Shown here piece after piece: positions 1 to 56,411 of a stretch of 56,411 nucleotides of DNA. This stretch comes from a virus. The stretch spans positions 5,196 through 61,606 of the IMG/VR virus record IMGVR_UViG_3300010389_000014. One strand, written 5' to 3'. Below the pieces are notes generated by a model, which did not search any database, was not told the origin of the DNA, and saw nothing but the letters and a program-made list of their open reading frames with translations. How positions within the stretch are numbered: the stretch's first letter is position 1; each line of letters begins with the position of its first letter. The position numbers were made by a program, and so were the translations under genes.

Positions 1-206
1 GAAAGAAGGGGAGTAACGAGCAACTGTGGCTCGGCAGCCTCTCTCAGGGTACGAGAGATAACCTTAGGAAAGAGGATAGGTGCGTCGGGAGACGCAAAAG
101 CCTCGCGAATGGTTACCTTGTTATTCTCATCAAGGTGTCCATTCTCGTTCAACGCGTTTCCCCAAGCCTCAGCTTTATTGAGAAGTTCGTTGATTTCATT
201 GCTCAT
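1..206 (-). CDS. Probable major capsid protein, N-terminal part (runs off left edge)
   Basis: The first 68 residues of a gene that continues beyond the window. The start ATG (206-204) has a strong ribosome site, AGGAGG, 8 nt upstream. The visible protein has an acidic polar start, then a segment reading APILFPKVISRTLREAAEP, which resembles the N-arm of HK97-type capsid proteins of large phages. Position supports the call: it follows protease-scaffold and another virion gene in the same direction. The conserved capsid core lies outside the window, so another virion protein is possible. Confidence 0.6.
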   Translation of the reverse strand, partial: MSNEINELLNKAEAWGNALNENGHLDENNKVTIREAFASPDAPILFPKVISRTLREAAEPQLLVTPLL

Positions 207-239
207 TTTTAGGTTTCCTCCTAATTAATTTCTAACAGA

Positions 240-1007
240 TCAGAGAGTCAGAACGACTCTCATTGCGCCAATAACATTGGTGGTATCGAGGTTTGCACGA
301 ACGCCAAGCTTGTTCTTGAAAGGACCGGTCTTGGTTAGTTCGTATACCTCTGCTAGCGCACCCGGGTCCGAGGGCAGCTGCATGTAAGAAAGAAGTCCGT
401 CATCAAAGTTGGTGGCGAACGTCTCAATCTCAACACACTTACCTACGGCAAGGTACGGATAGTTTGAAACTTCAGTGTCGTTACCGAAGGTCGGAGCCGC
501 AACTGGGCGACCCATGTGGTCCGAAACAACAACGCTACCAACGGTAACATCATCATTGAGGGCCTGAACGATTGGGTACTCTACGTAACCGTGAGTAATC
601 CAGCCAGCACCTTGTGAGGTTCCCTTATCGAATGGACGATAGAGGTCGTACTGGGCGCAACCAATTGGGACAGAGCGAGCTGGCACGGTTACCGTGTCAG
701 TGTTGCTAGAACCTGCAGTAGGCGTAGCACCCGTCTCAAGGCTCACAGTGTCTGAGTCGCCCCAGGCCTGTGAAGCGCTTGTACCGTTAGCCGGAACAAC
801 ACGAGCATCACCGTTAGCGTCTGCAACGACGGAAAGGATGGTGCCCTTTGTAATAACGATCTCGAAACGATCGTCTTCAATATCTGTATACCATGTGGGA
901 AGACCGGGAGCAGGGGTAAGGTAGGCAGATGGTGCGACACCCTCTGAAACTACAAAACGACCTGAACCGTTCTTGCCGTATACTTTACGGAATTGACCTA
1001 GACTCAT
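240..1007 (-). CDS. Virion protein next to capsid gene (decoration or head-fibre candidate)
   Basis: 255 residues, beta-rich, Gly/Thr/Asp-rich, no membrane segment or enzyme motif. It lies between the protease-scaffold gene and the probable capsid gene, 33 bp before the latter, the slot where head decoration, stabilisation or head-fibre proteins are often found. The ATG at 1007 follows an AGGAG-like site. I do not recognise the family; the structural role is inferred from position and composition. Confidence 0.6.
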   Translation of the reverse strand: MSLGQFRKVYGKNGSGRFVVSEGVAPSAYLTPAPGLPTWYTDIEDDRFEIVITKGTILSVVADANGDARVVPANGTSASQAWGDSDTVSLETGATPTAGSSNTDTVTVPARSVPIGCAQYDLYRPFDKGTSQGAGWITHGYVEYPIVQALNDDVTVGSVVVSDHMGRPVAAPTFGNDTEVSNYPYLAVGKCVEIETFATNFDDGLLSYMQLPSDPGALAEVYELTKTGPFKNKLGVRANLDTTNVIGAMRVVLTL

Positions 1008-1026
1008 TTTATGTCTCCTGTATAGA

Positions 1027-1863
1027 TTAGAGCTTTACGCGGCCCATGAATGTGTTGACCATCAGATCTTCGAACTTCTCTTCAACACTTTCTGAATCGC
1101 TTATTTCTTCTTCACCCTCAGTGCGAGCATTTCTCTCATTAAGGGTTTCAGAGGTCATCTCAATTTGAGGCATCCCCTTAGTTTCAGTAGTCACTGTTTT
1201 CATGTGCTTTAGATCATTGAGTGTGTCGACCAAAGAGGATGCGGTTCTATCCATATGCTCTTCGATTGAGGTGTCACGATCTTCTGATTCGACAATGCCA
1301 ACTTCGATCTTGCGATCTACAACCTGCTCCACCAAATGGCGGCGCACAATTGCTTTGAGGCGGGCATTCTCGTCTTTGAGGCTCTCAACAAGTGACTTTA
1401 GCTCTTCAACTGGTGGCTCGACAGAATCTTGGTGCTCTGCGAGTTCCGTATCATCAGCCTGCTCATCTTGCTCGATTACCTCTTCTTCCTCTTCAGAATC
1501 TTCCTTAGCTTCAGCTTCCTCGGTTGCAGAGGTTTCATCTTCCTCTGTTTCCTGGGACTCTTCAGCGAAGGGATCATCTGAATCGGTTTCCTCTTCAGCA
1601 GCTTCTGGTTCAACATCCTCGTTAGCGGCGTCTTCAGTTTCCTCGGCGGTGTCCTCAGCCTCTTCAGCTGTCTCTTCCTCCTCGGTTTCTTCTGACTCCT
1701 CGGCTTGTTCGCCTTCTTCTACTGGTTCGGAATCTGTATCCTCCGAAACCTCATCAGCCTCTTCGGCTTCTTCGGCAGGAGCATCGTTCTCCAGAGATTC
1801 GACGGCAGCAAGAAGATCATCTTCCTGATCTACCTGTGTCTCTTCTGAGACTTGTTTCGACAT
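1027..1863 (-). CDS. Nested scaffold protein from an internal start
   Basis: Within the protease gene and in the same frame there is an ATG at 1863-1861 with a perfect AGGAG (1874-1870) six bases upstream. The resulting 278-residue product starts MSKQVSEETQ and comprises the acidic tract, coiled coil and C-terminal tail without the protease. This is the arrangement of lambda Nu3 inside gene C and of several large phages. The site is seen directly; use of the start is inferred. Confidence 0.6.
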   Translation of the reverse strand: MSKQVSEETQVDQEDDLLAAVESLENDAPAEEAEEADEVSEDTDSEPVEEGEQAEESEETEEEETAEEAEDTAEETEDAANEDVEPEAAEEETDSDDPFAEESQETEEDETSATEEAEAKEDSEEEEEVIEQDEQADDTELAEHQDSVEPPVEELKSLVESLKDENARLKAIVRRHLVEQVVDRKIEVGIVESEDRDTSIEEHMDRTASSLVDTLNDLKHMKTVTTETKGMPQIEMTSETLNERNARTEGEEEISDSESVEEKFEDLMVNTFMGRVKL

Positions 1864-2715
1864 AGGATTCTCCTGTAATTGAATTTCAACCTCGTCATTA
1901 CTTGAATTAGTATCAGAGGTATCGATATTATCAATATTTTCCTTAAGACTTTCCTCAATTGCCATTACGGATAAGTAAGAACCTTTCAGGCCATGATACA
2001 ATGGCATTGCCTGTTTGTTTCTCATATTACCCAAAAGATCGACGTTACCGTTTGATTCAGTAAGCTGCGTAACGTCTTGATTATTAAGATCCATAACAAG
2101 GAAGCTTGCTGTATTAGTCCAATCTGTAGTCGACTCTTGTAATCCCACCTTGACACCTGAACGCTTGTCAGCAGGAGTGTTGACGAAAGAATACTCACGC
2201 CATTCAATCCCGCCCATCATCAGAGATGCAATTTTACCGTTGTAAACTTTGCCCCTCTTGTGCTTGCATGGTGTTTGGGATTCGTTTGCGAAATCTGTTC
2301 CACAGATACTGCATATAGCTTCTTCGACCTTTCCGCCGACAGAACCCGTTAAGTACCTTTGGTCACTAACCCTTTCAATGGCTCCAACATTCGTGATGGC
2401 AGCCTGAAGTTTCACGTAGGGAGTACCGTCTTCCTCTCTCGCCATCTTGGCGCCCATAACGCGGCCAAGTGGATCACTGGTGATGTCATGATTAATTATG
2501 ATGGGCTTAGGATATGGAGTGGTCCAGCTGGGCAGGGAGGCCTCGAGCTGGTTCTCTCTATAGTCGGTGAAGTTCTGCGTTAGACCTTCATGGATTGCGG
2601 CGATCTCAATAATGAGTCCATGGGACTCGGCGAACTCTCCATCCTTAAAGGAATTTAAGCTTTCTGAAATATCTGGAACAGCAAAATGTACTTGTTCCAC
2701 AAAGTTGTAAGCCAT
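1027..2715 (-). CDS. Prohead protease fused to acidic scaffold protein
   Basis: About 562 residues. The first ~220 look like a capsid maturation protease: a segment with SDPLGRVMGAK, then TGSVGGK (likely catalytic Ser), a Cys/His knuckle (CSICG...CKHKRG) and YSFVNTPAD, as in herpes-type phage proteases. Residues ~285-430 are an extremely Glu/Asp-rich tract, followed by a coiled coil (LVESLKDENARLK) and a C-terminal tail ending in FMGRVKL: typical scaffold architecture, with the protease removing the core after assembly. I place the start at 2715 because GGAG precedes that ATG; the same frame extends 30 codons further upstream without such a site. A separate internal start at 1863 probably makes free scaffold. 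Confidence 0.8.
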   Translation of the reverse strand: MAYNFVEQVHFAVPDISESLNSFKDGEFAESHGLIIEIAAIHEGLTQNFTDYRENQLEASLPSWTTPYPKPIIINHDITSDPLGRVMGAKMAREEDGTPYVKLQAAITNVGAIERVSDQRYLTGSVGGKVEEAICSICGTDFANESQTPCKHKRGKVYNGKIASLMMGGIEWREYSFVNTPADKRSGVKVGLQESTTDWTNTASFLVMDLNNQDVTQLTESNGNVDLLGNMRNKQAMPLYHGLKGSYLSVMAIEESLKENIDNIDTSDTNSSNDEVEIQLQENPMSKQVSEETQVDQEDDLLAAVESLENDAPAEEAEEADEVSEDTDSEPVEEGEQAEESEETEEEETAEEAEDTAEETEDAANEDVEPEAAEEETDSDDPFAEESQETEEDETSATEEAEAKEDSEEEEEVIEQDEQADDTELAEHQDSVEPPVEELKSLVESLKDENARLKAIVRRHLVEQVVDRKIEVGIVESEDRDTSIEEHMDRTASSLVDTLNDLKHMKTVTTETKGMPQIEMTSETLNERNARTEGEEEISDSESVEEKFEDLMVNTFMGRVKL

Positions 2716-2782
2716 ATAATATCTCCAAATGATACAAAGGACTACCCTATATAGTAATATAAGCTTGGTGCTATATAAGTTT

Positions 2783-3544
2783 TTATATGAATCTATCGTC
2801 ACCAAACTCTAAATGCTTCGAATACATACCCTTCGACATGATGTGTGGGGCGTTAATATGGGACGCGCTCCAGAGCTGATAACCCGCTCTTCGGCATTCG
2901 TCAGACCAGCCAAGATCCTCGCCCTGCTTATGAAAACGGTAGTTTATATTCTCATACACGGGCTTGTCCATCATCTTTGCTGCCATGATCACATCCGTCT
3001 TAAAGACTGTGCCACGAGGATACTCCGCGTCTCGCAGTGCTCTTACACCTTCTTGACCAGGTAGCCATGTCATTGTGTTCGAAAAGTTGGTACCTGTTGG
3101 AGTCATATACATCCATGGTGATACCGCATCTATATCCTCTCTCTCCGTAAGATCCCACAATTCCTGTATGGTGTTGGGATCCTCCAGAAGGATGTCTGAG
3201 TCCAAAGAGAAGTACTTATCGGGGGCATGGTTTCTGACTCTCTCCAGTAACGAGTTACGGAACTGAATCATGTCATAATAACGAGAGAAGCTCCAGGTCC
3301 TATGGCCCTCTGGGTGAGTCCCATGGTTTGCACGAGGCTCAACTGCCGTATCAAAAATTGCGACCTCTGGATGTTTGGCATGCCAACTATACAACACCTT
3401 ATGTGTTGCATCATCGTCGGGACCTAGCTCGAAGACAAACCCAATATCGGATAGGGGGAAAGTTTGATTCTCTATACACTTGAACCAGTGCGGCAGTATC
3501 CAGTCCCTTTTATAGACTGGGCAGCCAATGATGAGCCTTGCCAT
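2783..3544 (-). CDS. GT-A type glycosyltransferase
   Basis: 253 residues. Starts with a GT-A type strand (MARLIIGCPVYKRDW), has a DxD-like metal/nucleotide-sugar motif in YFSLDSDILLEDP (~residues 111-123), and ends with an H-rich segment (SASHINAPHIMSKGMYSKH). Would transfer a sugar from a nucleotide-sugar donor; in phages such enzymes decorate DNA, virion proteins or host surface glycans. It sits between portal and protease genes, so modification of a capsid or tail protein is a fair guess. Substrate cannot be read from sequence. The AT-rich gap 2716-2782 to the next gene may hold a promoter, but I cannot fix one. Confidence 0.7.
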   Translation of the reverse strand: MARLIIGCPVYKRDWILPHWFKCIENQTFPLSDIGFVFELGPDDDATHKVLYSWHAKHPEVAIFDTAVEPRANHGTHPEGHRTWSFSRYYDMIQFRNSLLERVRNHAPDKYFSLDSDILLEDPNTIQELWDLTEREDIDAVSPWMYMTPTGTNFSNTMTWLPGQEGVRALRDAEYPRGTVFKTDVIMAAKMMDKPVYENINYRFHKQGEDLGWSDECRRAGYQLWSASHINAPHIMSKGMYSKHLEFGDDRFI

Positions 3545-3553
3545 TTCTGTGGC

Positions 3554-3889
3554 TCAGGCTTTATCTGGAGTTTCGTCTTCTGGTGTATCTTCCGCGTCTT
3601 TGGCGGTCGACTTCGGGGCTGACTTCTTCGTGGCCTTCTTGGCCGGAGTCGCCACCTTGGTAGATTCTGCAGCACGAACTTCTTCACGCACAGCGTCTAT
3701 CTTCTCGTTCAGATGAAAGATCTCATTGTTGAGTTCTGTCACAAGATAGACGGCATACTCGAGTGCCAATCTGTTTTGACCATTGTCCACTGCCTCAATA
3801 AAGCCAGAAAACTTATCGTCCTGAAGCGGATAAGTCGAGGGAGAAACAGTCGTTTTCTTTCTAACGCTATCTTTTAGTTGTATCGTCAT
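3554..3889 (-). CDS. Small protein with basic Ala/Lys/Pro tail
   Basis: 111 residues. An N-terminal helical part (~residues 25-70, heptad-like, EYAVYLVTELNNEIFHLNEK) is followed by a low-complexity Lys/Ala/Pro stretch (ATPAKKATKKSAPKS) and an acidic end. Overlaps the portal stop by 4 bp (ATGA), so translation is coupled. Unknown function; probably a virion or assembly protein. Coiled coil plus flexible tail would suit a linker or chaperone. Confidence 0.6.
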   Translation of the reverse strand: MTIQLKDSVRKKTTVSPSTYPLQDDKFSGFIEAVDNGQNRLALEYAVYLVTELNNEIFHLNEKIDAVREEVRAAESTKVATPAKKATKKSAPKSTAKDAEDTPEDETPDKA

Positions 3890-5499
3890 ATCATATCCTT
3901 ATCATTTAACATATCGTCTTCTTCGACATCGTCAAGAAGATCTATAATTTCATTCTCCATTATACCACGAGAACCGTCAGAACGCCTAATATTTGGCGAG
4001 GTTCTTGTTCCGTGTTGATTTCGGGGCCTCATAACATTATCTGCACCCTTGGACTTGAGTGGCCTTCTGGGCGACCCCGTCGACGGCATCTTGTCAGCCG
4101 TTGAAGACTTACCTTCTCCGCCTTCATTTTGTGCAGGCTCAAGACGCGCCTGTATCGCCGCCAACGTTTGCGACTCATCCAGTTCCGGCTTAAGCTTCAA
4201 TTCGAGTCGAGCCTCATGAACATCGATGATATTAGCGGTAAACTTCTGTATTGTATGTGTTTCGGATTTAACCAATGTATCAACATCAATCTCATTGAAC
4301 CGGAAATCACAGCGATCAGAATCAGAGGAAATCCTGGGATTTACAAATGGATCGTATCCACCTTCCCACAATAGTTCGTTGAAGATCGCAAACCTTATGT
4401 TCTCAGCCACCAGCCTTTGACGGTGCTTGATTTTATCGTAAAGTGCCGCATCCAGTCTGTCAGTAACGGAACGGTTACCACCTTCTGCACTCATGCCCAG
4501 GTGGTGAGGGAAGATACCGAGACCGATAGCTACCCTTTCCTTGAAGTGACTCAGGTACGGAGCTGCATCGAGAATGCTCTCTTGACCGCCGATTATCTGC
4601 AAGTCGTGATGATGAGGCATGATGAGTCCACCTTCTGTGCGCAACTCAGAAAGCTCCACCTCAGCTTCATCTATGTCCTGCTTTGATGCTGGCCGGTCAT
4701 CTGTGCCTATCTTGTAAGTGTAGAGAGGGAACAGCTCTCTATGGACCAGGTTCTGAATGTCCTCTTCCATTTGGCGCAGACCGACAATATCTTCCAGTGA
4801 CGCCGTAACAAACGGAGTGCCAAAAGCTCGTCCGGGCTTACGGTCCATATGGAGATGAATGATGTCTTCAGCTCGCCACGAGGGCATTGTACTTTTAGGG
4901 CTAAATGGCGACTCGGCCAAAGAAGTGTTTTGACGGTACTTCGTTATCTTGTTGTTACGTGTACGAAATATCTCAATTGTCTCCGTTGGAAGGATATAGT
5001 AACCAGCTATCGGTGGCCTGCCTTCGGGCGAACGCAGCTTACCCGGGAAATACGGAGTAATGTCTCCTCTTGCTTTAGCAATGAAAACGTTCCCCATCTT
5101 GATGTACTGATCAATGGCTTCCTCTAGGAACTCCTGGAAAGGTCGGTCCATTGCAACCTCTAAGAAGTCGATCCTTTGCCAAAGGTAGTCGACAGCTTCT
5201 GGGTTCTCACTTGTGATCTCCCACCCCTGCTTCCAGAAGAGTTCTCTATATTTTGCGAATGCCTGCTTTGCATAACCGTCCGTATCAACAGCACGGTTGA
5301 TAATAGACAGGTCTTCTTCAGGTGACTCAAATGAGTTCTGCCGCGCTCCGGAAAAAGAAAGGGGGTGTTGGTTTCTACCAAGACCAAGAGAAAAGACCCT
5401 CATGAGTCTTCCAATCTCTTTCTGCTCTTCCGGATCAAGGTTCTCTAAAAGATCGCTACCTGAGGAACTCCTGAAAGGTAAGTAGTCTGTAAAACCCAT
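3886..5499 (-). CDS. Portal protein
   Basis: 537 residues. Portal-type layout: N-terminal region with INRAVDTDGYAKQAFAKYRE, a wing/stem region with an IKMGNVFIAKARG strand, DIIHLHMDRKPGRAFGTPF (typical in phage portals before the helical core), then the long helical part with VAIGLGIFPHHLGMSAEGGNRS. The C-terminal ~110 residues are charged and probably disordered. Forms the dodecameric channel at one capsid vertex through which terminase packs DNA. Ribosome site AGGGG lies 5-6 bases before the ATG. Unusually, tail genes lie between it and the terminase. Confidence 0.85.
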   Translation of the reverse strand: MGFTDYLPFRSSSGSDLLENLDPEEQKEIGRLMRVFSLGLGRNQHPLSFSGARQNSFESPEEDLSIINRAVDTDGYAKQAFAKYRELFWKQGWEITSENPEAVDYLWQRIDFLEVAMDRPFQEFLEEAIDQYIKMGNVFIAKARGDITPYFPGKLRSPEGRPPIAGYYILPTETIEIFRTRNNKITKYRQNTSLAESPFSPKSTMPSWRAEDIIHLHMDRKPGRAFGTPFVTASLEDIVGLRQMEEDIQNLVHRELFPLYTYKIGTDDRPASKQDIDEAEVELSELRTEGGLIMPHHHDLQIIGGQESILDAAPYLSHFKERVAIGLGIFPHHLGMSAEGGNRSVTDRLDAALYDKIKHRQRLVAENIRFAIFNELLWEGGYDPFVNPRISSDSDRCDFRFNEIDVDTLVKSETHTIQKFTANIIDVHEARLELKLKPELDESQTLAAIQARLEPAQNEGGEGKSSTADKMPSTGSPRRPLKSKGADNVMRPRNQHGTRTSPNIRRSDGSRGIMENEIIDLLDDVEEDDMLNDKDMI

Positions 5500-5543
5500 A
5501 AAAACCCCTATAAAAAAGTGTGGCTACCGTAGGTATAGTAACA

Positions 5544-5750
5544 TCAGTCTTCAGACTCTGAATCTTCTTCGTTTTTTATACGTTGGGCTTCTTCGAGAGC
5601 TGCGGCTAGCTTTGAATTTGCTTCTTGAACCTGTATAAATCTTGCCGTGATCATTGTGAGTTCAAAGTTCAGGGAGCTGATTCTCTCTTGCTGAGCGCTG
5701 ATTACAGACTGGGCGCTTATCTCGTTCTGGTTATTGGGCTCCTCACTCAT
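5544..5750 (-). CDS. Small coiled-coil protein
   Basis: 68 residues, almost wholly a predicted coiled coil (ISAQQERISSLNFELTMITA...LAAALEEAQR) with an acidic end. Overlaps the preceding gene by 8 bp, suggesting translational coupling. Unknown function; next to the portal gene, so possibly an assembly factor. Confidence 0.5.
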   Translation of the reverse strand: MSEEPNNQNEISAQSVISAQQERISSLNFELTMITARFIQVQEANSKLAAALEEAQRIKNEEDSESED

Positions 5751-5913
5751 CTTCTGCTTCTCCCATAACCCTACTAAGGATGCTGACCTTTACTGTTTCA
5801 AGCCAAAAAACTGCTTCTTCTGGCGAAAGTGTCGTATCAAAACCAAACTGGCCATCATTGACAAAAATCGAAAAGACTGGTCCATCGGTATTTTCTGCGT
5901 TTTCTTCTGACAT
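5743..5913 (-). CDS. Small acidic protein upstream of portal cluster
   Basis: 56 residues, acidic. The ATG at 5913 has TTTGGAG six bases upstream, so I prefer it to a TTG four codons earlier. It is the first gene after the promoter at 5959-5987 and the first intact gene after the foreign fibre block. No family recognised. Confidence 0.5.
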   Translation of the reverse strand: MSEENAENTDGPVFSIFVNDGQFGFDTTLSPEEAVFWLETVKVSILSRVMGEAEDE

Positions 5914-5958
5914 CTTATTCTCCAAACGTATATAAATTTACAACTGCCTTAAACTATG

Positions 5959-5987
5959 AGTATATCATTGCATACGACCAAATACAA
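5959..5987 (-). promoter_or_regulatory. Sigma-70-like promoter for portal-to-capsid genes
   Basis: On the minus strand: -35 TTGTAT (5987-5982), exactly 17 bases, -10 TATACT (5964-5959). It lies just before the small gene at 5743-5913 and would drive portal, protease and capsid genes separately from the tail genes upstream. Confidence 0.5.
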
Positions 5988-6035
5988 ACTGCTTTGGGGT
6001 TCGCTACCTGTTTTTCTCGTTCCAGCCTTTGAATT

Positions 6036-6371
6036 TTATTTCGCTTCTAATTCTGCTATTCTTTGCGCTAAAGCTTGGACTGCGCCAACTAAATCTGTAG
6101 TGATAACATTCCACTTAATATTTGTAGGCACAACGTCATCGAGAGTCAGTCCTAGTTCTTTGATCTCTTCTGGTCCCAAGTGATTGTTGTCATCGTGCCC
6201 GCCCGGTCGCTCCCAACCTAGTAGCTGAGCTTCTGGATACACATCCTCAGCAACAAGGCCTTCAAATTCTTCGAATTCGCCAAGCTCTCCAGCATGTTCT
6301 CGTAAGGGAACATATTCTTTGATGTAATTGTATGTCACTGGACTTAGAGAAAGAATCCGGTTCAGCGACAC
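6036..6371 (-). pseudogene. Orphan fibre C-terminus: S74 intramolecular chaperone remnant
   Basis: 111 codons open on the minus strand. Segments LSLSPVTYNY, EFEGLVAEDVYPEAQL and ITTDLVGAVQALAQRIAELEAK match the end of phage tail-spike/fibre chaperone domains (peptidase S74 type), which normally finish a long fibre. Here there is no fibre upstream: the frame begins at a GTG without a ribosome site, next to foreign GC-rich DNA. The DNA is AT-rich like the phage backbone. I read it as the original fibre C-terminus, disconnected when a new fibre tip and lysin were recombined in. Confidence 0.65.
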
Positions 6372-7093
6372 AGGGGAGGGGAGGGTGCGGATATTTTGTT
6401 TATGAGCCCGTTGCGATGTAGCATCGTAAAAAATCGTAGTAATAACACCAAGCTGGGTGGTATTAGCAAGATTGATCGACGAGTTAGACGCGTTGACAGC
6501 AAGACCCCAGCGACGTGCTTGTCCTTTGCTGGGCTGTCGGTGATGTCGATGGGGGCCTCTCCGCCGACGATGAACACCTGGCCGAGATCGGGTCCGTAGA
6601 CGTCAACGATGATGAGCATTTCCCCTCCTGGGGTGTTGGTGGTGACTGGATCAGACGGGTCATGGAACCAGCCCGAGAGGTTGCGTGGCTGGAGGTGCCA
6701 ACTCTCCGAAGGCACGGTGCGTGCCAGCCCGTACTTGGGGGCAACGCGATCGAAGATAGCTGCTCGACTCTTGTTCGACATCCACCAGGGCTTGGTGGTG
6801 TCGATGGCGTAGCCCCAGCCGTCCTCCTGCTGCATGTGCCAGCTGCCGCGTGCGGTCCAGCCTTCGTCGGTGGTGCCGATCACACGGTCAGGGTTGGCGG
6901 CGAGGTTGTAGCCGACAATGCGGCGTATCCATCCGATGTACAGCCGACGTTGGTGATCTTGGGTGCGGACACCCGAGCCGATCTTGAAGCGGCCGGCGAT
7001 TTCCGGGTCAGCGAAGAAGCGCGCGAGGCGCACACGGAACTGGGGATGGAGCAAGCCGATGTTGACGCTGGCGTTCTTTGTTGGGAGGTTCAC
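6362..7093 (-). CDS. M15-type D,D/L,D-peptidase (endolysin or tail lysin), C-terminus altered
   Basis: 243 codons from GTG at 7093, which overlaps the preceding stop (GTGA) and has GAGGAC upstream. Zn-peptidase motifs of the VanY/M15 family: GSGVRTQDHQ, then GSWHMQQEDGWGYAID (the SxHxxGxAxD-like motif) and VPSESWHLQP (ExWH). Would cut peptidoglycan peptides, for lysis or entry. After ~residue 205 the composition flips from GC-rich to AT-rich at about 6480 and the reading turns into an improbable Leu/Arg/Ser tail, so the native end is lost. The catalytic domain seems complete. Part of the foreign fibre block. Confidence 0.7.
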   Translation of the reverse strand: MNLPTKNASVNIGLLHPQFRVRLARFFADPEIAGRFKIGSGVRTQDHQRRLYIGWIRRIVGYNLAANPDRVIGTTDEGWTARGSWHMQQEDGWGYAIDTTKPWWMSNKSRAAIFDRVAPKYGLARTVPSESWHLQPRNLSGWFHDPSDPVTTNTPGGEMLIIVDVYGPDLGQVFIVGGEAPIDITDSPAKDKHVAGVLLSTRLTRRSILLIPPSLVLLLRFFTMLHRNGLINKISAPSPPLCR

Positions 7094-8390
7094 TTCGTCC
7101 TCGACTTCTTGATCGCGTCGCGCAGTGCGCGCTCCGAATTCTCGACAGCTGCGACACCCTTCGCTACCACATCCGGGTGGTTCATCTTGATCCACGTGAA
7201 CACGTCACTCGGGTTGATCTGGATGTCGGGTTCGTTCTCGTCCATAGTACGAGCCTACGTCATAGGGTCAGAGGTTTGCGGCTTCTAGGCGTCGCTCGAG
7301 TTCCTGAACCGCGGAGATCAGCACCGGGATCAACTCCCCCTGCCGAAGACCCTTGGTCTTGCGCCTGGTGTCGGTCTCGATGTAGAGGGCGTGATCAGAT
7401 GGATCGTGACCCAGCTTGCGTAGCGCTTGAGCGACCTGCTGGGCGGAGAGGAACTGGTGGCTACGGCTGCCGTCCTTCCACCGGCCGGTGAACGGCTTGA
7501 GTTCCCGAAGGAAATCGAGGCCCAGACTCTCTCCGAGGTTCTCCTTGTCCCGCATGTCCGAGGTCTGGATCGTGGCGTTCGTGGCGTAGACGTCATCCCA
7601 CCGGTTTGAGGCGCCACCACAGTCCGCCACGTTGTCGTTGCGAGGCTTGAAGCCGGACGTCTGCATCAGGTAGCCGTGGCTCGACGAGTTGACGGCGTTG
7701 GCGGGGCCCGGGTTGTTGCCGTTGATGACGAACTCCAGATACATGCCGCCGTCGGAGTCGTTGACGTAGGTTTCGGATGCCACGCCAACGATGGCGGCCA
7801 GGGCCTTGGGGTTCTCGGTGGTGAACGCAGAATCGGTCGATCCGAAGACGATGGGCGGGGTGTACTTAGAGCTGATGTTCATGCCGTTGGCGCTCAGCAA
7901 CAGCGAGTCGTCTTCGACCACCACGTAGGGTGTGCCGCTCCCGCCGTTCTTGATCCAAATGCGGCCGTCGTTAGTGGAGATATCGCCACCCGAGACGAGC
8001 ATGCTCCCTGTGAGATTGACCTCGTTCATCACGACATCGCCGGTAGCCGAGTCGATCGAGAACGGCGCGGTCGCCTTGTTGGCGACGTTCGTTCCGACCC
8101 AGACATCGCCGTCGCTGTCCACATGGAAACTGGCGGCGGTGGTCTGGTCGGGGATGTGGATGTCCCCAGCTTCGATCGTGCCGCTGAACGTGCCGACAGT
8201 GAAGTTCACCGTGCCAGCCGACGAGATGTACGGGTCGCCGTCGATCCCGGCCTGCACATAGGAACCAGCATCGCCCCACCACATGTTGCCGTCAGCGTCC
8301 ACATGCCATGAGTTCGCATCGGTGCCACCGATGTCGATGGCCGAAGCCTCCAGCACACCCGAGAAGGTGCCGCCAGAAGAATCAAGCACG
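6480..8390. mobile_element. GC-rich recombinant block (fibre tip, small gene, peptidase)
   Basis: From about 6480 to about 8390 the DNA is much richer in G and C, and uses codons such as GCG, CGG and GTG more than the flanking tail genes. The right junction lies inside the fibre gene and stays in frame; the left junction cuts the peptidase C-terminus and leaves an orphan S74 domain. No inverted repeats or transposase seen, so this looks like illegitimate or homologous recombination between phages, not a transposon. Boundaries are approximate. Confidence 0.6.
7090..7245 (-). CDS. Small protein between fibre and peptidase genes
   Basis: 51 residues, start ATG at 7245, stop overlapping the peptidase GTG by 4 bp. 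Charged and helical (VAAVENSERALRDAIKKSR). GC-rich like its neighbours, so carried in with the foreign block. Family not recognised; a lysis accessory role is possible from position. Confidence 0.5.
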   Translation of the reverse strand: MDENEPDIQINPSDVFTWIKMNHPDVVAKGVAAVENSERALRDAIKKSRTK

Positions 8391-9166
8391 AAAATATCAT
8401 CAACACCATCGCTCATCGTGATGCCGCTTCCAGCGCCGAGATTCAATGTGGTTCCATCTGCTGCGGTGAATGTGAGAGTTTCCGACGGAACATCGATATC
8501 GAACCAGACAGCTCCCTCAGCTTCTTCTTCGGTGGTTCCATCGTTTCTGTAACCCTTGAGATTATTGCCATCTATAACAAACCTCTGACCAGAAGAAGCG
8601 GTCTGTATTTGTCCACCGACAGTAAACCCCATGGCAACTTGAAGATCACCAGCCAAGAGCTTATCTATTGCAAGGGCTTCTATTGCGTTGTCACCAAGCT
8701 GACCAGGGGTGCCGGAAACTTCTGTGGCCAATGCAGACACATCGCCACTGTTGGTGCGAGCATAAAGCTTAATGTAATACGTTGTGCCGGTCTCCATCGG
8801 AAATAAACCTGGCGTCGCAGCGTCGTTATAACCAAAAACCTCCACTGCCGTCAGATCTGTTGGGGCAATGGTTTTTACATAGGTTGTTGAATCGGCAGTG
8901 AAGCCATTGGTATTCGATGCATAAATGTCATAACCAACAAGCCCAGCTTCTGTATTAGCATTGAAGCTGAGGTAGAGTAGTTTAACGCCCGGTATCACGG
9001 TGATGCCCGTGACCTCAGAAGGGACACCGGTCGAGGGTGGGATCGTCAGCTGTATTGAATCTGTCCAATCAGAGGTAACATTGTTTTCATTCAGAGTCCT
9101 TGCCCTGACTACGTACTTCTCTCCGGGGACAAGACCTGGTATAACCCTTGTATAATTAGTGGTCAC
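7268..9166 (-). CDS. Tail fibre with C-terminal S74 chaperone domain (chimeric)
   Basis: 632 residues from GTG at 9166, which shares bases with the preceding TAG and has AGGAGGGGGG upstream. Begins with fibronectin-III-like modules (VPGEKYVVRARTLNENNVTSDW; TGTTYYIKLYARTNSGD), continues with beta-helical repeats (NSWHVDADGNMWWGD, then ASFHVDSDGDVWVGT), and ends with an S74 auto-chaperone (TSDMRDKENLGESLG...VLISAVQELERRLEA). The S74 domain trimerises the fibre and is usually self-cleaved. Codons for residues up to ~260 are AT-rich; the rest is GC-rich, so the receptor-binding half was replaced. Confidence 0.8.
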   Translation of the reverse strand: MTTNYTRVIPGLVPGEKYVVRARTLNENNVTSDWTDSIQLTIPPSTGVPSEVTGITVIPGVKLLYLSFNANTEAGLVGYDIYASNTNGFTADSTTYVKTIAPTDLTAVEVFGYNDAATPGLFPMETGTTYYIKLYARTNSGDVSALATEVSGTPGQLGDNAIEALAIDKLLAGDLQVAMGFTVGGQIQTASSGQRFVIDGNNLKGYRNDGTTEEEAEGAVWFDIDVPSETLTFTAADGTTLNLGAGSGITMSDGVDDIFVLDSSGGTFSGVLEASAIDIGGTDANSWHVDADGNMWWGDAGSYVQAGIDGDPYISSAGTVNFTVGTFSGTIEAGDIHIPDQTTAASFHVDSDGDVWVGTNVANKATAPFSIDSATGDVVMNEVNLTGSMLVSGGDISTNDGRIWIKNGGSGTPYVVVEDDSLLLSANGMNISSKYTPPIVFGSTDSAFTTENPKALAAIVGVASETYVNDSDGGMYLEFVINGNNPGPANAVNSSSHGYLMQTSGFKPRNDNVADCGGASNRWDDVYATNATIQTSDMRDKENLGESLGLDFLRELKPFTGRWKDGSRSHQFLSAQQVAQALRKLGHDPSDHALYIETDTRRKTKGLRQGELIPVLISAVQELERRLEAANL

Positions 9167-9981
9167 TAGATCCCCCCTCCTACGTAGGTGGTCCAATTCT
9201 CCAGCCTTACCTCTTCCAGTCCCATAGTTCCTCCGGCCCCATAATTCGATAATCCATCAATGATTTTCACTTTATTTCCGGAAGAGCTAGGATTTGTGCT
9301 GTCAGATACCGATATGGTTTGACTCAATAATCCATTCTCTAGTTCGGAAAGAGCAAAGGTCAATAGCTGGGTGCCCTCTGTTTTGCTATACAAGTCCAGA
9401 GTGGATCCATCAGTATCGGTTGATCTCGACAGTTCATTCACGCCAGGAGTGTGTACCTCTACGCTGCCCATATCTGGACCAGTTGCAAACTTCAGTTCGC
9501 CGCCATCGCCCTCAATGGCGAAGGTCGCTCTAGCCCCAGTAGTAACAGACTCTCCATTGATCCAATCTTCATTTGGCCTTGTAAACGTAAACGCTGGGTC
9601 AGACACCAATATCCTGGGCTGCAAGCTTGCATCTGCAGTCGGCCTTGTTGGCTGGTTGTCTAGATCACTATTGCCATAATAAATGTAGAATTTACCAGTA
9701 TAAGGAGTCGCTATCGGATTATAAAAGGCAACACCACCATTTCCACCAGAATAGGTGGATACAGACCTGCCAATCACAGTATAAGAAGGGGTTGCATCTG
9801 CCGATTCGTATATGACTTCCAAATCCTCCTCATCACTCCTTAGGGAGTTGTTGGATTTGAGCTTTGTCACATTGAAATCTGATGGCCTGATGTCAAAATA
9901 CGTGTAGGCGGGTGAACTATCGCTGAACGTAGTAAGGAATAGCTCACGTCTGAACAAATATGAATTATTCCACCAAGCCAT
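9166..9981 (-). CDS. DUF2341-like tail protein
   Basis: 271 residues. Starts MAWWNNSYLFRRELFL and has GKFYIYYGNSDLDN at ~residue 105, the pattern of DUF2341 domains (W at the start, YYGN in the core), a beta-sandwich found in surface and tail proteins. The second half is beta-rich and may bind ligands. Start chosen at the ATG overlapping the previous stop (TAATG), with GAGGG upstream. Probably a fibre or adhesin. Confidence 0.6.
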   Translation of the reverse strand: MAWWNNSYLFRRELFLTTFSDSSPAYTYFDIRPSDFNVTKLKSNNSLRSDEEDLEVIYESADATPSYTVIGRSVSTYSGGNGGVAFYNPIATPYTGKFYIYYGNSDLDNQPTRPTADASLQPRILVSDPAFTFTRPNEDWINGESVTTGARATFAIEGDGGELKFATGPDMGSVEVHTPGVNELSRSTDTDGSTLDLYSKTEGTQLLTFALSELENGLLSQTISVSDSTNPSSSGNKVKIIDGLSNYGAGGTMGLEEVRLENWTTYVGGGI

Positions 9982-11525
9982 TATGTGACCCTCGCTACTT
10001 GAATTTCGAACTGCTTGCCATCTTCCCCGACCCAACCTATGGTAGCCTCATAAGAGGTATCACCGGTCACGAGAGAGACTGTTGTATTATAGCCCAACAA
10101 TTGAAAATCAGCAATATCGTCTAAGTTATCGCCATTGTCGAACGCAGCGGTCGGGAGCGTTCCTGGGGTAATATTGGCACCGTTGATCAGAGCAGACCCG
10201 TCCGTGCCGTTGTGCTGATGGCTACTTATATCAACGCCATCTATTCTTACCCCATCCGCCACATACATGTCACCAATGACGCTGCCACCATCTCTCAAAA
10301 GGTATTGTGGATGCGCATCCATTTTACCAACATCGGCTAATGCACCATGCTGAGACTTGAAACGATTCCGTGTTGTGGTTGCAAATGCTGGATTGCTATA
10401 GGATGGTGTTGCCTGCTCTTGCTGCTCGTATAACCATCCATCGTATTCTATCTCATAATAATCAATTATTTCTACATCTGATTCACCACTGACGAAAGGA
10501 TTAACTGGCACCGACCCTTTAAGTGACAAGTCCTTAATGGTTTTTCGACGTATATCCGATTCACCAATTCTGGCCAAAAGCTTGCCTGATTTCTCTGTAA
10601 ATATTTGATTCCTTTTCATCAAATCGGATAAGAAAACTTTGGCGTTATCGTCCAGAACTTCTGTTGCCTGGTGCATTTCTCTTGCGAGCTTGCCGCTGTT
10701 TCTTATGGGATTACCTACATCGGAAGATATCTGCCTTCGAAATTTTAGTGCAGGACCCAAATACCCATCATAATAAAGATCAGCGTTAACACCAAGGTGC
10801 TTTCCCATGTCTTCTTGCAGCTCCTGCACAGATGCCGCAGCTTGATTCAGTTGTACTTGCAGAATAGCTTGGTAACGTCGAGATTCGGCGGGTGACGCTT
10901 CATCCAGGTCGGATTGGGAATACCTTGTTTGGGCCTCATCCTTCGCTGCGAAGACGCCCCTGAACTGCCCCGAGCGCGTAATCGCTCCGAGCGTCCAGTC
11001 TTGGAGTAGTTCGATCGCCCTGTCTTGACTTGTCTCATTTGATCCCTCAGATATGTAAGTGTCTAGGAAGTTTTGAATCCTTACAGCTTCTGAATGAACC
11101 TTCCTAGAAAAGGAGGCTACATCAGCTGCAGGTGATCCCCAAACTCCTCGGATAGCGTTGTTGTACTCTTTAAGGACATAGTTGGATCCGCGCGAAGTTC
11201 TTTCGCCCATCACCTTGTACTGCGCATAGGTTACATAGTTTTTCATCTCCCCTAATTCAGACGGCCATTCTGCCTCTTGGGCCTTATATAGATCAGAATC
11301 TGTCTCCATTCCAAGATTAAAGCTTCTAAGACTTTCTTCTGCTATATTAACGGTGTCTAGAGATTCCTTCTCCAAGATGGCAAGGTTTCGCCTAAGGAGA
11401 TCTATATCGGCATACTTTTCACGATCTATCATTCTCGTGTTTTGCGGCCGCACTGTTGGTGCCTGTGGCAACGGTGTCCACTCTTTGGGTGGCCCAGAAT
11501 AATTTATGGACTCATCTTGTGTCAT
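9981..11525 (-). CDS. Tail/baseplate protein with fibre-like C-terminus
   Basis: 514 residues. The first ~350 are helical and charged; the last ~140 switch to the fibre style DAHPQYLLRDGGSVIGDMYV and DISSHQHNGTDGSAL, with His-rich turns known from phage fibre shafts. Likely joins fibre to tail. Lies directly after the terminase (ends one base before) and shares a stop/start with the next gene. Confidence 0.55.
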   Translation of the reverse strand: MTQDESINYSGPPKEWTPLPQAPTVRPQNTRMIDREKYADIDLLRRNLAILEKESLDTVNIAEESLRSFNLGMETDSDLYKAQEAEWPSELGEMKNYVTYAQYKVMGERTSRGSNYVLKEYNNAIRGVWGSPAADVASFSRKVHSEAVRIQNFLDTYISEGSNETSQDRAIELLQDWTLGAITRSGQFRGVFAAKDEAQTRYSQSDLDEASPAESRRYQAILQVQLNQAAASVQELQEDMGKHLGVNADLYYDGYLGPALKFRRQISSDVGNPIRNSGKLAREMHQATEVLDDNAKVFLSDLMKRNQIFTEKSGKLLARIGESDIRRKTIKDLSLKGSVPVNPFVSGESDVEIIDYYEIEYDGWLYEQQEQATPSYSNPAFATTTRNRFKSQHGALADVGKMDAHPQYLLRDGGSVIGDMYVADGVRIDGVDISSHQHNGTDGSALINGANITPGTLPTAAFDNGDNLDDIADFQLLGYNTTVSLVTGDTSYEATIGWVGEDGKQFEIQVARVT

Positions 11526-14500
11526 TTAAAATCCACTCCTACGAATGCTGCTTTTACGGGAGGATCTTCTAATCATATTTGCCCTCTCAAGCCTTATCGG
11601 GGCGCTACCGGTCGATCCAAATTTATCTTCAGCTATATCTTTTTTATGGGACCTTTCTGCCGCATTATTGGAAAGCGCAAGAAGAGGATCTAGTGACGAA
11701 GTGTTGATAGCCCTTGTTGTGTTAGTGCTCTTGTAGACCATAAGATCATCATAATTCTGCTTGATGGCTAATGTTGCCAATATCAAGGCGTCGTGACAGT
11801 GATCGGCTGTGTTTCCCGCCATCTCAAAAACTGGACGACCAGTTGGTGTGATCCTGGCAACAATATAAGAGATAAGCTGGCTATAAAGTTCCTCATCTTC
11901 AGGGGAAAACTTTAGCATGTCTTTTTCAAGGTATTGGCGAAGGGTGTCAACCATAAATGGCTTCATATCCTTCTTCTGCTTCTGGCCAGTATGGGGATCG
12001 GGCACTTCGAGTGTTTCGGAAAAGGAAACCCCCCTGAGCTTTGTGGTCAAGCCCGAATATGGATTGTTGCTGCCATACTGCTTCAGAAGCTCGACCTGAA
12101 CTTCACCGTAGCCACGGTCCACATAGATGTACTGAGGATTATATATCCTATTCATCTCTATGATGCGATCCACAGCTTTAGTCAAAGTGTACTCTTCCCT
12201 AAGAGTCTCCTCTCTGTACAAAAGCTTTATTTTGCCAGCCCACTTTGGGTCTTCATGAGCTGGATCGAATATTTGAAGGACTACAATGTTAGTGCCAGCG
12301 CCATACTTGTCCCAATCCACACCGAAGACAGTGAAGCTACTTCTTTCGTTGAAGCGCCCCATTGGGAGTTTATAGTCCCACCCATCTTCCTCCGGCACAA
12401 AGGCTCGATCAACGTACCTTCGTGGGTATACACCATCAGCGTCTTCGCCCCAATCTGCCTCGATTTCGTGACGATAGCCAATATCTGTGTAAGTATCCCT
12501 AAAAGCCTCTTCCATTTCTGCAGACCAAAACGGGTTGCAGTTATGTACAAGAACGCCATTCGCAATATAGGAGTTCGTAGTTTCTACTTCAAAGTTATAA
12601 ACTTTGCCATCAAATTCTACTTCTCTTTTTTTCTTAATTAGAAGTGCGTTCTCATTTTCCGATATCTTTCTTTTCCCTAAGGGTGCCCTAATATCAGTTG
12701 CTATTTCAATAGCCCAGGATGGTTTTGCAGGATACGGATCATAATTCTTATTCGCATGACAATCCGCATTTTCTGAAACCGATATGGATGGGTAATGGCA
12801 CCCAAGTCTGACAGCAACAGTCTGTATTTGTCTAGCCAATTGTTCAGAAGAAGTTCTGATAACCGTTTTCTTGTCTGTTATCCAGCCATCTCCCAACGCA
12901 TAGGCGTTGAGCATTTCTCCCTGAAACAGGAATGGCGCTTTCATCACTTCTTCGCTTAACTGTTTAGTTGAGGAGCCGGTGCCAGCTAGCTTTTTCATAA
13001 GCTCGGCCAAAATTGGATTTGCAATGCGAATTGTGATAGCTTGCGAGTCTTTTCTTTCAGTTATTGAAATTTCACCCGCATTCATTTTAAGTAATGCGTC
13101 ACCTATAGACTCTATCGCCTGCACTTCTTCAGCATGGACGGTCCATCCGACGACCATATGGCACCCGTATTCCTCATTATATCTTTCAACGTGGCCTTCT
13201 GCTAGATACCAACCCAAAAGTGTGGCCAATGATCTATTACCCATGTCTACGTAATAAGGCATTGAATTTTTGATTTCCCTACCAAACCCTCGGTTATAAT
13301 TTCTTTCTAGAATGGTTCTTGATTCATTGCGTTGAAAATTATCATTAAGAGTGTCGAGATATATGCCACCATATTCGGAAGTGCGATCTACGACAGATCT
13401 TAACCAGTGTCCAGAGTTTTCATTCCGTTTTTGTCTAGACTGAAGATCCTTAGCTTCGATCCATTCCCAGTCAAAAGACTTTTGTCGCCTGACAGAAGGA
13501 CAAGCAGAATATGGATGTTCTCCCGTTACAATTGTTTCGGTATTGTCCCCATATCGCCTTATTCCATATGCAGTGCCGCTAAAATCTTTTTCAAATGTTC
13601 TTAAGACTTTTTGTGCACCGTTTTCTGTAAGAACTAAATCATTTTCTTCAATCTCTTCAATATTTTTGAAACTACCATCGGCCATAGATATCTTTGTCCC
13701 AGCAGCGAAACAATAACTTGGAAACCAGAAGTCCTTGAACCGCTTGGAATGACACCATTCCCAGAGCTTAGCTTTACGACCTGAAGGGGTTGATGCGGCA
13801 ACCAGTTGTTTATCTGGTTGATTCTCATCGGTTTTCTGTAGCATAGCCAAAAGGGCGTCCATGTCATCTTCGCCCATGTAATCAAGCTCGTCAAGGACAA
13901 TCAGATGGGCCTCCTGACCACGGGTGACATCACTCTTACTTCCCGATTTCATACCCGAGGTGAAGAACCTGATTGTCGATCCATTTGAAAAGTTAATCTC
14001 AGGGTTAGGTGCCGTGACCGCTCTTGGGATAGAGTCGCTTACGACCTGTGAATCCTTAGCGAGTTTTAGGCATTCTTCATATATAAGCGATGCTTGAGCT
14101 TTCATGGGGGTCACGACCAAACTTCTTCCATTCTTTGTAATATAAGAATACCACAATAATAGCACAGCCATCGACCACGTTTTTCCAAGCCGCCTGCCTG
14201 CCCTTAGGACCTTAAAGTCATTAGGATCTCTAAGGATTAGAATCTGATAAACTCTCGGATTAGCATTCAGATATGTTTTGGCCCAAAGAACTGGATCTGA
14301 AGCTATATGTAGCTCCCTTTGTTGCTGTTCTTTGATGCCTAGATTCGCCAGTTCCTGAGAGTACTCGAATGGTACATCTATCAAGAGGCAGAGTTCTTTT
14401 TTGGTGAGCGGACGACCCGTGATCGGAGATCCATCACTTTCGTTCAGGTGTTGCAGCTTGTTTTCAAAGACCCACTCAATACGGTTAACTCCACGTATTA

Positions 14501-14600
14501 TTTCTGGATCTTGAAGTTTTAAAATCTCCAGAAGGTCCTCTCTGCTGAGTTCCTCTAGTTTTTCACGATACTCTTTATGGATCTTTTTGAAATCTAACAT
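11526..14600 (-). CDS. Terminase large subunit interrupted by an intein
   Basis: 1024 codons with intein (~633 residues after splicing). ATPase: Walker A RAGRRLGKTW, Walker B HLIVLDELDYM. Nuclease: FTVFGVDWDKYG (first acid), YIYVDRGYGEVQ, and TADHCHDALILA near the end. Pumps DNA into the prohead and cuts it. The start at 14600 has AAAGGAA four bases upstream; an upstream in-frame ATG would overlap the previous gene. The intein sits after ...DFWFPSY, before CNPFWSAEMEE, between the ATPase core and the nuclease. Confidence 0.9.
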   Translation of the reverse strand: MLDFKKIHKEYREKLEELSREDLLEILKLQDPEIIRGVNRIEWVFENKLQHLNESDGSPITGRPLTKKELCLLIDVPFEYSQELANLGIKEQQQRELHIASDPVLWAKTYLNANPRVYQILILRDPNDFKVLRAGRRLGKTWSMAVLLLWYSYITKNGRSLVVTPMKAQASLIYEECLKLAKDSQVVSDSIPRAVTAPNPEINFSNGSTIRFFTSGMKSGSKSDVTRGQEAHLIVLDELDYMGEDDMDALLAMLQKTDENQPDKQLVAASTPSGRKAKLWEWCHSKRFKDFWFPSYCFAAGTKISMADGSFKNIEEIEENDLVLTENGAQKVLRTFEKDFSGTAYGIRRYGDNTETIVTGEHPYSACPSVRRQKSFDWEWIEAKDLQSRQKRNENSGHWLRSVVDRTSEYGGIYLDTLNDNFQRNESRTILERNYNRGFGREIKNSMPYYVDMGNRSLATLLGWYLAEGHVERYNEEYGCHMVVGWTVHAEEVQAIESIGDALLKMNAGEISITERKDSQAITIRIANPILAELMKKLAGTGSSTKQLSEEVMKAPFLFQGEMLNAYALGDGWITDKKTVIRTSSEQLARQIQTVAVRLGCHYPSISVSENADCHANKNYDPYPAKPSWAIEIATDIRAPLGKRKISENENALLIKKKREVEFDGKVYNFEVETTNSYIANGVLVHNCNPFWSAEMEEAFRDTYTDIGYRHEIEADWGEDADGVYPRRYVDRAFVPEEDGWDYKLPMGRFNERSSFTVFGVDWDKYGAGTNIVVLQIFDPAHEDPKWAGKIKLLYREETLREEYTLTKAVDRIIEMNRIYNPQYIYVDRGYGEVQVELLKQYGSNNPYSGLTTKLRGVSFSETLEVPDPHTGQKQKKDMKPFMVDTLRQYLEKDMLKFSPEDEELYSQLISYIVARITPTGRPVFEMAGNTADHCHDALILATLAIKQNYDDLMVYKSTNTTRAINTSSLDPLLALSNNAAERSHKKDIAEDKFGSTGSAPIRLERANMIRRSSRKSSIRRSGF
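12540..13712 (-). mobile_element. Intein with LAGLIDADG-type homing domain in terminase
   Basis: 391 residues. Starts CFAAGTKISMADGSFKNIEE (block A, Cys1), has block B TGEHPY, two LAGLIDADG-like helices (LLGWYLAEGH and LNAYALGDGW), block F VYNFEVETTNSYIANGVLVHN with terminal His-Asn, and a Cys +1. All residues for splicing are present. The homing domain has an acid in each helix, so it may still cut an inteinless terminase gene. Confidence 0.9.
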
Positions 14601-14607
14601 GTTTCCT

Positions 14608-15798
14608 TTAGCCGAAGTGGGCTGCCACCATTCCCGCTTCATTTCCTAGTACATTACGAGCATTCATTCTGCTATTTTGGATTGCCATGACACCTCTAGC
14701 TCTAGAAGTGGCTGCAAACTGGGTGTCTTTGTAGCCCATGCCAAATATGGGCTTATTCATTGAACCCTGCATTGATTCTATGGCGTCGCCTGTTAAACTG
14801 ATGGCGCTCTTCATGCCATTGCCTATCAATTTGCCAGCATCGTAAGCCAACATAGCCCAGCCAACTGGTCCAGCAAATTTGCTTGCAGCAGTGAGCCCCC
14901 TCATACCTACAACTTTAGCGGCGCTCATTCGTGCACCCTTGCTAGCTCCGGTGATGGCCCGCATGCCTCCAACTTTGGACCCAGCCCTCATTAGGCTTCC
15001 GTCGACTACATCCAAGCCTGCCTTTCCCATGTCGGCTATAGCATTTGCATATCCACCAGCAACGCTTTCAAAACCAGCGGTTCGTGCAAGAGATTGGCCA
15101 GCGGAGATGCTTGAACCCCTCATCGCTCCTGCTTGGTAGCCCAGAAGATGTCTGGATATAACCCCCTCAGAGGAAGCAGCCATCTTCAGCATGTCGTCTG
15201 CGTCAGATGCAAAAAAGGTAGCACCGGGCGTAGGGACTTTACCGCCCATTGTATGTACGCCTACACCTGTAACATTGGTTCGGCGCGCTGCGTCGTTAAG
15301 GAATGACGACAGGCCTGGACTAGCCCGACCCGCCGCTATTTTGGCGTTTGAGGTGAATCTTGAAGCTGTGCCTACCCCAAAGAGTGATCTTCTACCTGCG
15401 GCATTCTGACCAAGGTCCGAATAGTTCAGATACTTACCGCCAAGGTTAGCCTTTTCGGCTATATAATTTCCACCGCGTGCCAGAGCCTGGAATGGAGTAT
15501 AGGAAGCTGTTTTGCCACTTGAGTTAAGCCTCTCTGCATACATCGCATCATAGTTGCCGAATTTAGTCCAGTTAGTTGGACGCAAAGTGTTGCTAACCGA
15601 ATCTCGAATTCTACCGGTATTCTTCCAAGCCCTCTGACCTTTACCGCCGTTGTTGAGGCCCTCCATTACCATTTTCGATCCGCGACCTGCGTTCCAAAGT
15701 AGACCCTGGGCCGCAGTCGGTACACTATCCATCGCCCTCATCCAGAAGGGATCTAAGGGTTCATTTGCACCGACTGGGTTAATTGGTTGATTGTACAT
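14608..15798 (-). CDS. Gly/Ala-rich virion-associated protein
   Basis: 396 residues, basic and rich in Gly, Ala, Met and Ser, with helical stretches (GPVGWAMLAYDAGKLIGNGMK). Its style is shared by the genes at 15798 and 20838, e.g. the end pattern SRMNARNVLGNEAG here and FGMHNSRMN in the next. No family recognised. In the packaging/tail operon, so likely a virion internal or tail protein. Confidence 0.55.
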   Translation of the reverse strand: MYNQPINPVGANEPLDPFWMRAMDSVPTAAQGLLWNAGRGSKMVMEGLNNGGKGQRAWKNTGRIRDSVSNTLRPTNWTKFGNYDAMYAERLNSSGKTASYTPFQALARGGNYIAEKANLGGKYLNYSDLGQNAAGRRSLFGVGTASRFTSNAKIAAGRASPGLSSFLNDAARRTNVTGVGVHTMGGKVPTPGATFFASDADDMLKMAASSEGVISRHLLGYQAGAMRGSSISAGQSLARTAGFESVAGGYANAIADMGKAGLDVVDGSLMRAGSKVGGMRAITGASKGARMSAAKVVGMRGLTAASKFAGPVGWAMLAYDAGKLIGNGMKSAISLTGDAIESMQGSMNKPIFGMGYKDTQFAATSRARGVMAIQNSRMNARNVLGNEAGMVAAHFG

Positions 15799-16619
15799 TA
15801 GTTCATCCTGCTGTTATGCATGCCAAAAACCATGGATCCGGCTGGCGGTACCAAATTGTTGTGTCTCATGCCTGAATATGCACTAGCATTACCGAACAAT
15901 GTGGCGCCTCCATAAGAATTCCGAGCACCTGCGAATCCTAATGCCCCATATACACCCAATTGTCTACCCAGAATTCTTTCAGAGAACTGACTATCTCCCA
16001 TAGCCTTTTCCTCAAATGTTGCCAACCCATGCTCCAATGGATCTGTTGACCCAATACCAGCTGCGAACGGTATGCCGAGGAGCGCTCCCCTTTTAGCCCA
16101 CTTCCCGGTAAACCCGCTTGAACCGCCTCCGGATGAGGCGGCTTCTACGCCAGATCCGCCACCAGGTGGTGATGGCATATTCGGGCTTGGTTGTCCTGCA
16201 ATATTCGGGCGTGGACGTGGCCCCGTTGGATTAGAAACGCCACCAGGTGGTGATGGCATATTCGGGCTTGGTTGTCCTGCAATATTCGGGCGTGGACGTG
16301 GCCCCGTTGGATTAGAAACGCCACCAGGTGGTGATGGCATATTCGGGCTTGGTTGTCCTGCAATATTCGGGCGTGGACGTGGCCCCGTTGGATTAGAAAC
16401 GCCACCTGCTTCCGAAGGGATCTTACGGCCCGGGAGCGCTGGACGGGTACGAGCGGTGACCGGCCGACTCCGACCCGCTGTAGGAGAAGGGGTCCGGTGC
16501 GCTCTGCTAGCTAATAGTTCTGCCGTCGCACGCCGAGCAGGTGATGGACGAGGCCCAGCGATTCGTCTGGTCGTTTCCCGAGATCGAAGTGCTGATTTAA
16601 TTAATCTACCTAATCCCAT
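15798..16619 (-). CDS. Pro/Gly-rich protein with three 27-residue repeats
   Basis: 273 residues. Basic N-terminus (SALRSRETTRRIAGPRPSP), then three identical repeats with core NPTGPRPRPNIAGQ, then a Gly/Ser linker and a Gly/Ala-rich tail like its neighbour. The middle is certainly unstructured; such proline-rich segments act as spacers. Shares its stop with the next gene start (ATGA-like overlap). Unknown function, virion-associated by context. Confidence 0.55.
   Translation of the reverse strand: MGLGRLIKSALRSRETTRRIAGPRPSPARRATAELLASRAHRTPSPTAGRSRPVTARTRPALPGRKIPSEAGGVSNPTGPRPRPNIAGQPSPNMPSPPGGVSNPTGPRPRPNIAGQPSPNMPSPPGGVSNPTGPRPRPNIAGQPSPNMPSPPGGGSGVEAASSGGGSSGFTGKWAKRGALLGIPFAAGIGSTDPLEHGLATFEEKAMGDSQFSERILGRQLGVYGALGFAGARNSYGGATLFGNASAYSGMRHNNLVPPAGSMVFGMHNSRMN
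16158..16400. repeat. Three tandem 81-bp repeats inside a coding region
   Basis: Units start at 16158, 16239 and 16320, each 81 bp and apparently identical, keeping the frame (27 residues each). Exact identity implies recent expansion or ongoing homogenisation; copy number may vary between isolates. Confidence 0.85.
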
Positions 16620-16620
16620 C

Positions 16621-19488
16621 TCATATCACTCCTGCAAAGAGGGCATCATTTCTATTTGGACCCATCATTCCGTGCCTTTGGGCATTTCCGTGAAGATTGG
16701 AAACTATGCCTGCGGTACTCAATGGATCTATATATCGAGATGCGCCGCTTTGAGTCTCCACCTGTTGTTGTAGATTATAGTAATCTTCTTGTTCGCCATA
16801 TCCCTGGAAAGCGAAGGTTTCATTTAGGGTCTTCCTCTCTTTGTAGGAGTCATATCCTACTTTTGCGGTTAATGCTCCAGCCAGGATGCCGCCAATAAGA
16901 GGCAAGCGTTTGGTGGCAGCGTGAACACCTTCGGCAGCCGCTAATGCAACCTTGGACAGATCTGCTCCACCCTGACCCCCCATGCTTCTGCCTATTCTGC
17001 CCATATTGACTCTAATATCATTGACCATAGATGCATTAACGAGACCATCGGCTTCGCCCATGTCCCTTACTACATTAAGCCTGCTATAGACGTCACGCAT
17101 CACGCCCATATACCGTGACTTATCGGCGTCATCCATCAACTTGTCCGAGATAAAAGCGCCAACCCTACCAACACCGTCACTTGTGTCCAAGATCGCTGCA
17201 CGGAATGTCATTTCACTCGCATCGCTCCTCATTTGTTTTGAGTTACTAAATACACTCAGAACATTATGGACACCCTCGGCTGCCTTGCCAGAAACCTGAC
17301 CAAAGTCAATAACGTACTTGCCATTAACCGCCTCCAGCTCATCCAGAGCATTGACTACCGCCTCTTGCGATAGTCCTTTGGATCCGGCTATTTTCATGAA
17401 GTCTTCTTCATTCATCGAACTAATGTGACTTATGAGATCAGCCTTCTGCTTTGCCCCCAATTCTACTCCCAGGTTAGCCCTGTACTTGCCGCTCGCCTGT
17501 CTATAAGCCGATACTCTTGCCATCTCCATGGGTCTATTACGGCTTATATTGGCGCCCATATTGATGGATTCGACTTCACCCAAGACCGAGGAGGGCAGTG
17601 TGATGGTGCCCGACCTGCCGATGTATGCGTCTTCGTAGAGCTGAAAACGAGAGACGCCCAAGTCGCCCGTCAACTTAGCTGTTGCCTGCTCTGCGCCGGA
17701 AATAATAGCCTGTACTTCCGAATCCTGCTGAGTGGCTCTCTGCATACCTTCGGTTAGAATCCTTTCTGGTAAGGATAGCCCGGCCAGAAGGTCTCCCGAT
17801 GCCGCTGCTGTTCTCTGGAACTCTCTATACTCGCCAACCGTTGGTAGCGACCCCTTCTGTGACAATTCGCCCGTTGCGTTGAGAAAACCCTTACCTTTGA
17901 TATCTGCGCCAGCAAATTCAGCAAAGGTGTTACCACGGACCGGAATCTGACTCTTCTCTACAGTTCCAACCTTTATTCCCAGGTCTCTCTGCACAAATGC
18001 GTCTTGCTCAATCGGAGTGACACCATACTTAGCAGGGGGGGCGACCTCACCCGAGAGTCCGGCCATCGTATCCTCATAGCTTCCGAATTTGGCTTGGGCT
18101 TTCACGCTTTTTCCGGTTTCTTCGTCCATGACATCTATCATGTTCATATCATAGAGTCTGCGTGTGACCTCCGGATGTAGATGGCCAATATCTGCTATAT
18201 TGGAAACGGGCGTTGGAGCATACGACCGGAAGACCGAAGTCCTTACAAGATCATTTACTTTTTCTCCCTTTTCAGGATCTAATTGTCGAAGTTTGTCCTC
18301 GGACAAGAATTTGAAAAGGTATGATTCAATCATTGTGTCGACATCGGCGGCGTGAACCGTACCGGATCCAGATCTTGCGCCGATCTTAGTGAGGAAGGCG
18401 TCCTCCCCCATGTCTTTCATTATTTCATCTGCGAGGTTGGTTTGCAGAAGCATATTTTCAAGCGAATGGGAGCTTGCAGCCCCGCCAAACTGCAGCTCCT
18501 TAGCCACAGTGAGGTCCGGAACTTTAATCCTGGCTAGTTCAAGAGTGTCAATAATCTTGCCCTGCATATGGTTCTCTGCTTTGATAACCATAGCCTTGAA
18601 CGCAGGATCGTTTTTATACATTGATGTCTTTTTTACACCCTGAAACACCTGCCCAATGTCGAACTGTATATTCTGACCAACAATATGATCAGAGTCCATT
18701 ATTTGGCCTATAAAATCTTGAATGGTTTTTGCGAACACGTCTCCATCGCCAGGTGCACCCTCTACAAAATTGTATCCAACCTGCTTCTGAAGAACCTGTT
18801 CCATGGTCTCTAAAGCGCCAGTGTCCCTGTTAAACAGGGAACCAAGTCTCATTGGCGTGGTCTTTAGGTGCCTGTGGAATGTCTTCTTTGTTGGAGATGA
18901 CACGGTCAAGCGCCCGTTGTCCATTCCGGTCTTGACGCTGTAGGCAGCTATTTCTCGCAAGTTGCCCAAACCCAAGCTCGCTGTCTCAGTGTCAAAAACG
19001 AGAACATTCTTTCCAGCTTCTATCGAAATGTTTTCGGATATTTGTTTTACAAATCCAGGACGTAGTATATTCGAACTCGCCGTGGGCTCACCGGTTAGGT
19101 AATGTTCCCCCATGTTCATTCTATTGAAAACGACTGCCATGGGATTTAATTTGCCGTCCGGTCCCGGTCTGAGATCTACGTCAAAACGACTCAGCTTCTT
19201 ACCGTTACTCGTCGTATGAGAACTTATAGCATCCCCACGCGTGTTAATGTAGTGCTTTAGACCAAGAAGCTCTGAATACTCATTCATTATAGAGTCGCGC
19301 TGGTTCTTGGGCAGGGATCTTATGATTTCACCCATGTTGATAGATGAATCAAATATTTCACCAGCGTCCTCAACACCGGTTGCGACATATAACGCCCTAA
19401 CCTTGGACTCTAAATTGCCCAGCTCTTCAAAAAAGGCATCGCTCTGTTGTTTGGTGAAATCACCAAAACTAATCCTTCCCTGTACCAT
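16621..19488 (-). CDS. Large virion-operon protein with DEDDh 3'-5' exonuclease domain
   Basis: 956 codons. At ~residues 160-400 it carries an exonuclease of DnaQ type: VLVFDTETASLG (DxE), HIVGQNIQFDIGQ (second Asp) and HAADVDTMIES (His and last Asp). Flanks are unfamiliar; the C-terminal third resembles the Gly/Met-rich virion proteins nearby. Context (terminase/tail operon) suggests a protein packaged or injected, or one trimming DNA ends. ATG at 19488 lies 7 bases after AAGGTG; 19491 is also possible. Confidence 0.7.
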   Translation of the reverse strand: MVQGRISFGDFTKQQSDAFFEELGNLESKVRALYVATGVEDAGEIFDSSINMGEIIRSLPKNQRDSIMNEYSELLGLKHYINTRGDAISSHTTSNGKKLSRFDVDLRPGPDGKLNPMAVVFNRMNMGEHYLTGEPTASSNILRPGFVKQISENISIEAGKNVLVFDTETASLGLGNLREIAAYSVKTGMDNGRLTVSSPTKKTFHRHLKTTPMRLGSLFNRDTGALETMEQVLQKQVGYNFVEGAPGDGDVFAKTIQDFIGQIMDSDHIVGQNIQFDIGQVFQGVKKTSMYKNDPAFKAMVIKAENHMQGKIIDTLELARIKVPDLTVAKELQFGGAASSHSLENMLLQTNLADEIMKDMGEDAFLTKIGARSGSGTVHAADVDTMIESYLFKFLSEDKLRQLDPEKGEKVNDLVRTSVFRSYAPTPVSNIADIGHLHPEVTRRLYDMNMIDVMDEETGKSVKAQAKFGSYEDTMAGLSGEVAPPAKYGVTPIEQDAFVQRDLGIKVGTVEKSQIPVRGNTFAEFAGADIKGKGFLNATGELSQKGSLPTVGEYREFQRTAAASGDLLAGLSLPERILTEGMQRATQQDSEVQAIISGAEQATAKLTGDLGVSRFQLYEDAYIGRSGTITLPSSVLGEVESINMGANISRNRPMEMARVSAYRQASGKYRANLGVELGAKQKADLISHISSMNEEDFMKIAGSKGLSQEAVVNALDELEAVNGKYVIDFGQVSGKAAEGVHNVLSVFSNSKQMRSDASEMTFRAAILDTSDGVGRVGAFISDKLMDDADKSRYMGVMRDVYSRLNVVRDMGEADGLVNASMVNDIRVNMGRIGRSMGGQGGADLSKVALAAAEGVHAATKRLPLIGGILAGALTAKVGYDSYKERKTLNETFAFQGYGEQEDYYNLQQQVETQSGASRYIDPLSTAGIVSNLHGNAQRHGMMGPNRNDALFAGVI

Positions 19489-20218
19489 CATCAATCACCT
19501 TAGATTGAGTCTCTATATACACGTCTTGCTCGGATATACCAAGCTTCTTGCGGAGCATTTTTTCACGTTCAATTTCAACTTCGCGAATCTGCTCAAATAC
19601 ATTCGACAAAGCCTGTGCCGTATCGGCATTGCCTTGTCCAATCTTGGCCTTAGCTTCGCGAGTTGCCATAAGACTGTTCCTGAGATCTCTTTTACGCTTG
19701 TGTAGTTTATCCTCAAGATCCACAGCCAAATGCAACTGTTTAGAAAGCAGCGGTTCGCCTTGTGGCGAAACTCCGATAACGTTCTCCTGAATGAAGTCTT
19801 CTTTTGCTAAAAGTTTGGATTTGCGAATATACTGAACTTCTTGGTCCACAAGATCACGAATCATCGAGACTTCTACTAGGTTGTTCGGATCCACGCTCAA
19901 TTCGTTGATGTAATCTTCTGTGAATTGTCTAATCATGGACATCTCTATGGGACACGGTTTCCCAACTGGTGCAATGTGTTTCTGTTCCAGCGGACACGTA
20001 TCTGCGAAAGTGCATCGACTACCTTTGCACTTCATCGGAATAGACGCGAACATTGAGGTTTTAGTCCTCGATGGGCGAAGTTCTTCTAGTACCAAATCTT
20101 TTTGGTCATCAGTCCAATCATCCGGGAAATATAGGTCTGGACGTAGTTCGCTAAAGTGCTCTAGAAAATCTGCCTTACTCTTCCTTAGCTCTATTTCTTT
20201 TTTAGTTTCTCTATCCAT
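19469..20218 (-). CDS. Charged protein with Cys cluster, possibly packaging-related
   Basis: 249 residues, strongly charged and helical. A compact Cys region (KCKGSRCTFADTCPLEQKH...GKPCPIE, ~residues 62-90) could bind zinc or an Fe-S cluster. Start chosen at 20218, just after the stop of the preceding zinc gene (TGA, four bases, ATG); an upstream in-frame ATG at 20275 would overlap it. In this operon a small-terminase or DNA-binding role is conceivable but unproven. Confidence 0.55.
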   Translation of the reverse strand: MDRETKKEIELRKSKADFLEHFSELRPDLYFPDDWTDDQKDLVLEELRPSRTKTSMFASIPMKCKGSRCTFADTCPLEQKHIAPVGKPCPIEMSMIRQFTEDYINELSVDPNNLVEVSMIRDLVDQEVQYIRKSKLLAKEDFIQENVIGVSPQGEPLLSKQLHLAVDLEDKLHKRKRDLRNSLMATREAKAKIGQGNADTAQALSNVFEQIREVEIEREKMLRKKLGISEQDVYIETQSKVIDDGTGKD

Positions 20219-20222
20219 TTCT

Positions 20223-20399
20223 TCAGCCACTTTGCATTGACCCCCATTCTTCTTTGGTTCTTTCCCCTTCTTCATAGAATTGGTTGAGATACATCAAGCA
20301 GTTGTCGCAGAGGTATGTCCAGGCCTGTTTATTGGTCGTATCGAACTGTCTTATGACCATCAATTCCAGGCGATCATTCTGACATCTGGGACATTGCAT
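20223..20399 (-). CDS. Small zinc-ribbon protein
   Basis: 58 residues: MQCPRCQND, then YLCDNCLMYL, two CxxC pairs 24 residues apart, a classic zinc ribbon. ATG at 20399 has AGAGGT six bases upstream. Overlaps the end of the preceding gene by 26 bp. Likely nucleic-acid binding or a protein adaptor. Confidence 0.65.
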   Translation of the reverse strand: MQCPRCQNDRLELMVIRQFDTTNKQAWTYLCDNCLMYLNQFYEEGERTKEEWGSMQSG

Positions 20400-20808
20400 T
20401 TTTTACCTCTTCTTTGGCTCTTTGCAGGCCTGCCTCAAGCATTACCTGTATTTTAGCATTGTCGGTTGAGGTAAACAATGAGACCTGTTCGATCTCAGCC
20501 GGAGTCAACCACTCGCTGAGCCTATACCGAGAGCCACCACAGTCTTCACAGTAATCGCCCTCACGACAACCACAACTCTCGATCAGGTCTAGCGCTTCGA
20601 ATGCTTCAGCGACGTTTAGCCATCTGGCTCTAAAGGATTTCTTTACCTGCTCCTTGAAAGCCCTCAGTTTTGCTGGATCTTCGGTAATCATTGTTCCGAA
20701 ATCCAAGCACTGCTTCATAAGCTCTGTATTTGAACGATATAGGAAGTTCGGCATTTCGAAATTCCCGTAGTCGTCCACGTAGGAGCGCCAATCTGAATAT
20801 CTAGACAT
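20374..20808 (-). CDS. Hypothetical protein with Cys-rich motif
   Basis: 144 residues. Aromatic N-terminus (SDWRSYVDDYGNF), central CGCREGDYCEDCGGSRYRLS that could bind zinc, helical acidic C-terminus. Family unknown. Between basic virion-like proteins and packaging genes. Confidence 0.55.
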   Translation of the reverse strand: MSRYSDWRSYVDDYGNFEMPNFLYRSNTELMKQCLDFGTMITEDPAKLRAFKEQVKKSFRARWLNVAEAFEALDLIESCGCREGDYCEDCGGSRYRLSEWLTPAEIEQVSLFTSTDNAKIQVMLEAGLQRAKEEVKNAMSQMSE

Positions 20809-20837
20809 ATATCATCTCTCTCTTTTCTCTTCTAACA

Positions 20838-21413
20838 TTAAGTCATTCCACCAATAGCTCTACTCGATCTATATGATTCAAAACTTTGCAAAGCACCGCT
20901 GCTCAAACCTATGTTCTGCCCCCGTAAGCGACGGGTGACCAGGGTGTTTTGGTTGGCCCAATTTGGATCTTGATTACCGGTCATTGCCATGGATCCGGCA
21001 TAGATGCCAGCTCCCATCACGGCTCTCTTCTTTGTGGTGGCCAACCTCTGTGTATAGGCTTTCCTGCCAGCAGCACTAGCATTAGTGCGCATACCCTTTA
21101 CTGCTGCTGCATCGCCGCCCAAAAATCCCACCGTGCCTCGCCGCATATTCGTGGGCATTCGGGAAAATGCTCTCTGCTGGCTTTTTAGTGTCGCATCATA
21201 AGTGGCGCTTTCTGCTCTTCGTGCGGCCCTAGTAAAGGGCCTTAGCATTCGCCCCCCGACTCTATTCGATACAGCCCCACTGACCCTATCCGGTATAGCC
21301 CTACCCACACTTGCGCCCATGCCATCGAGACTAGAGACTACACCTTCGGCAGCTCGTCCGTAACCGCGCCACGCAGCTCCTGCGCCCCTGACCACTTTGC
21401 CAAATCCCAACAT
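20838..21413 (-). CDS. Basic Gly/Arg/Ala-rich protein
   Basis: 191 residues, strongly basic (RPFTRAARRAESATYD, NMRRGTVGFLGG) with a small hydrophobic stretch (RAVMGAGIYAGSMAM). Same low-complexity style as the proteins at 14608 and 15798. Could be a DNA-condensing internal virion protein. No family recognised. Confidence 0.5.
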   Translation of the reverse strand: MLGFGKVVRGAGAAWRGYGRAAEGVVSSLDGMGASVGRAIPDRVSGAVSNRVGGRMLRPFTRAARRAESATYDATLKSQQRAFSRMPTNMRRGTVGFLGGDAAAVKGMRTNASAAGRKAYTQRLATTKKRAVMGAGIYAGSMAMTGNQDPNWANQNTLVTRRLRGQNIGLSSGALQSFESYRSSRAIGGMT

Positions 21414-21415
21414 GA

Positions 21416-21670
21416 TTATCTACGGAATCCTGATCTAGTGTTGCGCACATTTGCCGCAACTGACATACCACTTGACGTGATGAGACCGGTGCGCACTTTC
21501 TTTTGGCGCATTGAAGAATGCCCTCTACCTCTCATGGCCTGTCGGGTATTCATTGTCTTCGTGACACCCCTTGACGTAGCGGTGCCCATCTTCGCTGCTG
21601 CACGATTGCTTCGTGTGGCAGGGGCTGATCTGATACTGCGAGTTGCTTTTTGACCTACTTTAGCTAGCAT
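21416..21670 (-). CDS. Very basic small protein
   Basis: 84 residues with many Arg, Lys, Ser and Thr and almost no acid (ATRSIRSAPATRSNRAAA; RGRGHSSMRQKKVRTG). Overlaps the stop of the AAA+ gene. Probably binds DNA or RNA, e.g. a packaged protamine-like protein. Confidence 0.5.
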   Translation of the reverse strand: MLAKVGQKATRSIRSAPATRSNRAAAKMGTATSRGVTKTMNTRQAMRGRGHSSMRQKKVRTGLITSSGMSVAANVRNTRSGFRR

Positions 21671-23045
21671 TGGTGGCCTTCTTTCTTTGGATGGGTGGTT
21701 GTTTCTTCACCACGTCAACTTTGAAATCTTCATCAAATGAGATCATCATTTCTGATCCCTTCTTTAAATTGTAATCCAAAATCGTATCCGCCATCAGGTT
21801 CTCAATGCGATCTGTGCGTATTTTGGCCATACCTCTGGCACCCTGAACGGTATCGACGCCTTCGTGAATCAAGGCCTCTACGACGCTTTCATCAAATACT
21901 GCTTTGATGCCAACCTTAGACATTTTCTGCTTGGTATTATCGAGTTCTAGTTCAGCTATCTTCTTGTATTGCGATACTGAAAGGTGTTTGAATATAATTA
22001 TGTCATTTATCCTATTTAAGAACTCCGGTTTAAAGTGATTTTTAATCGCTTCCTGAGTTTTGTCCACAACCATTGAGTGGTCCGGCAGTTCTTTAGTCTT
22101 CATTGTAGAATCGATTCGTGCACCGAATCCCGTCTGCTTTCCGGTCATTTCTTTGACGATCTTGTCGTTGCCGAGGTTCGTGGTCATGATTATCACACAG
22201 TCGCGAAAATCTAAAGTGACTCCACGAGAATCTGTCAGTTTACCTTCATCAAACAGTCTTAAGAAGATATTCCATATGGATTCGTGAGCCTTTTCAACTT
22301 CATCTAACAATAGGACTGTTCTACCGTTTTTTTCGGCAATCTTTGATAGAACTCCGCCCTTATCATCATCATAACCTATGTACGATGGTGGGGCACCGAG
22401 AAGTGTCATTACTTGGTGCTTTTCTTGGTACTCGCCACAATCAACTCTGCTGATTTCGTATCTTGAACCATACAAATGCTGATGGATTGATTTAGCCAAA
22501 TGCGTTTTACCTACACCAGAAGATCCGGCAAACAAAAAGACCCCTAAGGGCTTATTCGGTTCGCCCAGCCCCGTAACTGTTCTCTTCAAAGATTGCAGCA
22601 CTGAAGTTATTGCTTCATCTTGGCCAACTACGTGTTCTGTGAGTTGATCTTCAAATGTGAGAATCTTATTTCGAGTTAAAGTCCTAGTTCTTCTTTTCTT
22701 CTTTTTGGCAACTTCGATGTCGGTTGTGTTGGTGATCTTTGTTGGCTCGAGAGTCAGGTAAGAATTGGTAACCCAGTTCTCGAGGTCCAAGCCCGGATTT
22801 AGTGATATACAACCCTTGTACAATGCCTGTATGGTTCTCTTTGCCGCGTCGGGGGTCATCAGCTTGAGTTGGGGTTTAACTTCTGTGTTTATGTTATAGA
22901 TAAAGTGGCTTAGAACGGCTTGCATGAAATTAGCTTCCGTATGAGGTGCTAACGATGACAAGAATTCATCTACCTCTATCGGGAGCAGAGCTTTGAACTT
23001 AACATAGCAGTCTAGCTCTGCGTAACGTATTTCATAAAGTCGCAT
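21660..23045 (-). CDS. ClpB-like AAA+ ATPase with phage-specific N-terminus
   Basis: 461 residues. N-terminal ~110 residues are unlike Clp proteins; then a basic linker (KKKKRRTRTL) and a ClpA/B D2-type AAA+ domain: VVGQDEAI, Walker A AGSSGVGKTHLAKS, GAPPSYIGYDD (pore loop), Walker B VLLLDEVEKAHE, sensor TTNLG, FLNRINDIIIF (Arg finger), and a C-terminal small domain with GARGM. Length suits a single-ring unfoldase. First gene of the late operon; may remodel virion or host proteins. SD AGGTAGGGG upstream. Confidence 0.85.
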   Translation of the reverse strand: MRLYEIRYAELDCYVKFKALLPIEVDEFLSSLAPHTEANFMQAVLSHFIYNINTEVKPQLKLMTPDAAKRTIQALYKGCISLNPGLDLENWVTNSYLTLEPTKITNTTDIEVAKKKKRRTRTLTRNKILTFEDQLTEHVVGQDEAITSVLQSLKRTVTGLGEPNKPLGVFLFAGSSGVGKTHLAKSIHQHLYGSRYEISRVDCGEYQEKHQVMTLLGAPPSYIGYDDDKGGVLSKIAEKNGRTVLLLDEVEKAHESIWNIFLRLFDEGKLTDSRGVTLDFRDCVIIMTTNLGNDKIVKEMTGKQTGFGARIDSTMKTKELPDHSMVVDKTQEAIKNHFKPEFLNRINDIIIFKHLSVSQYKKIAELELDNTKQKMSKVGIKAVFDESVVEALIHEGVDTVQGARGMAKIRTDRIENLMADTILDYNLKKGSEMMISFDEDFKVDVVKKQPPIQRKKATNAS

Positions 23046-23358
23046 AGGCCCCTACCTTGTATAATATATGAATATAGTACTATAATACCACGTTTTCTGC
23101 TGAATCCTGAGTATCTACGTCCATTTTTATCGCAAAGACGATTTAAGACATAAGGGTGGCTAGTAGGGAAGGGTATGATATGTCTTTAGATTATAAAGAG
23201 ATGGTTTATCAAAGCGTTTGGTAAACATCATTGTTTTAGGGATGCTGTCTGATACTCCATTCTGTGCGGAATATGAGTTGCGATCTCTGATGCCTACGGC
23301 TTCTCTGTATTTAGAGGTTATCACACGTTGTCAAATTTTCCAAAAGTTCCTGGAACAC
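23046..23358. other. AT-rich intergenic stretch upstream of the AAA+ gene
   Basis: No convincing gene. 23060-23092 is AT-rich with several TATA-type hexamers (on the minus strand TATTATAGT and TATTATAC), so the late operon promoter is probably here, but I cannot fix a -35/-10 pair. Confidence 0.4.
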
Positions 23359-23359
23359 G

Positions 23360-23390
23360 AAAAACCCCCAGGCGTTAACCTGAGGGCTTC
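23360..23390 (-). terminator. Rho-independent terminator
   Basis: On the minus strand: hairpin CCCTCAGG / CCTGGGGG (one mismatch) with a 6-base loop, followed by TTTTTCG. It lies 39 bases after the stop of the small gene at 23429-23605. Confidence 0.75.
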
Positions 23391-23428
23391 TCGGACCAAA
23401 TAAAATATGATATTGAATTAGGCAGAAG

Positions 23429-23605
23429 TCAATCTAACTTCAAACCTTCTTCCCAAGAGTCCAGAGACTCTATGGCAGGGATTCCTGGGAGCGGGAGTTT
23501 ACCTATCGCTCGCCAGTACTTAATAAGATACCCCATGTCATCTGCTTTGTCAAGTTCGATGCGAGCTAGTCGTTTGGGGCCACTGTAAGGGTCGTATCCT
23601 TTCAT
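23429..23605 (-). CDS. Small protein, divergent from recA operon
   Basis: 58 residues, MKGYDPYSGPKRL... ending EEGLKLD. Mixed charge, no known motif. Stands alone between its own promoter region and a terminator, an arrangement often seen for regulatory or host-takeover proteins. SD is a weak GGATATTTT. Confidence 0.55.
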   Translation of the reverse strand: MKGYDPYSGPKRLARIELDKADDMGYLIKYWRAIGKLPLPGIPAIESLDSWEEGLKLD

Positions 23606-23622
23606 AAAATATCCTATCTCGG

Positions 23623-23651
23623 TTGCTGTACAATGGTCTATGGTATATAGT
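23623..23651 (+). promoter_or_regulatory. Promoter for recA operon, leaderless transcript likely
   Basis: -35 TTGCTG (23623-23628), 17 bases, -10 TATAGT (23646-23651); the ATG follows 7 bases later at 23659 and there is no ribosome site. This geometry puts the start of transcription at or within a base of the ATG. Confidence 0.65.
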
Positions 23652-23658
23652 ATAGCAC

Positions 23659-23856
23659 ATGACTAAATCAGATAAAAAGGCACTTCCAGCTTACGAGCAG
23701 AACCCCAACCTTCACTTAAAGAAGCTCAGAGAGTTTAGGGCAGAAGTGAAGAGATACTACACAGGCGAGGATCAAGAGATCCTACTTGCGGGTACTGATG
23801 CGAAGATCTCGGAAGTAATCAAAAAGTTGGAAAATGAGGAACGATATAGTGACTGA
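23659..23856 (+). CDS. Small charged protein before recA
   Basis: 65 residues, Lys/Glu-rich and helical (LREFRAEVKRYYTGEDQEI). Begins at the probable leaderless start and overlaps the recA start by 8 bp (GTGACTGA). Unknown; coupling to recA suggests a recombination accessory protein or a leader gene. Confidence 0.6.
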   Translation: MTKSDKKALPAYEQNPNLHLKKLREFRAEVKRYYTGEDQEILLAGTDAKISEVIKKLENEERYSD

Positions 23857-24859
23857 AGATATCTCAAAACAGCTAGAAATAGCAATGGCCGCACTCAACA
23901 AGTTGCATGGGGTCGGAACTATTTTCAGTTTTGATGATGACGAAGTATATGAGTGGCCAGCGATCCCAACCGGTGCCCTGACTCTAGATAAGGCGTTAGG
24001 TATTGGTGGATTGCCAGAAGGTAGAATCGTAGAAATTTACGGTCCAGAATCCTCAGGTAAAACGACTCTGGCTGCAAGCGTTGTTGCGGAAGCCCAAAAA
24101 CTTGGGCATGTATGCGCATTCATCGATACTGAGCATGCGTTGGACCCAGCATACCTAAAGCAGATCGGAGTACGCTTCGATAAGCTGCTCATCTCTCAGC
24201 CGGACTATGGAGAGCAGGCTCTGGATGTTGCGGAAACTTTGATCTCCACAGGAAACATCAAAGTACTCGTCATAGACTCTGTGGCTCGTCTCACACCCAA
24301 GGTAGAGCTTGAGGGCGAGATGGGAGACCAGCAGATGGGTCTACAGGCCAGACTGATGTCCAAGGCCATGAGAAAGCTTACGAGCAAGGCTAGCGAAACA
24401 AAGACTTTGGTTATCTTCATCAATCAGATTCGTGAGAAGATCGGTGTCATGTTTGGTTCGCCTGAGACCACCCCTGGTGGCCGTGCACTTCCGTTTGCTG
24501 CATCAGTGAGACTGGACATCCGCAAGAGAGAAGTTATCAAGGCCAAGGACGGATCGGGTCAGACCGGAGTACGTGCAAGAGTGCGGGTCGTCAAGAATAA
24601 GATGGCTCCGCCACTCAAGGAAGCAGAGTTCGATATCCTCTACGGACATGGCATTTCTGAGATGGGTTGCATCTTCGATGTGGCTCTACAGGAAGGGCTC
24701 TTTGTTCAGTCTGGAGCCTGGGTCAAATTGGGCGAAGATATACTAGGGTATAAAGCTGGCGAGTCATTTTCTCAAGGCCGCGATAATGCTATTTTAACTC
24801 TGGCCTCGGATTTAGACCTCGCTGAAAAAATCAGAGAAAAAGTCCTGGCTCATGATTGA
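23849..24859 (+). CDS. recA: RecA recombinase
   Basis: 336 residues from GTG at 23849, which has GAGGA upstream; an ATG at 23834 in the same frame is the alternative. Walker A YGPESSGKTT, ALDPAYLKQIGV, Walker B VLVIDSVARLTP, the L1-loop core EMGDQQMGLQARLMSKAM, FINQIREKIGVMFG before the L2 loop and TTPGGRALPF in it. Shorter than cellular RecA, with a reduced C-terminus. Forms filaments on ssDNA and catalyses strand exchange in phage recombination and repair. Confidence 0.95.
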   Translation: MTEDISKQLEIAMAALNKLHGVGTIFSFDDDEVYEWPAIPTGALTLDKALGIGGLPEGRIVEIYGPESSGKTTLAASVVAEAQKLGHVCAFIDTEHALDPAYLKQIGVRFDKLLISQPDYGEQALDVAETLISTGNIKVLVIDSVARLTPKVELEGEMGDQQMGLQARLMSKAMRKLTSKASETKTLVIFINQIREKIGVMFGSPETTPGGRALPFAASVRLDIRKREVIKAKDGSGQTGVRARVRVVKNKMAPPLKEAEFDILYGHGISEMGCIFDVALQEGLFVQSGAWVKLGEDILGYKAGESFSQGRDNAILTLASDLDLAEKIREKVLAHD

Positions 24860-25016
24860 GAAAGTAACTTACTATGACGTATGTCCAGAGTGTGAATCAC
24901 TTGAGATCGTCATGAGAGAATCTTTGGTTGATGGTGAGGTATTAACATTCTGGTGTCGTATTTGTGGCGCAGAATGGGATGACTATATTGAAGACATCAA
25001 AAGAGAGTACGGTTAA
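24852..25016 (+). CDS. Small zinc-ribbon protein
   Basis: 54 residues, MIEKVTYYDVCPECESLE then FWCRICGAEWDDY: two CxxC pairs, 20 residues apart. Overlaps the recA stop by 8 bp, so co-translated. Zinc binding is sure from the pattern; the partner is unknown. Confidence 0.7.
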   Translation: MIEKVTYYDVCPECESLEIVMRESLVDGEVLTFWCRICGAEWDDYIEDIKREYG

Positions 25017-25036
25017 GCAACTAAAACTATTCAACG

Positions 25037-25540
25037 ATGAAGAATACACTCAAGCTATACGGCAACAAGCATCTGAAGAACCCCACCCAGTCGGTAACTA
25101 CCTTTGGTACGACAAGCATTTCTTTGGCTGAGCGTCTCCGCGCAAAGTGCCGACAACACAATGGTTTAGGCTTAGCAGCTAACCAATTGGGATTTCAGGA
25201 ATCGGCTTTTACCTTCTTGCATGAAGGCGAACTGAAAATGGCGTTTAACCCTCTGTTGAAAGATATAGAGGGTTACGTCCTTATGAGAGAGGGTTGTCTT
25301 TCTTTCCCCGGAATGTATTACGACATAGGGCGTGCAGAACTATGTGTGATAGCCGCCCAAGACGAATATGGCGACAGTTACGAGTTAGAGCTGAAAGGGT
25401 GGCCAGCCCGTTGTGTTCAGCATGAGAGTGAGCATCTACTTGGTGTTACTATGTTAGATAAGTTAAATGACGTACAACTAAAGGACTTTAGATTACGATG
25501 GCCAAAGAAAAGATCAGAGTATTTATCTCAACAACGATAG
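25037..25540 (+). CDS. def: Peptide deformylase
   Basis: 167 residues. All three metal-site motifs: GLGLAANQLG, EGCLSFPG (Cys ligand) and QHESEHLLG (HExxH). Removes the formyl group from new proteins. Phage versions are short, as here, with little C-terminal extension. Encoding its own enzyme may secure maturation of abundant phage proteins. The ATG has only a weak ribosome site. Confidence 0.92.
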   Translation: MKNTLKLYGNKHLKNPTQSVTTFGTTSISLAERLRAKCRQHNGLGLAANQLGFQESAFTFLHEGELKMAFNPLLKDIEGYVLMREGCLSFPGMYYDIGRAELCVIAAQDEYGDSYELELKGWPARCVQHESEHLLGVTMLDKLNDVQLKDFRLRWPKKRSEYLSQQR

Positions 25541-26007
25541 AGGTCTTTATACTGTGGCTTCAGGAAGCTGTTCTTCCCCTTGTCGGCTCGACCCCGGCCC
25601 CCAAAGAACAGTTGGAAGACAAGAGTGCCGAAGAGCCCTCTGATGACGGATATAGTGACCTGCCTGTAGATTTCTTGGACCCCTTTGTAGAAGCTGGTTA
25701 CACAACCTTTGAAATCGGCACTGAAGACGATGAGATCGATGGTCCCAGAGTGATCTTTGCAACCATGCCATGGGGTCAGATCATTCCCATCCCATTTTCC
25801 GAAGATGATTGGAGTATGGTGCGTGAAATATCAGAATCATCTGGCGATGACATTGGAGAGGTTCTAAAAAGCATTGTCAACGAACGCTTTGAGACAATTG
25901 CGGAAATGGAGCTACCCAGCGCTCCCCCCGGAGAACTTCGAGCCCTTTTCGAGAATTTTTTTGATCAGATAGACTTCGATGACGACGGAATTGACAGCGA
26001 CGAGTAA
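25498..26007 (+). CDS. Acidic hypothetical protein
   Basis: 169 residues overlapping the deformylase end by 43 bp. Hydrophobic helix near the N-terminus (VFILWLQEAVLPLV) then a very acidic remainder (FFDQIDFDDDGIDSDE at the end). May mimic DNA or bind a basic partner; no family recognised. Its last 43 bp overlap the end of the convergent hydrolase gene. Confidence 0.6.
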   Translation: MAKEKIRVFISTTIEVFILWLQEAVLPLVGSTPAPKEQLEDKSAEEPSDDGYSDLPVDFLDPFVEAGYTTFEIGTEDDEIDGPRVIFATMPWGQIIPIPFSEDDWSMVREISESSGDDIGEVLKSIVNERFETIAEMELPSAPPGELRALFENFFDQIDFDDDGIDSDE

Positions 26008-26618
26008 TTTCCACCCGAACCATGCTCAATCGGGTTATATCCCAACATGTCGTATGCGATAACTGATTCGACTTCCAAAAAAGTCCGTGAATTTAAAATA
26101 ATACTAAGATGAGTAGTCCAAGGAATCACTTGGTGCTCTTTACAGTAAGCCTTCGCGCTGTACTCGCTGACTAGCATATCTAGAGGCGACACAAAGGCCA
26201 CAGAAGGTATCAGACAGTCCAAGGGTAGTGAGTTCATCAGCTCGCTACCCTTTTTCATTTCTTCAACAGGTTTGGACACCCCGCCCAAGAAGTCTAGATG
26301 CCCACGAGAGCCTCTGTGAGGCCCTGCAATGCTCACGAAGCCATCCAAGGCCCCAGGATCCATTCCCAACAGCGCAGAGCCCACAATGGCTCCCATGGAG
26401 TGTCCTACCCAGATGATTCTGTTATAGATGAGATCCAAATCGTAAAGATACTCATATGTAGAGCTAGCCATCTCTCTTATAGAGCGATTGTGACAGTCTG
26501 GGTACTTGAGTCTCACCGTATCGGTCACATGTTCAGCGAGGTGTCGCGCCAACGGAATAGTAGAGGGGTTGTTCCATACAGAGAACCCATGGGCTACAAC
26601 GATTAGATCTTTAGACAT
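25965..26618 (-). CDS. Alpha/beta hydrolase (esterase/lipase-like)
   Basis: 217 residues. LIVVAHGFSVWNN (oxyanion side), nucleophile elbow VGHSMGAIVG (Ser), Asp in VSPLDMLVSE and His in TTHLSIILN complete a triad. Related to small lipases/PGAP1-like hydrolases. In actinobacterial phages LysB esterases attack the outer mycolate layer, but those look different (GxSxG in a cutinase-like fold), so this is only a possibility. AAGGA precedes the ATG. Confidence 0.75.
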   Translation of the reverse strand: MSKDLIVVAHGFSVWNNPSTIPLARHLAEHVTDTVRLKYPDCHNRSIREMASSTYEYLYDLDLIYNRIIWVGHSMGAIVGSALLGMDPGALDGFVSIAGPHRGSRGHLDFLGGVSKPVEEMKKGSELMNSLPLDCLIPSVAFVSPLDMLVSEYSAKAYCKEHQVIPWTTHLSIILNSRTFLEVESVIAYDMLGYNPIEHGSGGNYSSLSIPSSSKSI

Positions 26619-26670
26619 TGGATTGTTCCTTGTATTCGTCTGCGGATTTCATAACGCTTACCCTACCCAT
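26611..26670 (-). CDS. Possible 19-residue upstream peptide
   Basis: MGRVSVMKSADEYKEQSNV; its stop overlaps the hydrolase start, a common coupling pattern. Upstream TTGGGATTTC is a weak ribosome site. May be chance. Confidence 0.25.
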   Translation of the reverse strand: MGRVSVMKSADEYKEQSNV

Positions 26671-26723
26671 GAAATCCCAATTTGCGCAACACAGAAAAAC
26701 AAATATATATATCAACGCCCGAG

Positions 26724-26918
26724 TCAGCTCTCAGTAGCGTCTAGATCGACGAATATTACCTCACCTGCGGGGGGATGTATGAGATGATATTCGGATGGTT
26801 CTGCTTGTTGGTTCATGTACCGGACATTGGTCATCATGATGGACCCCGAGACAAAAGAATACTCATCACAGTAGAAGATTCGTGTCGCGTCAGCTGTAGG
26901 TATTGCTATCTGATACAT
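26724..26918 (-). CDS. Small hypothetical protein
   Basis: 64 residues, mixed, beta-like (IFYCDEYSFVSGSIMMTNVRY ... EYHLIHPPAGEVIFVDLD). The ribosome site (AAAGG, 13 bases from ATG) is poor. A long hairpin (26949-26986) lies in its leader. Resembles small immunity-like or host-takeover proteins only in size. Confidence 0.45.
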   Translation of the reverse strand: MYQIAIPTADATRIFYCDEYSFVSGSIMMTNVRYMNQQAEPSEYHLIHPPAGEVIFVDLDATES

Positions 26919-26948
26919 ATAAAGAAAAAAACCTTTGGAGTTTCAAGA

Positions 26949-26986
26949 AGCAGTAAAGGCCCTTAGTTTTTGAACCAAGGACCTCT
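26949..26986. other. 17-bp stem-loop
   Basis: AGTAAAGGCCCTTAGTT pairs with AACCAAGGACCTCTACT over 17 positions (three G-U in RNA), loop of 4. No U-tract on either side, so a processing or stability element in the leader of the minus-strand gene fits better than a terminator. Confidence 0.6.
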
Positions 26987-27107
26987 ACTGTGTACGTTAT
27001 CATAATATATAGGGGGGGATAATACTCTATGACATTTCATATCTTCTTCTAATGATGGTTAGGCATTGAAAGAGGATATAACATCAAGTGTATCACAGCC
27101 TATGAGG

Positions 27108-27293
27108 TTATTGCAATCTCATGGGCTTGTTTTGTCCTGCGAGCTTCCTTCCTACGTTAGGTACATTCGTTACGTACTCAGTGTGTGATTTGCGGGCCCA
27201 GTCGAGGCATTCGGGGCAGCGTGGAGCGTCGGGTAACTCATTACCTCGATATTCTACAACGCATTGGCAATGACCACAGGTTATTTCAATCAC
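27108..27293 (-). CDS. Small zinc-ribbon protein
   Basis: 61 residues: EITCGHCQCVVEY then RCPECLDWARKSHTEY; CxxC pairs 21 apart. Start GTG at 27293 with ATAGGA upstream. Similar short zinc proteins appear at 20223, 24852 and 38854. Adaptor or nucleic-acid binding likely. Confidence 0.65.
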   Translation of the reverse strand: MIEITCGHCQCVVEYRGNELPDAPRCPECLDWARKSHTEYVTNVPNVGRKLAGQNKPMRLQ

Positions 27294-27460
27294 GTGAGCG
27301 TCCTATTATAGGTCTATATGGGATTAGTATAGCATAGATTGGTCTTATAGGGCTATTTTGAGGGAAAATATTTTTTGGGGCGAAGCCTGTCGATTGAAAG
27401 CCTATATAAAGGTATAAAATCCTATAGGAACATTATTGGGAAAAATTTGTGGGGCTCTAA
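27294..27460. promoter_or_regulatory. AT-rich divergent control region
   Basis: Separates the leftward zinc gene from the rightward small-gene array. Contains TTAGTATAGCA (27320-27334), which shares AGTATAGCA with the recA promoter, and CTATATAAAGGTATAAAATCC near 27400. Likely holds the early promoter(s) of the array, but I cannot fix the -35. Confidence 0.45.
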
Positions 27461-27572
27461 GTGAGACTATGTAAGTCTCAATGGAGCCTTAACGTGCCCA
27501 CCGGGGTACGGGTTTCCATCAATTACATGCAGGATATCCCTGTGTGTACATATGTCCTGAGGAGGACCAATA
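27461..27572 (+). promoter_or_regulatory. RNA leader of first array gene (three hairpins)
   Basis: TGAGACT/AGTCTCA hairpin, then a GAGCC...GGTTTCC hairpin resembling the long element found after later genes, then CAGG-ATATC-CCTG, then the SD hairpin GTCCT-GAGG-AGGAC (27554-27567) directly before the start. Confidence 0.55.
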
Positions 27573-27668
27573 ATGAACACCTTCACCGCCTACATGATCA
27601 TCGTCACCGCTCTGCTCACCTTCGTGGCATGGGTGCTGGAGCAGCTGGCCTCACTGCCCCTGCTGTAA
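27573..27668 (+). CDS. 31-residue single-span membrane peptide
   Basis: One hydrophobic helix (AYMIIVTALLTFVAWVLEQL) and almost nothing else. ATG follows the SD hairpin by 5 bases. First of a series of tiny genes. A similar-sized single-span protein lies at 36786. Confidence 0.55.
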   Translation: MNTFTAYMIIVTALLTFVAWVLEQLASLPLL

Positions 27669-27685
27669 TAGGTAGAGAGCTGTAG

Positions 27686-27792
27686 GTACATAGGACTACC
27701 CGCCAATGCGACTGGTGGGTGGTCTTGTTGTGCTTATACGCACATGCATATGGGAGATACCCATGTGTATACATGATACCTAGGAGGGTATT
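27686..27792 (+). promoter_or_regulatory. Intergenic RNA module 1: long hairpin, second hairpin, SD hairpin
   Basis: Long hairpin 27686-27733 (outer GTACA/TGTGC, inner 14 bp, loop with AATGCGAC), second hairpin ATGGG-AGATA-CCCAT, SD hairpin ATACC-TAGGAG-GGTAT (27776-27791). Confidence 0.7.
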
Positions 27793-27984
27793 ATGGCAAT
27801 TACCATCAACGTGATGGAGGTGGACGAGAGTGATCTCGACGCCCTCATCACCATGGCAGAAGCGGTCCTTACACAGGATCGTACCTTTGCCCTTGATGAT
27901 GTCCACTTCTCTGATGAGGAGTGGGCGCAGCATCGGTCCAACGTGCGTTGGGCTGAATGGTTGCTGTCCGTAACAGGTCAGTAA
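27793..27984 (+). CDS. Small acidic protein, paralogue of 30495 gene
   Basis: 63 residues. The C-terminal half VHFSDEEWAQHRSNVRWAEWLL aligns with VVLTDAQWEAHLVDYAWAQEVL of the gene at 30495, so the two derive from a duplicated unit. Helical, tryptophan-rich. Unknown function. Confidence 0.65.
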   Translation: MAITINVMEVDESDLDALITMAEAVLTQDRTFALDDVHFSDEEWAQHRSNVRWAEWLLSVTGQ

Positions 27985-27994
27985 TCAGCTGTAG

Positions 27995-28103
27995 GTACAG
28001 CGTAGCCTCATCGCCCATAAGGGTGGTGGGGCTATCTGTGCTTATTAGGCACATGCGTACGTGATATCCACGTGCGTGTATACATGATACCTAGGAGGGT
28101 ATT
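27995..28103 (+). promoter_or_regulatory. Intergenic RNA module 2
   Basis: Long hairpin 27995-28041 (GTACAG/CTGTGC, then AGCCTCATCGCCC with GGGTGGTGGGGCT), second hairpin ACGTG-ATATC-CACGT, SD hairpin ATACC-TAGGAG-GGTAT (28087-28102). Confidence 0.7.
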
Positions 28104-28313
28104 ATGCGTATTACCGACCTTACCATCGGTGACGTGTTCGAGGATGCCATCAACGGCATCGATGTGCGTAGGGTGGCACTGTCTACCCCTCGTACTGTCG
28201 ACACGTGGACCACTGTGAGGGTGGCTGAGTCCTATGGACCTGGCCATCGTGGAGTGCATCATCACTCCCTCACAGTGTCATCCACTACAGAGGTCAGCTT
28301 GACCAGTCTGTAG
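28104..28313 (+). CDS. Small hypothetical protein
   Basis: 69 residues, Thr/Val/Ser-rich, beta-like (VDTWTTVRVAESYGPGHRG). Its TAG stop is the TAG in the GTAGGTACAG that opens the next long hairpin, so gene end and RNA element overlap. No family recognised. Confidence 0.6.
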   Translation: MRITDLTIGDVFEDAINGIDVRRVALSTPRTVDTWTTVRVAESYGPGHRGVHHHSLTVSSTTEVSLTSL

Positions 28314-28418
28314 GTACAGCGTAGCCTCATCGCACACATGTGTGATGGGGCTATCTGTGCTTATTAGGCACATGCATACACAACACCGTGTATGTGGTAC
28401 ACGTCCTTAGGAGGACAC
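28314..28418 (+). promoter_or_regulatory. Intergenic RNA module 3
   Basis: Long hairpin 28314-28360 (GTACAG/CTGTGC; inner AGCCTCATCGCACA with TGTGTGATGGGGCT), second hairpin CATACAC/GTGTATG, SD hairpin GTCCT-TAGG-AGGAC (28403-28416). Confidence 0.7.
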
Positions 28419-28541
28419 ATGGCCAAGACTATGGCCCAGTACAGCATCATGATTACCGTCATGGTGGTCATCATGATCATTGTGATCAATGCCCTTGCGG
28501 GTATCGATTGCACCGGTGAGTTCGGTGAGGTGATGTGCTGA
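28419..28541 (+). CDS. 40-residue membrane peptide ending GEVMC
   Basis: Hydrophobic Met/Ile/Val helix (ITVMVVIMIIVINALAG) then TGEFGEVMC. The same end, VGEVMC, followed by the same overlapping start, occurs at 30325-30423, though the N-termini differ. Stop and next start overlap (TGATG). Confidence 0.5.
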   Translation: MAKTMAQYSIMITVMVVIMIIVINALAGIDCTGEFGEVMC

Positions 28542-28600
28542 TGTCCCGCATCATGAACAAGTACCGTATGTGGCGTCTCAACCACATGCTTGGCTTCTAG
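28541..28600 (+). CDS. 19-residue microprotein, YRMWRL family
   Basis: MSRIMNKYRMWRLNHMLGF. Overlaps the previous stop by one base (TGATG). The second copy at 30423 is MITKAINRYRMWRLSYMLGF: 10 of the last 12 residues are identical although the DNA has changed at synonymous sites, which argues for a translated product. Basic, amphipathic. Confidence 0.5.
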   Translation: MSRIMNKYRMWRLNHMLGF

Positions 28601-28616
28601 GAGCTGTAGTACCACA

Positions 28617-28700
28617 GTAGTGCAGCCCGGTGTCTGATAACACCCTGAGCAGCCCCTTCACAGGGGACGGTTTATGCAGGTTCGAATCCTGTCTGCTCTA
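28617..28700 (+). ncRNA. tRNA-like structure 1
   Basis: Hairpin GGTGT-CTGATA-ACACC (28629-28644), then 5' strand GAGCAG (28647-28652), a CCCCT/AGGGG hairpin, a canonical T-arm GCAGG-TTCGAAT-CCTGT (28676-28692) and the 3' strand CTGCTC (28693-28698) stacked directly on it. No D-arm or usable anticodon arm. Followed by a second hairpin (CCACAGA/TCTGTGG) and SD hairpin GTATCC-AGGA-GGATAC (28732-28747). Confidence 0.65.
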
Positions 28701-28749
28701 CGATCCACAGATAACACTGTCTGTGGTGACAGTATCCAGGAGGATACAT

Positions 28750-29028
28750 ATGGCTAAGGCCAGCGGTAAGGACTCCGCTAAAAAGTCCAACAGCAAGTGC
28801 CCAGCCCTAAACGATGGCCCCATTCAGGGTGATCATCACTGGGTGGTTAGCGAAGATGTTGTCCTTGAGGATGACGCCTTCGTTAAGAGCGGGTTCACCT
28901 CCACTCACTGCACCGAATGTGGTGAAGTCAAGATCGAAGAATACAACTTCGGTCGCTCGCTGGCCATGGAGGCGGATATGATGGGAATCCCCATCCAGGA
29001 ACTGCAGCCCCCGGAAGAGGATCTGTAA
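28750..29028 (+). CDS. Acidic protein with CxxC motif
   Basis: 92 residues. Lys/Ser-rich start (KASGKDSAKKSNSKCP), then HHWVVSEDVVLEDDAF and STHCTECGEVKIEEY; with the first Cys and His residues this could bind one zinc. Ends very acidic. ATG is 2 bases after the SD hairpin. Overlaps the next gene start (TAATG). Confidence 0.6.
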   Translation: MAKASGKDSAKKSNSKCPALNDGPIQGDHHWVVSEDVVLEDDAFVKSGFTSTHCTECGEVKIEEYNFGRSLAMEADMMGIPIQELQPPEEDL

Positions 29029-29195
29029 TGTTTACCCGCAGCGAGCTTGCCACCCTTGCCGATCATCCCAAAGAGGGATTCGGTGTTTACACGGAGTTGA
29101 CTGATGGCCTTGCCTCCACGGAAGACTACCCTTCTCGGGGTCGTTTTCCTGATCGGGCGACGTACACCAGCAATCCCTACATCCTTCGGGATTAG
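29028..29195 (+). CDS. Small hypothetical protein
   Basis: 55 residues, MFTRSELATLADHPKEGFGVY...; start overlaps the previous stop by one base, SD GGAAGAGGA. Rich in aromatic and charged residues, no motif recognised. Followed at once by tRNA-like structure 2. Confidence 0.55.
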   Translation: MFTRSELATLADHPKEGFGVYTELTDGLASTEDYPSRGRFPDRATYTSNPYILRD

Positions 29196-29198
29196 ACC

Positions 29199-29280
29199 GT
29201 AGTGCAGCCCGGTGTCTGATAACACCCTGAGCAGTAGCTGGTTGCTACGTAATAGAGGTTCGATCCCTCTTGCTCTACGA
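29199..29280 (+). ncRNA. tRNA-like structure 2
   Basis: Same 5' hairpin GGTGT-CTGATA-ACACC, then GAGCA (29229-29233), hairpin GTAGC-TGGTT-GCTAC, T-arm AGAGG-TTCGATC-CCTCT (29254-29270) and TGCTC (29271-29275). T-stem differs from copy 1 at several paired positions. Followed by hairpin CCATAGA/TTTATGG and SD hairpin 29308-29329 (ATATGTCCT with AGGATATAT). Confidence 0.65.
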
Positions 29281-29339
29281 TCCATAGACAACCCCGTTTA
29301 TGGTGACATATGTCCTAAGGAGGATATATAAGCAATACC

Positions 29340-29540
29340 ATGACCACATTCATCCCCTCCCCCCACGAGGTGTTCTACCTCATCGGAAGGAGGGATCGTG
29401 ATTGGGCCCTGGTCGAGGTCGTGGCGGTGCAGGACAGCACCATCACGGTCGTCGACATGGCCAAAGGTCTTTCCTCGCGGGAGACCATCACCGTCGATCT
29501 CACCGATACCTGGTGGGATCTGAAGCCCTACATCCGGTAG
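29340..29540 (+). CDS. Small beta-rich protein
   Basis: 66 residues, MTTFIPSPHEVFYLIGRRD... VVDMAKGLSSRETITVDL ... WWDLKPYIR. Looks like a small beta-barrel. The ATG is unusually far (16 bases) from AGGAGG of the SD hairpin; there is no nearer start codon in frame. Stop TAG lies within the next long hairpin's GTAGGTACAG. Confidence 0.55.
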   Translation: MTTFIPSPHEVFYLIGRRDRDWALVEVVAVQDSTITVVDMAKGLSSRETITVDLTDTWWDLKPYIR

Positions 29541-29660
29541 GTACAGGGCGAGCCTGTCAGTCAATGCGACTGTCTGACAGGTTCCCCTGTGTTTATTGGC
29601 AACAATATCACAGCATGCAGAAAATCTGCGTGCAGCAAATGTCCAAAGGAGGACACAGCA
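29541..29660 (+). promoter_or_regulatory. Intergenic RNA module 4
   Basis: Long hairpin 29541-29592 (GTACAGGG/CCCTGTGT, inner GAGCCTGTCAG with CTGACAGGTTC, loop containing AATGCGAC), second hairpin GCATGCAG/CTGCGTGC, SD hairpin TGTCC-AAAGGA-GGACA (29640-29655). Confidence 0.75.
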
Positions 29661-29954
29661 ATGCGTAAGCCCAGTGAAGCCAAGTCCAGGTTCGTCTACT
29701 TCTGGTTGTTCCCGTCCAGTGCGGTGCGCAACAAGAAGGTCCGGCGTTCCCTGTACGTCTTGACGTTCGTCATGAACTACTACCGGTTCATGAAGGCGTT
29801 CGACCAGGAAGAGAAGGAGGCCCGTGCTCAGGTGATCTTCGATCGTCAGCGCAGCCTCCACCTCTCCCTGGTGGACCACGCCATCGAGAACGATCGTGTC
29901 GTCTACAAGGCGACGGACGATGCGTTCCTCCGGTCCATCGGGATCGAGAGCTGA
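29661..29954 (+). CDS. Basic protein, duplicated gene copy A
   Basis: 97 residues: basic aromatic N-terminus (SRFVYFWLFPSSAVRNKKVRR), then a charged helix (FDQEEKEARAQVIFDRQRS) and a conserved tail FLRSIGIES. Paralogue at 31095. The N-terminal halves differ in DNA and protein, while ~190 bp covering the second half and beyond are identical. Confidence 0.65.
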   Translation: MRKPSEAKSRFVYFWLFPSSAVRNKKVRRSLYVLTFVMNYYRFMKAFDQEEKEARAQVIFDRQRSLHLSLVDHAIENDRVVYKATDDAFLRSIGIES

Positions 29955-29994
29955 GATGAGCGTCACGCAATCCAACAATCAGAAAGAAGGTACC

Positions 29995-30222
29995 ATGACC
30001 ATCAACACCTGCGTCATCTGCGGAGGTGGACCCATGTTCACCACCCTCTGCCCCCATCTCTGCAGCGACGGAGATCACATCGTGGGAATGGAGGTGCTCA
30101 ACAGGGATGGTAAGCCCGAGGCCTACATCTTCATCCCGCCGGACGCCAATCCCACCGAGTGGGTCAGCAACCACGTCCAGGTTCCCGATGGGTTCACCTC
30201 CCGTTGGGTCTATCTTTCGTAG
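29995..30222 (+). CDS. Small Cys/His protein
   Basis: 75 residues: TCVICGGGPMFTTLCPHLCSDGDH would hold one or two zinc ions; the rest is beta-like (EAYIFIPPDANPTEWV). Start at 29995 has AGAAAGAAGG upstream. It occupies the same place relative to gene copy A as the SLOG gene does to copy B. Confidence 0.6.
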   Translation: MTINTCVICGGGPMFTTLCPHLCSDGDHIVGMEVLNRDGKPEAYIFIPPDANPTEWVSNHVQVPDGFTSRWVYLS

Positions 30223-30324
30223 ATAGGGGACGAGCCCGTCAGTCAATACGATTGGCGGGTTCTCCTGTATCTATGGGAAATTCCCATAGCTCTACAACAA
30301 CAACGTCCAAAGGAGGACACAGTA
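30221..30324 (+). promoter_or_regulatory. Intergenic RNA module 5
   Basis: Long hairpin 30221-30272 (AGATA/TATCT, then GAGCCCGTCAGTC with GATTGGCGGGTTC), short hairpin ATGGGA-AAT-TCCCAT, SD hairpin GTCC/GGAC (30305-30318). Confidence 0.7.
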
Positions 30325-30423
30325 ATGCGCAAGTTCAACATCAAGGCCATCGCTGCTGCTGCCAAGGAGGCTGCACAGGACCAGGTCATCGAGGTTCGTG
30401 AGGTCGGTGAGGTGATGTGCTGA
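30325..30423 (+). CDS. 32-residue peptide ending VGEVMC
   Basis: MRKFNIKAIAAAAKEAAQDQ... VREVGEVMC. The C-terminus and the TGATG overlap with the next microprotein repeat the arrangement at 28419-28600; the N-terminal half is different (soluble here, membrane there). Suggests the tail, or the RNA encoding it, is what is conserved. Confidence 0.5.
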   Translation: MRKFNIKAIAAAAKEAAQDQVIEVREVGEVMC

Positions 30424-30485
30424 TGATCACCAAGGCCATCAACCGCTACCGCATGTGGCGCCTCAGCTACATGCTCGGCTTCTAA
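30423..30485 (+). CDS. 20-residue microprotein, YRMWRL family copy 2
   Basis: MITKAINRYRMWRLSYMLGF, paralogue of the peptide at 28541. Its last codons (GGC TTC TAA) form the 5' strand of the hairpin that holds the next gene's SD, so ribosomes finishing here would open that hairpin. Confidence 0.5.
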   Translation: MITKAINRYRMWRLSYMLGF

Positions 30486-30494
30486 GGAGGAAGC
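30478..30494 (+). promoter_or_regulatory. SD hairpin overlapping a stop codon
   Basis: GCTTC-TAAGGAG-GAAGC immediately before ATG at 30495. The loop carries both the stop TAA of the microprotein and AGGAG. Confidence 0.6.
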
Positions 30495-30647
30495 ATGGAA
30501 AAGGTAGACCGTATTGCACGTGCTCACTACATCGTTCTTCGTAACGAACGGTGGGCTCAATCCGATGTGGTTCTCACTGATGCACAGTGGGAGGCGCATC
30601 TTGTGGATTACGCCTGGGCACAAGAGGTGCTCGCCAAAGAGGCTTAA
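30495..30647 (+). CDS. Small Trp-rich protein, paralogue of 27793 gene
   Basis: 50 residues, MEKVDRIARAHYIVLRNERW...; shares the DxxWxxH...WA.E.L pattern with the gene at 27793. Probably translationally coupled to the microprotein upstream. Function unknown. Confidence 0.6.
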   Translation: MEKVDRIARAHYIVLRNERWAQSDVVLTDAQWEAHLVDYAWAQEVLAKEA

Positions 30648-30656
30648 TCCCCCACA

Positions 30657-30727
30657 GTAGTACAGCCTAGTGTCTGATAACACTCGGGTGAGTAGCACAC
30701 ATACAGGTGCGAGTCCTGTACACCCAC
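30657..30727 (+). ncRNA. tRNA-like structure 3
   Basis: Hairpin AGTGT-CTGATA-ACACT, then GGGTG (30686-30690), a 12-base spacer, T-arm ACAGG-TGCGAGT-CCTGT (30703-30719) and CACCC (30721-30725). Compared with copies 1 and 2 the first hairpin and the acceptor-like stem changed on both strands (GAGCA/TGCTC to GGGTG/CACCC), so pairing is conserved, not sequence. Followed by hairpin ATAGCA/TGCTAT and SD hairpin GTACC-TAGGA-GGTAC (30759-30773). Confidence 0.65.
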
Positions 30728-30779
30728 GCTATAGCAACACTGCTATATGCAACAACCCGTACCTAGGAGGTACACAGCA

Positions 30780-30986
30780 ATGGCTACCAACATCAACGAC
30801 AAGTACTTCTCCACCGTGGAGGAGAACGTGCCCTTCAGCTCCAAGGTGTTCACCATCGACCACATCATCAGCCACTCCACGGGTGTGGCCCTGAGGATGG
30901 AGGCGCTGGGGGCCAAGAAGCTGGCTCTGCTGGCATGGACCGAGGTGTTCCTCGCCCGTGCCCACAAGGACGGCATCAACAGCTGA
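30780..30986 (+). CDS. Small hypothetical protein
   Basis: 68 residues, MATNINDKYFSTVEENVPF... then a long helix (TGVALRMEALGAKKLALLAWTE split by no Pro). Start 6 bases after the SD hairpin. No family recognised. Confidence 0.6.
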   Translation: MATNINDKYFSTVEENVPFSSKVFTIDHIISHSTGVALRMEALGAKKLALLAWTEVFLARAHKDGINS

Positions 30987-31012
30987 TCCTACTCTACTGT
31001 AGGTACAGCATG

Positions 31013-31094
31013 AGCCCGTCAGCCTATGAGGTTGGCGGGTTCTTCTGTACTTATGGGAAACTCCCATTTGTACTGTCCAAAGGAGGACACAGCA
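31013..31094 (+). promoter_or_regulatory. Intergenic RNA module 6
   Basis: Long hairpin 31013-31050 (GTACAG/CTGTAC, inner GAGCCCGTCAGCC with GGTTGGCGGGTTC), short hairpin ATGGGA-AAC-TCCCAT, SD hairpin TGTCC-AAAGGA-GGACA (31074-31089). Confidence 0.75.
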
Positions 31095-31388
31095 ATGCGC
31101 AAGCCCAGTGAAGCCAGGTCCAAGTTCGTCTACTTCTGGCTCTTCCCGTCCAGCACGGTGAAGAACAAGAAGGTTCGGCGGTCGCTGTACCTGGCGACTC
31201 TCATCATCAACGGCCTTCGTTTCGCCAAGGCGTTCGACCAGGAAGAGAAGGAGGCCCGTGCTCAGGTGATCTTCGATCGTCAGCGCAGCCTCCACCTCTC
31301 CCTGGTGGACCACGCCATCGAGAACGATCGTGTCGTCTACAAGGCGACGGACGATGCGTTCCTCCGGTCCATCGGGATCGAGAGCTGA
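31095..31388 (+). CDS. Basic protein, duplicated gene copy B
   Basis: 97 residues. N-terminal half differs from copy A (29661) at about one residue in three; from the Lys-Ala-Phe-Asp-Gln on, DNA and protein are identical, continuing past the stop codon for ~25 bp. Leader also belongs to the same module type. Points to gene conversion or recent recombination. Confidence 0.65.
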   Translation: MRKPSEARSKFVYFWLFPSSTVKNKKVRRSLYLATLIINGLRFAKAFDQEEKEARAQVIFDRQRSLHLSLVDHAIENDRVVYKATDDAFLRSIGIES

Positions 31389-31407
31389 GATGAGCGTCAC
31401 GCAATCC

Positions 31408-31434
31408 AACAACAACAACAACAACAACAACAAC
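31408..31434 (+). repeat. (AAC)9 microsatellite
   Basis: Nine AAC units between copy B and the SLOG gene; the equivalent place after copy A has only CAACAATCAG. If the ATG at 31390 is used, it encodes nine Asn. Slippage here could set spacing between genes. Confidence 0.8.
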
Positions 31435-31449
31435 AAGAAAGGCAAGAAC

Positions 31450-32454
31450 ATGCACACTCCGTGCGATTCCCTGACCAAGAAGTCCAACCTGTGCAAGAAC
31501 AACGGATGCTTCACCCTCGTGGTGGAGAACTTCCGTTACAACGTCTGCGGTGTGCACCGTGACCCCGAACTGTTCCGCAAGGGACGCAAGGGTGTTCACG
31601 TCGAACCGCAGCTCATCGAGATGACCGATCAGTCGTCTCCCAAGCCCGTGGACCGTGCCAGTGTCATGGCTGGCATCCCCGGCGTCCGGCGTGCCTCAGA
31701 GCTGCTGGCTTCAATCAATGAGGACGACAACCCCGTCGCCTCGGCATACCTGAACAAGGAAGGAAACACCATGCCCACCATCACCGAGATCCAGGGAGAT
31801 CACGGTCAGACCAGCCCCGACTACGAGGAATTCGTGGCCGACAACCAGGTTCAGGACTTCAAGCTTCTGTGCCTGAGCGGTCACCGTCCCCAGAAGATCG
31901 GGGGATTCAACCCCAACGTCCGGTACTGGGTCGTGTTCCTGGCTCTGCTCGCCAAGGTTCAGGACTTCGTCAAGGCCAACCCGAATCATCAGGTGGTGAT
32001 CGGCTGGGGTGGTGCACTGGGAGTGGACCAGATCGGTGCCGAAGTGGCCAAGCTGCTGGGTCTCCCCCACATCGTGTTCATCCCCATGAAGGGGTTCAAC
32101 GCACCGTGGCCGGACCAGTCGAAGGACTACTTCAACTCCCTCGCCGGTGAATCCGACGAGTACTGGTTGAATCGGGTCATCGAGGAGAGGACTCCGGTGC
32201 ATGTCGCCACCAAGAAGGGTGCGTTGTACGTCAGCGAGCCCGGATACTCCGCGAGCAAGCTCCACAAGCGCAACCACGTCATGGTGGATACCGCCGACGC
32301 CATGCTGTTCCTCTGGGACGGCAGCGACGGAGGCACCAAGGCGTGCTTGAACTACGCGGTCGAGAAGGAGGCCACTCGTGTGATCATTCACACCCGTGAT
32401 CTCCGGATCGATGCCGACGCGAAGTACCTCCACAAGTTGACGGCAGGTCAGTAG
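31450..32454 (+). CDS. SLOG-family protein with N-terminal Cys motif
   Basis: 334 residues. A Cys/His segment (TPCDSLTKKSNLCKNN, then NVCGVHRDPELF) precedes a Rossmann-like SLOG domain: LCLSGHRPQKIGGF (as in YpsA/DUF1273), VIGWGGALGVDQIGAEVAKLLG, and TADAMLFLWDGSDGGTKACL near the end, the GG loops that bind nucleotides. SLOG proteins bind or cut NAD, cyclic or ADP-ribose nucleotides, often in defence. Start at 31450 has GAAAGG 8 bases before; ATG 31390 would add poly-Asn. Confidence 0.75.
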   Translation: MHTPCDSLTKKSNLCKNNGCFTLVVENFRYNVCGVHRDPELFRKGRKGVHVEPQLIEMTDQSSPKPVDRASVMAGIPGVRRASELLASINEDDNPVASAYLNKEGNTMPTITEIQGDHGQTSPDYEEFVADNQVQDFKLLCLSGHRPQKIGGFNPNVRYWVVFLALLAKVQDFVKANPNHQVVIGWGGALGVDQIGAEVAKLLGLPHIVFIPMKGFNAPWPDQSKDYFNSLAGESDEYWLNRVIEERTPVHVATKKGALYVSEPGYSASKLHKRNHVMVDTADAMLFLWDGSDGGTKACLNYAVEKEATRVIIHTRDLRIDADAKYLHKLTAGQ

Positions 32455-32539
32455 GCACATAGAGCTACCGGGCAATGCGACTGTCCGGTGGTTCTGTTGT
32501 GTTTATTAGGCAAATGTCCTAATGCACTAGGAGAGAATC
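32455..32539 (+). promoter_or_regulatory. Intergenic RNA module 7, possible two-state leader
   Basis: Long hairpin 32455-32502 (GCACA/TGTGT, inner ACCGGGC with GTCCGGT, loop AATGCGAC). The SD hairpin TCCTA-ATGCAC-TAGGA (32517-32532) shares its 5' strand with an alternative TTAGG/CCTAA hairpin just upstream, so the SD can be open or closed. Confidence 0.65.
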
Positions 32540-32788
32540 ATGAGCAAGTTCACCAATGCACTGCGCAAGGCTGCCGACAAGGTCGATTCGTTCGACATCG
32601 AGGCAAACAAGGCGAAGGCAAAGGTTCTGGCGGAACAGGCCAAGGCAAAGGCTCTCGAAGGCTACGACAAGGCCGTCGAAGTTTCCGTCGATGCCACTGC
32701 TGAGACCGTCACCTCGACCAAGCGCGCCATCAACACGGTGGCGAACAAGGTCGAAGATCGTACCCGTGGTGAAATCACCACGTTCTGA
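32540..32788 (+). CDS. Small Ala/Lys-rich helical protein
   Basis: 82 residues, helical with Ala/Lys heptads (KAKAKVLAEQAKAKALEGY), no hydrophobic span. Resembles amphipathic coiled-coil or apolipoprotein-like phage proteins. Five bases after TAGGAGAG. Unknown. Confidence 0.6.
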   Translation: MSKFTNALRKAADKVDSFDIEANKAKAKVLAEQAKAKALEGYDKAVEVSVDATAETVTSTKRAINTVANKVEDRTRGEITTF

Positions 32789-32795
32789 TCTGTAG

Positions 32796-32907
32796 GCACA
32801 TCGAGCTACTCCCCTATGCGACAGGGGGGTGGTTCCATTGTGTTTATTGGAGACAATACACAGCTTGTGGGATATTCCTGCATGCAGCAAATGTCCAGGA
32901 GGACAAA
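32796..32907 (+). promoter_or_regulatory. Intergenic RNA module 8
   Basis: Long hairpin 32796-32843 (GCACA/TGTGT, inner ACTCCCCT paired with GGGGGGT), second hairpin TGTGGGA-TAT-TCCTGCA, SD hairpin TGTCC-AGGA-GGACA (32892-32905). Confidence 0.7.
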
Positions 32908-33189
32908 ATGAAGAAGAATATCATCATCACCACAATGGCGCTCACTATCTTGGGTCTCACCAAGATGGTAGAAGAACGTGACCAGGATATCACGTACTAC
33001 AAGAAGCGCTACAAGGAGGAGATGGGGGAGGCGTGCGAATACTACGGCACCCTCAAGGTTCTGGTTGAGCGACTGGATTCGGTCGACCGCAACCCGGACT
33101 CCGATCACAGCCGCCAGGACCTGGCCTATGCCAAGTTCATGGCGAAGGGAACCCTTGACAACAACACCAAGGGTCGCCTGTTCAACTAA
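32908..33189 (+). CDS. Small protein with N-terminal hydrophobic segment
   Basis: 93 residues: MKKNIIITTMALTILGLTKM may be a membrane anchor or signal-like segment, followed by a charged coiled-coil region (EERDQDITYYKKRYKEEMG). Start 2 bases after the SD hairpin. Family unknown. Confidence 0.6.
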   Translation: MKKNIIITTMALTILGLTKMVEERDQDITYYKKRYKEEMGEACEYYGTLKVLVERLDSVDRNPDSDHSRQDLAYAKFMAKGTLDNNTKGRLFN

Positions 33190-33193
33190 GGCG

Positions 33194-33290
33194 AAACACT
33201 CTCCCCTCATTACGGGAGGGTGTCACTGTGGTGTGAGAGACCACGGTCTGAAGAGCCATCTCAAAATGTATCTAGGAAGGATACAACATC
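33194..33290 (+). promoter_or_regulatory. Intergenic RNA module 9
   Basis: Hairpin ACACTCTCCC with GGGAGGGTGT, hairpin GTGGT-GTGAGAG-ACCAC, SD hairpin TGTATC-TAGGAAG-GATACA (33267-33285), then the start at 33291. Confidence 0.65.
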
Positions 33291-35747
33291 ATGCACAACT
33301 TGTGCGGTATGCCCACCAAGGCAGGTACCCCCTGCAAGAACAAGGTCAGCGATGACAAGCTGGCCTGCCACCATCACATCGACTCCGTGTCGAGTGCGGC
33401 TCCCACCGTTCACACAATGACCAAGGAGGGTCAGATGAACACCAATCCCCTATCCGCCAACACCTACCTGTACATGGTGATGACGCTGGACGACTACGGC
33501 ATGCCGTTCGTCAACCGTCGTATCATCACCAACATGGATCACATCCCGATCCTGATGAACCTCAAGGAGGGCGAACACCTCGTCCCCAGCGAGATCGGTG
33601 CGGATTACTCCCCCGCTTTCATGGAGGAGTACTTCGGTGACTCCGGCTACTGGATCGAAATCGTTCCGGTCGCCCTTCAGCCCAAGGTCGAGCAGTACCC
33701 CAACTGCGCAATGGCCTGGGCTGATGAGCAGTCCGCTACCTTCGTGTACCTCGAGGACTACCCTTACTGGGGTGGTATGGAGGCCATCGGAGTGAAGGTT
33801 TCGCCTCACGCGAAGCTCTCCAAGCGCGCCAAGGAGATCACCCGTATCTCCAGGTTCCACCGTCGGTTCGCTGCCGGTGAGATCACGCTCCACATCTTCG
33901 AGCCGGGTGAACACACCGAGTGGTTCGATGGTCAGACATTGGTGCGCCCGTCGTACCTCGCAAAGCTCGGCTACACCCGCAAGGATGTGGCTTACCTTCG
34001 CGAGCACGGCAAGAACGGCTCCTTCCGCCTGACCACCGAGCGCGGGCTCATCAAGGGTGACTTCATCGTTGCACGTAGCGACGACGATCTCCCCTTCGAT
34101 GTGGTCACTTCCCGTGACAACCTCAAGCCCGAGTTCAAGCTCGTGCGTGGCGGTGAAATGTGGGCGTCGTGCTTCCTGCACCACGATCACCACGAGGCCA
34201 CCACGGATGTCCAGACTCTGTCGTGGATCGGTGAGACGCTTCTTCCCAAGGAGCAGCTCAAGACCGCGTTGTACAACGTCGCTTCGGACGTCATGAGTGA
34301 TCTGCGGGAGGGCAACTTCCCTCGGTACATGACCCACTCCGACTTCGACACTGGTGCATACGATGAGGATGATGCTGGTACCATCAACTTCAACCGTACC
34401 ATGTACGATCGTTGGCAGCGGGGTGGTCGTTCTCTCAACGAGAGCGCCTACTTCCTGCACACCATCACGACGGGATTCATCAACCAGATGAAGAAGGGCA
34501 TGAAGTTCCCCATCCCTCACGCGGTGTACGCCCACGTGACCACCCACGAGCTGTTGGAGATGGCTGGCTACAAGGTCAGCGCCTTCGAGGGCAAGTGCTT
34601 CTACCACGAGGCAACGGGTCGGTTCTCCCTCCCCGGAGAGCTGTTCGCCCGCCTCTTCAAGAATCACGGTGGCTGGGATCTGGACGACTCTGTCCGCATC
34701 ATCATCCGTGAGTTCACCGACGGTATCAAGGCTGTGCTCCTCCGTTCACCCAATGCGTGGGGCGAGTACAGCATCGTCGATGTCGATCTGGATTCGCTCC
34801 TCCCGGTGCTTTACAACACCCACGGAGAAATCCCCAAGATGGACATGAGCACCTCGGAGTTCATGGAGCGGGTTCTCGTCATTCACGACGTGGACGCTCA
34901 CGTGACCTACGCAGGTATGCCCGAAGGTGGGCTCGTGATGGAGGATACCTACAGCCCCTCCAGCGCCCAGTCGGTCATCGATGCGATGGCAACCTCCCCT
35001 GGTGTCGGTCCCTGGGCGAACTCCCAGATGGTGTACTACGCCACGAAGGGTTCGTTCCGTCCGGCTCAGCTGGCTCACACCGAAGACGTCGTGGATACGC
35101 TCACGCAGAGCGCCAATCCCGCTGGCTTCGCTGCCATCACCGAGGACATCAACGCCACCTGGCAGGAAATCGCTGTGGGTGGAGTTGTCGAGGAATACTT
35201 CGTCCGTCGTGACGTCCGTGTTCCCGAGAGGATCCGTGAAGGTCTGACCACCAAGCGTGGTTACCTGACGGAGCTGAGTGCTGTCCACCGGGTCATCATG
35301 AACGAGTTCGAGGATCGGGCCAAGCTCGAAGCCCTGGAGCATCGTGTGATCATTCCGGAGCTGATGCAGTTCCAGGTCTCCCCGGAGGCTATGGAATGGG
35401 CCACCAAGGCGATTGCCAAGTACAAGCGTCTCGGTGACAAGGCACCCAAGAGCAAGGAGTTCAAGTTCGCTTCGGTGGGCTCGAAGTTCTTCCCGGGTGC
35501 CTCCCGTGTCCAGCTGTCCCATCACCGCTCGGAGTTCTTCCGTGTCCTCAACCGTCGGATCGTCAAGCACGTGCTCGATGCCCCCAACGGTGAGGAACTC
35601 ATGATCGCTCTCTACCAGCGGTCGGAGTGGAAGCGTCTCCAGAAGGACACCGATGGTGTCGACCGTATCCTGTTCGCCCCGCATTTCAAGGGTGAGCCGT
35701 CGGTCATGGACCTGCTCCTCGCCACGATCAACCGGGTGGCGCAATAG
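33291..35747 (+). CDS. Large early protein with Zn knuckle; DPBB polymerase-like motifs (weak), paralogue of 52309 gene
   Basis: 818 residues. N-terminal CGMPTKAGTPCKN...CHHH is a small zinc motif. An internal start at 33435 has its own SD hairpin (TGACC-AAGGAG-GGTCA, 33418-33433) and would yield 770 residues, so the zinc part may be a separate gene fused by loss of a stop. The body aligns with the 846-residue protein at 52309: VVTSRDNLKPE, HGGWDLDD (~residue 460), RSPNAWGEYSI, RVPERI. HGGxDLDD recalls the GGDLDGD active site of RdRP-type double-psi-barrel RNA polymerases, but one Gly is missing. Codons are strongly C-ending, so high expression is likely. Confidence 0.6.
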   Translation: MHNLCGMPTKAGTPCKNKVSDDKLACHHHIDSVSSAAPTVHTMTKEGQMNTNPLSANTYLYMVMTLDDYGMPFVNRRIITNMDHIPILMNLKEGEHLVPSEIGADYSPAFMEEYFGDSGYWIEIVPVALQPKVEQYPNCAMAWADEQSATFVYLEDYPYWGGMEAIGVKVSPHAKLSKRAKEITRISRFHRRFAAGEITLHIFEPGEHTEWFDGQTLVRPSYLAKLGYTRKDVAYLREHGKNGSFRLTTERGLIKGDFIVARSDDDLPFDVVTSRDNLKPEFKLVRGGEMWASCFLHHDHHEATTDVQTLSWIGETLLPKEQLKTALYNVASDVMSDLREGNFPRYMTHSDFDTGAYDEDDAGTINFNRTMYDRWQRGGRSLNESAYFLHTITTGFINQMKKGMKFPIPHAVYAHVTTHELLEMAGYKVSAFEGKCFYHEATGRFSLPGELFARLFKNHGGWDLDDSVRIIIREFTDGIKAVLLRSPNAWGEYSIVDVDLDSLLPVLYNTHGEIPKMDMSTSEFMERVLVIHDVDAHVTYAGMPEGGLVMEDTYSPSSAQSVIDAMATSPGVGPWANSQMVYYATKGSFRPAQLAHTEDVVDTLTQSANPAGFAAITEDINATWQEIAVGGVVEEYFVRRDVRVPERIREGLTTKRGYLTELSAVHRVIMNEFEDRAKLEALEHRVIIPELMQFQVSPEAMEWATKAIAKYKRLGDKAPKSKEFKFASVGSKFFPGASRVQLSHHRSEFFRVLNRRIVKHVLDAPNGEELMIALYQRSEWKRLQKDTDGVDRILFAPHFKGEPSVMDLLLATINRVAQ

Positions 35748-35764
35748 TCAGCCAGTGATCACCT

Positions 35765-35834
35765 GGGCATGTGAATAAACTGCCCGCTCCGATAAGAAGA
35801 TAATTTAGTTAAGAAGTTTTGTCCTGAGGAGGAC
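35765..35834 (+). promoter_or_regulatory. 11-nt-loop hairpin followed by SD hairpin
   Basis: GGGCA-TGTGAATAAAC-TGCCC (35765-35785), the first copy of the element frequent downstream, then SD hairpin GTCCT-GAGG-AGGAC (35821-35834). This is the only place where both element types meet. Confidence 0.65.
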
Positions 35835-35835
35835 C

Positions 35836-35880
35836 ATCACGAATATCATCATTATCTCATCTATCGGAATCGAGGTGTAG
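35836..35880 (+). pseudogene. Start-less tiny gene after SD hairpin
   Basis: A hydrophobic 14-codon frame (TNIIIISSIGIEV) follows the SD hairpin at the spacing used by other genes, but its first codon is ATC, not ATG. Either a decayed gene or an ATC start. Low confidence. Confidence 0.25.
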
Positions 35881-36628
35881 TCTATTGTTTTAGTCGGCAT
35901 TGACCAGTTCAAACAATGAATTCTAAACGCCTCACGAATGGCTTTCGCCCGTGAGGCCAAAACGACGCTCGGTCCCACGTTCTCGGGATCTGGCAGAAAA
36001 AACTGCGGAAGGCTTGATAACCCCTCCGTACGCATGGTGTTCATGTGTCCTCCTGGCGAGATGGGGAGGGTAGGTACCTGTTATGGGTGTCTATCCTCCC
36101 TACCGTCCAGTAGTAGGATCGTTCATCAGCATTTTAGTTCTTGCGGGGGGAGCGAAGCGACCCCCATTCTAAACCTCAACCGCCCGAGCGAAGCGAGGGC
36201 ACATACCAACCACCCGCGTCAGCGGGTAAAGGAAGGTGAGCGAATTGCTCATATGACAGGGGAAGGACCGGAGGTTCTGACTCACTGCGGAGGGCGTAAG
36301 CCTGACGGAATCATCAATTCTTTCCCACGTGTGGGGACACCTTATCTGACCAGGGCTTTTACCAAATTCTCCTGGTTAAAAATAGGTGGGATGTTTATAG
36401 GTTTATATAACTATTTCATCTTGGGCGCCTCATATTGGTATCCCCCGCCCCCATAAACAACTCTCACTACATCTCTATTCTAAACACTTATACGCATATA
36501 TCTACCTCCTATGCATAGTATAAGAGAATATAAGAAGTAGTCTAGGTATCTAGTGCATAATAGATACTTTCCTTGTATTTAAAGGGAATTTGAGGGGGGT
36601 GCGTATACATCTACTTCTCTATACACAT
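35881..36628. other. Non-coding stretch with hairpins
   Basis: No gene I believe in; a 68-codon frame at 36253-36456 lacks a ribosome site. Contents: GCCTCACG/CGTGAGGC hairpin (~35929-35957), A6-loop hairpin (35992-36006), two hairpins with the same loop AGCGAAGCGA but different stems (GGGGG/CCCCC and GCCC/GGGC, ~36154-36202), ACCCGC-GTCA-GCGGGT, and palindrome GTATCTA/TAGATAC (36548-36569). Confidence 0.5.
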
Positions 36629-36703
36629 ACATAACGGCTTTAACCAACTACATAACGCTTTAAACATAGATAACGCTTTAACCATACATAACGCTTTAAC
36701 CAA
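36629..36703. repeat. Iteron-like repeats, possible replication origin
   Basis: Four copies of ACATAACGCTTTAACCA with small changes; the ATAACG core starts at 36631, 36652, 36670 and 36688 (spacing 21, 18, 18). They lie in AT-rich DNA without genes, next to hairpins, as initiator-binding iterons do. Confidence 0.55.
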
Positions 36704-36785
36704 CGCATCTGCTTGTCTCAACGCAGACGTGAAATCAGCCTCTAACGTTCTCCCCTATTCCCTTCTACATAAGGATTTGCTTTAC

Positions 36786-36881
36786 ATGCATAACTTCTTG
36801 GTAATCTTGTTCTTTGCGGCGGCGGTGGCTCTACTTGTAGTAGCTGCCGTCATGGCGCTGAAAGAACTGAACAAGCTCTGA
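36786..36881 (+). CDS. 31-residue single-span membrane peptide
   Basis: MHNFLVILFFAAAVALLVVAAVMALKELNKL: one membrane helix and a short charged tail. AAGGA lies 10 bases upstream. First gene of the next rightward block. Confidence 0.5.
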   Translation: MHNFLVILFFAAAVALLVVAAVMALKELNKL

Positions 36882-36901
36882 CTAGCACCAACCCGGTGAC
36901 T

Positions 36902-36918
36902 GGCAGAAAAAACTGTCC
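36902..36918 (+). promoter_or_regulatory. A6-loop hairpin in leader
   Basis: GGCA-GAAAAAAC-TGTC just upstream of the GAAAGGA ribosome site of the gene at 36940. Same loop at 35992, 38161 (variant stem) and 39326. Confidence 0.5.
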
Positions 36919-36939
36919 AACAAAATGAAAGGACCAAAC

Positions 36940-37329
36940 ATGGTCGCATTCCAAAATGTCGTTGACACCACATGTGTCGATGGCATTCACACCACTTCTG
37001 AAGAGACTTCTCGTTTCGCGGCAGCCTGGCACGCCACTACCACGTGGAGTCGCAAGGCCAAGCGTAACGTGATTCACCGCTCTCGCAAGACTCTGGCTTC
37101 TGTCCAGAGTTACGATTGGGCGGCGCTGGGGTACAGCTCCCTCAGCTTCTTCTTCGGTGCCGCAGCGATGGGTGTCTACCTCTTCGTCTGCGCTCTCCTC
37201 GGACTTCTGTCCGCTTCTCTTGTCCTCGTTGCTTTCGAGGCCAACCTGCTCCTGGGCATCTTCGCCTTGGGCCTGCTCGTCAAGCTGTACCTCTCGGCTC
37301 TGACGGCAATTTTGCTCCGCACCATCTGA
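36940..37329 (+). CDS. Small membrane protein, two spans
   Basis: 129 residues: polar basic N-terminus (SRKAKRNVIHRSRKTL) and two adjacent hydrophobic segments (SLSFFFGAAAMGVYLFVCAL; SASLVLVAFEANLLLGIFAL). ATG at 36940 follows GAAAGGA. Related in layout to 37641 and 45729. Host-membrane takeover protein possible. Confidence 0.6.
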   Translation: MVAFQNVVDTTCVDGIHTTSEETSRFAAAWHATTTWSRKAKRNVIHRSRKTLASVQSYDWAALGYSSLSFFFGAAAMGVYLFVCALLGLLSASLVLVAFEANLLLGIFALGLLVKLYLSALTAILLRTI

Positions 37330-37362
37330 AACACTTCAACAACACCTGAAAGGTTGTCAAAA

Positions 37363-37644
37363 ATGTACCTCAACATCAGCATGGTTCCGTGCTACGACCC
37401 GCATTGCGAGTTGTCCTGGAATCGCGAACACAGCCACCCCAAGTGGACCCCCCTGCGCCGTACTCGGTGCATGCCCCAGCGCCTCTCGAACGCAGCTTGG
37501 ATCGTCAAGTCCGATGCCCCGCGAGATGCTAAGATCCTCAACATCTTTGAGACCGTGGTTCACGGTCAGAGTTGGGAACAGACCAATCACACGGCTACGG
37601 TTTTCGCCCGTGCCGAAGCCAGAAAGAAGGCTGAACAGTCATGA
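37363..37644 (+). CDS. Hypothetical basic protein
   Basis: 93 residues, MYLNISMVPCYDPHCELSWNRE...; Cys and His near the start may bind metal; basic C-terminus (ARAEARKKAEQS). SD CTGAAAGG is typical of this region. Stop overlaps the next start (ATGATGA). Confidence 0.55.
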   Translation: MYLNISMVPCYDPHCELSWNREHSHPKWTPLRRTRCMPQRLSNAAWIVKSDAPRDAKILNIFETVVHGQSWEQTNHTATVFARAEARKKAEQS

Positions 37645-38078
37645 TGACCACCATCATCTTCTTCTCGTTTGTCGTAGCGGCATTCGAGATCTCCATCGTC
37701 TGGAACTGCAAGCCCATCTACCGTCTCATCACCGAGACCAAGTACGGTGGGCTTGTGGGCGTGGCCTTCAGTGTCGCGCTCTCCAGCCTCGTCGCCGGGT
37801 TCTTCGGCGCAACGGGCATGATCGTCATGGGTGGTGCCGTCTTCGGTACCATCATCACCGCGATCATCTACCAGCTCAACCTCATCGAGACCACGCTTGC
37901 CACCTGGCAGGCTATCAAAAGTCTCGTTGCGGCGACCAAGCAGTTCATCAGCAACACTCGTGATGCTGTCCAGAACGCAGTCGCTTCCATCCAGCGTACG
38001 GTGCACTCCATCCGTCGCATGACCTACGCCATCGTCCACCCCATCGCCACCGTGCGAGAGGGAAATCGATTCGCGTAA
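37641..38078 (+). CDS. Membrane protein with basic tail
   Basis: 145 residues: three hydrophobic segments in the first ~95 residues (TTIIFFSFVVAAFEISIVW; GGLVGVAFSVALSSLVAGFF; MIVMGGAVFGTIITAIIY), then an amphipathic basic helix (DAVQNAVASIQRTVHSIRRM). Very similar plan to the protein at 45729. Unknown role. Confidence 0.6.
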   Translation: MMTTIIFFSFVVAAFEISIVWNCKPIYRLITETKYGGLVGVAFSVALSSLVAGFFGATGMIVMGGAVFGTIITAIIYQLNLIETTLATWQAIKSLVAATKQFISNTRDAVQNAVASIQRTVHSIRRMTYAIVHPIATVREGNRFA

Positions 38079-38258
38079 CACAAGATTTTGTGTAGTCTTT
38101 ATACAGGTGTACAAGCTTTCGTAGCTAAACCTATATAAAGTACCCCGAGTTCTCGGGAATACACAGAAAAAACGGTGTGCAGACCTGTAAAGGAAAGTCT
38201 CCTTTATAGGTTTGTATACCTTCCATCCATCAATCCAAAATGAAAGTTGAAAAAAATC
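38079..38258 (+). promoter_or_regulatory. Structured leader of ssb
   Basis: ACACAA/TTGTGT, CCCGAG/CTCGGG and AAAGGA/TCCTTT hairpins, an A6-loop element at 38161-38178, and CCATCCATC just upstream of the start. Long structured leaders are common for SSB genes that bind their own mRNA; autoregulation is inferred. Confidence 0.5.
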
Positions 38259-38789
38259 ATGATCATCACCACCGCATCCGGCCGTACGGCCAACACCGCT
38301 GACCTCGAGAAGGTTCAGCTCAAGAAGGGCGGTACCGAGTTCAAGATCACCATCCCGGTCGCTTGCGACACGGGCCAGGGTGGCTCGGGAAAGACCTGCT
38401 TCATCAACGTCGAGATCTGGGGCAAGCGCGCCGTGGCCGCTGCCAAGAACCTCGTCGTCGGACAGGTCGTGAACTTCAGCGGTACGCTGGAGGTCACCCC
38501 GTACACCCGCAAGAACGGTGAATTCGCCGGTTCGCCCGGTCAGTACGTCGCCGTCACCAACGTCTCCCACTTCGAGTGGGGTGCCAAGCCGCAGAACGCC
38601 TCCAAGGGCCCCATCTGCGAAGCCTGGTACGAGGGCGATTCCTTCAACGGCGGACGCGTCAGCGTCGCGCTGCCCGAGGACACCGAGTCCAGCGAGAGCA
38701 CCGAAGACCCCGAGGTCGACGATGCCTCCAGCGATCCGATGATGTTCGACGGTTCCGAGGCGGAAGCCGAGGAAGACGAGACCTTCTGA
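38259..38789 (+). CDS. ssb: Single-stranded DNA-binding protein
   Basis: 176 residues. OB fold with FKITIPVACDTG, TCFINVEIWGKRA (central WGK strand), VNFSGTLEVTPYT and VAVTNVSHFEWG; then a disordered acidic tail ending EAEEDETF, the partner-binding tip. Coats ssDNA in replication and recombination and would work with RecA and the ligase. ATG chosen over an upstream in-frame TTG. C-ending codons suggest high expression. Confidence 0.85.
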   Translation: MIITTASGRTANTADLEKVQLKKGGTEFKITIPVACDTGQGGSGKTCFINVEIWGKRAVAAAKNLVVGQVVNFSGTLEVTPYTRKNGEFAGSPGQYVAVTNVSHFEWGAKPQNASKGPICEAWYEGDSFNGGRVSVALPEDTESSESTEDPEVDDASSDPMMFDGSEAEAEEDETF

Positions 38790-38805
38790 TTCATCAGAAC
38801 ATCCT

Positions 38806-38826
38806 GGGTATGATGTAAAACTGCCC
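38806..38826 (+). promoter_or_regulatory. 11-nt-loop hairpin in leader
   Basis: GGGTA-TGATGTAAAAC-TGCCC, preceded by a TTCTGAT/ATCAGAA hairpin that starts at the ssb stop codon. 14 bases before the CTGAAAGG ribosome site of the next gene. Confidence 0.65.
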
Positions 38827-38853
38827 CCCTTCTCCACCTACTGAAAGGTAATC

Positions 38854-39066
38854 ATGAAAGCATCCACATTCGATCGCATCATGAATTCTCCCTTCACCTG
38901 CGACAACTGCGACGAGGAATTCCCTTCCGAGCAGCGTGTCATTCTCGGTGAAGATCTCACCCCTGGGGGTGTCATGTGGTTCTGCAAGCCTTGTGCACAG
39001 ACCCACGCCCCCCTTCCTGACGCAGATGGTCCCCTCCTCATCGACGACGAGGCATCTCCGTTCTAG
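38854..39066 (+). CDS. Small zinc-finger protein
   Basis: 70 residues: FTCDNCDEEFPSEQ and WFCKPCAQTHAP give two CxxC pairs 25 apart, a zinc ribbon like those of many actinophage proteins. Acidic tail. Function unknown. Confidence 0.6.
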   Translation: MKASTFDRIMNSPFTCDNCDEEFPSEQRVILGEDLTPGGVMWFCKPCAQTHAPLPDADGPLLIDDEASPF

Positions 39067-39373
39067 TTCACCCGTCCTCGGGGTTATAGAGGACCCTACT
39101 ATGCGGGTATTGCATAGTTGTTTACCGTTACATGACAACGGTGTAGGAAGGTACCAGTGCTTCTAGTAGCTGGCTTCCGAAACCAATAGCTAGAGTATCC
39201 TGGGTACGATATCATAAAACTGCCTTCCCCTCTCTCTGCCTCTGCCTGAAAGAAGCCTTGCCCTTTGGGCAGGCTACGAAAAAAAATTGACCTGATCCAA
39301 TGAGAGATCAAACTCTCAGGCAATTGGCACAAAAAACTGCCTCTTCAAACAAAAAAATGAAAGGAATTGTTAT
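39067..39373 (+). promoter_or_regulatory. Long structured leader (six or more hairpins)
   Basis: 306 bases without a gene. Perfect stems: GTCCTC/GAGGAC, ACTATGC/GCATAGT, ACCGTT/AACGGT, a variant of the 11-nt-loop hairpin with a 14-nt loop (39202-39225), AGCCT-GCCC/GGGC-GGCT, TGAGAG/CTCTCA, and an A6-loop hairpin GGCA-CAAAAAAC-TGCC (39326-39341). Confidence 0.6.
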
Positions 39374-39733
39374 ATGTCTTACGCAAACTCTCCCGCGAAG
39401 GTTCTTCGCACTGCCCTCAAGCGTCTTCAGAAGCGCTGGGGCAAGGGTGCCTGGGTTGGCAACAAGGAGACTGGCTACAAGGTCTGCATCGAAGGTGCGA
39501 TCTGCAATGCCAATCCCGGTACCAGTCATCGCAGGAATACCACCGAGCCTCAGCGTCAAGCTCTGCTTTACGTCGAGGGTGTCCTTCGCGATGGCGGGAA
39601 ATGGACGTACATTCCGGCATTTAACGATGCCGAGGAGACTACTTTCGAGGATGTTGAGAAGGTCATCAAGGCCGCCATCATCCGCGCCGAGACCGGTGCC
39701 CCCCTTCCTGATCACAGGGATGAACCCTTCTAG
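39374..39733 (+). CDS. DUF6197-like protein
   Basis: 119 residues. KVLRTALKRLQKRWGKGAW, KVCIEGAICNA and YIPAFNDAEETTFEDVEKV follow the pattern of DUF6197, common in actinobacteria and their phages (CxxGAI and the NDA...T..DV end). Biochemical role unknown. Supports an actinobacterial host. Confidence 0.6.
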   Translation: MSYANSPAKVLRTALKRLQKRWGKGAWVGNKETGYKVCIEGAICNANPGTSHRRNTTEPQRQALLYVEGVLRDGGKWTYIPAFNDAEETTFEDVEKVIKAAIIRAETGAPLPDHRDEPF

Positions 39734-40216
39734 TTACGTCGTCACAGCGACGTTAAAAAGATTCTTAGGCTGTGAGCGTCCCCGAGCTTGTCTCGGGGGG
39801 TGAATACCACCTCGCCCTTGCAAAAAACTTAGCATTTATATGCTAATTCAACTGTAACGGTAGCCTTGGCGGGCATAACGTAGGTGAATGAAATTCTACC
39901 TAAATAGGACTAGCCATCCTTGGTAGGCCGGATTTAGTATTGTACCGGTGAAGTCTACGTGCTTCTAACGGCCGGAGGGATTTGATCACCCTCCGGCCCA
40001 TACAAGTTTACCTTAAGTGAGCAATACCCTTATAAAGAAGAAAGCAATATCCTACTATTGGGTGAACAATAGTGCGGACCACTGGGCTTAACAGTGGTGT
40101 AGGATGCAGCGTCCCGTCAGTTGCAAAGCATCCGAACATGTACAGCTGACACAGTCCTGGGCATGACTTAAAACTGTCCCCTTTCTCTAATTTATCCATC
40201 CATCTTCTGGAGTATC
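39734..40216. ncRNA. Structured non-coding region, candidate RNA gene
   Basis: About 480 bases without a gene but full of hairpins: ACGTCG/CGACGT, CCCCGAG/CTCGGGG, TTAGCAT/ATGCTAA, GGCCGGAGGG/CCCTCCGGCC (39970-39998, 10 perfect pairs), CCACTG/CAGTGG, GTCAGTTG/CAGCTGAC, and an 11-nt-loop hairpin GGGCA/TGTCC (40159-40179). CCATCCATC precedes the next gene. Could be a long leader or a trans-acting RNA. Confidence 0.45.
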
Positions 40217-40357
40217 ATGATTGATATCAATTTCATTCCACCGGACTGTTGCGCTCTAAATCTTCATATGTCCAAGCCCGGAGAATGGATTCGTCCTGTC
40301 TCCAGGAATGCTCTGGCAATCGATGAACGCCGAAAGAAGGAACGAGAAAATGGATAA
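40217..40357 (+). CDS. Small basic protein
   Basis: 46 residues, MIDINFIPPDCCALNLHMSK... with a very charged end (DERRKKERENG). SD CTGGAG five bases upstream. Overlaps the oxygenase start by 8 bp. Unknown. Confidence 0.5.
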   Translation: MIDINFIPPDCCALNLHMSKPGEWIRPVSRNALAIDERRKKERENG

Positions 40358-40883
40358 CCTCCAAACCTTCGAGATCACCTATCGCATGAGCGAAGAAAAT
40401 CAGAACAAAATGATTGCTCATTTCGAGCAGGAATTCGCTCCTCTGCTTCAGGAAGATGTCTCCAATTATGCCAAAGGCCGTAAGCGTCTTTGGTTGGAGG
40501 CAGAGCCTACTCTGACGAGGAACTTCTCGTTGACCAGTGCTCATCATGATTCCCGTACTTGGAATTGGATCTTGAAGCATGTTTGGCCTGGTGCCGATCT
40601 CGGTCTCGTCTCTCGTGGCCCCGTCGGTATCACAATGCATCGTGATGCAACCTATGCCGGATGGGAAGCCTATGGCATCAATCTCGGTGAGCCAGTTGTC
40701 TTTGGGTATCGAGAGTGCTATGGCGACTATCGCTATGGCCCTCAGGATGATACCGCTGCGATCACCGAAATCCAATTGCAGCCCGGAGATGTCTTCCGGT
40801 TCAATTGCAAAAATCCTCATGGAGTTCTCTCCCCGATTACCGAAAATCGTTGGAGTGTGAATCTCTGGAGTATGAAACGTTGA
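40350..40883 (+). CDS. 2OG-Fe(II) oxygenase-like protein
   Basis: 177 residues. Metal/cosubstrate residues in order: GITMHRDATYAGWEAYGINL (HxD), a jelly-roll strand LQPGDVFRFNC, then NPHGVLSPITENRWSVNLW (distal His and Arg). This matches the HxD...H...R layout of 2-oxoglutarate oxygenases, e.g. those that hydroxylate proteins or DNA bases. Substrate unknown. ATG at 40350 with AAGGA upstream. Confidence 0.6.
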   Translation: MDNLQTFEITYRMSEENQNKMIAHFEQEFAPLLQEDVSNYAKGRKRLWLEAEPTLTRNFSLTSAHHDSRTWNWILKHVWPGADLGLVSRGPVGITMHRDATYAGWEAYGINLGEPVVFGYRECYGDYRYGPQDDTAAITEIQLQPGDVFRFNCKNPHGVLSPITENRWSVNLWSMKR

Positions 40884-40887
40884 AGCG

Positions 40888-40925
40888 GTGGTATAGTACT
40901 GCATTAGTTTGTGGTACTATACCAC
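40888..40925. terminator. 12-bp stem-loop after oxygenase gene
   Basis: GTGGTATAGTAC pairs perfectly with GTACTATACCAC, loop of 14. No U-run follows, so it may terminate poorly or act as a 3' end stabiliser; the arms also contain TATAGT/ACTATA, which could serve as -10 boxes. Confidence 0.45.
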
Positions 40926-40960
40926 TGTACGTTCTCACTTAAAAAAATAGGAGTCAAGCA

Positions 40961-41197
40961 GTGTTAGTGATAATCGAATTGATCATAATCTTCTTCCTCA
41001 TGGGAGTTATAGCCTACCTGATGATGGAGCTTCACAGGGTTCAAGACAAGTACACTAGTCTCTATCGAAGAACAGCACGTCTTGTTGAAGAAATCGAAGA
41101 TGAGCGCCATGCTAACAACCGGTATGATGTTAGCTTCCATGGCATCATGATCAATCTCAAACATCAGCTGTTCGAAGAACTCCCATATGAAGAATGA
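40961..41197 (+). CDS. Small membrane-anchored protein
   Basis: 78 residues, GTG start with AGGAG seven bases before. N-terminal helix (VIIELIIIFFLMGVIAYLMM) then a coiled-coil-like cytoplasmic part (YRRTARLVEEIEDERHANN). Unknown. Confidence 0.6.
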   Translation: MLVIIELIIIFFLMGVIAYLMMELHRVQDKYTSLYRRTARLVEEIEDERHANNRYDVSFHGIMINLKHQLFEELPYEE

Positions 41198-41245
41198 TCG
41201 CACATGCAATGATACTTTAGTCTAAACTACAACAAAAGGTCGGAT

Positions 41246-41539
41246 ATGAAATACCTCAAGAAAGCCAAAGACTTTGTCATTAGAGTTGTGGTGCTTTCAA
41301 CCAAAAAGGTCATTGACTTCGTCAAAGGCTGCTTTCGCCACGCAGAAGCCATCACCATTCTGGTGCTGTCTTCGCTAGGCGTGAACGCACTACTCTCTGA
41401 AATCCCGTTCTACCTCACTCTCCCCATGTGGGTCGAGATAACGATGGTCATTCCCGTTATCAGTGTGATTCTGATAATGATCCTGACGCGGTCCGCAACT
41501 TGGCGAGCCGAACGTCGTGAGAACTTTGCTGTAGCCTAG
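41246..41539 (+). CDS. Small membrane protein
   Basis: 97 residues: amphipathic basic N-terminus, two hydrophobic segments (AITILVLSSLGVNALLSEI; EITMVIPVISVILIMIL) and a basic end. SD AAAGGTCGG. Unknown. Confidence 0.55.
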   Translation: MKYLKKAKDFVIRVVVLSTKKVIDFVKGCFRHAEAITILVLSSLGVNALLSEIPFYLTLPMWVEITMVIPVISVILIMILTRSATWRAERRENFAVA

Positions 41540-41557
41540 TAGCAGAAAGGGTAATTG

Positions 41558-43270
41558 ATGCTACATACAATCGAATCTGAATTCATCAAGGCTCGACCCT
41601 ACTGGACTACGTTTACTCCTGGCTATTATACCCTGATCAAGGGTAGGCCAGGAACAATTGCAAAGTATACAATGTCAGCTTTGACAGCTGTCAAGAATCT
41701 TATCAAGCGCGAGCCGCTTGATGAAGTAATCGCAGATCGAGTTGCTTCGCATTCGATCAAGTTCATGGTCAAGCCGATCAAGAGTCGTGTTACAAAGGCG
41801 CACCATGTGGTGCGACGTAGTCACCATCATGTACGCAGGTACAATGGTATTGGTGGTCGTGGATGGATTTATGCTCCCGGCCAATACCAAATGGTGATTG
41901 TCTATCATGATGCAAATCGTGTTGGACCACACATCGACGTGCACATTGGTCGTATGTCAATGGTGTATCGGGTCAAGCCCGATCTCTATGCTCAGCTCAA
42001 GACCAACAATGATGGAATGCTCACGGAGAATTCGCGTAAGCTTATCATGGAACATCTACGTTCCGAGATTGGTAAGGGCGCGCAAGTACCGCAAAACCTT
42101 GACCATTCCATGTCGAATGCACGAGCATCCTGGACAAAGGGTGATCCCAACGCCAAATATTACGGCGCTGGTACTACTCGTCAAGTTGTTCATGAGTCTA
42201 CTGTAGACGTATACAAGACAGGTGAAGGACATCCAGTAGAATTCTATGCACCTGCTATCAATCCTCATCGAGGAATGTACATCTACAATCTCTATAGTGG
42301 CGATTCTAAACGTGCGCCCATTTTGATTTGGGGCAACCGTGCTCACAATCCAAGATCATTTGATGACAGACTTCATCTCAAGCTGGTACAACCAGCCGAC
42401 TTCGATGTCGAAGATGAGAAGTTTGATAAGAGCACTAGTACCGCAAAGTATGATGGCTCTTCTTGTTATTTCGTGATCACCCCCAAGGGAACAACAGTTT
42501 GGTCCCCTCGTACCTCCAAGAAGACAGGCCAACAGATCGAGTATACCTATATGCTCGATGGCTTGGCAGGAGTTACTTCAGGCCAGACTATTGTGGGCAT
42601 GGGCGAACTCATGTTCAAGACCAAGTCCCGTATACCGTGGCGCAAGAATGAATATTTGCCACAAGCAGCAGGATCTGGCATCTTGAATTCTCATGACGTA
42701 CTCCCTGATGGAGTTGATGCGGAGATCAGAGTTTACAGAGTGGACAGAGTTGGTCGCAACAAAACGACCAACCTGGACTTCTGGGAGAACAGAGATCTCC
42801 AAGAGCAAGTGTCCAGACTCTCGCATCATTTCCAACCTGTTGAACTAATGGATCCCGAAGAGGCACAAAAGAAAGGATTCGAAGGTGTCGTTGTTGCTCC
42901 TCCCGAGGGTAGTGTCAACGATGCATTCAAGGTCAAATGGTGGACCGATCTCCATGATTGGGAAATCATAAACGTTGATCTCTTCCACGGCAGCAAGGGT
43001 GGACATGCAGGCGTAGTGCGTGCACGTTCACTTGAGTCTGACAAAGAATTCAATCTAGGACCTGGCCAGCTAGGTGATCAAAAGCTCACTGGTGCTATGA
43101 TGGAAAACCCAGATGGATTTGTTGGATCAGTGTTGAAAGTACAATCTCGACACGGGTTTGAAGGAAGAGCTTCAAAGGTTGTTGGTTTTCATGATGACAA
43201 AGGCTTCAATGCCGAGTATTATCCTGAATACCACAAGAACCAAGCAGTTCTAAAACTAGAAAGGAATTAG
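41558..43270 (+). CDS. ATP-dependent DNA ligase with extra N-terminal domain
   Basis: 570 residues. Nucleotidyltransferase motifs: I KYDGSSCYF (nucleophile Lys), III GMGELMFK, IV GFEGVVVAPP, V DAFKVKWWTD; an OB-like domain follows. Seals nicks using ATP. The N-terminal ~240 residues are unusual: QYQMVIVYHDANRVGPHIDVHIGR resembles the LigD phosphoesterase/primase-side pattern (H...HxDxRL). Start ATG with GAAAGGG upstream. Confidence 0.8.
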   Translation: MLHTIESEFIKARPYWTTFTPGYYTLIKGRPGTIAKYTMSALTAVKNLIKREPLDEVIADRVASHSIKFMVKPIKSRVTKAHHVVRRSHHHVRRYNGIGGRGWIYAPGQYQMVIVYHDANRVGPHIDVHIGRMSMVYRVKPDLYAQLKTNNDGMLTENSRKLIMEHLRSEIGKGAQVPQNLDHSMSNARASWTKGDPNAKYYGAGTTRQVVHESTVDVYKTGEGHPVEFYAPAINPHRGMYIYNLYSGDSKRAPILIWGNRAHNPRSFDDRLHLKLVQPADFDVEDEKFDKSTSTAKYDGSSCYFVITPKGTTVWSPRTSKKTGQQIEYTYMLDGLAGVTSGQTIVGMGELMFKTKSRIPWRKNEYLPQAAGSGILNSHDVLPDGVDAEIRVYRVDRVGRNKTTNLDFWENRDLQEQVSRLSHHFQPVELMDPEEAQKKGFEGVVVAPPEGSVNDAFKVKWWTDLHDWEIINVDLFHGSKGGHAGVVRARSLESDKEFNLGPGQLGDQKLTGAMMENPDGFVGSVLKVQSRHGFEGRASKVVGFHDDKGFNAEYYPEYHKNQAVLKLERN

Positions 43271-43274
43271 ATAT

Positions 43275-43484
43275 ATGTTTTTTGTAGCATTTCTTATGGG
43301 TTTCATGTGCGGCATTGCGGTCGTTATGTCGTATCGTGCCAATCAAGTAATTGACAGAGATACCGCCTACATAGGACTTGAGATTCGTAGTCGTGATCTG
43401 ATCAATGCAATCGAAGATCCACAAAGAGACGTACTGAAGCCAATTACGGAGCTTGAAGCTTACCTCCTGCTGAACGCAGTATAG
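43275..43484 (+). CDS. Small membrane-anchored protein
   Basis: 69 residues: N-terminal membrane helix (FFVAFLMGFMCGIAVVMSY), then a soluble tail. AGAAAGGAA (SD) overlaps the ligase's last codons. Unknown. Confidence 0.55.
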   Translation: MFFVAFLMGFMCGIAVVMSYRANQVIDRDTAYIGLEIRSRDLINAIEDPQRDVLKPITELEAYLLLNAV

Positions 43485-43544
43485 ATTAAAGCGGGTAAGG
43501 TCAATCAAAGATTGAAACACTTTATACAAAATATAGGAATCATT

Positions 43545-43691
43545 TTGTATAAAGGCATCGACACAGTGATTGATCTAATTAGAGCCATTCTTGGCAAGAA
43601 CCACTGCCCATGGTGTCGCGTGATAGATGAGAATTTCATTGAGCGCTGGGCTGGTGGATATATTTACGCATTGATCAAGATCATCTTCTGA
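43545..43691 (+). CDS. Small CxxC protein, TTG start
   Basis: 48 residues: DLIRAILGKNHCPWCRVIDENF; one CxxC. TTG at 43545 lies six bases after AGGA; a GTG at 43566 is another option. Unknown. Confidence 0.4.
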   Translation: MYKGIDTVIDLIRAILGKNHCPWCRVIDENFIERWAGGYIYALIKIIF

Positions 43692-43829
43692 TAGAAGATT
43701 TGGTTAGTAGGCTAACAGCCGAATGCAACCAAAGCTGTTTGGATTGTGACCCAGATAGTGGTGGCAGAGTAGGGGTTTACTCCCCTGTTCGTGGCCACCC
43801 TCCCCTTCAATATTCTGAAAGGTGTTAAA

Positions 43830-44384
43830 ATGCAAGCAACAGATTTGATGACAGTGACTGACGTTGCCAAAGCCCAGGCTGCTGGCAATGTACAGTTTCA
43901 TTTCTTCTATGGTGGTACCTTCTCGCAGTGGCATTCTTCGCCGTTTGAAGATGAAGCAGGAGTTCATTACGCTACTGCGGAACACTATATGATGTATCAC
44001 AAGGCACGTGTGTTTGGTGATGAGGCCGCCATGGCAATGATTGCCAACTCCACCGATCCCTCTTATGCCAAGCGCATGGGACGTAAGGTTGCTGGATTTG
44101 ATCCCCACGTCTGGGATGAGCACAAGATCGACATCGTACTCAAGGGATCTATGCTGAAGTATGCATCCAATGAGCGGCTCAAGAACATCTTGCTAGACAC
44201 TGGTGATACCGTGCTGGTCGAAGCTTCGCCCTATGATAAAATCTGGGGCATAGGACTAGCCGAAGGTGCTACAGATTCCTATGATGCAACCAGATGGAGG
44301 GGTCAGAACCTGTTGGGCTTTTGCTTGATGGAGGCTCGTAACCGTCTTGCTGCTCATAATGTCAACGAAGGAGTTAGAGGATAA
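43830..44384 (+). CDS. NADAR-domain protein (YbiA-like)
   Basis: 184 residues. FFYGGTFSQWHSSPF, ATAEHYMMYHKARVF, KIDIVLKGSMLKYASNERLKN split over two helices, SPYDKIWGIGL and RGQNLLGFCLMEARNRL are the NADAR signature. Known members hydrolyse N-glycosidic bonds of riboflavin intermediates or remove ADP-ribose from guanine. In a phage, reversal of ADP-ribosylation-based defence is plausible. ATG at 43830 with GAAAGGTG upstream. Paired with DUF4326. Confidence 0.85.
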   Translation: MQATDLMTVTDVAKAQAAGNVQFHFFYGGTFSQWHSSPFEDEAGVHYATAEHYMMYHKARVFGDEAAMAMIANSTDPSYAKRMGRKVAGFDPHVWDEHKIDIVLKGSMLKYASNERLKNILLDTGDTVLVEASPYDKIWGIGLAEGATDSYDATRWRGQNLLGFCLMEARNRLAAHNVNEGVRG

Positions 44385-44385
44385 C

Positions 44386-44700
44386 ATGCCTCTTGTGTAT
44401 TCGAAAAGAGTAGAATCGAAAGTCTATCCGCCCGATGCAGTATATGTTGGACGACCGACCAAATTCGGTAATCAGTTCATAGTCGGTAAAGACGGTGATC
44501 AGACTTTTTGTGCCACGGAGTACTACCTCTGGTTGCTCAATACCAAAGAGGGACAGGAAATGGCGCAAGTTGCACGAGAAGAACTTTCAGGCAAGGATCT
44601 CATCTGCTGGTGTGTTGATGGTATCGATGACTCCGGACCGCTCCTATGCCACGCTCAAGCACTAATGAAAGTAGCAAATTCTCAACCAGATAAAGAGTAA
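44386..44700 (+). CDS. DUF4326 protein
   Basis: 104 residues: VYVGRPTKFGNQFIVG, LICWCVDGIDDSGPLLCHAQ, LMKVANSQ. This is the DUF4326 layout (GRPtkfGNpf ... CHa..L...AN). Often neighbours NADAR genes in phages, as here with 1 bp between. Role unknown, probably linked to the NADAR substrate. Confidence 0.75.
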   Translation: MPLVYSKRVESKVYPPDAVYVGRPTKFGNQFIVGKDGDQTFCATEYYLWLLNTKEGQEMAQVAREELSGKDLICWCVDGIDDSGPLLCHAQALMKVANSQPDKE

Positions 44701-44702
44701 TC

Positions 44703-44909
44703 ATGTTCCACGATAATTTATCTGAAACCTTCTTTCAAACTTTGGCTGGCATTCTTGTAGCTGCTGTTGTAATTATTACTCTTGCAGTAATTCTTACAGA
44801 CGTAGCAAACAATAATGCAGCAAAAGACGAAAAGAAGAACCAACAAGTAATCGAGACATGTGCAGACACTCCAGATCCCGGTGTCTGTATGGCACTGGCA
44901 TTTGATTGA
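44703..44909 (+). CDS. Small membrane-anchored protein
   Basis: 68 residues with one span (LAGILVAAVVIITLAVILTD) and a periplasm-style Cys pair (IETCADTPDPGVCMAL). Overlap-free but only 2 bp after DUF4326. Unknown. Confidence 0.55.
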   Translation: MFHDNLSETFFQTLAGILVAAVVIITLAVILTDVANNNAAKDEKKNQQVIETCADTPDPGVCMALAFD

Positions 44910-44951
44910 ACAATGACCGCGGGGCTATAGCTCAGTTGGTTAGAGCGTGAT

Positions 44952-44957
44952 ATAATA
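44952..44957 (+). promoter_or_regulatory. -10 box for HNH gene
   Basis: TATAAT directly before the HNH start with only 5 bases between; no ribosome site. A leaderless transcript is likely. Confidence 0.4.
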
Positions 44958-44961
44958 TAGA

Positions 44962-45351
44962 ATGGCTTCAGCTGAATATCAACGCATTAGATATCATACA
45001 AATCGCTCTATTCTCATTGAAGAATTAGGCGGTAAATGCGTTGTTTGTAATTCAACTGAAGATCTTCAATTTGATCACGTAGATCCTGAATTAAAGTCTT
45101 TTAATATAGGAGAATCTTTCAATCGATCTTTAAAGACTCTTAGAAAAGAAGCTTCAAAATGTCAACTTTTATGTCGAAAACACCATGAAAATAAAACTTC
45201 TCAAGAGTTTGCTAATCGTGTTCCTCATAACAAAGGTAAAGTAACACACGGTAAACACTACACCGCTTACACATTAAAATGTGGATGTAATCTGTGTTTA
45301 TTATTTCGTCTTGATAGAAATAAACATAGACGTCTAGGGCTGGAAGCTTAG
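44962..45351 (+). CDS. HNH homing endonuclease
   Basis: 129 residues: CVVCNST, LQFDHVDPE (HNH His), LLCRKHHENKTS (second Cys and His), C-terminal CGCNLC zinc pair. AT-rich codons unlike the neighbours. Inserted in a tRNA gene; its last codons and stop lie inside the following tRNA (first 15 bases). Likely cuts phage genomes lacking the insertion. Confidence 0.85.
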   Translation: MASAEYQRIRYHTNRSILIEELGGKCVVCNSTEDLQFDHVDPELKSFNIGESFNRSLKTLRKEASKCQLLCRKHHENKTSQEFANRVPHNKGKVTHGKHYTAYTLKCGCNLCLLFRLDRNKHRRLGLEA

Positions 45352-45410
45352 CGGTTAAGCAGCCGTCTCATAAACGGTCGTTAGCGAGGGTTCAAATCCC
45401 TCTCAGCCCA
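45337..45410 (+). tRNA. tRNA with CAT anticodon (Met or lysidine-Ile)
   Basis: Acceptor GGGCTGG/TCAGCCC, D-arm GCTT/AAGC, anticodon arm GCCGT-CTCATAA-ACGGT, T-arm GAGGG-TTCAAAT-CCCTC, discriminator A. No CCA. Abuts the 3' half of the split tRNA without a gap. Confidence 0.85.
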
Positions 45411-45471
45411 CTTGGTCGTGGGTTCGAGCCCCAGTGGCCCCACCAAATTAATCGAAAGGTAATACATCATC

Positions 45472-45546
45472 ATGCAGAAGAAAATTGCAGATCTCATTGA
45501 ACGCATGGAGCAGGGTAAATTCCTTTTCAGACGTAAGAGAAGATGA
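45472..45546 (+). CDS. 24-residue basic peptide
   Basis: MQKKIADLIERMEQGKFLFRRKRR. GAAAGG upstream, spacing slightly long. Amphipathic and basic. Confidence 0.4.
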   Translation: MQKKIADLIERMEQGKFLFRRKRR

Positions 45547-45564
45547 AATAATAGAGGAGTAAGT

Positions 45565-45693
45565 ATGCTTGAAATCATTGGGGCAATAGGGGTATTCTCA
45601 GTCTTCTGTTTCATTGTAAACGCTCTCAGTGTTGTGATTAAACCGAAAGTTAAGAATACGACCTCACCCAATGAAAAAGATACGAAGGCATAA
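45565..45693 (+). CDS. Small single-span membrane protein
   Basis: 42 residues: IIGAIGVFSVFCFIVNALSV plus a Lys/Thr-rich tail. Good SD (GAGGAG, 6 bases). Confidence 0.5.
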   Translation: MLEIIGAIGVFSVFCFIVNALSVVIKPKVKNTTSPNEKDTKA

Positions 45694-45728
45694 AGTAAAC
45701 CTTACCAATACCTTACAGAAAGTTTATT

Positions 45729-46256
45729 ATGCATATACTCAAGTTCGACGCTGTTACAGAGAAGTTTGCTGTAGCATGGACGATTACCAAGAATGGTTTT
45801 CGCCGCACCAAGCGTGCAATCCTAGCCGCACCGACTGCAATCTTTGATCGCTTCGATTGGCACAGCATTCAATGGGGGATTGGCATCGTCTCTGGACTTG
45901 TCATGGCTTCGATCATTGTCTCCACGATTGTGATTGTGAATCTCATTGTTGTTGCTGCTCTTGCGCAGGTCTCTATGATCCTTGCTGCATTGTGGCTGAT
46001 TGGTTCTACCATTGCTGTTACCAGCTGGGTTTGGGATCTGGTCGGGATTCTTTTCCATCGAGTCCGAGCTGAATATCAGGCCTTCAAGATCTACCAAGAG
46101 ATCAAGCGTGATCCCGAGGGCTTCACCCAAAGGGTCAACGATGAGTATGAGAACATCAACAGTTTCTTGGATCGCTTCGAATCAATGGCTGCTCAGCAAC
46201 CAAAAGTCAGTCCATTCCAAGTGAACATTGCGACTGATAGAAGGGCGTCTCTTTAA
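45729..46256 (+). CDS. Membrane protein resembling 37641 gene
   Basis: 175 residues: amphipathic N-terminus, two to three long spans (IGIVSGLVMASIIVSTIVIV; VVAALAQVSMILAALWLIGS; IAVTSWVWDLVGILF), then a charged tail (EIKRDPEGFTQRVNDEYENI). General plan shared with 36940 and 37641, suggesting an expanded family of membrane proteins. Stop overlaps the next ATG. Confidence 0.6.
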   Translation: MHILKFDAVTEKFAVAWTITKNGFRRTKRAILAAPTAIFDRFDWHSIQWGIGIVSGLVMASIIVSTIVIVNLIVVAALAQVSMILAALWLIGSTIAVTSWVWDLVGILFHRVRAEYQAFKIYQEIKRDPEGFTQRVNDEYENINSFLDRFESMAAQQPKVSPFQVNIATDRRASL

Positions 46257-46510
46257 TGTCTGTTAGCATTATACTGCAAGGATTTAAAATTGGCTTCACG
46301 CCTATAATGAAACCTTTAAGTTATACTAATGCTAACAATGACATTGATTACAAGCTCACGAGAGTACGCCGTATCTGGTTTGGAGTCGGTGCGTTTGGTT
46401 TCTCAGTTGCATCGGTTCTCTATCTACTCAACGCCCAGTACTTTGTTGTACTGTTGGCGTCCATTGGTATTGGTTTGAACAGTAACATTGAACCTTTCAT
46501 AAACAGGTAG
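46256..46510 (+). CDS. Small membrane protein, two spans
   Basis: 84 residues; spans IWFGVGAFGFSVASVLYLLN and YFVVLLASIGIGLN. Translationally coupled to the previous gene. A GCTTATC/GATAAGC hairpin (46517-46535) follows. Unknown. Confidence 0.55.
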   Translation: MSVSIILQGFKIGFTPIMKPLSYTNANNDIDYKLTRVRRIWFGVGAFGFSVASVLYLLNAQYFVVLLASIGIGLNSNIEPFINR

Positions 46511-46570
46511 TGATAGGCTTATCGCCAAGATAAGCTTATCGCTATAACGAAAGGCAATAATAAAAGTAAA

Positions 46571-46624
46571 ATGGGATTTCGTACAGAAAGATTGTCAAAA
46601 CTGAACAAACTTAACAACGAGTGA
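46571..46624 (+). CDS. Possible 17-residue peptide
   Basis: MGFRTERLSKLNKLNNE, ending 5 bases before the next ATG; GAAAGG is 20 bases upstream, too far to be convincing. Confidence 0.3.
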   Translation: MGFRTERLSKLNKLNNE

Positions 46625-46629
46625 TAAAA

Positions 46630-46851
46630 ATGGTGAAGCAGCATAATTCAAAAGCTGTTAACAAAATGTTCAAGAAGCTGGAAATCGAAGGCTTCACGAT
46701 AACCAGAAAACGGTCTGGCACCTATAAGATACAGCCTCCCCCCGGTGCCAAAAACAGGTCTTCCTATTTCACACACGGTACTGAATCCTGTTTACATCAG
46801 ATACGTAGGGACTTCAAAAAGAAGTACAACGTAGATCTTGAGAAGAATTGA
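46630..46851 (+). CDS. HicA-like small protein
   Basis: 73 residues. KMFKKLEIEGFTITRKRSGTYKI and FTHGTESCLHQIRRDFKK follow the layout of HicA/dsRBD-like folds (helix, three strands, helix), but the catalytic His of HicA toxins (GSH) is replaced by GTY. So RNA binding without cleavage is plausible. No antitoxin next to it. Confidence 0.5.
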   Translation: MVKQHNSKAVNKMFKKLEIEGFTITRKRSGTYKIQPPPGAKNRSSYFTHGTESCLHQIRRDFKKKYNVDLEKN

Positions 46852-46857
46852 AAGAAC

Positions 46858-47160
46858 ATGAAGTATATCTGTACTTTACCAATCGATTCCGATTGGGTAG
46901 ATTTGATGAAGGCGAACTATGAAATGGGTGGGCTTTACACAAGCCAGTCCCATGTGCGCACTGAAGGTGGGCGCAGCATTGCCGATGCTCAGACTTGCTG
47001 GAAAGAATTCGACAGCGCAGAGCAACGACTTGTTCATCAAGAAGATGAGCATCCAAGCCTGATACAAAGCCATCGTGAACAAATATGGCAAGCCTTCTCC
47101 GTTTCTCAGAGAATGGATGTGCTCGAACCAATCGTCGAAGAGTTTCTTGATCCGTTCTGA
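46858..47160 (+). CDS. Hypothetical acidic protein
   Basis: 100 residues, MKYICTLPIDSDWVDLMKAN...; helical, Asp/Glu/Gln-rich. Overlaps the next SD region (ATGAAAGGAG starts at its stop). Unknown. Confidence 0.55.
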   Translation: MKYICTLPIDSDWVDLMKANYEMGGLYTSQSHVRTEGGRSIADAQTCWKEFDSAEQRLVHQEDEHPSLIQSHREQIWQAFSVSQRMDVLEPIVEEFLDPF

Positions 47161-47174
47161 TGAAAGGAGATCTC

Positions 47175-47798
47175 ATGTTGCTCATCAGTTGGGTCTTGAT
47201 CGTGCTTGCTGTATTGTTGGCAGTTCGTAAAGCTATTGATCTTATCATTGACAATGATGACCATTCTGAAGCGCTAGAGAGCTTCGAAGAAAAATGGGAG
47301 TTGGCTCTAAAAACTGGTGACTATACCAAACTCTACAAGCTGGTGTATGAGGATCCAACCGCTGAACTGAAATTCGAACGATTCGCTATAGCATTCGAGA
47401 CTGAAGTAAAATATCTCGAAGATCCTGATCAATTCAAGATAGAGTCACCAAGCAAGAGTCTCCGAGGAACCTACGGACGGAACTTCCAGATCTTACCTAG
47501 ATGGGAAAATTTCCATGACTACAAAGGACCTGCTTCTTTGGTGGTAGGTGACTTCGGAATGAAGATCACGTGTCACATGAAAATCCGTGATGCAATAGAG
47601 ACTTACATGCCCGATTACAAAATGAGTGAGCATGATCAGATCTTTATGTTTGATTTACCATTAGACTATGAATATACTATCCGACCAGGTAATCATATTC
47701 GTGTGCACCCTTGCAGTTCAAACAAAGAGATGAGTCATGGCCCAATTGAATACGCCAAAAAACGCAGAGTCGGTACAGCAGGTTACGGTCCCGGATGA
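47175..47798 (+). CDS. Membrane-anchored hypothetical protein
   Basis: 207 residues. N-terminal helix (LLISWVLIVLAVLLAV) then a soluble acidic/aromatic domain (FQILPRWENFHDYKGPASLV). ATG at 47175 follows AAAGGAG by 5 bases; an ATG at 47160 is part of that SD. Ends inside the next gene. Unknown. Confidence 0.6.
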   Translation: MLLISWVLIVLAVLLAVRKAIDLIIDNDDHSEALESFEEKWELALKTGDYTKLYKLVYEDPTAELKFERFAIAFETEVKYLEDPDQFKIESPSKSLRGTYGRNFQILPRWENFHDYKGPASLVVGDFGMKITCHMKIRDAIETYMPDYKMSEHDQIFMFDLPLDYEYTIRPGNHIRVHPCSSNKEMSHGPIEYAKKRRVGTAGYGPG

Positions 47799-48009
47799 CG
47801 ATGCTGCCTATTACTATCTCAGATTCAGTGACCAAGAAATGCGCGATATTCTCGAAGCGCTTGTTCACTCTGTATTCTATGCAGAAGAAGCCGCCAAGGC
47901 AATGGATGGTGCCAACTTTCAAAAGAAGGCTGATCTGCGCATAAATATGATCAATGAAATATGCGAAGTCTCTGGCTTCAACTATGAAAAGATCAGATAT
48001 GAAGTCTGA
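47737..48009 (+). CDS. Acidic helical protein
   Basis: 90 residues, DDDAAYYYLRFSDQEMRDILEAL...; AAAGAG upstream. Overlaps both neighbours. Unknown. Confidence 0.55.
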   Translation: MAQLNTPKNAESVQQVTVPDDDAAYYYLRFSDQEMRDILEALVHSVFYAEEAAKAMDGANFQKKADLRINMINEICEVSGFNYEKIRYEV

Positions 48010-48256
48010 ACCCGAAGTCACCAACATAGTCTTGACTGTCGAAGAACACATCATAGCTCCCCTCAGTAAGGTTCTTGAAGAAAAAGGGGAACAGAAGGTG
48101 GTTGATATGGCGTCAACCATCTGCGCAAATCTCCGTCGCCCCAACGAAGAGGGCTGGATAGAGATAGGCATATTGAGGGCGTCTGTCGCCAAAGGTGAAG
48201 AATGGGCAACCAAGATAGAAGCTTGGGTTCGCGACACTATCACAGACGCCAATTAA
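47999..48256 (+). CDS. Small hypothetical protein
   Basis: 85 residues, helical (IIAPLSKVLEEKGEQKVVDMAST). ATG at 47999 with GAAAAG upstream; an earlier ATG at 47984 is possible. A ACGCTA/TAGCGT hairpin (near 48308-48325) follows. Unknown. Confidence 0.5.
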   Translation: MKSEPEVTNIVLTVEEHIIAPLSKVLEEKGEQKVVDMASTICANLRRPNEEGWIEIGILRASVAKGEEWATKIEAWVRDTITDAN

Positions 48257-48424
48257 GTTTCGCTCAAATGCGCTTCGCTAAGTGCAAAAGGTTTGGGTAT
48301 ATTACGCTAGATGAATAGCGTGTATACACAAAAAAGGGGAGTGATTTCTCCTGATGAATCATCATCAAACAAATCATCCAGTAACAAATAATCAATACTT
48401 ATCCTACACAGAAAGAATAACCCA

Positions 48425-49513
48425 ATGACTACTACTACCCTTGACGCCTTTGTTGGCGGCCTTGATTTCGGTGATATCGAAATCACCTCTGATGACCTGT
48501 ACGGCAGTAGCAATACCCTGACGCTTCGTCGTGGTGTTCCAACTGCTTGCAAGGTCGAGGTCAACGGCCAGTCCCTCGACGCCGAGATCACCTTCAACGC
48601 TGGTCGTCTGACCCGTGTTGTCGTGTTCGAGAACACCTACCGTGATCGCGACGAGAACTACCTCCAGGTCTCTGGTGTCATCAACAACGTCAACATGAAG
48701 ATTCGTGTCAACATCGGTGGCCAGTGGCTCGAAATGACCGAGCTTCTGTTCCAGATCTACCAGGCAAAGACCGCTGACAATGCGGTTCTGAACCAGGAGA
48801 CCTTCGCTGCTCGTCTGAACTCGCTGGGCTTCCGCTACAGTGGTGATGCCACGATCGCGTGGAACCACTTCGGTGTCGATCCCGGTGACCTCGCCGAGAT
48901 CGTCAACGTCCTTCAGGGACACGGCGCATTCGAAGACATCGGCTCGGTTCCCGAGGAGCGTCGTGGCCGCATGCAGCACATCTGGAAGTTCCCGGAGGGC
49001 CATGGACTTGATCTCGAAAGCATCGAGGTTGGTTCCACTGACCGAAACGAAAGCCGTACCGGACAGGGCTTCCTGAACTTCGTCGATGCTGGTGTGTCGT
49101 CGCTGATCAAGATGCTTCAGCTGAAGACTCAGGCCTCGCGTCTGTCTGCCGAAGCCGAGAAGGCCGAAGATGAGGATGCTCGTACGCTTCTCACCGCACA
49201 GGCCACTCACGTGAATCGCATGGCGACCTCGTGGGTCTCGAACCTTGCTGGCCGTCAGCAGCGTCTCCAGGTCGATGAGGGCACTGGTGCCATCGTCGAA
49301 GTTGGTGACAACATGGTCAACTCCGATGTTCAGATCGATCCGGTCAACGTCGGCATCGGCCGTTTCGGATACGTTTCCGAAATCGATCCTCAGGATGAGC
49401 CCGTCGTGGCGACCCTCGACTTCTGGCAGCGTCGTACCGCAGCTCCTGCGGTCCCGACTGTCGAAGAGATCGTCGATCCCGAAACCGAGGAACTCGACGA
49501 CGGTACTTTCTAA
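48425..49513 (+). CDS. Large soluble early protein, highly codon-biased
   Basis: 362 residues. beta-rich N-terminus (DFGDIEITSDDLYGSSNTLTLR), a middle part IAWNHFGVDPGDLAEIVNVLQG and LRRAMQHIWKF-like helices, a coiled coil (LQLKTQASRLSAEAEKAED) and an acidic end. Codons are strongly C-ending in contrast to the AT-rich neighbours, so probably abundant. No family recognised; a virion or DNA-binding role cannot be told. Confidence 0.65.
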   Translation: MTTTTLDAFVGGLDFGDIEITSDDLYGSSNTLTLRRGVPTACKVEVNGQSLDAEITFNAGRLTRVVVFENTYRDRDENYLQVSGVINNVNMKIRVNIGGQWLEMTELLFQIYQAKTADNAVLNQETFAARLNSLGFRYSGDATIAWNHFGVDPGDLAEIVNVLQGHGAFEDIGSVPEERRGRMQHIWKFPEGHGLDLESIEVGSTDRNESRTGQGFLNFVDAGVSSLIKMLQLKTQASRLSAEAEKAEDEDARTLLTAQATHVNRMATSWVSNLAGRQQRLQVDEGTGAIVEVGDNMVNSDVQIDPVNVGIGRFGYVSEIDPQDEPVVATLDFWQRRTAAPAVPTVEEIVDPETEELDDGTF

Positions 49514-49792
49514 GTATCTACACCATTCCTGGACATGAATTGAAACTGTCCCCCTTTTACCACAAGTCTATTCACGTCTATTAAAAACAGGTGTGGGTCG
49601 ATAGGCTTGTGGTATTTCGTCTACATCAAAACTTCACGGTCGTGATGTAGGTGATCTCCCGGAATGAGATTAAACTTGCACTGGTGGAGATTGGTAAAGG
49701 CTTGCTTTTATCCGGTCCCCCTTTCATCTTGATGGATGGAAAGCACCTGGGCTATGTGTCGAAACTGGCCCCTCTTCTCATAAGGTGGCTTC
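49514..49792 (+). promoter_or_regulatory. Leader with three copies of the 11-nt-loop hairpin
   Basis: GGACA-TGAATTGAAAC-TGTCC (49531-49551), a 12-bp stem CCACAAGTCTAT/ATAGGCTTGTGG (about 49560-49613), CTACATCA/TGATGTAG, a weaker copy with loop TGAGATTAAAC (49665-49675), and GGGCTA-TGTGTCGAAAC-TGGCCC (49749-49771), 10 bases before the SD of the next gene. Confidence 0.65.
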
Positions 49793-50041
49793 ATGATTCT
49801 TACGTTGATATTTGTCTGGTTCTTCTGCGGAAGCGTAGCCTGTGCAATAGCGATTCATTCGATAATGACAGACAACGAAGAAAAGTTTCCTGACTATGTG
49901 GAGTTCGCATCGGCAATGGCACTGCTGTTCTTTGGCGGGTTTCTTTCATTGGTCAGCGTGCTGGCCACGTCAGCCAATGAATACTTAAAGAGCAAAGAGT
50001 CCAAGCCCAACTCGTTCTTAGGAAGGATTGTAGACAAATGA
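49793..50041 (+). CDS. Two-span membrane protein, tandem paralogue A
   Basis: 82 residues: spans LTLIFVWFFCGSVACAIAIH and SAMALLFFGGFLSLVSVLAT, tail SKESKPNSFLGRIVDK. Shares layout and end with the next gene. SD AAGGTGG. Unknown. Confidence 0.6.
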   Translation: MILTLIFVWFFCGSVACAIAIHSIMTDNEEKFPDYVEFASAMALLFFGGFLSLVSVLATSANEYLKSKESKPNSFLGRIVDK

Positions 50042-50298
50042 ATCCCGTTTTTTATTTCGTCATTGGTCATTTCTTTGCCGGTTCTTTAACCGCAGCTATT
50101 GACCTCTATCTGGTAAACAAGGGCGTTGACGACAAGTACGATACGGTTTCCTCGTTCTTTGTAACGACGCTTGTCATCTTCCTGTTTGGCTACCTGTCTT
50201 TCATCATGGCCAATTTCTATTGGATCTCTCAGTATTTGAAGAAAAAGGAAATCTCCGATAGTTCGTTCTTTGCGAGATTCGTCGAGATAGACAAATAG
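50038..50298 (+). CDS. Two-span membrane protein, tandem paralogue B
   Basis: 86 residues: spans VFYFVIGHFFAGSLTAAIDL and FVTTLVIFLFGYLSFIMANF, tail KKKEISDSSFFARFVEIDK. Overlaps paralogue A by 4 bp. A tandem duplication with strong divergence. Confidence 0.6.
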   Translation: MNPVFYFVIGHFFAGSLTAAIDLYLVNKGVDDKYDTVSSFFVTTLVIFLFGYLSFIMANFYWISQYLKKKEISDSSFFARFVEIDK

Positions 50299-50511
50299 TT
50301 CTATACAGATGCTCGCTGTTCGGGTACAGCGTGTTGCAAAATTAAAAACCCTAACTACCATATAGGCAAACACCTTGATAAGACCAATGCCAACATCCAA
50401 TGGTAAAGGTGTGCGCCTCCGCCGGTAAAGCTGGAAAAATCTAGCTTAGCCACTGCCTGGGGTATGCAGTAAAACTACCCCAACCTAATCGTTTGATATA
50501 GGGAGAATGCA
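50299..50511 (+). promoter_or_regulatory. Structured leader with perfect 11-nt-loop hairpin
   Basis: GCTGT/ACAGC, ACACCTT/AAGGTGT enclosing ACCA/TGGT, and GGGGTA-TGCAGTAAAAC-TACCCC (50459-50481, six Watson-Crick pairs). Confidence 0.6.
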
Positions 50512-50562
50512 ATGCTTGTTTACATTGAGGCCACTGGCGAGATTGTAAGCACGTGTTGTTGA
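50512..50562 (+). CDS. 16-residue microprotein
   Basis: MLVYIEATGEIVSTCC with AGGGAG 8 bases upstream and its own 11-nt-loop leader. Could be a leader peptide for the membrane gene at 50591. Confidence 0.4.
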   Translation: MLVYIEATGEIVSTCC

Positions 50563-50590
50563 GCGCCCTATCTGAAAGGCTGTATCGATA

Positions 50591-51100
50591 ATGATAGTTC
50601 TAATGCTCTTAGTAATTTGGGCAGTTGTTGTGATTGTATCTGTCTTTGTCATTTACAATCACATATGCCATGACGATACTGGTTTCTATATTATCGGTAC
50701 TTTAATAACCTTGGGTATTTTAATCGCGCTACCAATTATGATTGGATACGCATTCGTTGGCCAACAGAATGCCAAGGCTGAATGGACACAGATCCAAGCA
50801 GATGAACAAGTTCTTCTTGAGCGCCGCGGCGATCTTGAACTCATCATTCGTACTGAACTTGATGACTATCAGGAGTTCGAGCTTGATGTTATCGAAAGCA
50901 TAGAGCCAGAAATCTTGCTTTCCTATCCACAGCTCACCAGCAATACAGTGCTCGTGGCCAAGGTAGAACAGCTCATTGCAATCAATGAAGATCTTTACAA
51001 TATTCAGTTTCGTCAAAATGAACTGCAAAAAGAAGTAACACAAAGAAACAATGGTGCCCTGGTACCATCGTTCCTTGTACCTGATGTGACACTGGAGTGA
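50591..51100 (+). CDS. Membrane protein with coiled-coil domain
   Basis: 169 residues: two N-terminal spans (IVLMLLVIWAVVVIVSVFVI; FYIIGTLITLGILIALPIMI) then QNAKAEWTQIQADEQVLLERRGDLE, distantly like LemA-type helices. Function unknown. Confidence 0.55.
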   Translation: MIVLMLLVIWAVVVIVSVFVIYNHICHDDTGFYIIGTLITLGILIALPIMIGYAFVGQQNAKAEWTQIQADEQVLLERRGDLELIIRTELDDYQEFELDVIESIEPEILLSYPQLTSNTVLVAKVEQLIAINEDLYNIQFRQNELQKEVTQRNNGALVPSFLVPDVTLE

Positions 51101-51107
51101 AGCAATA

Positions 51108-51299
51108 ATGATCAAAAGTATAATCGCAAGAGTATTTGGTTTGACCATGTTCTTCTTCTACCTGTTGATCAAGTTCCCTTCTTGCCCTGATCGACGAGTT
51201 CCTCCTGAGCCTTCATGGCCGAAGCCTGATCGCCATGGCCGACGTCGAGGACATGCTGCTGGACCTTCGGCTCACCGCCGACCGCCTGGAAGCCGAGCC
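51108..51299 (+). pseudogene. Gene start fused to foreign DNA
   Basis: MIKSIIARVFGLTMFFFYLLIKF is a normal phage-style membrane start; at ~51180 the DNA turns GC-rich and the frame becomes Pro/Arg-rich nonsense. In the GC-rich part another frame reads LIDEFLLSLHGRSLIAMADV to TGA at 51303: the tail of a foreign gene. So both genes were cut at the junction. Confidence 0.5.
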
Positions 51300-51377
51300 A
51301 TGGTGATCCAGGCTCTGCGGTGGATGGCCATGGTGGGAGGCGTCCTGCTCATGTGGCAAGCCATGAAGGGCATCTGA
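51300..51377 (+). CDS. 25-residue membrane peptide
   Basis: MVIQALRWMAMVGGVLLMWQAMKGI; ATG overlaps the preceding foreign stop (ATGGTGA) and its TGA is 2 bases before the nuclease ATG. Intact gene inside the foreign block. Confidence 0.45.
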   Translation: MVIQALRWMAMVGGVLLMWQAMKGI

Positions 51378-51379
51378 CC

Positions 51380-51727
51380 ATGTGGGAATACCGATGCCGT
51401 GTGGTGAGCATCTACGACGCCGACACGTTCTGGGTGGAGATCGACCTCGGCTTTCGCATGGTCCACAAGGTGCAGGTGCGCTTGCTCAACATCGACACGC
51501 CCGAGATCCGTGGTGAGGAGCGTGTGTGGGGACTCGCTGCCAAGGACTTCCTGGTGGAGTGGCTCGGCCCTGACGCTGACCATGGCTGGCCGTTCATCAT
51601 CACGACCGAGAAGACGGGGAAGTACGGCCGATGGTTGGCCGACCTCCGCCATGCCGATGGTGAGGTCTGGGTCACCGATGCGCTGAAGGAAGCCGGGTTC
51701 GACACCGAGGACTGGAAGAGCTGGTGA
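51380..51727 (+). CDS. Staphylococcal-nuclease (TNase)-like protein
   Basis: 115 residues. YRCRVVSIYDADTFWVEIDL (metal Asp), VQVRLLNIDTPEIRGEE (catalytic Arg and Glu-like region), KYGRWLADL. Matches the SNase fold, shorter than secreted nucleases and without signal peptide. Ca-dependent DNA/RNA cutting likely. Confidence 0.8.
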   Translation: MWEYRCRVVSIYDADTFWVEIDLGFRMVHKVQVRLLNIDTPEIRGEERVWGLAAKDFLVEWLGPDADHGWPFIITTEKTGKYGRWLADLRHADGEVWVTDALKEAGFDTEDWKSW

Positions 51728-51744
51728 AGCTGAGAGGTCGCTTC

Positions 51745-52056
51745 CTAGACGTAGCCGAGGGGATCGTCCATGCGCTCGATGGTGACCATGGCCAGCTCCC
51801 AGACATCGGCATCGTCTGAGGTGCAGAACTCGTGCAGGTCGAGCACGGCGGGAGCTGAAATACCCAACAGCTCACCCAGCTCCTCCAGATAGAGCCGTAC
51901 CATGGTGATGTCTTCCTCTGAGCGGGACTCCATGGTGTAGAGGTGCCACAGCTCCCACGAAGGTGCGAGCTTAGGCACTTCTCTCATGCTACTCTTATTG
52001 TCTTTCATATTCTCTTGTGCTTTCTGGTACCATTGGTATGATGTTTCCATCAGCAT
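51745..52056 (-). CDS. Hypothetical protein spanning a composition junction
   Basis: 103 residues. The first ~24 codons are AT-rich, the rest GC-rich (PSWELWHLYTMESRSEED...LLGISAPAVLDLHEF). An ATG at 51986, right at the junction, would give only the GC-rich part. TATAGG precedes the long start. Helical, acidic; family unknown. Confidence 0.5.
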   Translation of the reverse strand: MLMETSYQWYQKAQENMKDNKSSMREVPKLAPSWELWHLYTMESRSEEDITMVRLYLEELGELLGISAPAVLDLHEFCTSDDADVWELAMVTIERMDDPLGYV

Positions 52057-52308
52057 GAGAACCTATAAAGACAAAGATTAACAAAAGAAGATAATGCAAA
52101 ACTGACCCAGTAATTCCTCGGGCCTTATTGGGCAATACGTTTTAGAGATACTTAAACCCCCCTGCTGGTATCTTTACTCTCTGTCGAGAAACGTATTGTC
52201 CGCCCCAACAAAACTTAATCGGTTCCCCGAATGAGTAGATCAAGATAAGGGCAGTCTACTCACCCATCCATCCATCCATCAGTTAAAGGAAAAGGTGTAG
52301 ATATCTAA
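52057..52308 (+). promoter_or_regulatory. Structured leader of the 846-residue gene
   Basis: GGGCAATACGTTT pairs with AAACGTATTGTCC (13 bp, about 52130-52202) around an AGATAC/GTATCT hairpin; then GAGTAGA/TCTACTC; then four CCAT units and AAAGGAAAAGG before the start. Confidence 0.55.
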
Positions 52309-54849
52309 ATGGTGACTTATTCGAAATTGACCGTGAGGGAACACTATTGTTCCGATGACCCCATGATCATTGAGCGCATGGGGCCAATGAAGTTTCCTAT
52401 TCTCGATGCCGCAATCGAAACCGGTGTCGGAAGTAGTTGGGCAGTGACGAGATACTCCTATCCGCGCAACCAACAAGAGTTTGCATCCCTGACTGCTCTC
52501 ATCAAAGGGCACACATATTCCGAGCACAAGATAGGTGACGTTGTTCGTGAGCACACGCCGAGTTCTTCGACGGGTTCCAACATCATCGTCGCCAATGCTG
52601 CAGGTAACAAGATCACCGTCATTCGTGGGGATTGGTCTTTGGCCGATCTTGGTCTTGAGGTTCGTCAGGGCCTTGAGATCAACGAGGATGGCGAGACTGT
52701 AGTTTCCGTTGGCAAAGAAGCGAAGCGGATGAAAGCTTTCGCGCGCCCTTTCCGTATCCATACTCGTCGCGAAGAAGGCCTTCGTGTATTGGTGATGGAT
52801 CCCGGCCAGCATCCGATGGTCTATGATGGGGCTTCTCTCATCTCTGAAGAACTTGTTCTCGAATGCATCGGAAACCTTTCCTATCCCGTGCACAAGTACT
52901 TCAACTATCCTCTGATTCGCAACTACATGCTTGAGCAGCGCATCTTCAATGGTGTGCTGTTGGGCAGACTGATCGACATCGACACTGGTGAGAACATCAA
53001 CAAGATGGGTAAGGGTCAGTACATCCGTTGCCAGTTGCCGCCCGGTGTAGACATTGTAACGACCCCTGACAACCTCAAATCAGAGATTGCGGGTAGTTTG
53101 CATGCTTTCGTCGGCATCGAGCCACAGGGCCCCAAAACGGCTAGGGAAGATCAGCAGACTGTAGCCAACCATTGGTTCTTCTGCGAACCTGAAGACTGCA
53201 AAGAACGTCTTGATGATGAAGCAACGAACAACCTGGACCATGTGTTCAGCGGTAAGTTTCGTGAGTCAGTGCGTAGTCTTTCTTCGTTGACATTTCGTTC
53301 TGATGATGCCTTTACCGAGACATCGTTTGCTGCAACTCAGAAGTGGCGCACAGAAGCTTGGGCTTTGCATGGGGGTTCCTATCTTTGGAGTCCCTGGCTT
53401 ACTCAGCAGATTGCGAACATGTGGGTGCGTACCCTCGGTTGGCGTACAGCCAATTGGGAGAACAGCCTCAAGGTGAGAATCCCTTGCGCCAAGCGTGCAC
53501 AGGTTGTCACTGAAAGTCTGGTCAATCTCTGGCGCACCTATGAAGACATAGAGCCTATTGAAATTGAACATGGGCAGCTACGTTGGGATGAACATCTCCA
53601 AGTTGGCGTGGTCAGCGATGAGGATTGGGAAAACATCGTCTATGCTTCGCATGGCGGTTGTGATCTTGATGACTTCTTTGTTATCCGTTGGGTGACCTTT
53701 GAAGATGATTACAAGATCATCATCAACCGAAGCCCGAATGCTCGTGGTGAGTATTCTGTTTGGGATTATGTGTCAAATGACTGGTTCCCCGAACATAAAA
53801 AAGCAGATGGATCCATGATTTCATTTCCCTTCTTGAGCACCGATCTTGCTCCAATGCAGATCCTCGATGCTCTTGAAGAAGGGGTGACTTCTTATGTCCA
53901 GTTGCCTTCAGAAACTCGTGAGCGCCCTGTTTATGCAGGTCAGCAGGTATATGACAACACTTCTTGTCTGAAGTCTGTTGCTCAGGTGATGGAAGTCGAA
54001 GGCGGCTATGGTCAATATGAGTTGGCAGTTCGCGCTCTCAATTCTGTTGATCCATTTGTCTTTGATGAGGTTGCAATCAATTCGGAATCTGCCGTCGATG
54101 CATTTGCACAGGCGGGATCTGCTGAAGATCAGCGGTTCATCATTTCCGATCGTGATCGCATTCTCGAACGAATCATCACGAACTTCATTGCTGTCGATAG
54201 CTACATTGGTCCTCGACTGGGCAACAACAATGTGTTGACCTCTGTCGAAAGACCAATATCGAAGTTGAAGCTTATCACACGTCAGGTCATAGAAAAGTAT
54301 GAGAATACTGTTCGTGCCCGACTCAGCATGCTTGAAGAGCCCACTTGGCTTGCAGAGCTTGGTGATAATAATCATCTTCCTTCAGCACGTAAGCTTCTTC
54401 GACACAGCCGCAATTCGATGTTCATGGCTAATCGAAAAGTAAATGAAGTAACTGCACCAGTTACTCGTGGCGCCAACGAAGACCAAAACGATATCCTTGC
54501 ACACTTCTTTGCAAAGATACCTGCTGGTAAGACTCGTCACAAGTATGCTCTTGCCTTCTGGCATGCGTGCTGGACAACTCCTACTTCTTCTGGTAAGATC
54601 TCTGATCAGCCGGTATTCGGAACTGGAGTTTATGACTATGTGCTCGAAGCCCTGATATACTATGGGATTCTATTCGAGCCCTATGTCGATCCCAATGGGC
54701 ACGTACATCGAAAGAGTGCAATGCGATATGATGGGAATCATAATTGCGTTGCAATCTGCACCAGCTGTAATGAGGAACTCACAATTCCTACTTCAGCACT
54801 CGATGCTTATTGGGAAGCGCAAGGATGTTGTAGAGCTTGTCGCTCTTGA
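52309..54849 (+). CDS. 846-residue protein, paralogue of 33291 gene; DPBB polymerase-like motifs (weak)
   Basis: 846 residues. Aligned blocks with the 33291 protein: IVTTPDNLKSE, LKVRIPCAKRAQVVTESL, HGGCDLDDFFVIRW (~residue 447), NRSPNARGEYSVWDY, SDRDRILERI; identity is low overall. GGCDLDDFFVI and AVDAFAQAG recall GGDLDGDeyfVi and AVDfpKtG of eukaryotic-type RdRPs, but the DxDGD triad lacks its Gly. C-terminal zinc ribbon CTSCNEEL...CCRACRS is absent from the paralogue. Function unproven. Confidence 0.55.
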   Translation: MVTYSKLTVREHYCSDDPMIIERMGPMKFPILDAAIETGVGSSWAVTRYSYPRNQQEFASLTALIKGHTYSEHKIGDVVREHTPSSSTGSNIIVANAAGNKITVIRGDWSLADLGLEVRQGLEINEDGETVVSVGKEAKRMKAFARPFRIHTRREEGLRVLVMDPGQHPMVYDGASLISEELVLECIGNLSYPVHKYFNYPLIRNYMLEQRIFNGVLLGRLIDIDTGENINKMGKGQYIRCQLPPGVDIVTTPDNLKSEIAGSLHAFVGIEPQGPKTAREDQQTVANHWFFCEPEDCKERLDDEATNNLDHVFSGKFRESVRSLSSLTFRSDDAFTETSFAATQKWRTEAWALHGGSYLWSPWLTQQIANMWVRTLGWRTANWENSLKVRIPCAKRAQVVTESLVNLWRTYEDIEPIEIEHGQLRWDEHLQVGVVSDEDWENIVYASHGGCDLDDFFVIRWVTFEDDYKIIINRSPNARGEYSVWDYVSNDWFPEHKKADGSMISFPFLSTDLAPMQILDALEEGVTSYVQLPSETRERPVYAGQQVYDNTSCLKSVAQVMEVEGGYGQYELAVRALNSVDPFVFDEVAINSESAVDAFAQAGSAEDQRFIISDRDRILERIITNFIAVDSYIGPRLGNNNVLTSVERPISKLKLITRQVIEKYENTVRARLSMLEEPTWLAELGDNNHLPSARKLLRHSRNSMFMANRKVNEVTAPVTRGANEDQNDILAHFFAKIPAGKTRHKYALAFWHACWTTPTSSGKISDQPVFGTGVYDYVLEALIYYGILFEPYVDPNGHVHRKSAMRYDGNHNCVAICTSCNEELTIPTSALDAYWEAQGCCRACRS

Positions 54850-54884
54850 CATCGGTGACACATCTCCGTCGGAGATACGGGAGT

Positions 54885-54933
54885 AGACGGGGAGGGAACC
54901 AAACCCTTGATAGGTTGGGACCCCTCCCCGTCT
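54885..54933 (+). terminator. Strong terminator-like hairpin
   Basis: AGACGGGGAGG pairs with CCTCCCCGTCT; loop of 27 with inner GGGAACC/GGTTGGGA pairing. 35 bases after the large gene; followed by GCTGATATAAAAG, only weakly U-rich. Confidence 0.6.
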
Positions 54934-54989
54934 GCTGATATAAAAGTAAAGACGTCAGGCAATGATTACACCGAAATTAAAAGGACGCT

Positions 54990-55049
54990 ATGAGAAAAGC
55001 AGTTGAGCTTGTAGAAGAACTCAGAAAAGTCTCTGACCAGATAGCTTAG
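54990..55049 (+). CDS. 19-residue peptide
   Basis: MRKAVELVEELRKVSDQIA, an amphipathic helix, with AAAGGA 5 bases upstream. A GGTACGTGCC/GGTACGTACC hairpin starts at its stop. Confidence 0.45.
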   Translation: MRKAVELVEELRKVSDQIA

Positions 55050-55091
55050 GGTACGTGCCTGTGATGGTACGTACCCCGCCTCCAACCCCTT

Positions 55092-55165
55092 GGGGGTGTA
55101 GCTCAGCGGTCAGAGCAGCGAGCCTTATAAGTCGTGTGTCGAGAGTTCGATCCTCTCCACCCCTA
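55092..55165 (+). tRNA. tRNA with irregular anticodon arm (TAT or TTA)
   Basis: Acceptor GGGGGTG/CACCCCT, D-arm GCTC/GAGC, T-arm GAGAG-TTCGATC-CTCTC, discriminator A. The anticodon arm GCGAGCCTTATAAGTCGT has only four good pairs and an 8-base loop, so the anticodon (TAT, Ile, most likely) is unsure and the tRNA may be degenerate. Confidence 0.65.
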
Positions 55166-55182
55166 CTGAGAAAGTGTATTTT

Positions 55183-55254
55183 ATGGTAATGGTTTCACCA
55201 TTCGAGTGCCCAAACTGTGGTACTCATAGAGTTTGTCTATACAATACGCATTAA
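55183..55254 (+). CDS. 23-residue zinc-knuckle peptide
   Basis: MVMVSPFECPNCGTHRVCLYNTH: CxxC plus Cys and His can hold one zinc. GAAAG upstream. Confidence 0.4.
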   Translation: MVMVSPFECPNCGTHRVCLYNTH

Positions 55255-55283
55255 AAAGAAACCTAGAAAAATTGGAGCAATTC

Positions 55284-55349
55284 ATGCCATTGTTATATTT
55301 CATTCTCATAGTTCTTCTGGTGTGGATTGTCATCCAGACTAAGCGTTGA
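55284..55349 (+). CDS. 21-residue membrane peptide
   Basis: MPLLYFILIVLLVWIVIQTKR, one span, with TTGGAG 6 bases upstream. Third such tiny membrane peptide in the window. Confidence 0.45.
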   Translation: MPLLYFILIVLLVWIVIQTKR

Positions 55350-55351
55350 AC

Positions 55352-55813
55352 ATGCCAGAGAAACTCCCACGCAAACCAAAACTTCCCAAACATTTCAGTA
55401 GACATTCTCAACCTCGATATCCAATCGAGCCTGAACCCACGATAAAAGATCGTACTGTTGTTCATTCTGTCGAAGTATACGATTATTCAGATGAGATAAA
55501 CGATACTCTTGCAGCTCTTTTAGAACAATATCCTCTTGAAGAGTACTCTTACGTTCTAGACATAAGCGGCTATCATGATTATCATGATTCAATTGGGATA
55601 AACGCCTCTTTTCAAATTTACAACAAGGGTGAGATTCCTAATCCTAGATACGAAGAACTCAAAGCAAAGTATGATCAAGACCGTGCCAACGTAAGAGAAG
55701 CTCGCAAAGAGTGGAAGAAGAACTTAGCTATTCTTAAAGCCTGGGAAGAAGAATGTCAAGAGATACGAGAACGCAATCAGTATGAAAAACTTAGAAAGAA
55801 ATTCCAATCATGA
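55352..55813 (+). CDS. Hypothetical charged protein
   Basis: 153 residues: Pro/Lys/Arg start (PEKLPRKPKLPKHFSRH), central acidic/aromatic part (SYVLDISGYHDYHDSIG), and a long basic coiled coil to the end. Overlaps the next gene by 4 bp (ATGA). Unknown. Confidence 0.55.
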   Translation: MPEKLPRKPKLPKHFSRHSQPRYPIEPEPTIKDRTVVHSVEVYDYSDEINDTLAALLEQYPLEEYSYVLDISGYHDYHDSIGINASFQIYNKGEIPNPRYEELKAKYDQDRANVREARKEWKKNLAILKAWEEECQEIRERNQYEKLRKKFQS

Positions 55814-56193
55814 GTTCTGATAACTTTCATTTTGTCGCCAAGTCTGGCAAGAAGTATCCTAATCTCAGTGCATCAGTCTATGACATAAGCAAAGTCTCTG
55901 AACGCCTTTTGATCTACATGGGCAAAAAAGAAGGCGACTTCGATGAATTCAAAGACTATGCCGAGTATGGAACTTTCCATGAAAGCGATCACAAGTGCTA
56001 AACGCTGGAAAAGCTTCTTGATGACATAGAAGAACTACAGCGCCAGATCAATCCCGACAGTAAACTTCAACGATGTGATCAGACAATGCATCATTTTTGT
56101 GATGAAGAAGATACCCATGGTGAACGATTGAAATGTGAACTCTTCTTTGGTCACCCCGGTCTTCATAAAGCTTATGAAGTAAACTGGAAGTAG
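55810..56193 (+). CDS. Gene interrupted by an in-frame TAA
   Basis: 63 residues (MSSDNFHFVAKSGKKYPNLS...SDHKC), TAA at 55999-56001, then 63 more sense codons in the same frame (TLEKLLDDIEELQRQ...KAYEVNWK) up to TAG at 56193. The second half has no start codon with a ribosome site. Either one 127-residue protein broken by a nonsense change, or readthrough. Confidence 0.45.
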
Positions 56194-56294
56194 CTCACTG
56201 TGCCAATAATTCAAAGAACACAGTCATCAATGAGTATGCTGCCCTACCTGCCCGTTTTAACGTACTAGAAGTTGATGGTCTTCACGAGGACAAG

Positions 56295-56411
56295 ATGAAC
56301 TGGGGCGAAGGTCCCTGGCAAGACGAACCCGATCGTGTTGATTACATCCAGGAAGAGATTCAGTATTATGGGCGCGAGTTCGACGAATTAATGTTAGCTA
56401 AGATTCTGGCA
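56295..56411 (+). CDS. Partial gene at right edge
   Basis: ATG with GAGGA four bases upstream; 39 residues visible (MNWGEGPWQDEPDRVDYIQE...). The frame is open to the window end and also ~30 codons upstream of the ATG. Acidic; unknown. Confidence 0.4.
   Translation, partial: MNWGEGPWQDEPDRVDYIQEEIQYYGREFDELMLAKILA

Follow-up and report, generated by a model that had tools for sequence, protein, structure and literature searches.

Short hairpins carry the Shine-Dalgarno (SD) sequences of a small-gene array in this phage, and comparison of their arms indicates that the pairing is selected while the stem sequence itself differs from gene to gene. All 16 hairpin sequences listed in the original prediction are present between 27554 and 35834 of the window (the whole 56,411-nucleotide stretch analyzed), and 14 of the 16 overlie the SD of a plausible gene with the form stem-CC-(AAGGA loop)-GG-stem, so the predicted SD hairpins at array genes are real. 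These 14 precede an ORF start, the exception in spacing being 29308, where SD and ATG lie about 16 nt apart. The weaker pair among the 16 consists of 32517, which has a different register, and 35821, which has no convincing gene and whose surroundings have a minimum-energy fold that lacks the hairpin. G001, named in some of the following entries, is the one relative found with the array (L003 positions are its own).

27554..27567, plus strand: SD hairpin GTCC(T)-GAGG-(A)GGAC, before ATG 27573
27774..27793, plus strand: SD hairpin of 9-10 bp, ATGATACC-TAGGAG-GGTATTAT, with G.U pairing; start codon 27793 within the 3' arm
28085..28104, plus strand: SD hairpin, stem same as at 27774; start codon 28104 within the 3' arm
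28403..28416, plus strand: SD hairpin GTCCTTAGGAGGAC, before ATG 28419; G001 counterpart at L003 14804 is GTATCC/GGATAC
28732..28747, plus strand: SD hairpin GTATCC-AGGA-GGATAC, before ATG 28750
29306..29328, plus strand: SD hairpin ATATGTCCT-AAGG-AGGATATAT, 9 bp with one G.U; nearest ATG 29340, long spacing
29640..29655, plus strand: SD hairpin TGTCC-AAAGGA-GGACA, before ATG 29661
30305..30318, plus strand: SD hairpin GTCC-AAAGGA-GGAC, before ATG 30325
30478..30494, plus strand: SD hairpin GCTTC-TAAGGAG-GAAGC, before ATG 30495; includes the TTC TAA end of the upstream gene
30759..30773, plus strand: SD hairpin GTACC-TAGGA-GGTAC, before ATG 30780
31074..31089, plus strand: SD hairpin TGTCC-AAAGGA-GGACA, before ATG 31095
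32517..32532, plus strand: different-register hairpin TCCTA-ATGCAC-TAGGA, stem including the 5' part of the SD; before ATG 32540
32892..32905, plus strand: SD hairpin TGTCC-AGGA-GGACA, before ATG 32908
33267..33285, plus strand: SD hairpin TGTATC-TAGGAAG-GATACA, before ATG 33291; G001 orthologue is GATCC/GGATC
33418..33433, plus strand: SD hairpin TGACC-AAGGAG-GGTCA, before in-frame internal ATG 33435; G001 orthologue is GTGA(A)TCC/GGATCAC
35821..35834, plus strand: orphan copy of GTCCTGAGGAGGAC, no ATG/GTG/TTG start after it

The phage is unclassified, and the hairpins lie within its small-gene array, where many copies stand a few nucleotides before start codons, covering the SD, at non-structural genes with long leaders. 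Array SDs match over 6-8 nt, those elsewhere in the genome mostly over 4-5. The original wording "nearly every gene" is accurate where a gene has a leader of its own but fails for genes coupled to or overlapping an upstream gene (28541, 29028, 30424, 31392 and 31450) and for the weak-SD site 31771, at all of which the hairpin is absent. Other repeated hairpin elements lie upstream of most sites. In Pfam scans most array proteins have no known domain, no Rfam family covers the SD hairpins, and promoter-like sites are no commoner in the array than chance predicts.

When the 16 upstream bases were shuffled, the per-site p values over 14 array starts were 0.0045-0.14 (Fisher p=3.7e-10), and on the plus strand stems of at least 5 bp occur at 12 of 20 SD starts where 0.78 are expected. 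The mean stem at 66 start sites elsewhere in the genome is 2.77 vs 2.59 under the null, the array having been tested by an explicit list of starts and the non-array figure coming from an automatic gene comparison; by these counts the arrangement is confined to the array, with nothing in the rest of the genome. Swapping arms between sites reduces the 80 native pairs to 54.7±4.2, and none of 100,000 swaps reaches the native value. MAFFT being unable to align the hairpins by structure, the covariation count used arms placed in register at their CC/GG core and separated by a spacer of constant length. In the 19 arm pairs, 94.7% of positions are paired vs 68.4% after shuffling and at most 39% when slid, and 22 cells are changed on both sides, vs 5.6±1.9 expected. 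Some stems do repeat one leader (TGTCC three times, GTCC several times, ATACC twice), as would suit inverted repeats that act at the DNA level and bind proteins, or pairing that arises by chance around recurring SD leaders. Such an origin is nonetheless highly improbable, given that placement on SDs is strand-specific, that the longest stems contain G.U pairs, that the 9 non-redundant stems alone are matched by only 6 of 100,000 arm swaps, and that orthologues carry compensations.

These compensations are found at orthologous starts in G001, where different, still-paired stems indicate that the arrangement recurs in the relative. The earlier claim that RNA structure is selected is thus borne out, since pairing outlasts sequence change both within the array and between orthologous starts. 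An unrelated phage, G002, has similar hairpins in a weaker version. A search of 50,697 phage records returned neither related DNA nor a match to either of the two largest array/replication-region proteins tried, and scanning viral contigs with the array proteins and the tRNA-like element returned G001 only. The structural-region protein A4 matches 26 loci; among the stretches fetched around them, none besides G001 had the array or enriched SD hairpins, and none was found in the genome contigs searched.

The original prediction described the SDs as caged, and the register speaks against this description. In 13 of the 14 array starts tested, the stem includes no more than the final 1-3 SD bases and the AGGA core is in the loop, vs 41% of random stems of at least 5 bp; the register is that of loop display. 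In leader-length folds, the predicted mean unpaired probability of the AGGA core is 0.92 natively and drops to 0.42 if local pairing is disallowed; 23 SDs elsewhere in the genome have a predicted access of 0.36 (p=8e-7). When all six SD bases are counted, the predicted gain is smaller (0.62 vs 0.41). G001 sites change in the same direction, and one of them, L003 15038, is predicted to be poorly accessible (0.28). These values are folding predictions for naked RNA at 37 C that ignore translation, proteins and cotranscriptional folding. Under this energy model, the SD core becomes more accessible with the hairpin and is spared from pairing with more distant bases. Taken with stems that change in sequence and still pair, the loop position of the SD suggests that selection in the phage favors an SD open to ribosomes, not a hidden one. 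T4-type sequestering hairpins and RNA thermometers likewise place a hairpin at the translation initiation region, but they bury the SD in the stem, whereas the array hairpins hold its core in the loop, largely unpaired in the predicted native fold.

An attenuator or timing device modeled on such sequestered sites, in which the stem lowers initiation until ribosomes, temperature, refolding or an upstream ribosome opens it, is the strongest competitor, though an unlikely one. In its favor, every site pairs the SD's final G or GG together with some of the spacer, and a 9-10 bp stem takes up the start codon at 27793 and 28104. Moreover, 30478, 33418 and L003 15038, 16887 and 17057 lie within upstream reading frames, so coupling is natural there; the earlier suggestion that the hairpins demand coupling is tenable at these sites and not elsewhere. 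However, at most sites the leader is long and there is no ribosome upstream, the register avoids burying the SD core, predicted core access drops without local pairing, and the SD:anti-SD duplex is stronger than the majority of stems.

In context, the hairpins span a narrow energy range, with 18 of 20 between -5.5 and -8.9 kcal/mol, and SD:anti-SD pairing is predicted at about -9 to -10.5 kcal/mol for 7-8 nt. We consider it probable that each site is an SD-display and insulation hairpin opened by ribosomes as they extend SD:anti-SD pairing. As a plausible mechanism, a fast-folding local stem of 4-6 bp (longer at 27774, 28085 and 29306) would close at the final G or GG of a strong SD, so that the AAGGA core stays unpaired in a loop of 3-9 nt; the 30S subunit would start on this loop, and SD:anti-SD pairing would then outcompete the stem and free the start codon. 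The outcome could be uniform, context-independent initiation for exchangeable small genes. The paired start codon at 27793 and 28104 runs against the display reading. There it lies within a stronger stem (-10.8 to -11.7), and because of this both sites are probably attenuated. Synthetic toehold switches hold the SD in the loop and the start codon in the stem; the likeness is limited to these two sites, as most array sites leave the start codon free, and no trigger RNA is known for the array.

A loop exposing GGA could also be read by a protein. The preferred targets of CsrA are short stem-loops whose apical loop exposes GGA, in many cases at the SD (PMC7366521), and the array presents GGA in the loop of short hairpins at SDs, with GGA or AGG in every loop and variable stems, as in CsrA/RsmA hairpins. 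A CsrA/RsmA-like regulator reading AGGA in the loop on any stem and switching the whole array together is still quite improbable: CsrA (PF02599) is absent from the phage records G000, G001 and G002, the protein-mediated function of CsrA/RsmA hairpins is mostly repression, and three unrelated phage groups have in common only what 16S rRNA pairing would demand. An equally protein-centered account, in which the sites are substrates of a phage or host mRNase cutting GGAG at ribosome-binding sites for early shut-off, has very little probability. According to the T4 review (PMC3014915), RegB by itself cleaves well at sites with an unpaired GGA followed by a constrained G, but structures generally inhibit it; RegB (PF10715) is absent from the 61.6-kb record. 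The converse proposal of a shield from a GGAG-cutting nuclease is unlikely as well, since no RegB was found and the array geometry is the one that RegB alone cuts well (PMC3014915).

The closest known counterpart is the Start Associated Sequence (SAS) of Cluster K mycobacteriophages, itself unexplained: a 13-bp conserved motif, GGGATAGGAGCCC, that allows up to 2 deviations and occurs in 10-20 copies, each 3-9 nt ahead of the start codon of a long-leader gene in the right arm (Pope 2011, PMC3203893). Its authors called it non-palindromic and proposed no hairpin, and about half of the copies have an upstream extended element, a 17-bp imperfect inverted repeat (PMC3203893); the array too has repeated hairpin elements upstream of most sites, with another sequence and layout. 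As in the array, the SD is in the loop of a potential hairpin shortly before genes with long leaders, and stem changes are compensatory (5 of 10 two-sided Cluster K variants are fully re-paired, p=1e-4). The Cluster K element, however, has a fixed 3-bp GC stem and a 7-nt loop, whereas array stems are 4-9 bp long and change with almost every gene, and GGGATAGGAGCCC with up to 2 mismatches has 0 matches in the window. The statement that no such systematic arrangement had been described therefore stands in part: Cluster K and EF SAS share the anatomy (PMC3203893, PMC7302621), but theirs is a fixed stem and was not read as a hairpin.

Structure at ribosome-binding sites is normally seen as inhibitory, yet selection in the array appears to build a small structure at the SD repeatedly, with compensatory changes and a register that leaves the SD core open, gene after gene. 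SD-display hairpins could be a general phage translation module of several origins, one that keeps ribosome-binding sites open in heavily structured modular arrays and explains the conserved SAS ends; we hold this extension tentatively, at a little below even confidence. It would turn the old mycobacteriophage puzzle into a testable mechanism and provide a naturally occurring design by which ribosome-binding sites can be insulated from what surrounds them. The conserved SAS ends have no pairing with 16S rRNA and have lacked an explanation since 2011. In Cluster EF Microbacterium phages, the SAS is GGGAAAGGACCCC, with ten copies, symmetric ends, an SD and an upstream extended motif (PMC7302621); unlike the array stems its sequence is conserved, and it folds into a 3-bp hairpin (-3.1) with the same SD-bearing anatomy.

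All 16 hairpins listed in the original prediction for the small-gene array (27554-35834) are found in the sequence. Fourteen lie on the Shine-Dalgarno sequence (SD) of a plausible gene, whereas hairpin 32517 differs in register from the others and hairpin 35821 is followed by no standard start codon. Shuffling the 16 bases upstream of the SD gave per-site p values of 0.0045-0.14 at the 14 array starts (Fisher p=3.7e-10). On the plus strand, stems of at least 5 bp occur at 12 of 20 SD starts, against 0.78 expected, and on the minus strand at none. At 66 start sites in the rest of the genome, stem length is at the null level (2.77 vs 2.59), and the SD hairpin is absent from genes that are coupled to a stop codon lying upstream of them.

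The predicted covariation is borne out by the stems. When the 5' arm of one site is combined with the 3' arm of another, Watson-Crick pairs decrease from 80 to 54.7±4.2 (0/100,000), and from 42 to 26.8 when only the nine different stems are used (6/100,000). With the CC/GG core as the anchor for aligning 19 arm pairs, pairing is seen in 94.7% of cells, compared with 68.4% shuffled and 17-39% slid; two-sided changes number 22 vs 5.6±1.9 and are seen at four of five pair positions, although core anchoring biases the inner pairs toward structure, making the outer three pairs the fair test. Selection of sites is limited because few array genes that have both a strong SD and a leader of their own are absent from the list. 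The structural claim for the SD hairpins is strong.

Besides this virus, the only carrier of the array in the collections is a 42.8-kb relative (G001; locus L003), whose RecA is 67% identical. Its stems are GTATCC/GGATAC, GCTTC/GAAGC, TGTCC/GGACA, GATCC/GGATC and GTGA(A)TCC/GGATCAC, and at orthologous starts the sequence differs while pairing is kept.

Stems at orthologous starts (window; relative)
33267: TGTATC/GATACA; GATCC/GGATC
33418: TGACC/GGTCA; GTGA(A)TCC/GGATCAC; within coding sequence in both phages
28403: GTCC/GGAC; GTATCC/GGATAC; orthology from the neighbouring MWRLNHMLGF-type peptide gene, by sequence reading

In each of the two viruses, a single uninterrupted ORF has several in-frame starts, three in the relative (L003 16621, 16906, 17074) and two in the window (33291, 33435). 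Every one of these starts has an SD hairpin, and the later ones lie inside coding sequence, which suggests nested isoforms. The near-identical duplicate genes 29661-29954 and 31095-31388 each carry a TGTCC SD hairpin.

The description of these SDs as caged does not hold. The stem takes only the last 1-3 SD bases in 13 of 14 cases, against 41% of random stems (at least 5 bp, touching the SD). For the AGGA core, the mean unpaired probability predicted in 150-170-nt folds is 0.92, falling to 0.42 if pairing is disallowed only locally around the SD, a value at the level of 23 other SDs in the genome (0.36; p=8e-7); for all six SD bases together the prediction is 0.62 vs 0.41. Attenuation by the hairpin appears unlikely; at 27793 and 28104, as exceptions, the stem is 9-10 bp and the start codon is paired too. 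That a protein reads the loop is less probable still, and that the hairpin is a nuclease substrate is highly improbable. Predicted hairpin energies in context are -5.5 to -8.9 kcal/mol for 18 of 20; most of the hairpins are less stable than the 7-8-nt SD:anti-SD duplexes (-9.1 to -10.5 kcal/mol, assuming a CCUCCUUU tail).

Most array leaders are hairpins in series: an upstream element (the TGTAGGYACA...TGTGYTTAT repeat, a tRNA-like element or a hammerhead-like ribozyme), usually a second hairpin, and the SD hairpin last. In such leaders, folding predicts that an SD lacking a hairpin of its own would be trapped, and we therefore take the hairpin to be a putative insulator and presenter, which would shield the SD from the structured leader, display it, and be opened by the ribosome.

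Elements of the array leaders
Window 27681-27737, 27990-28045, 28309-28364, 32791-32847: TGTAGGYACA...TGTGYTTAT element
Window, near 29536, 30222, 31001, 32452: related copies
L003 16172-16239, 16524-16582: TGTAGGYACA...TGTGYTTAT element
Window 28618-28705, 29200-29283, 30657-30730; L003 15213-15300: tRNA-like element
Window 33189-33265: type II hammerhead-like ribozyme

The first element, a long hairpin repeated after array genes, often has an ATGCGAC loop; its arms vary with pairing maintained, it matches no Rfam family, and it may function as an RNA in processing or regulation. The tRNA-like element, found only in these two viruses, combines a conserved GTGTCTGATAACAC hairpin and a T-loop arm (GGTTCGAATCC) with another covarying hairpin on its 3' side (CCAYAG../..CTRTGG); its top Rfam match, tRNA-Sec, is sub-threshold (20.7 bits). 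The ribozyme, between genes 32908 and 33291 and directly followed by an SD hairpin, scores 33.7 bits (gathering score 37; E=1e-5 for the stretch), with CUGAAGA replacing CUGAUGA in its core.

The Start Associated Sequences (SAS) of Cluster K mycobacteriophages, GGGATAGGAGCCC, have ends conserved despite no 16S rRNA pairing; their symmetry was seen, yet they were labelled non-palindromic and their function left open (PMC3203893), as it is in PMC12699233 and PMC11373665. Cluster EF phages carry GGGAAAGGACCCC (PMC7302621). Like the array hairpins, Cluster K SAS show compensatory stem changes and raised predicted core access. Among 110 ATAGGAG core sites in seven Cluster K phages, five of the ten with both flanks changed re-pair fully (permutation p=1e-4): CGG/CCG, TAC/GTA (preceding the Pixie integrase), TGG/CCA, CAG/CTG and GCC/GGC. 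One-sided changes disrupting the outer pair are also present. In four phages, predicted core access is 0.65-0.76, and it falls to 0.47-0.55 once local pairing is disallowed. At one re-paired site (Aminay 9149) no start is annotated at a suitable spacing. Two others imply alternative start codons that are in frame with the annotated ones and 15 codons away from them.

SAS-like hairpins implying alternative starts
L099 (Pixie) 2520-2538: gene 38
L130 (Aminay) 31531-31551: gene 105

An unrelated contig, G002, with no more than one weak tail-protein match, has a cluster of hairpins resembling the array's (p=0.005).

The array-bearing record itself (61.6 kb, mostly covered by the window) encodes terminase, RecA, an ATP-dependent protease and tail proteins, and the window DNA matches none of 50,697 phage records. 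A phage-encoded peptide deformylase (PF01327, 3e-30) lies just upstream of the array at 25040-25537; ARAGORN predicts a tRNA at 55092-55166 with an undetermined, two-base anticodon, and a Pistol ribozyme at 39737-39805 scores well above threshold (66.9 bits).
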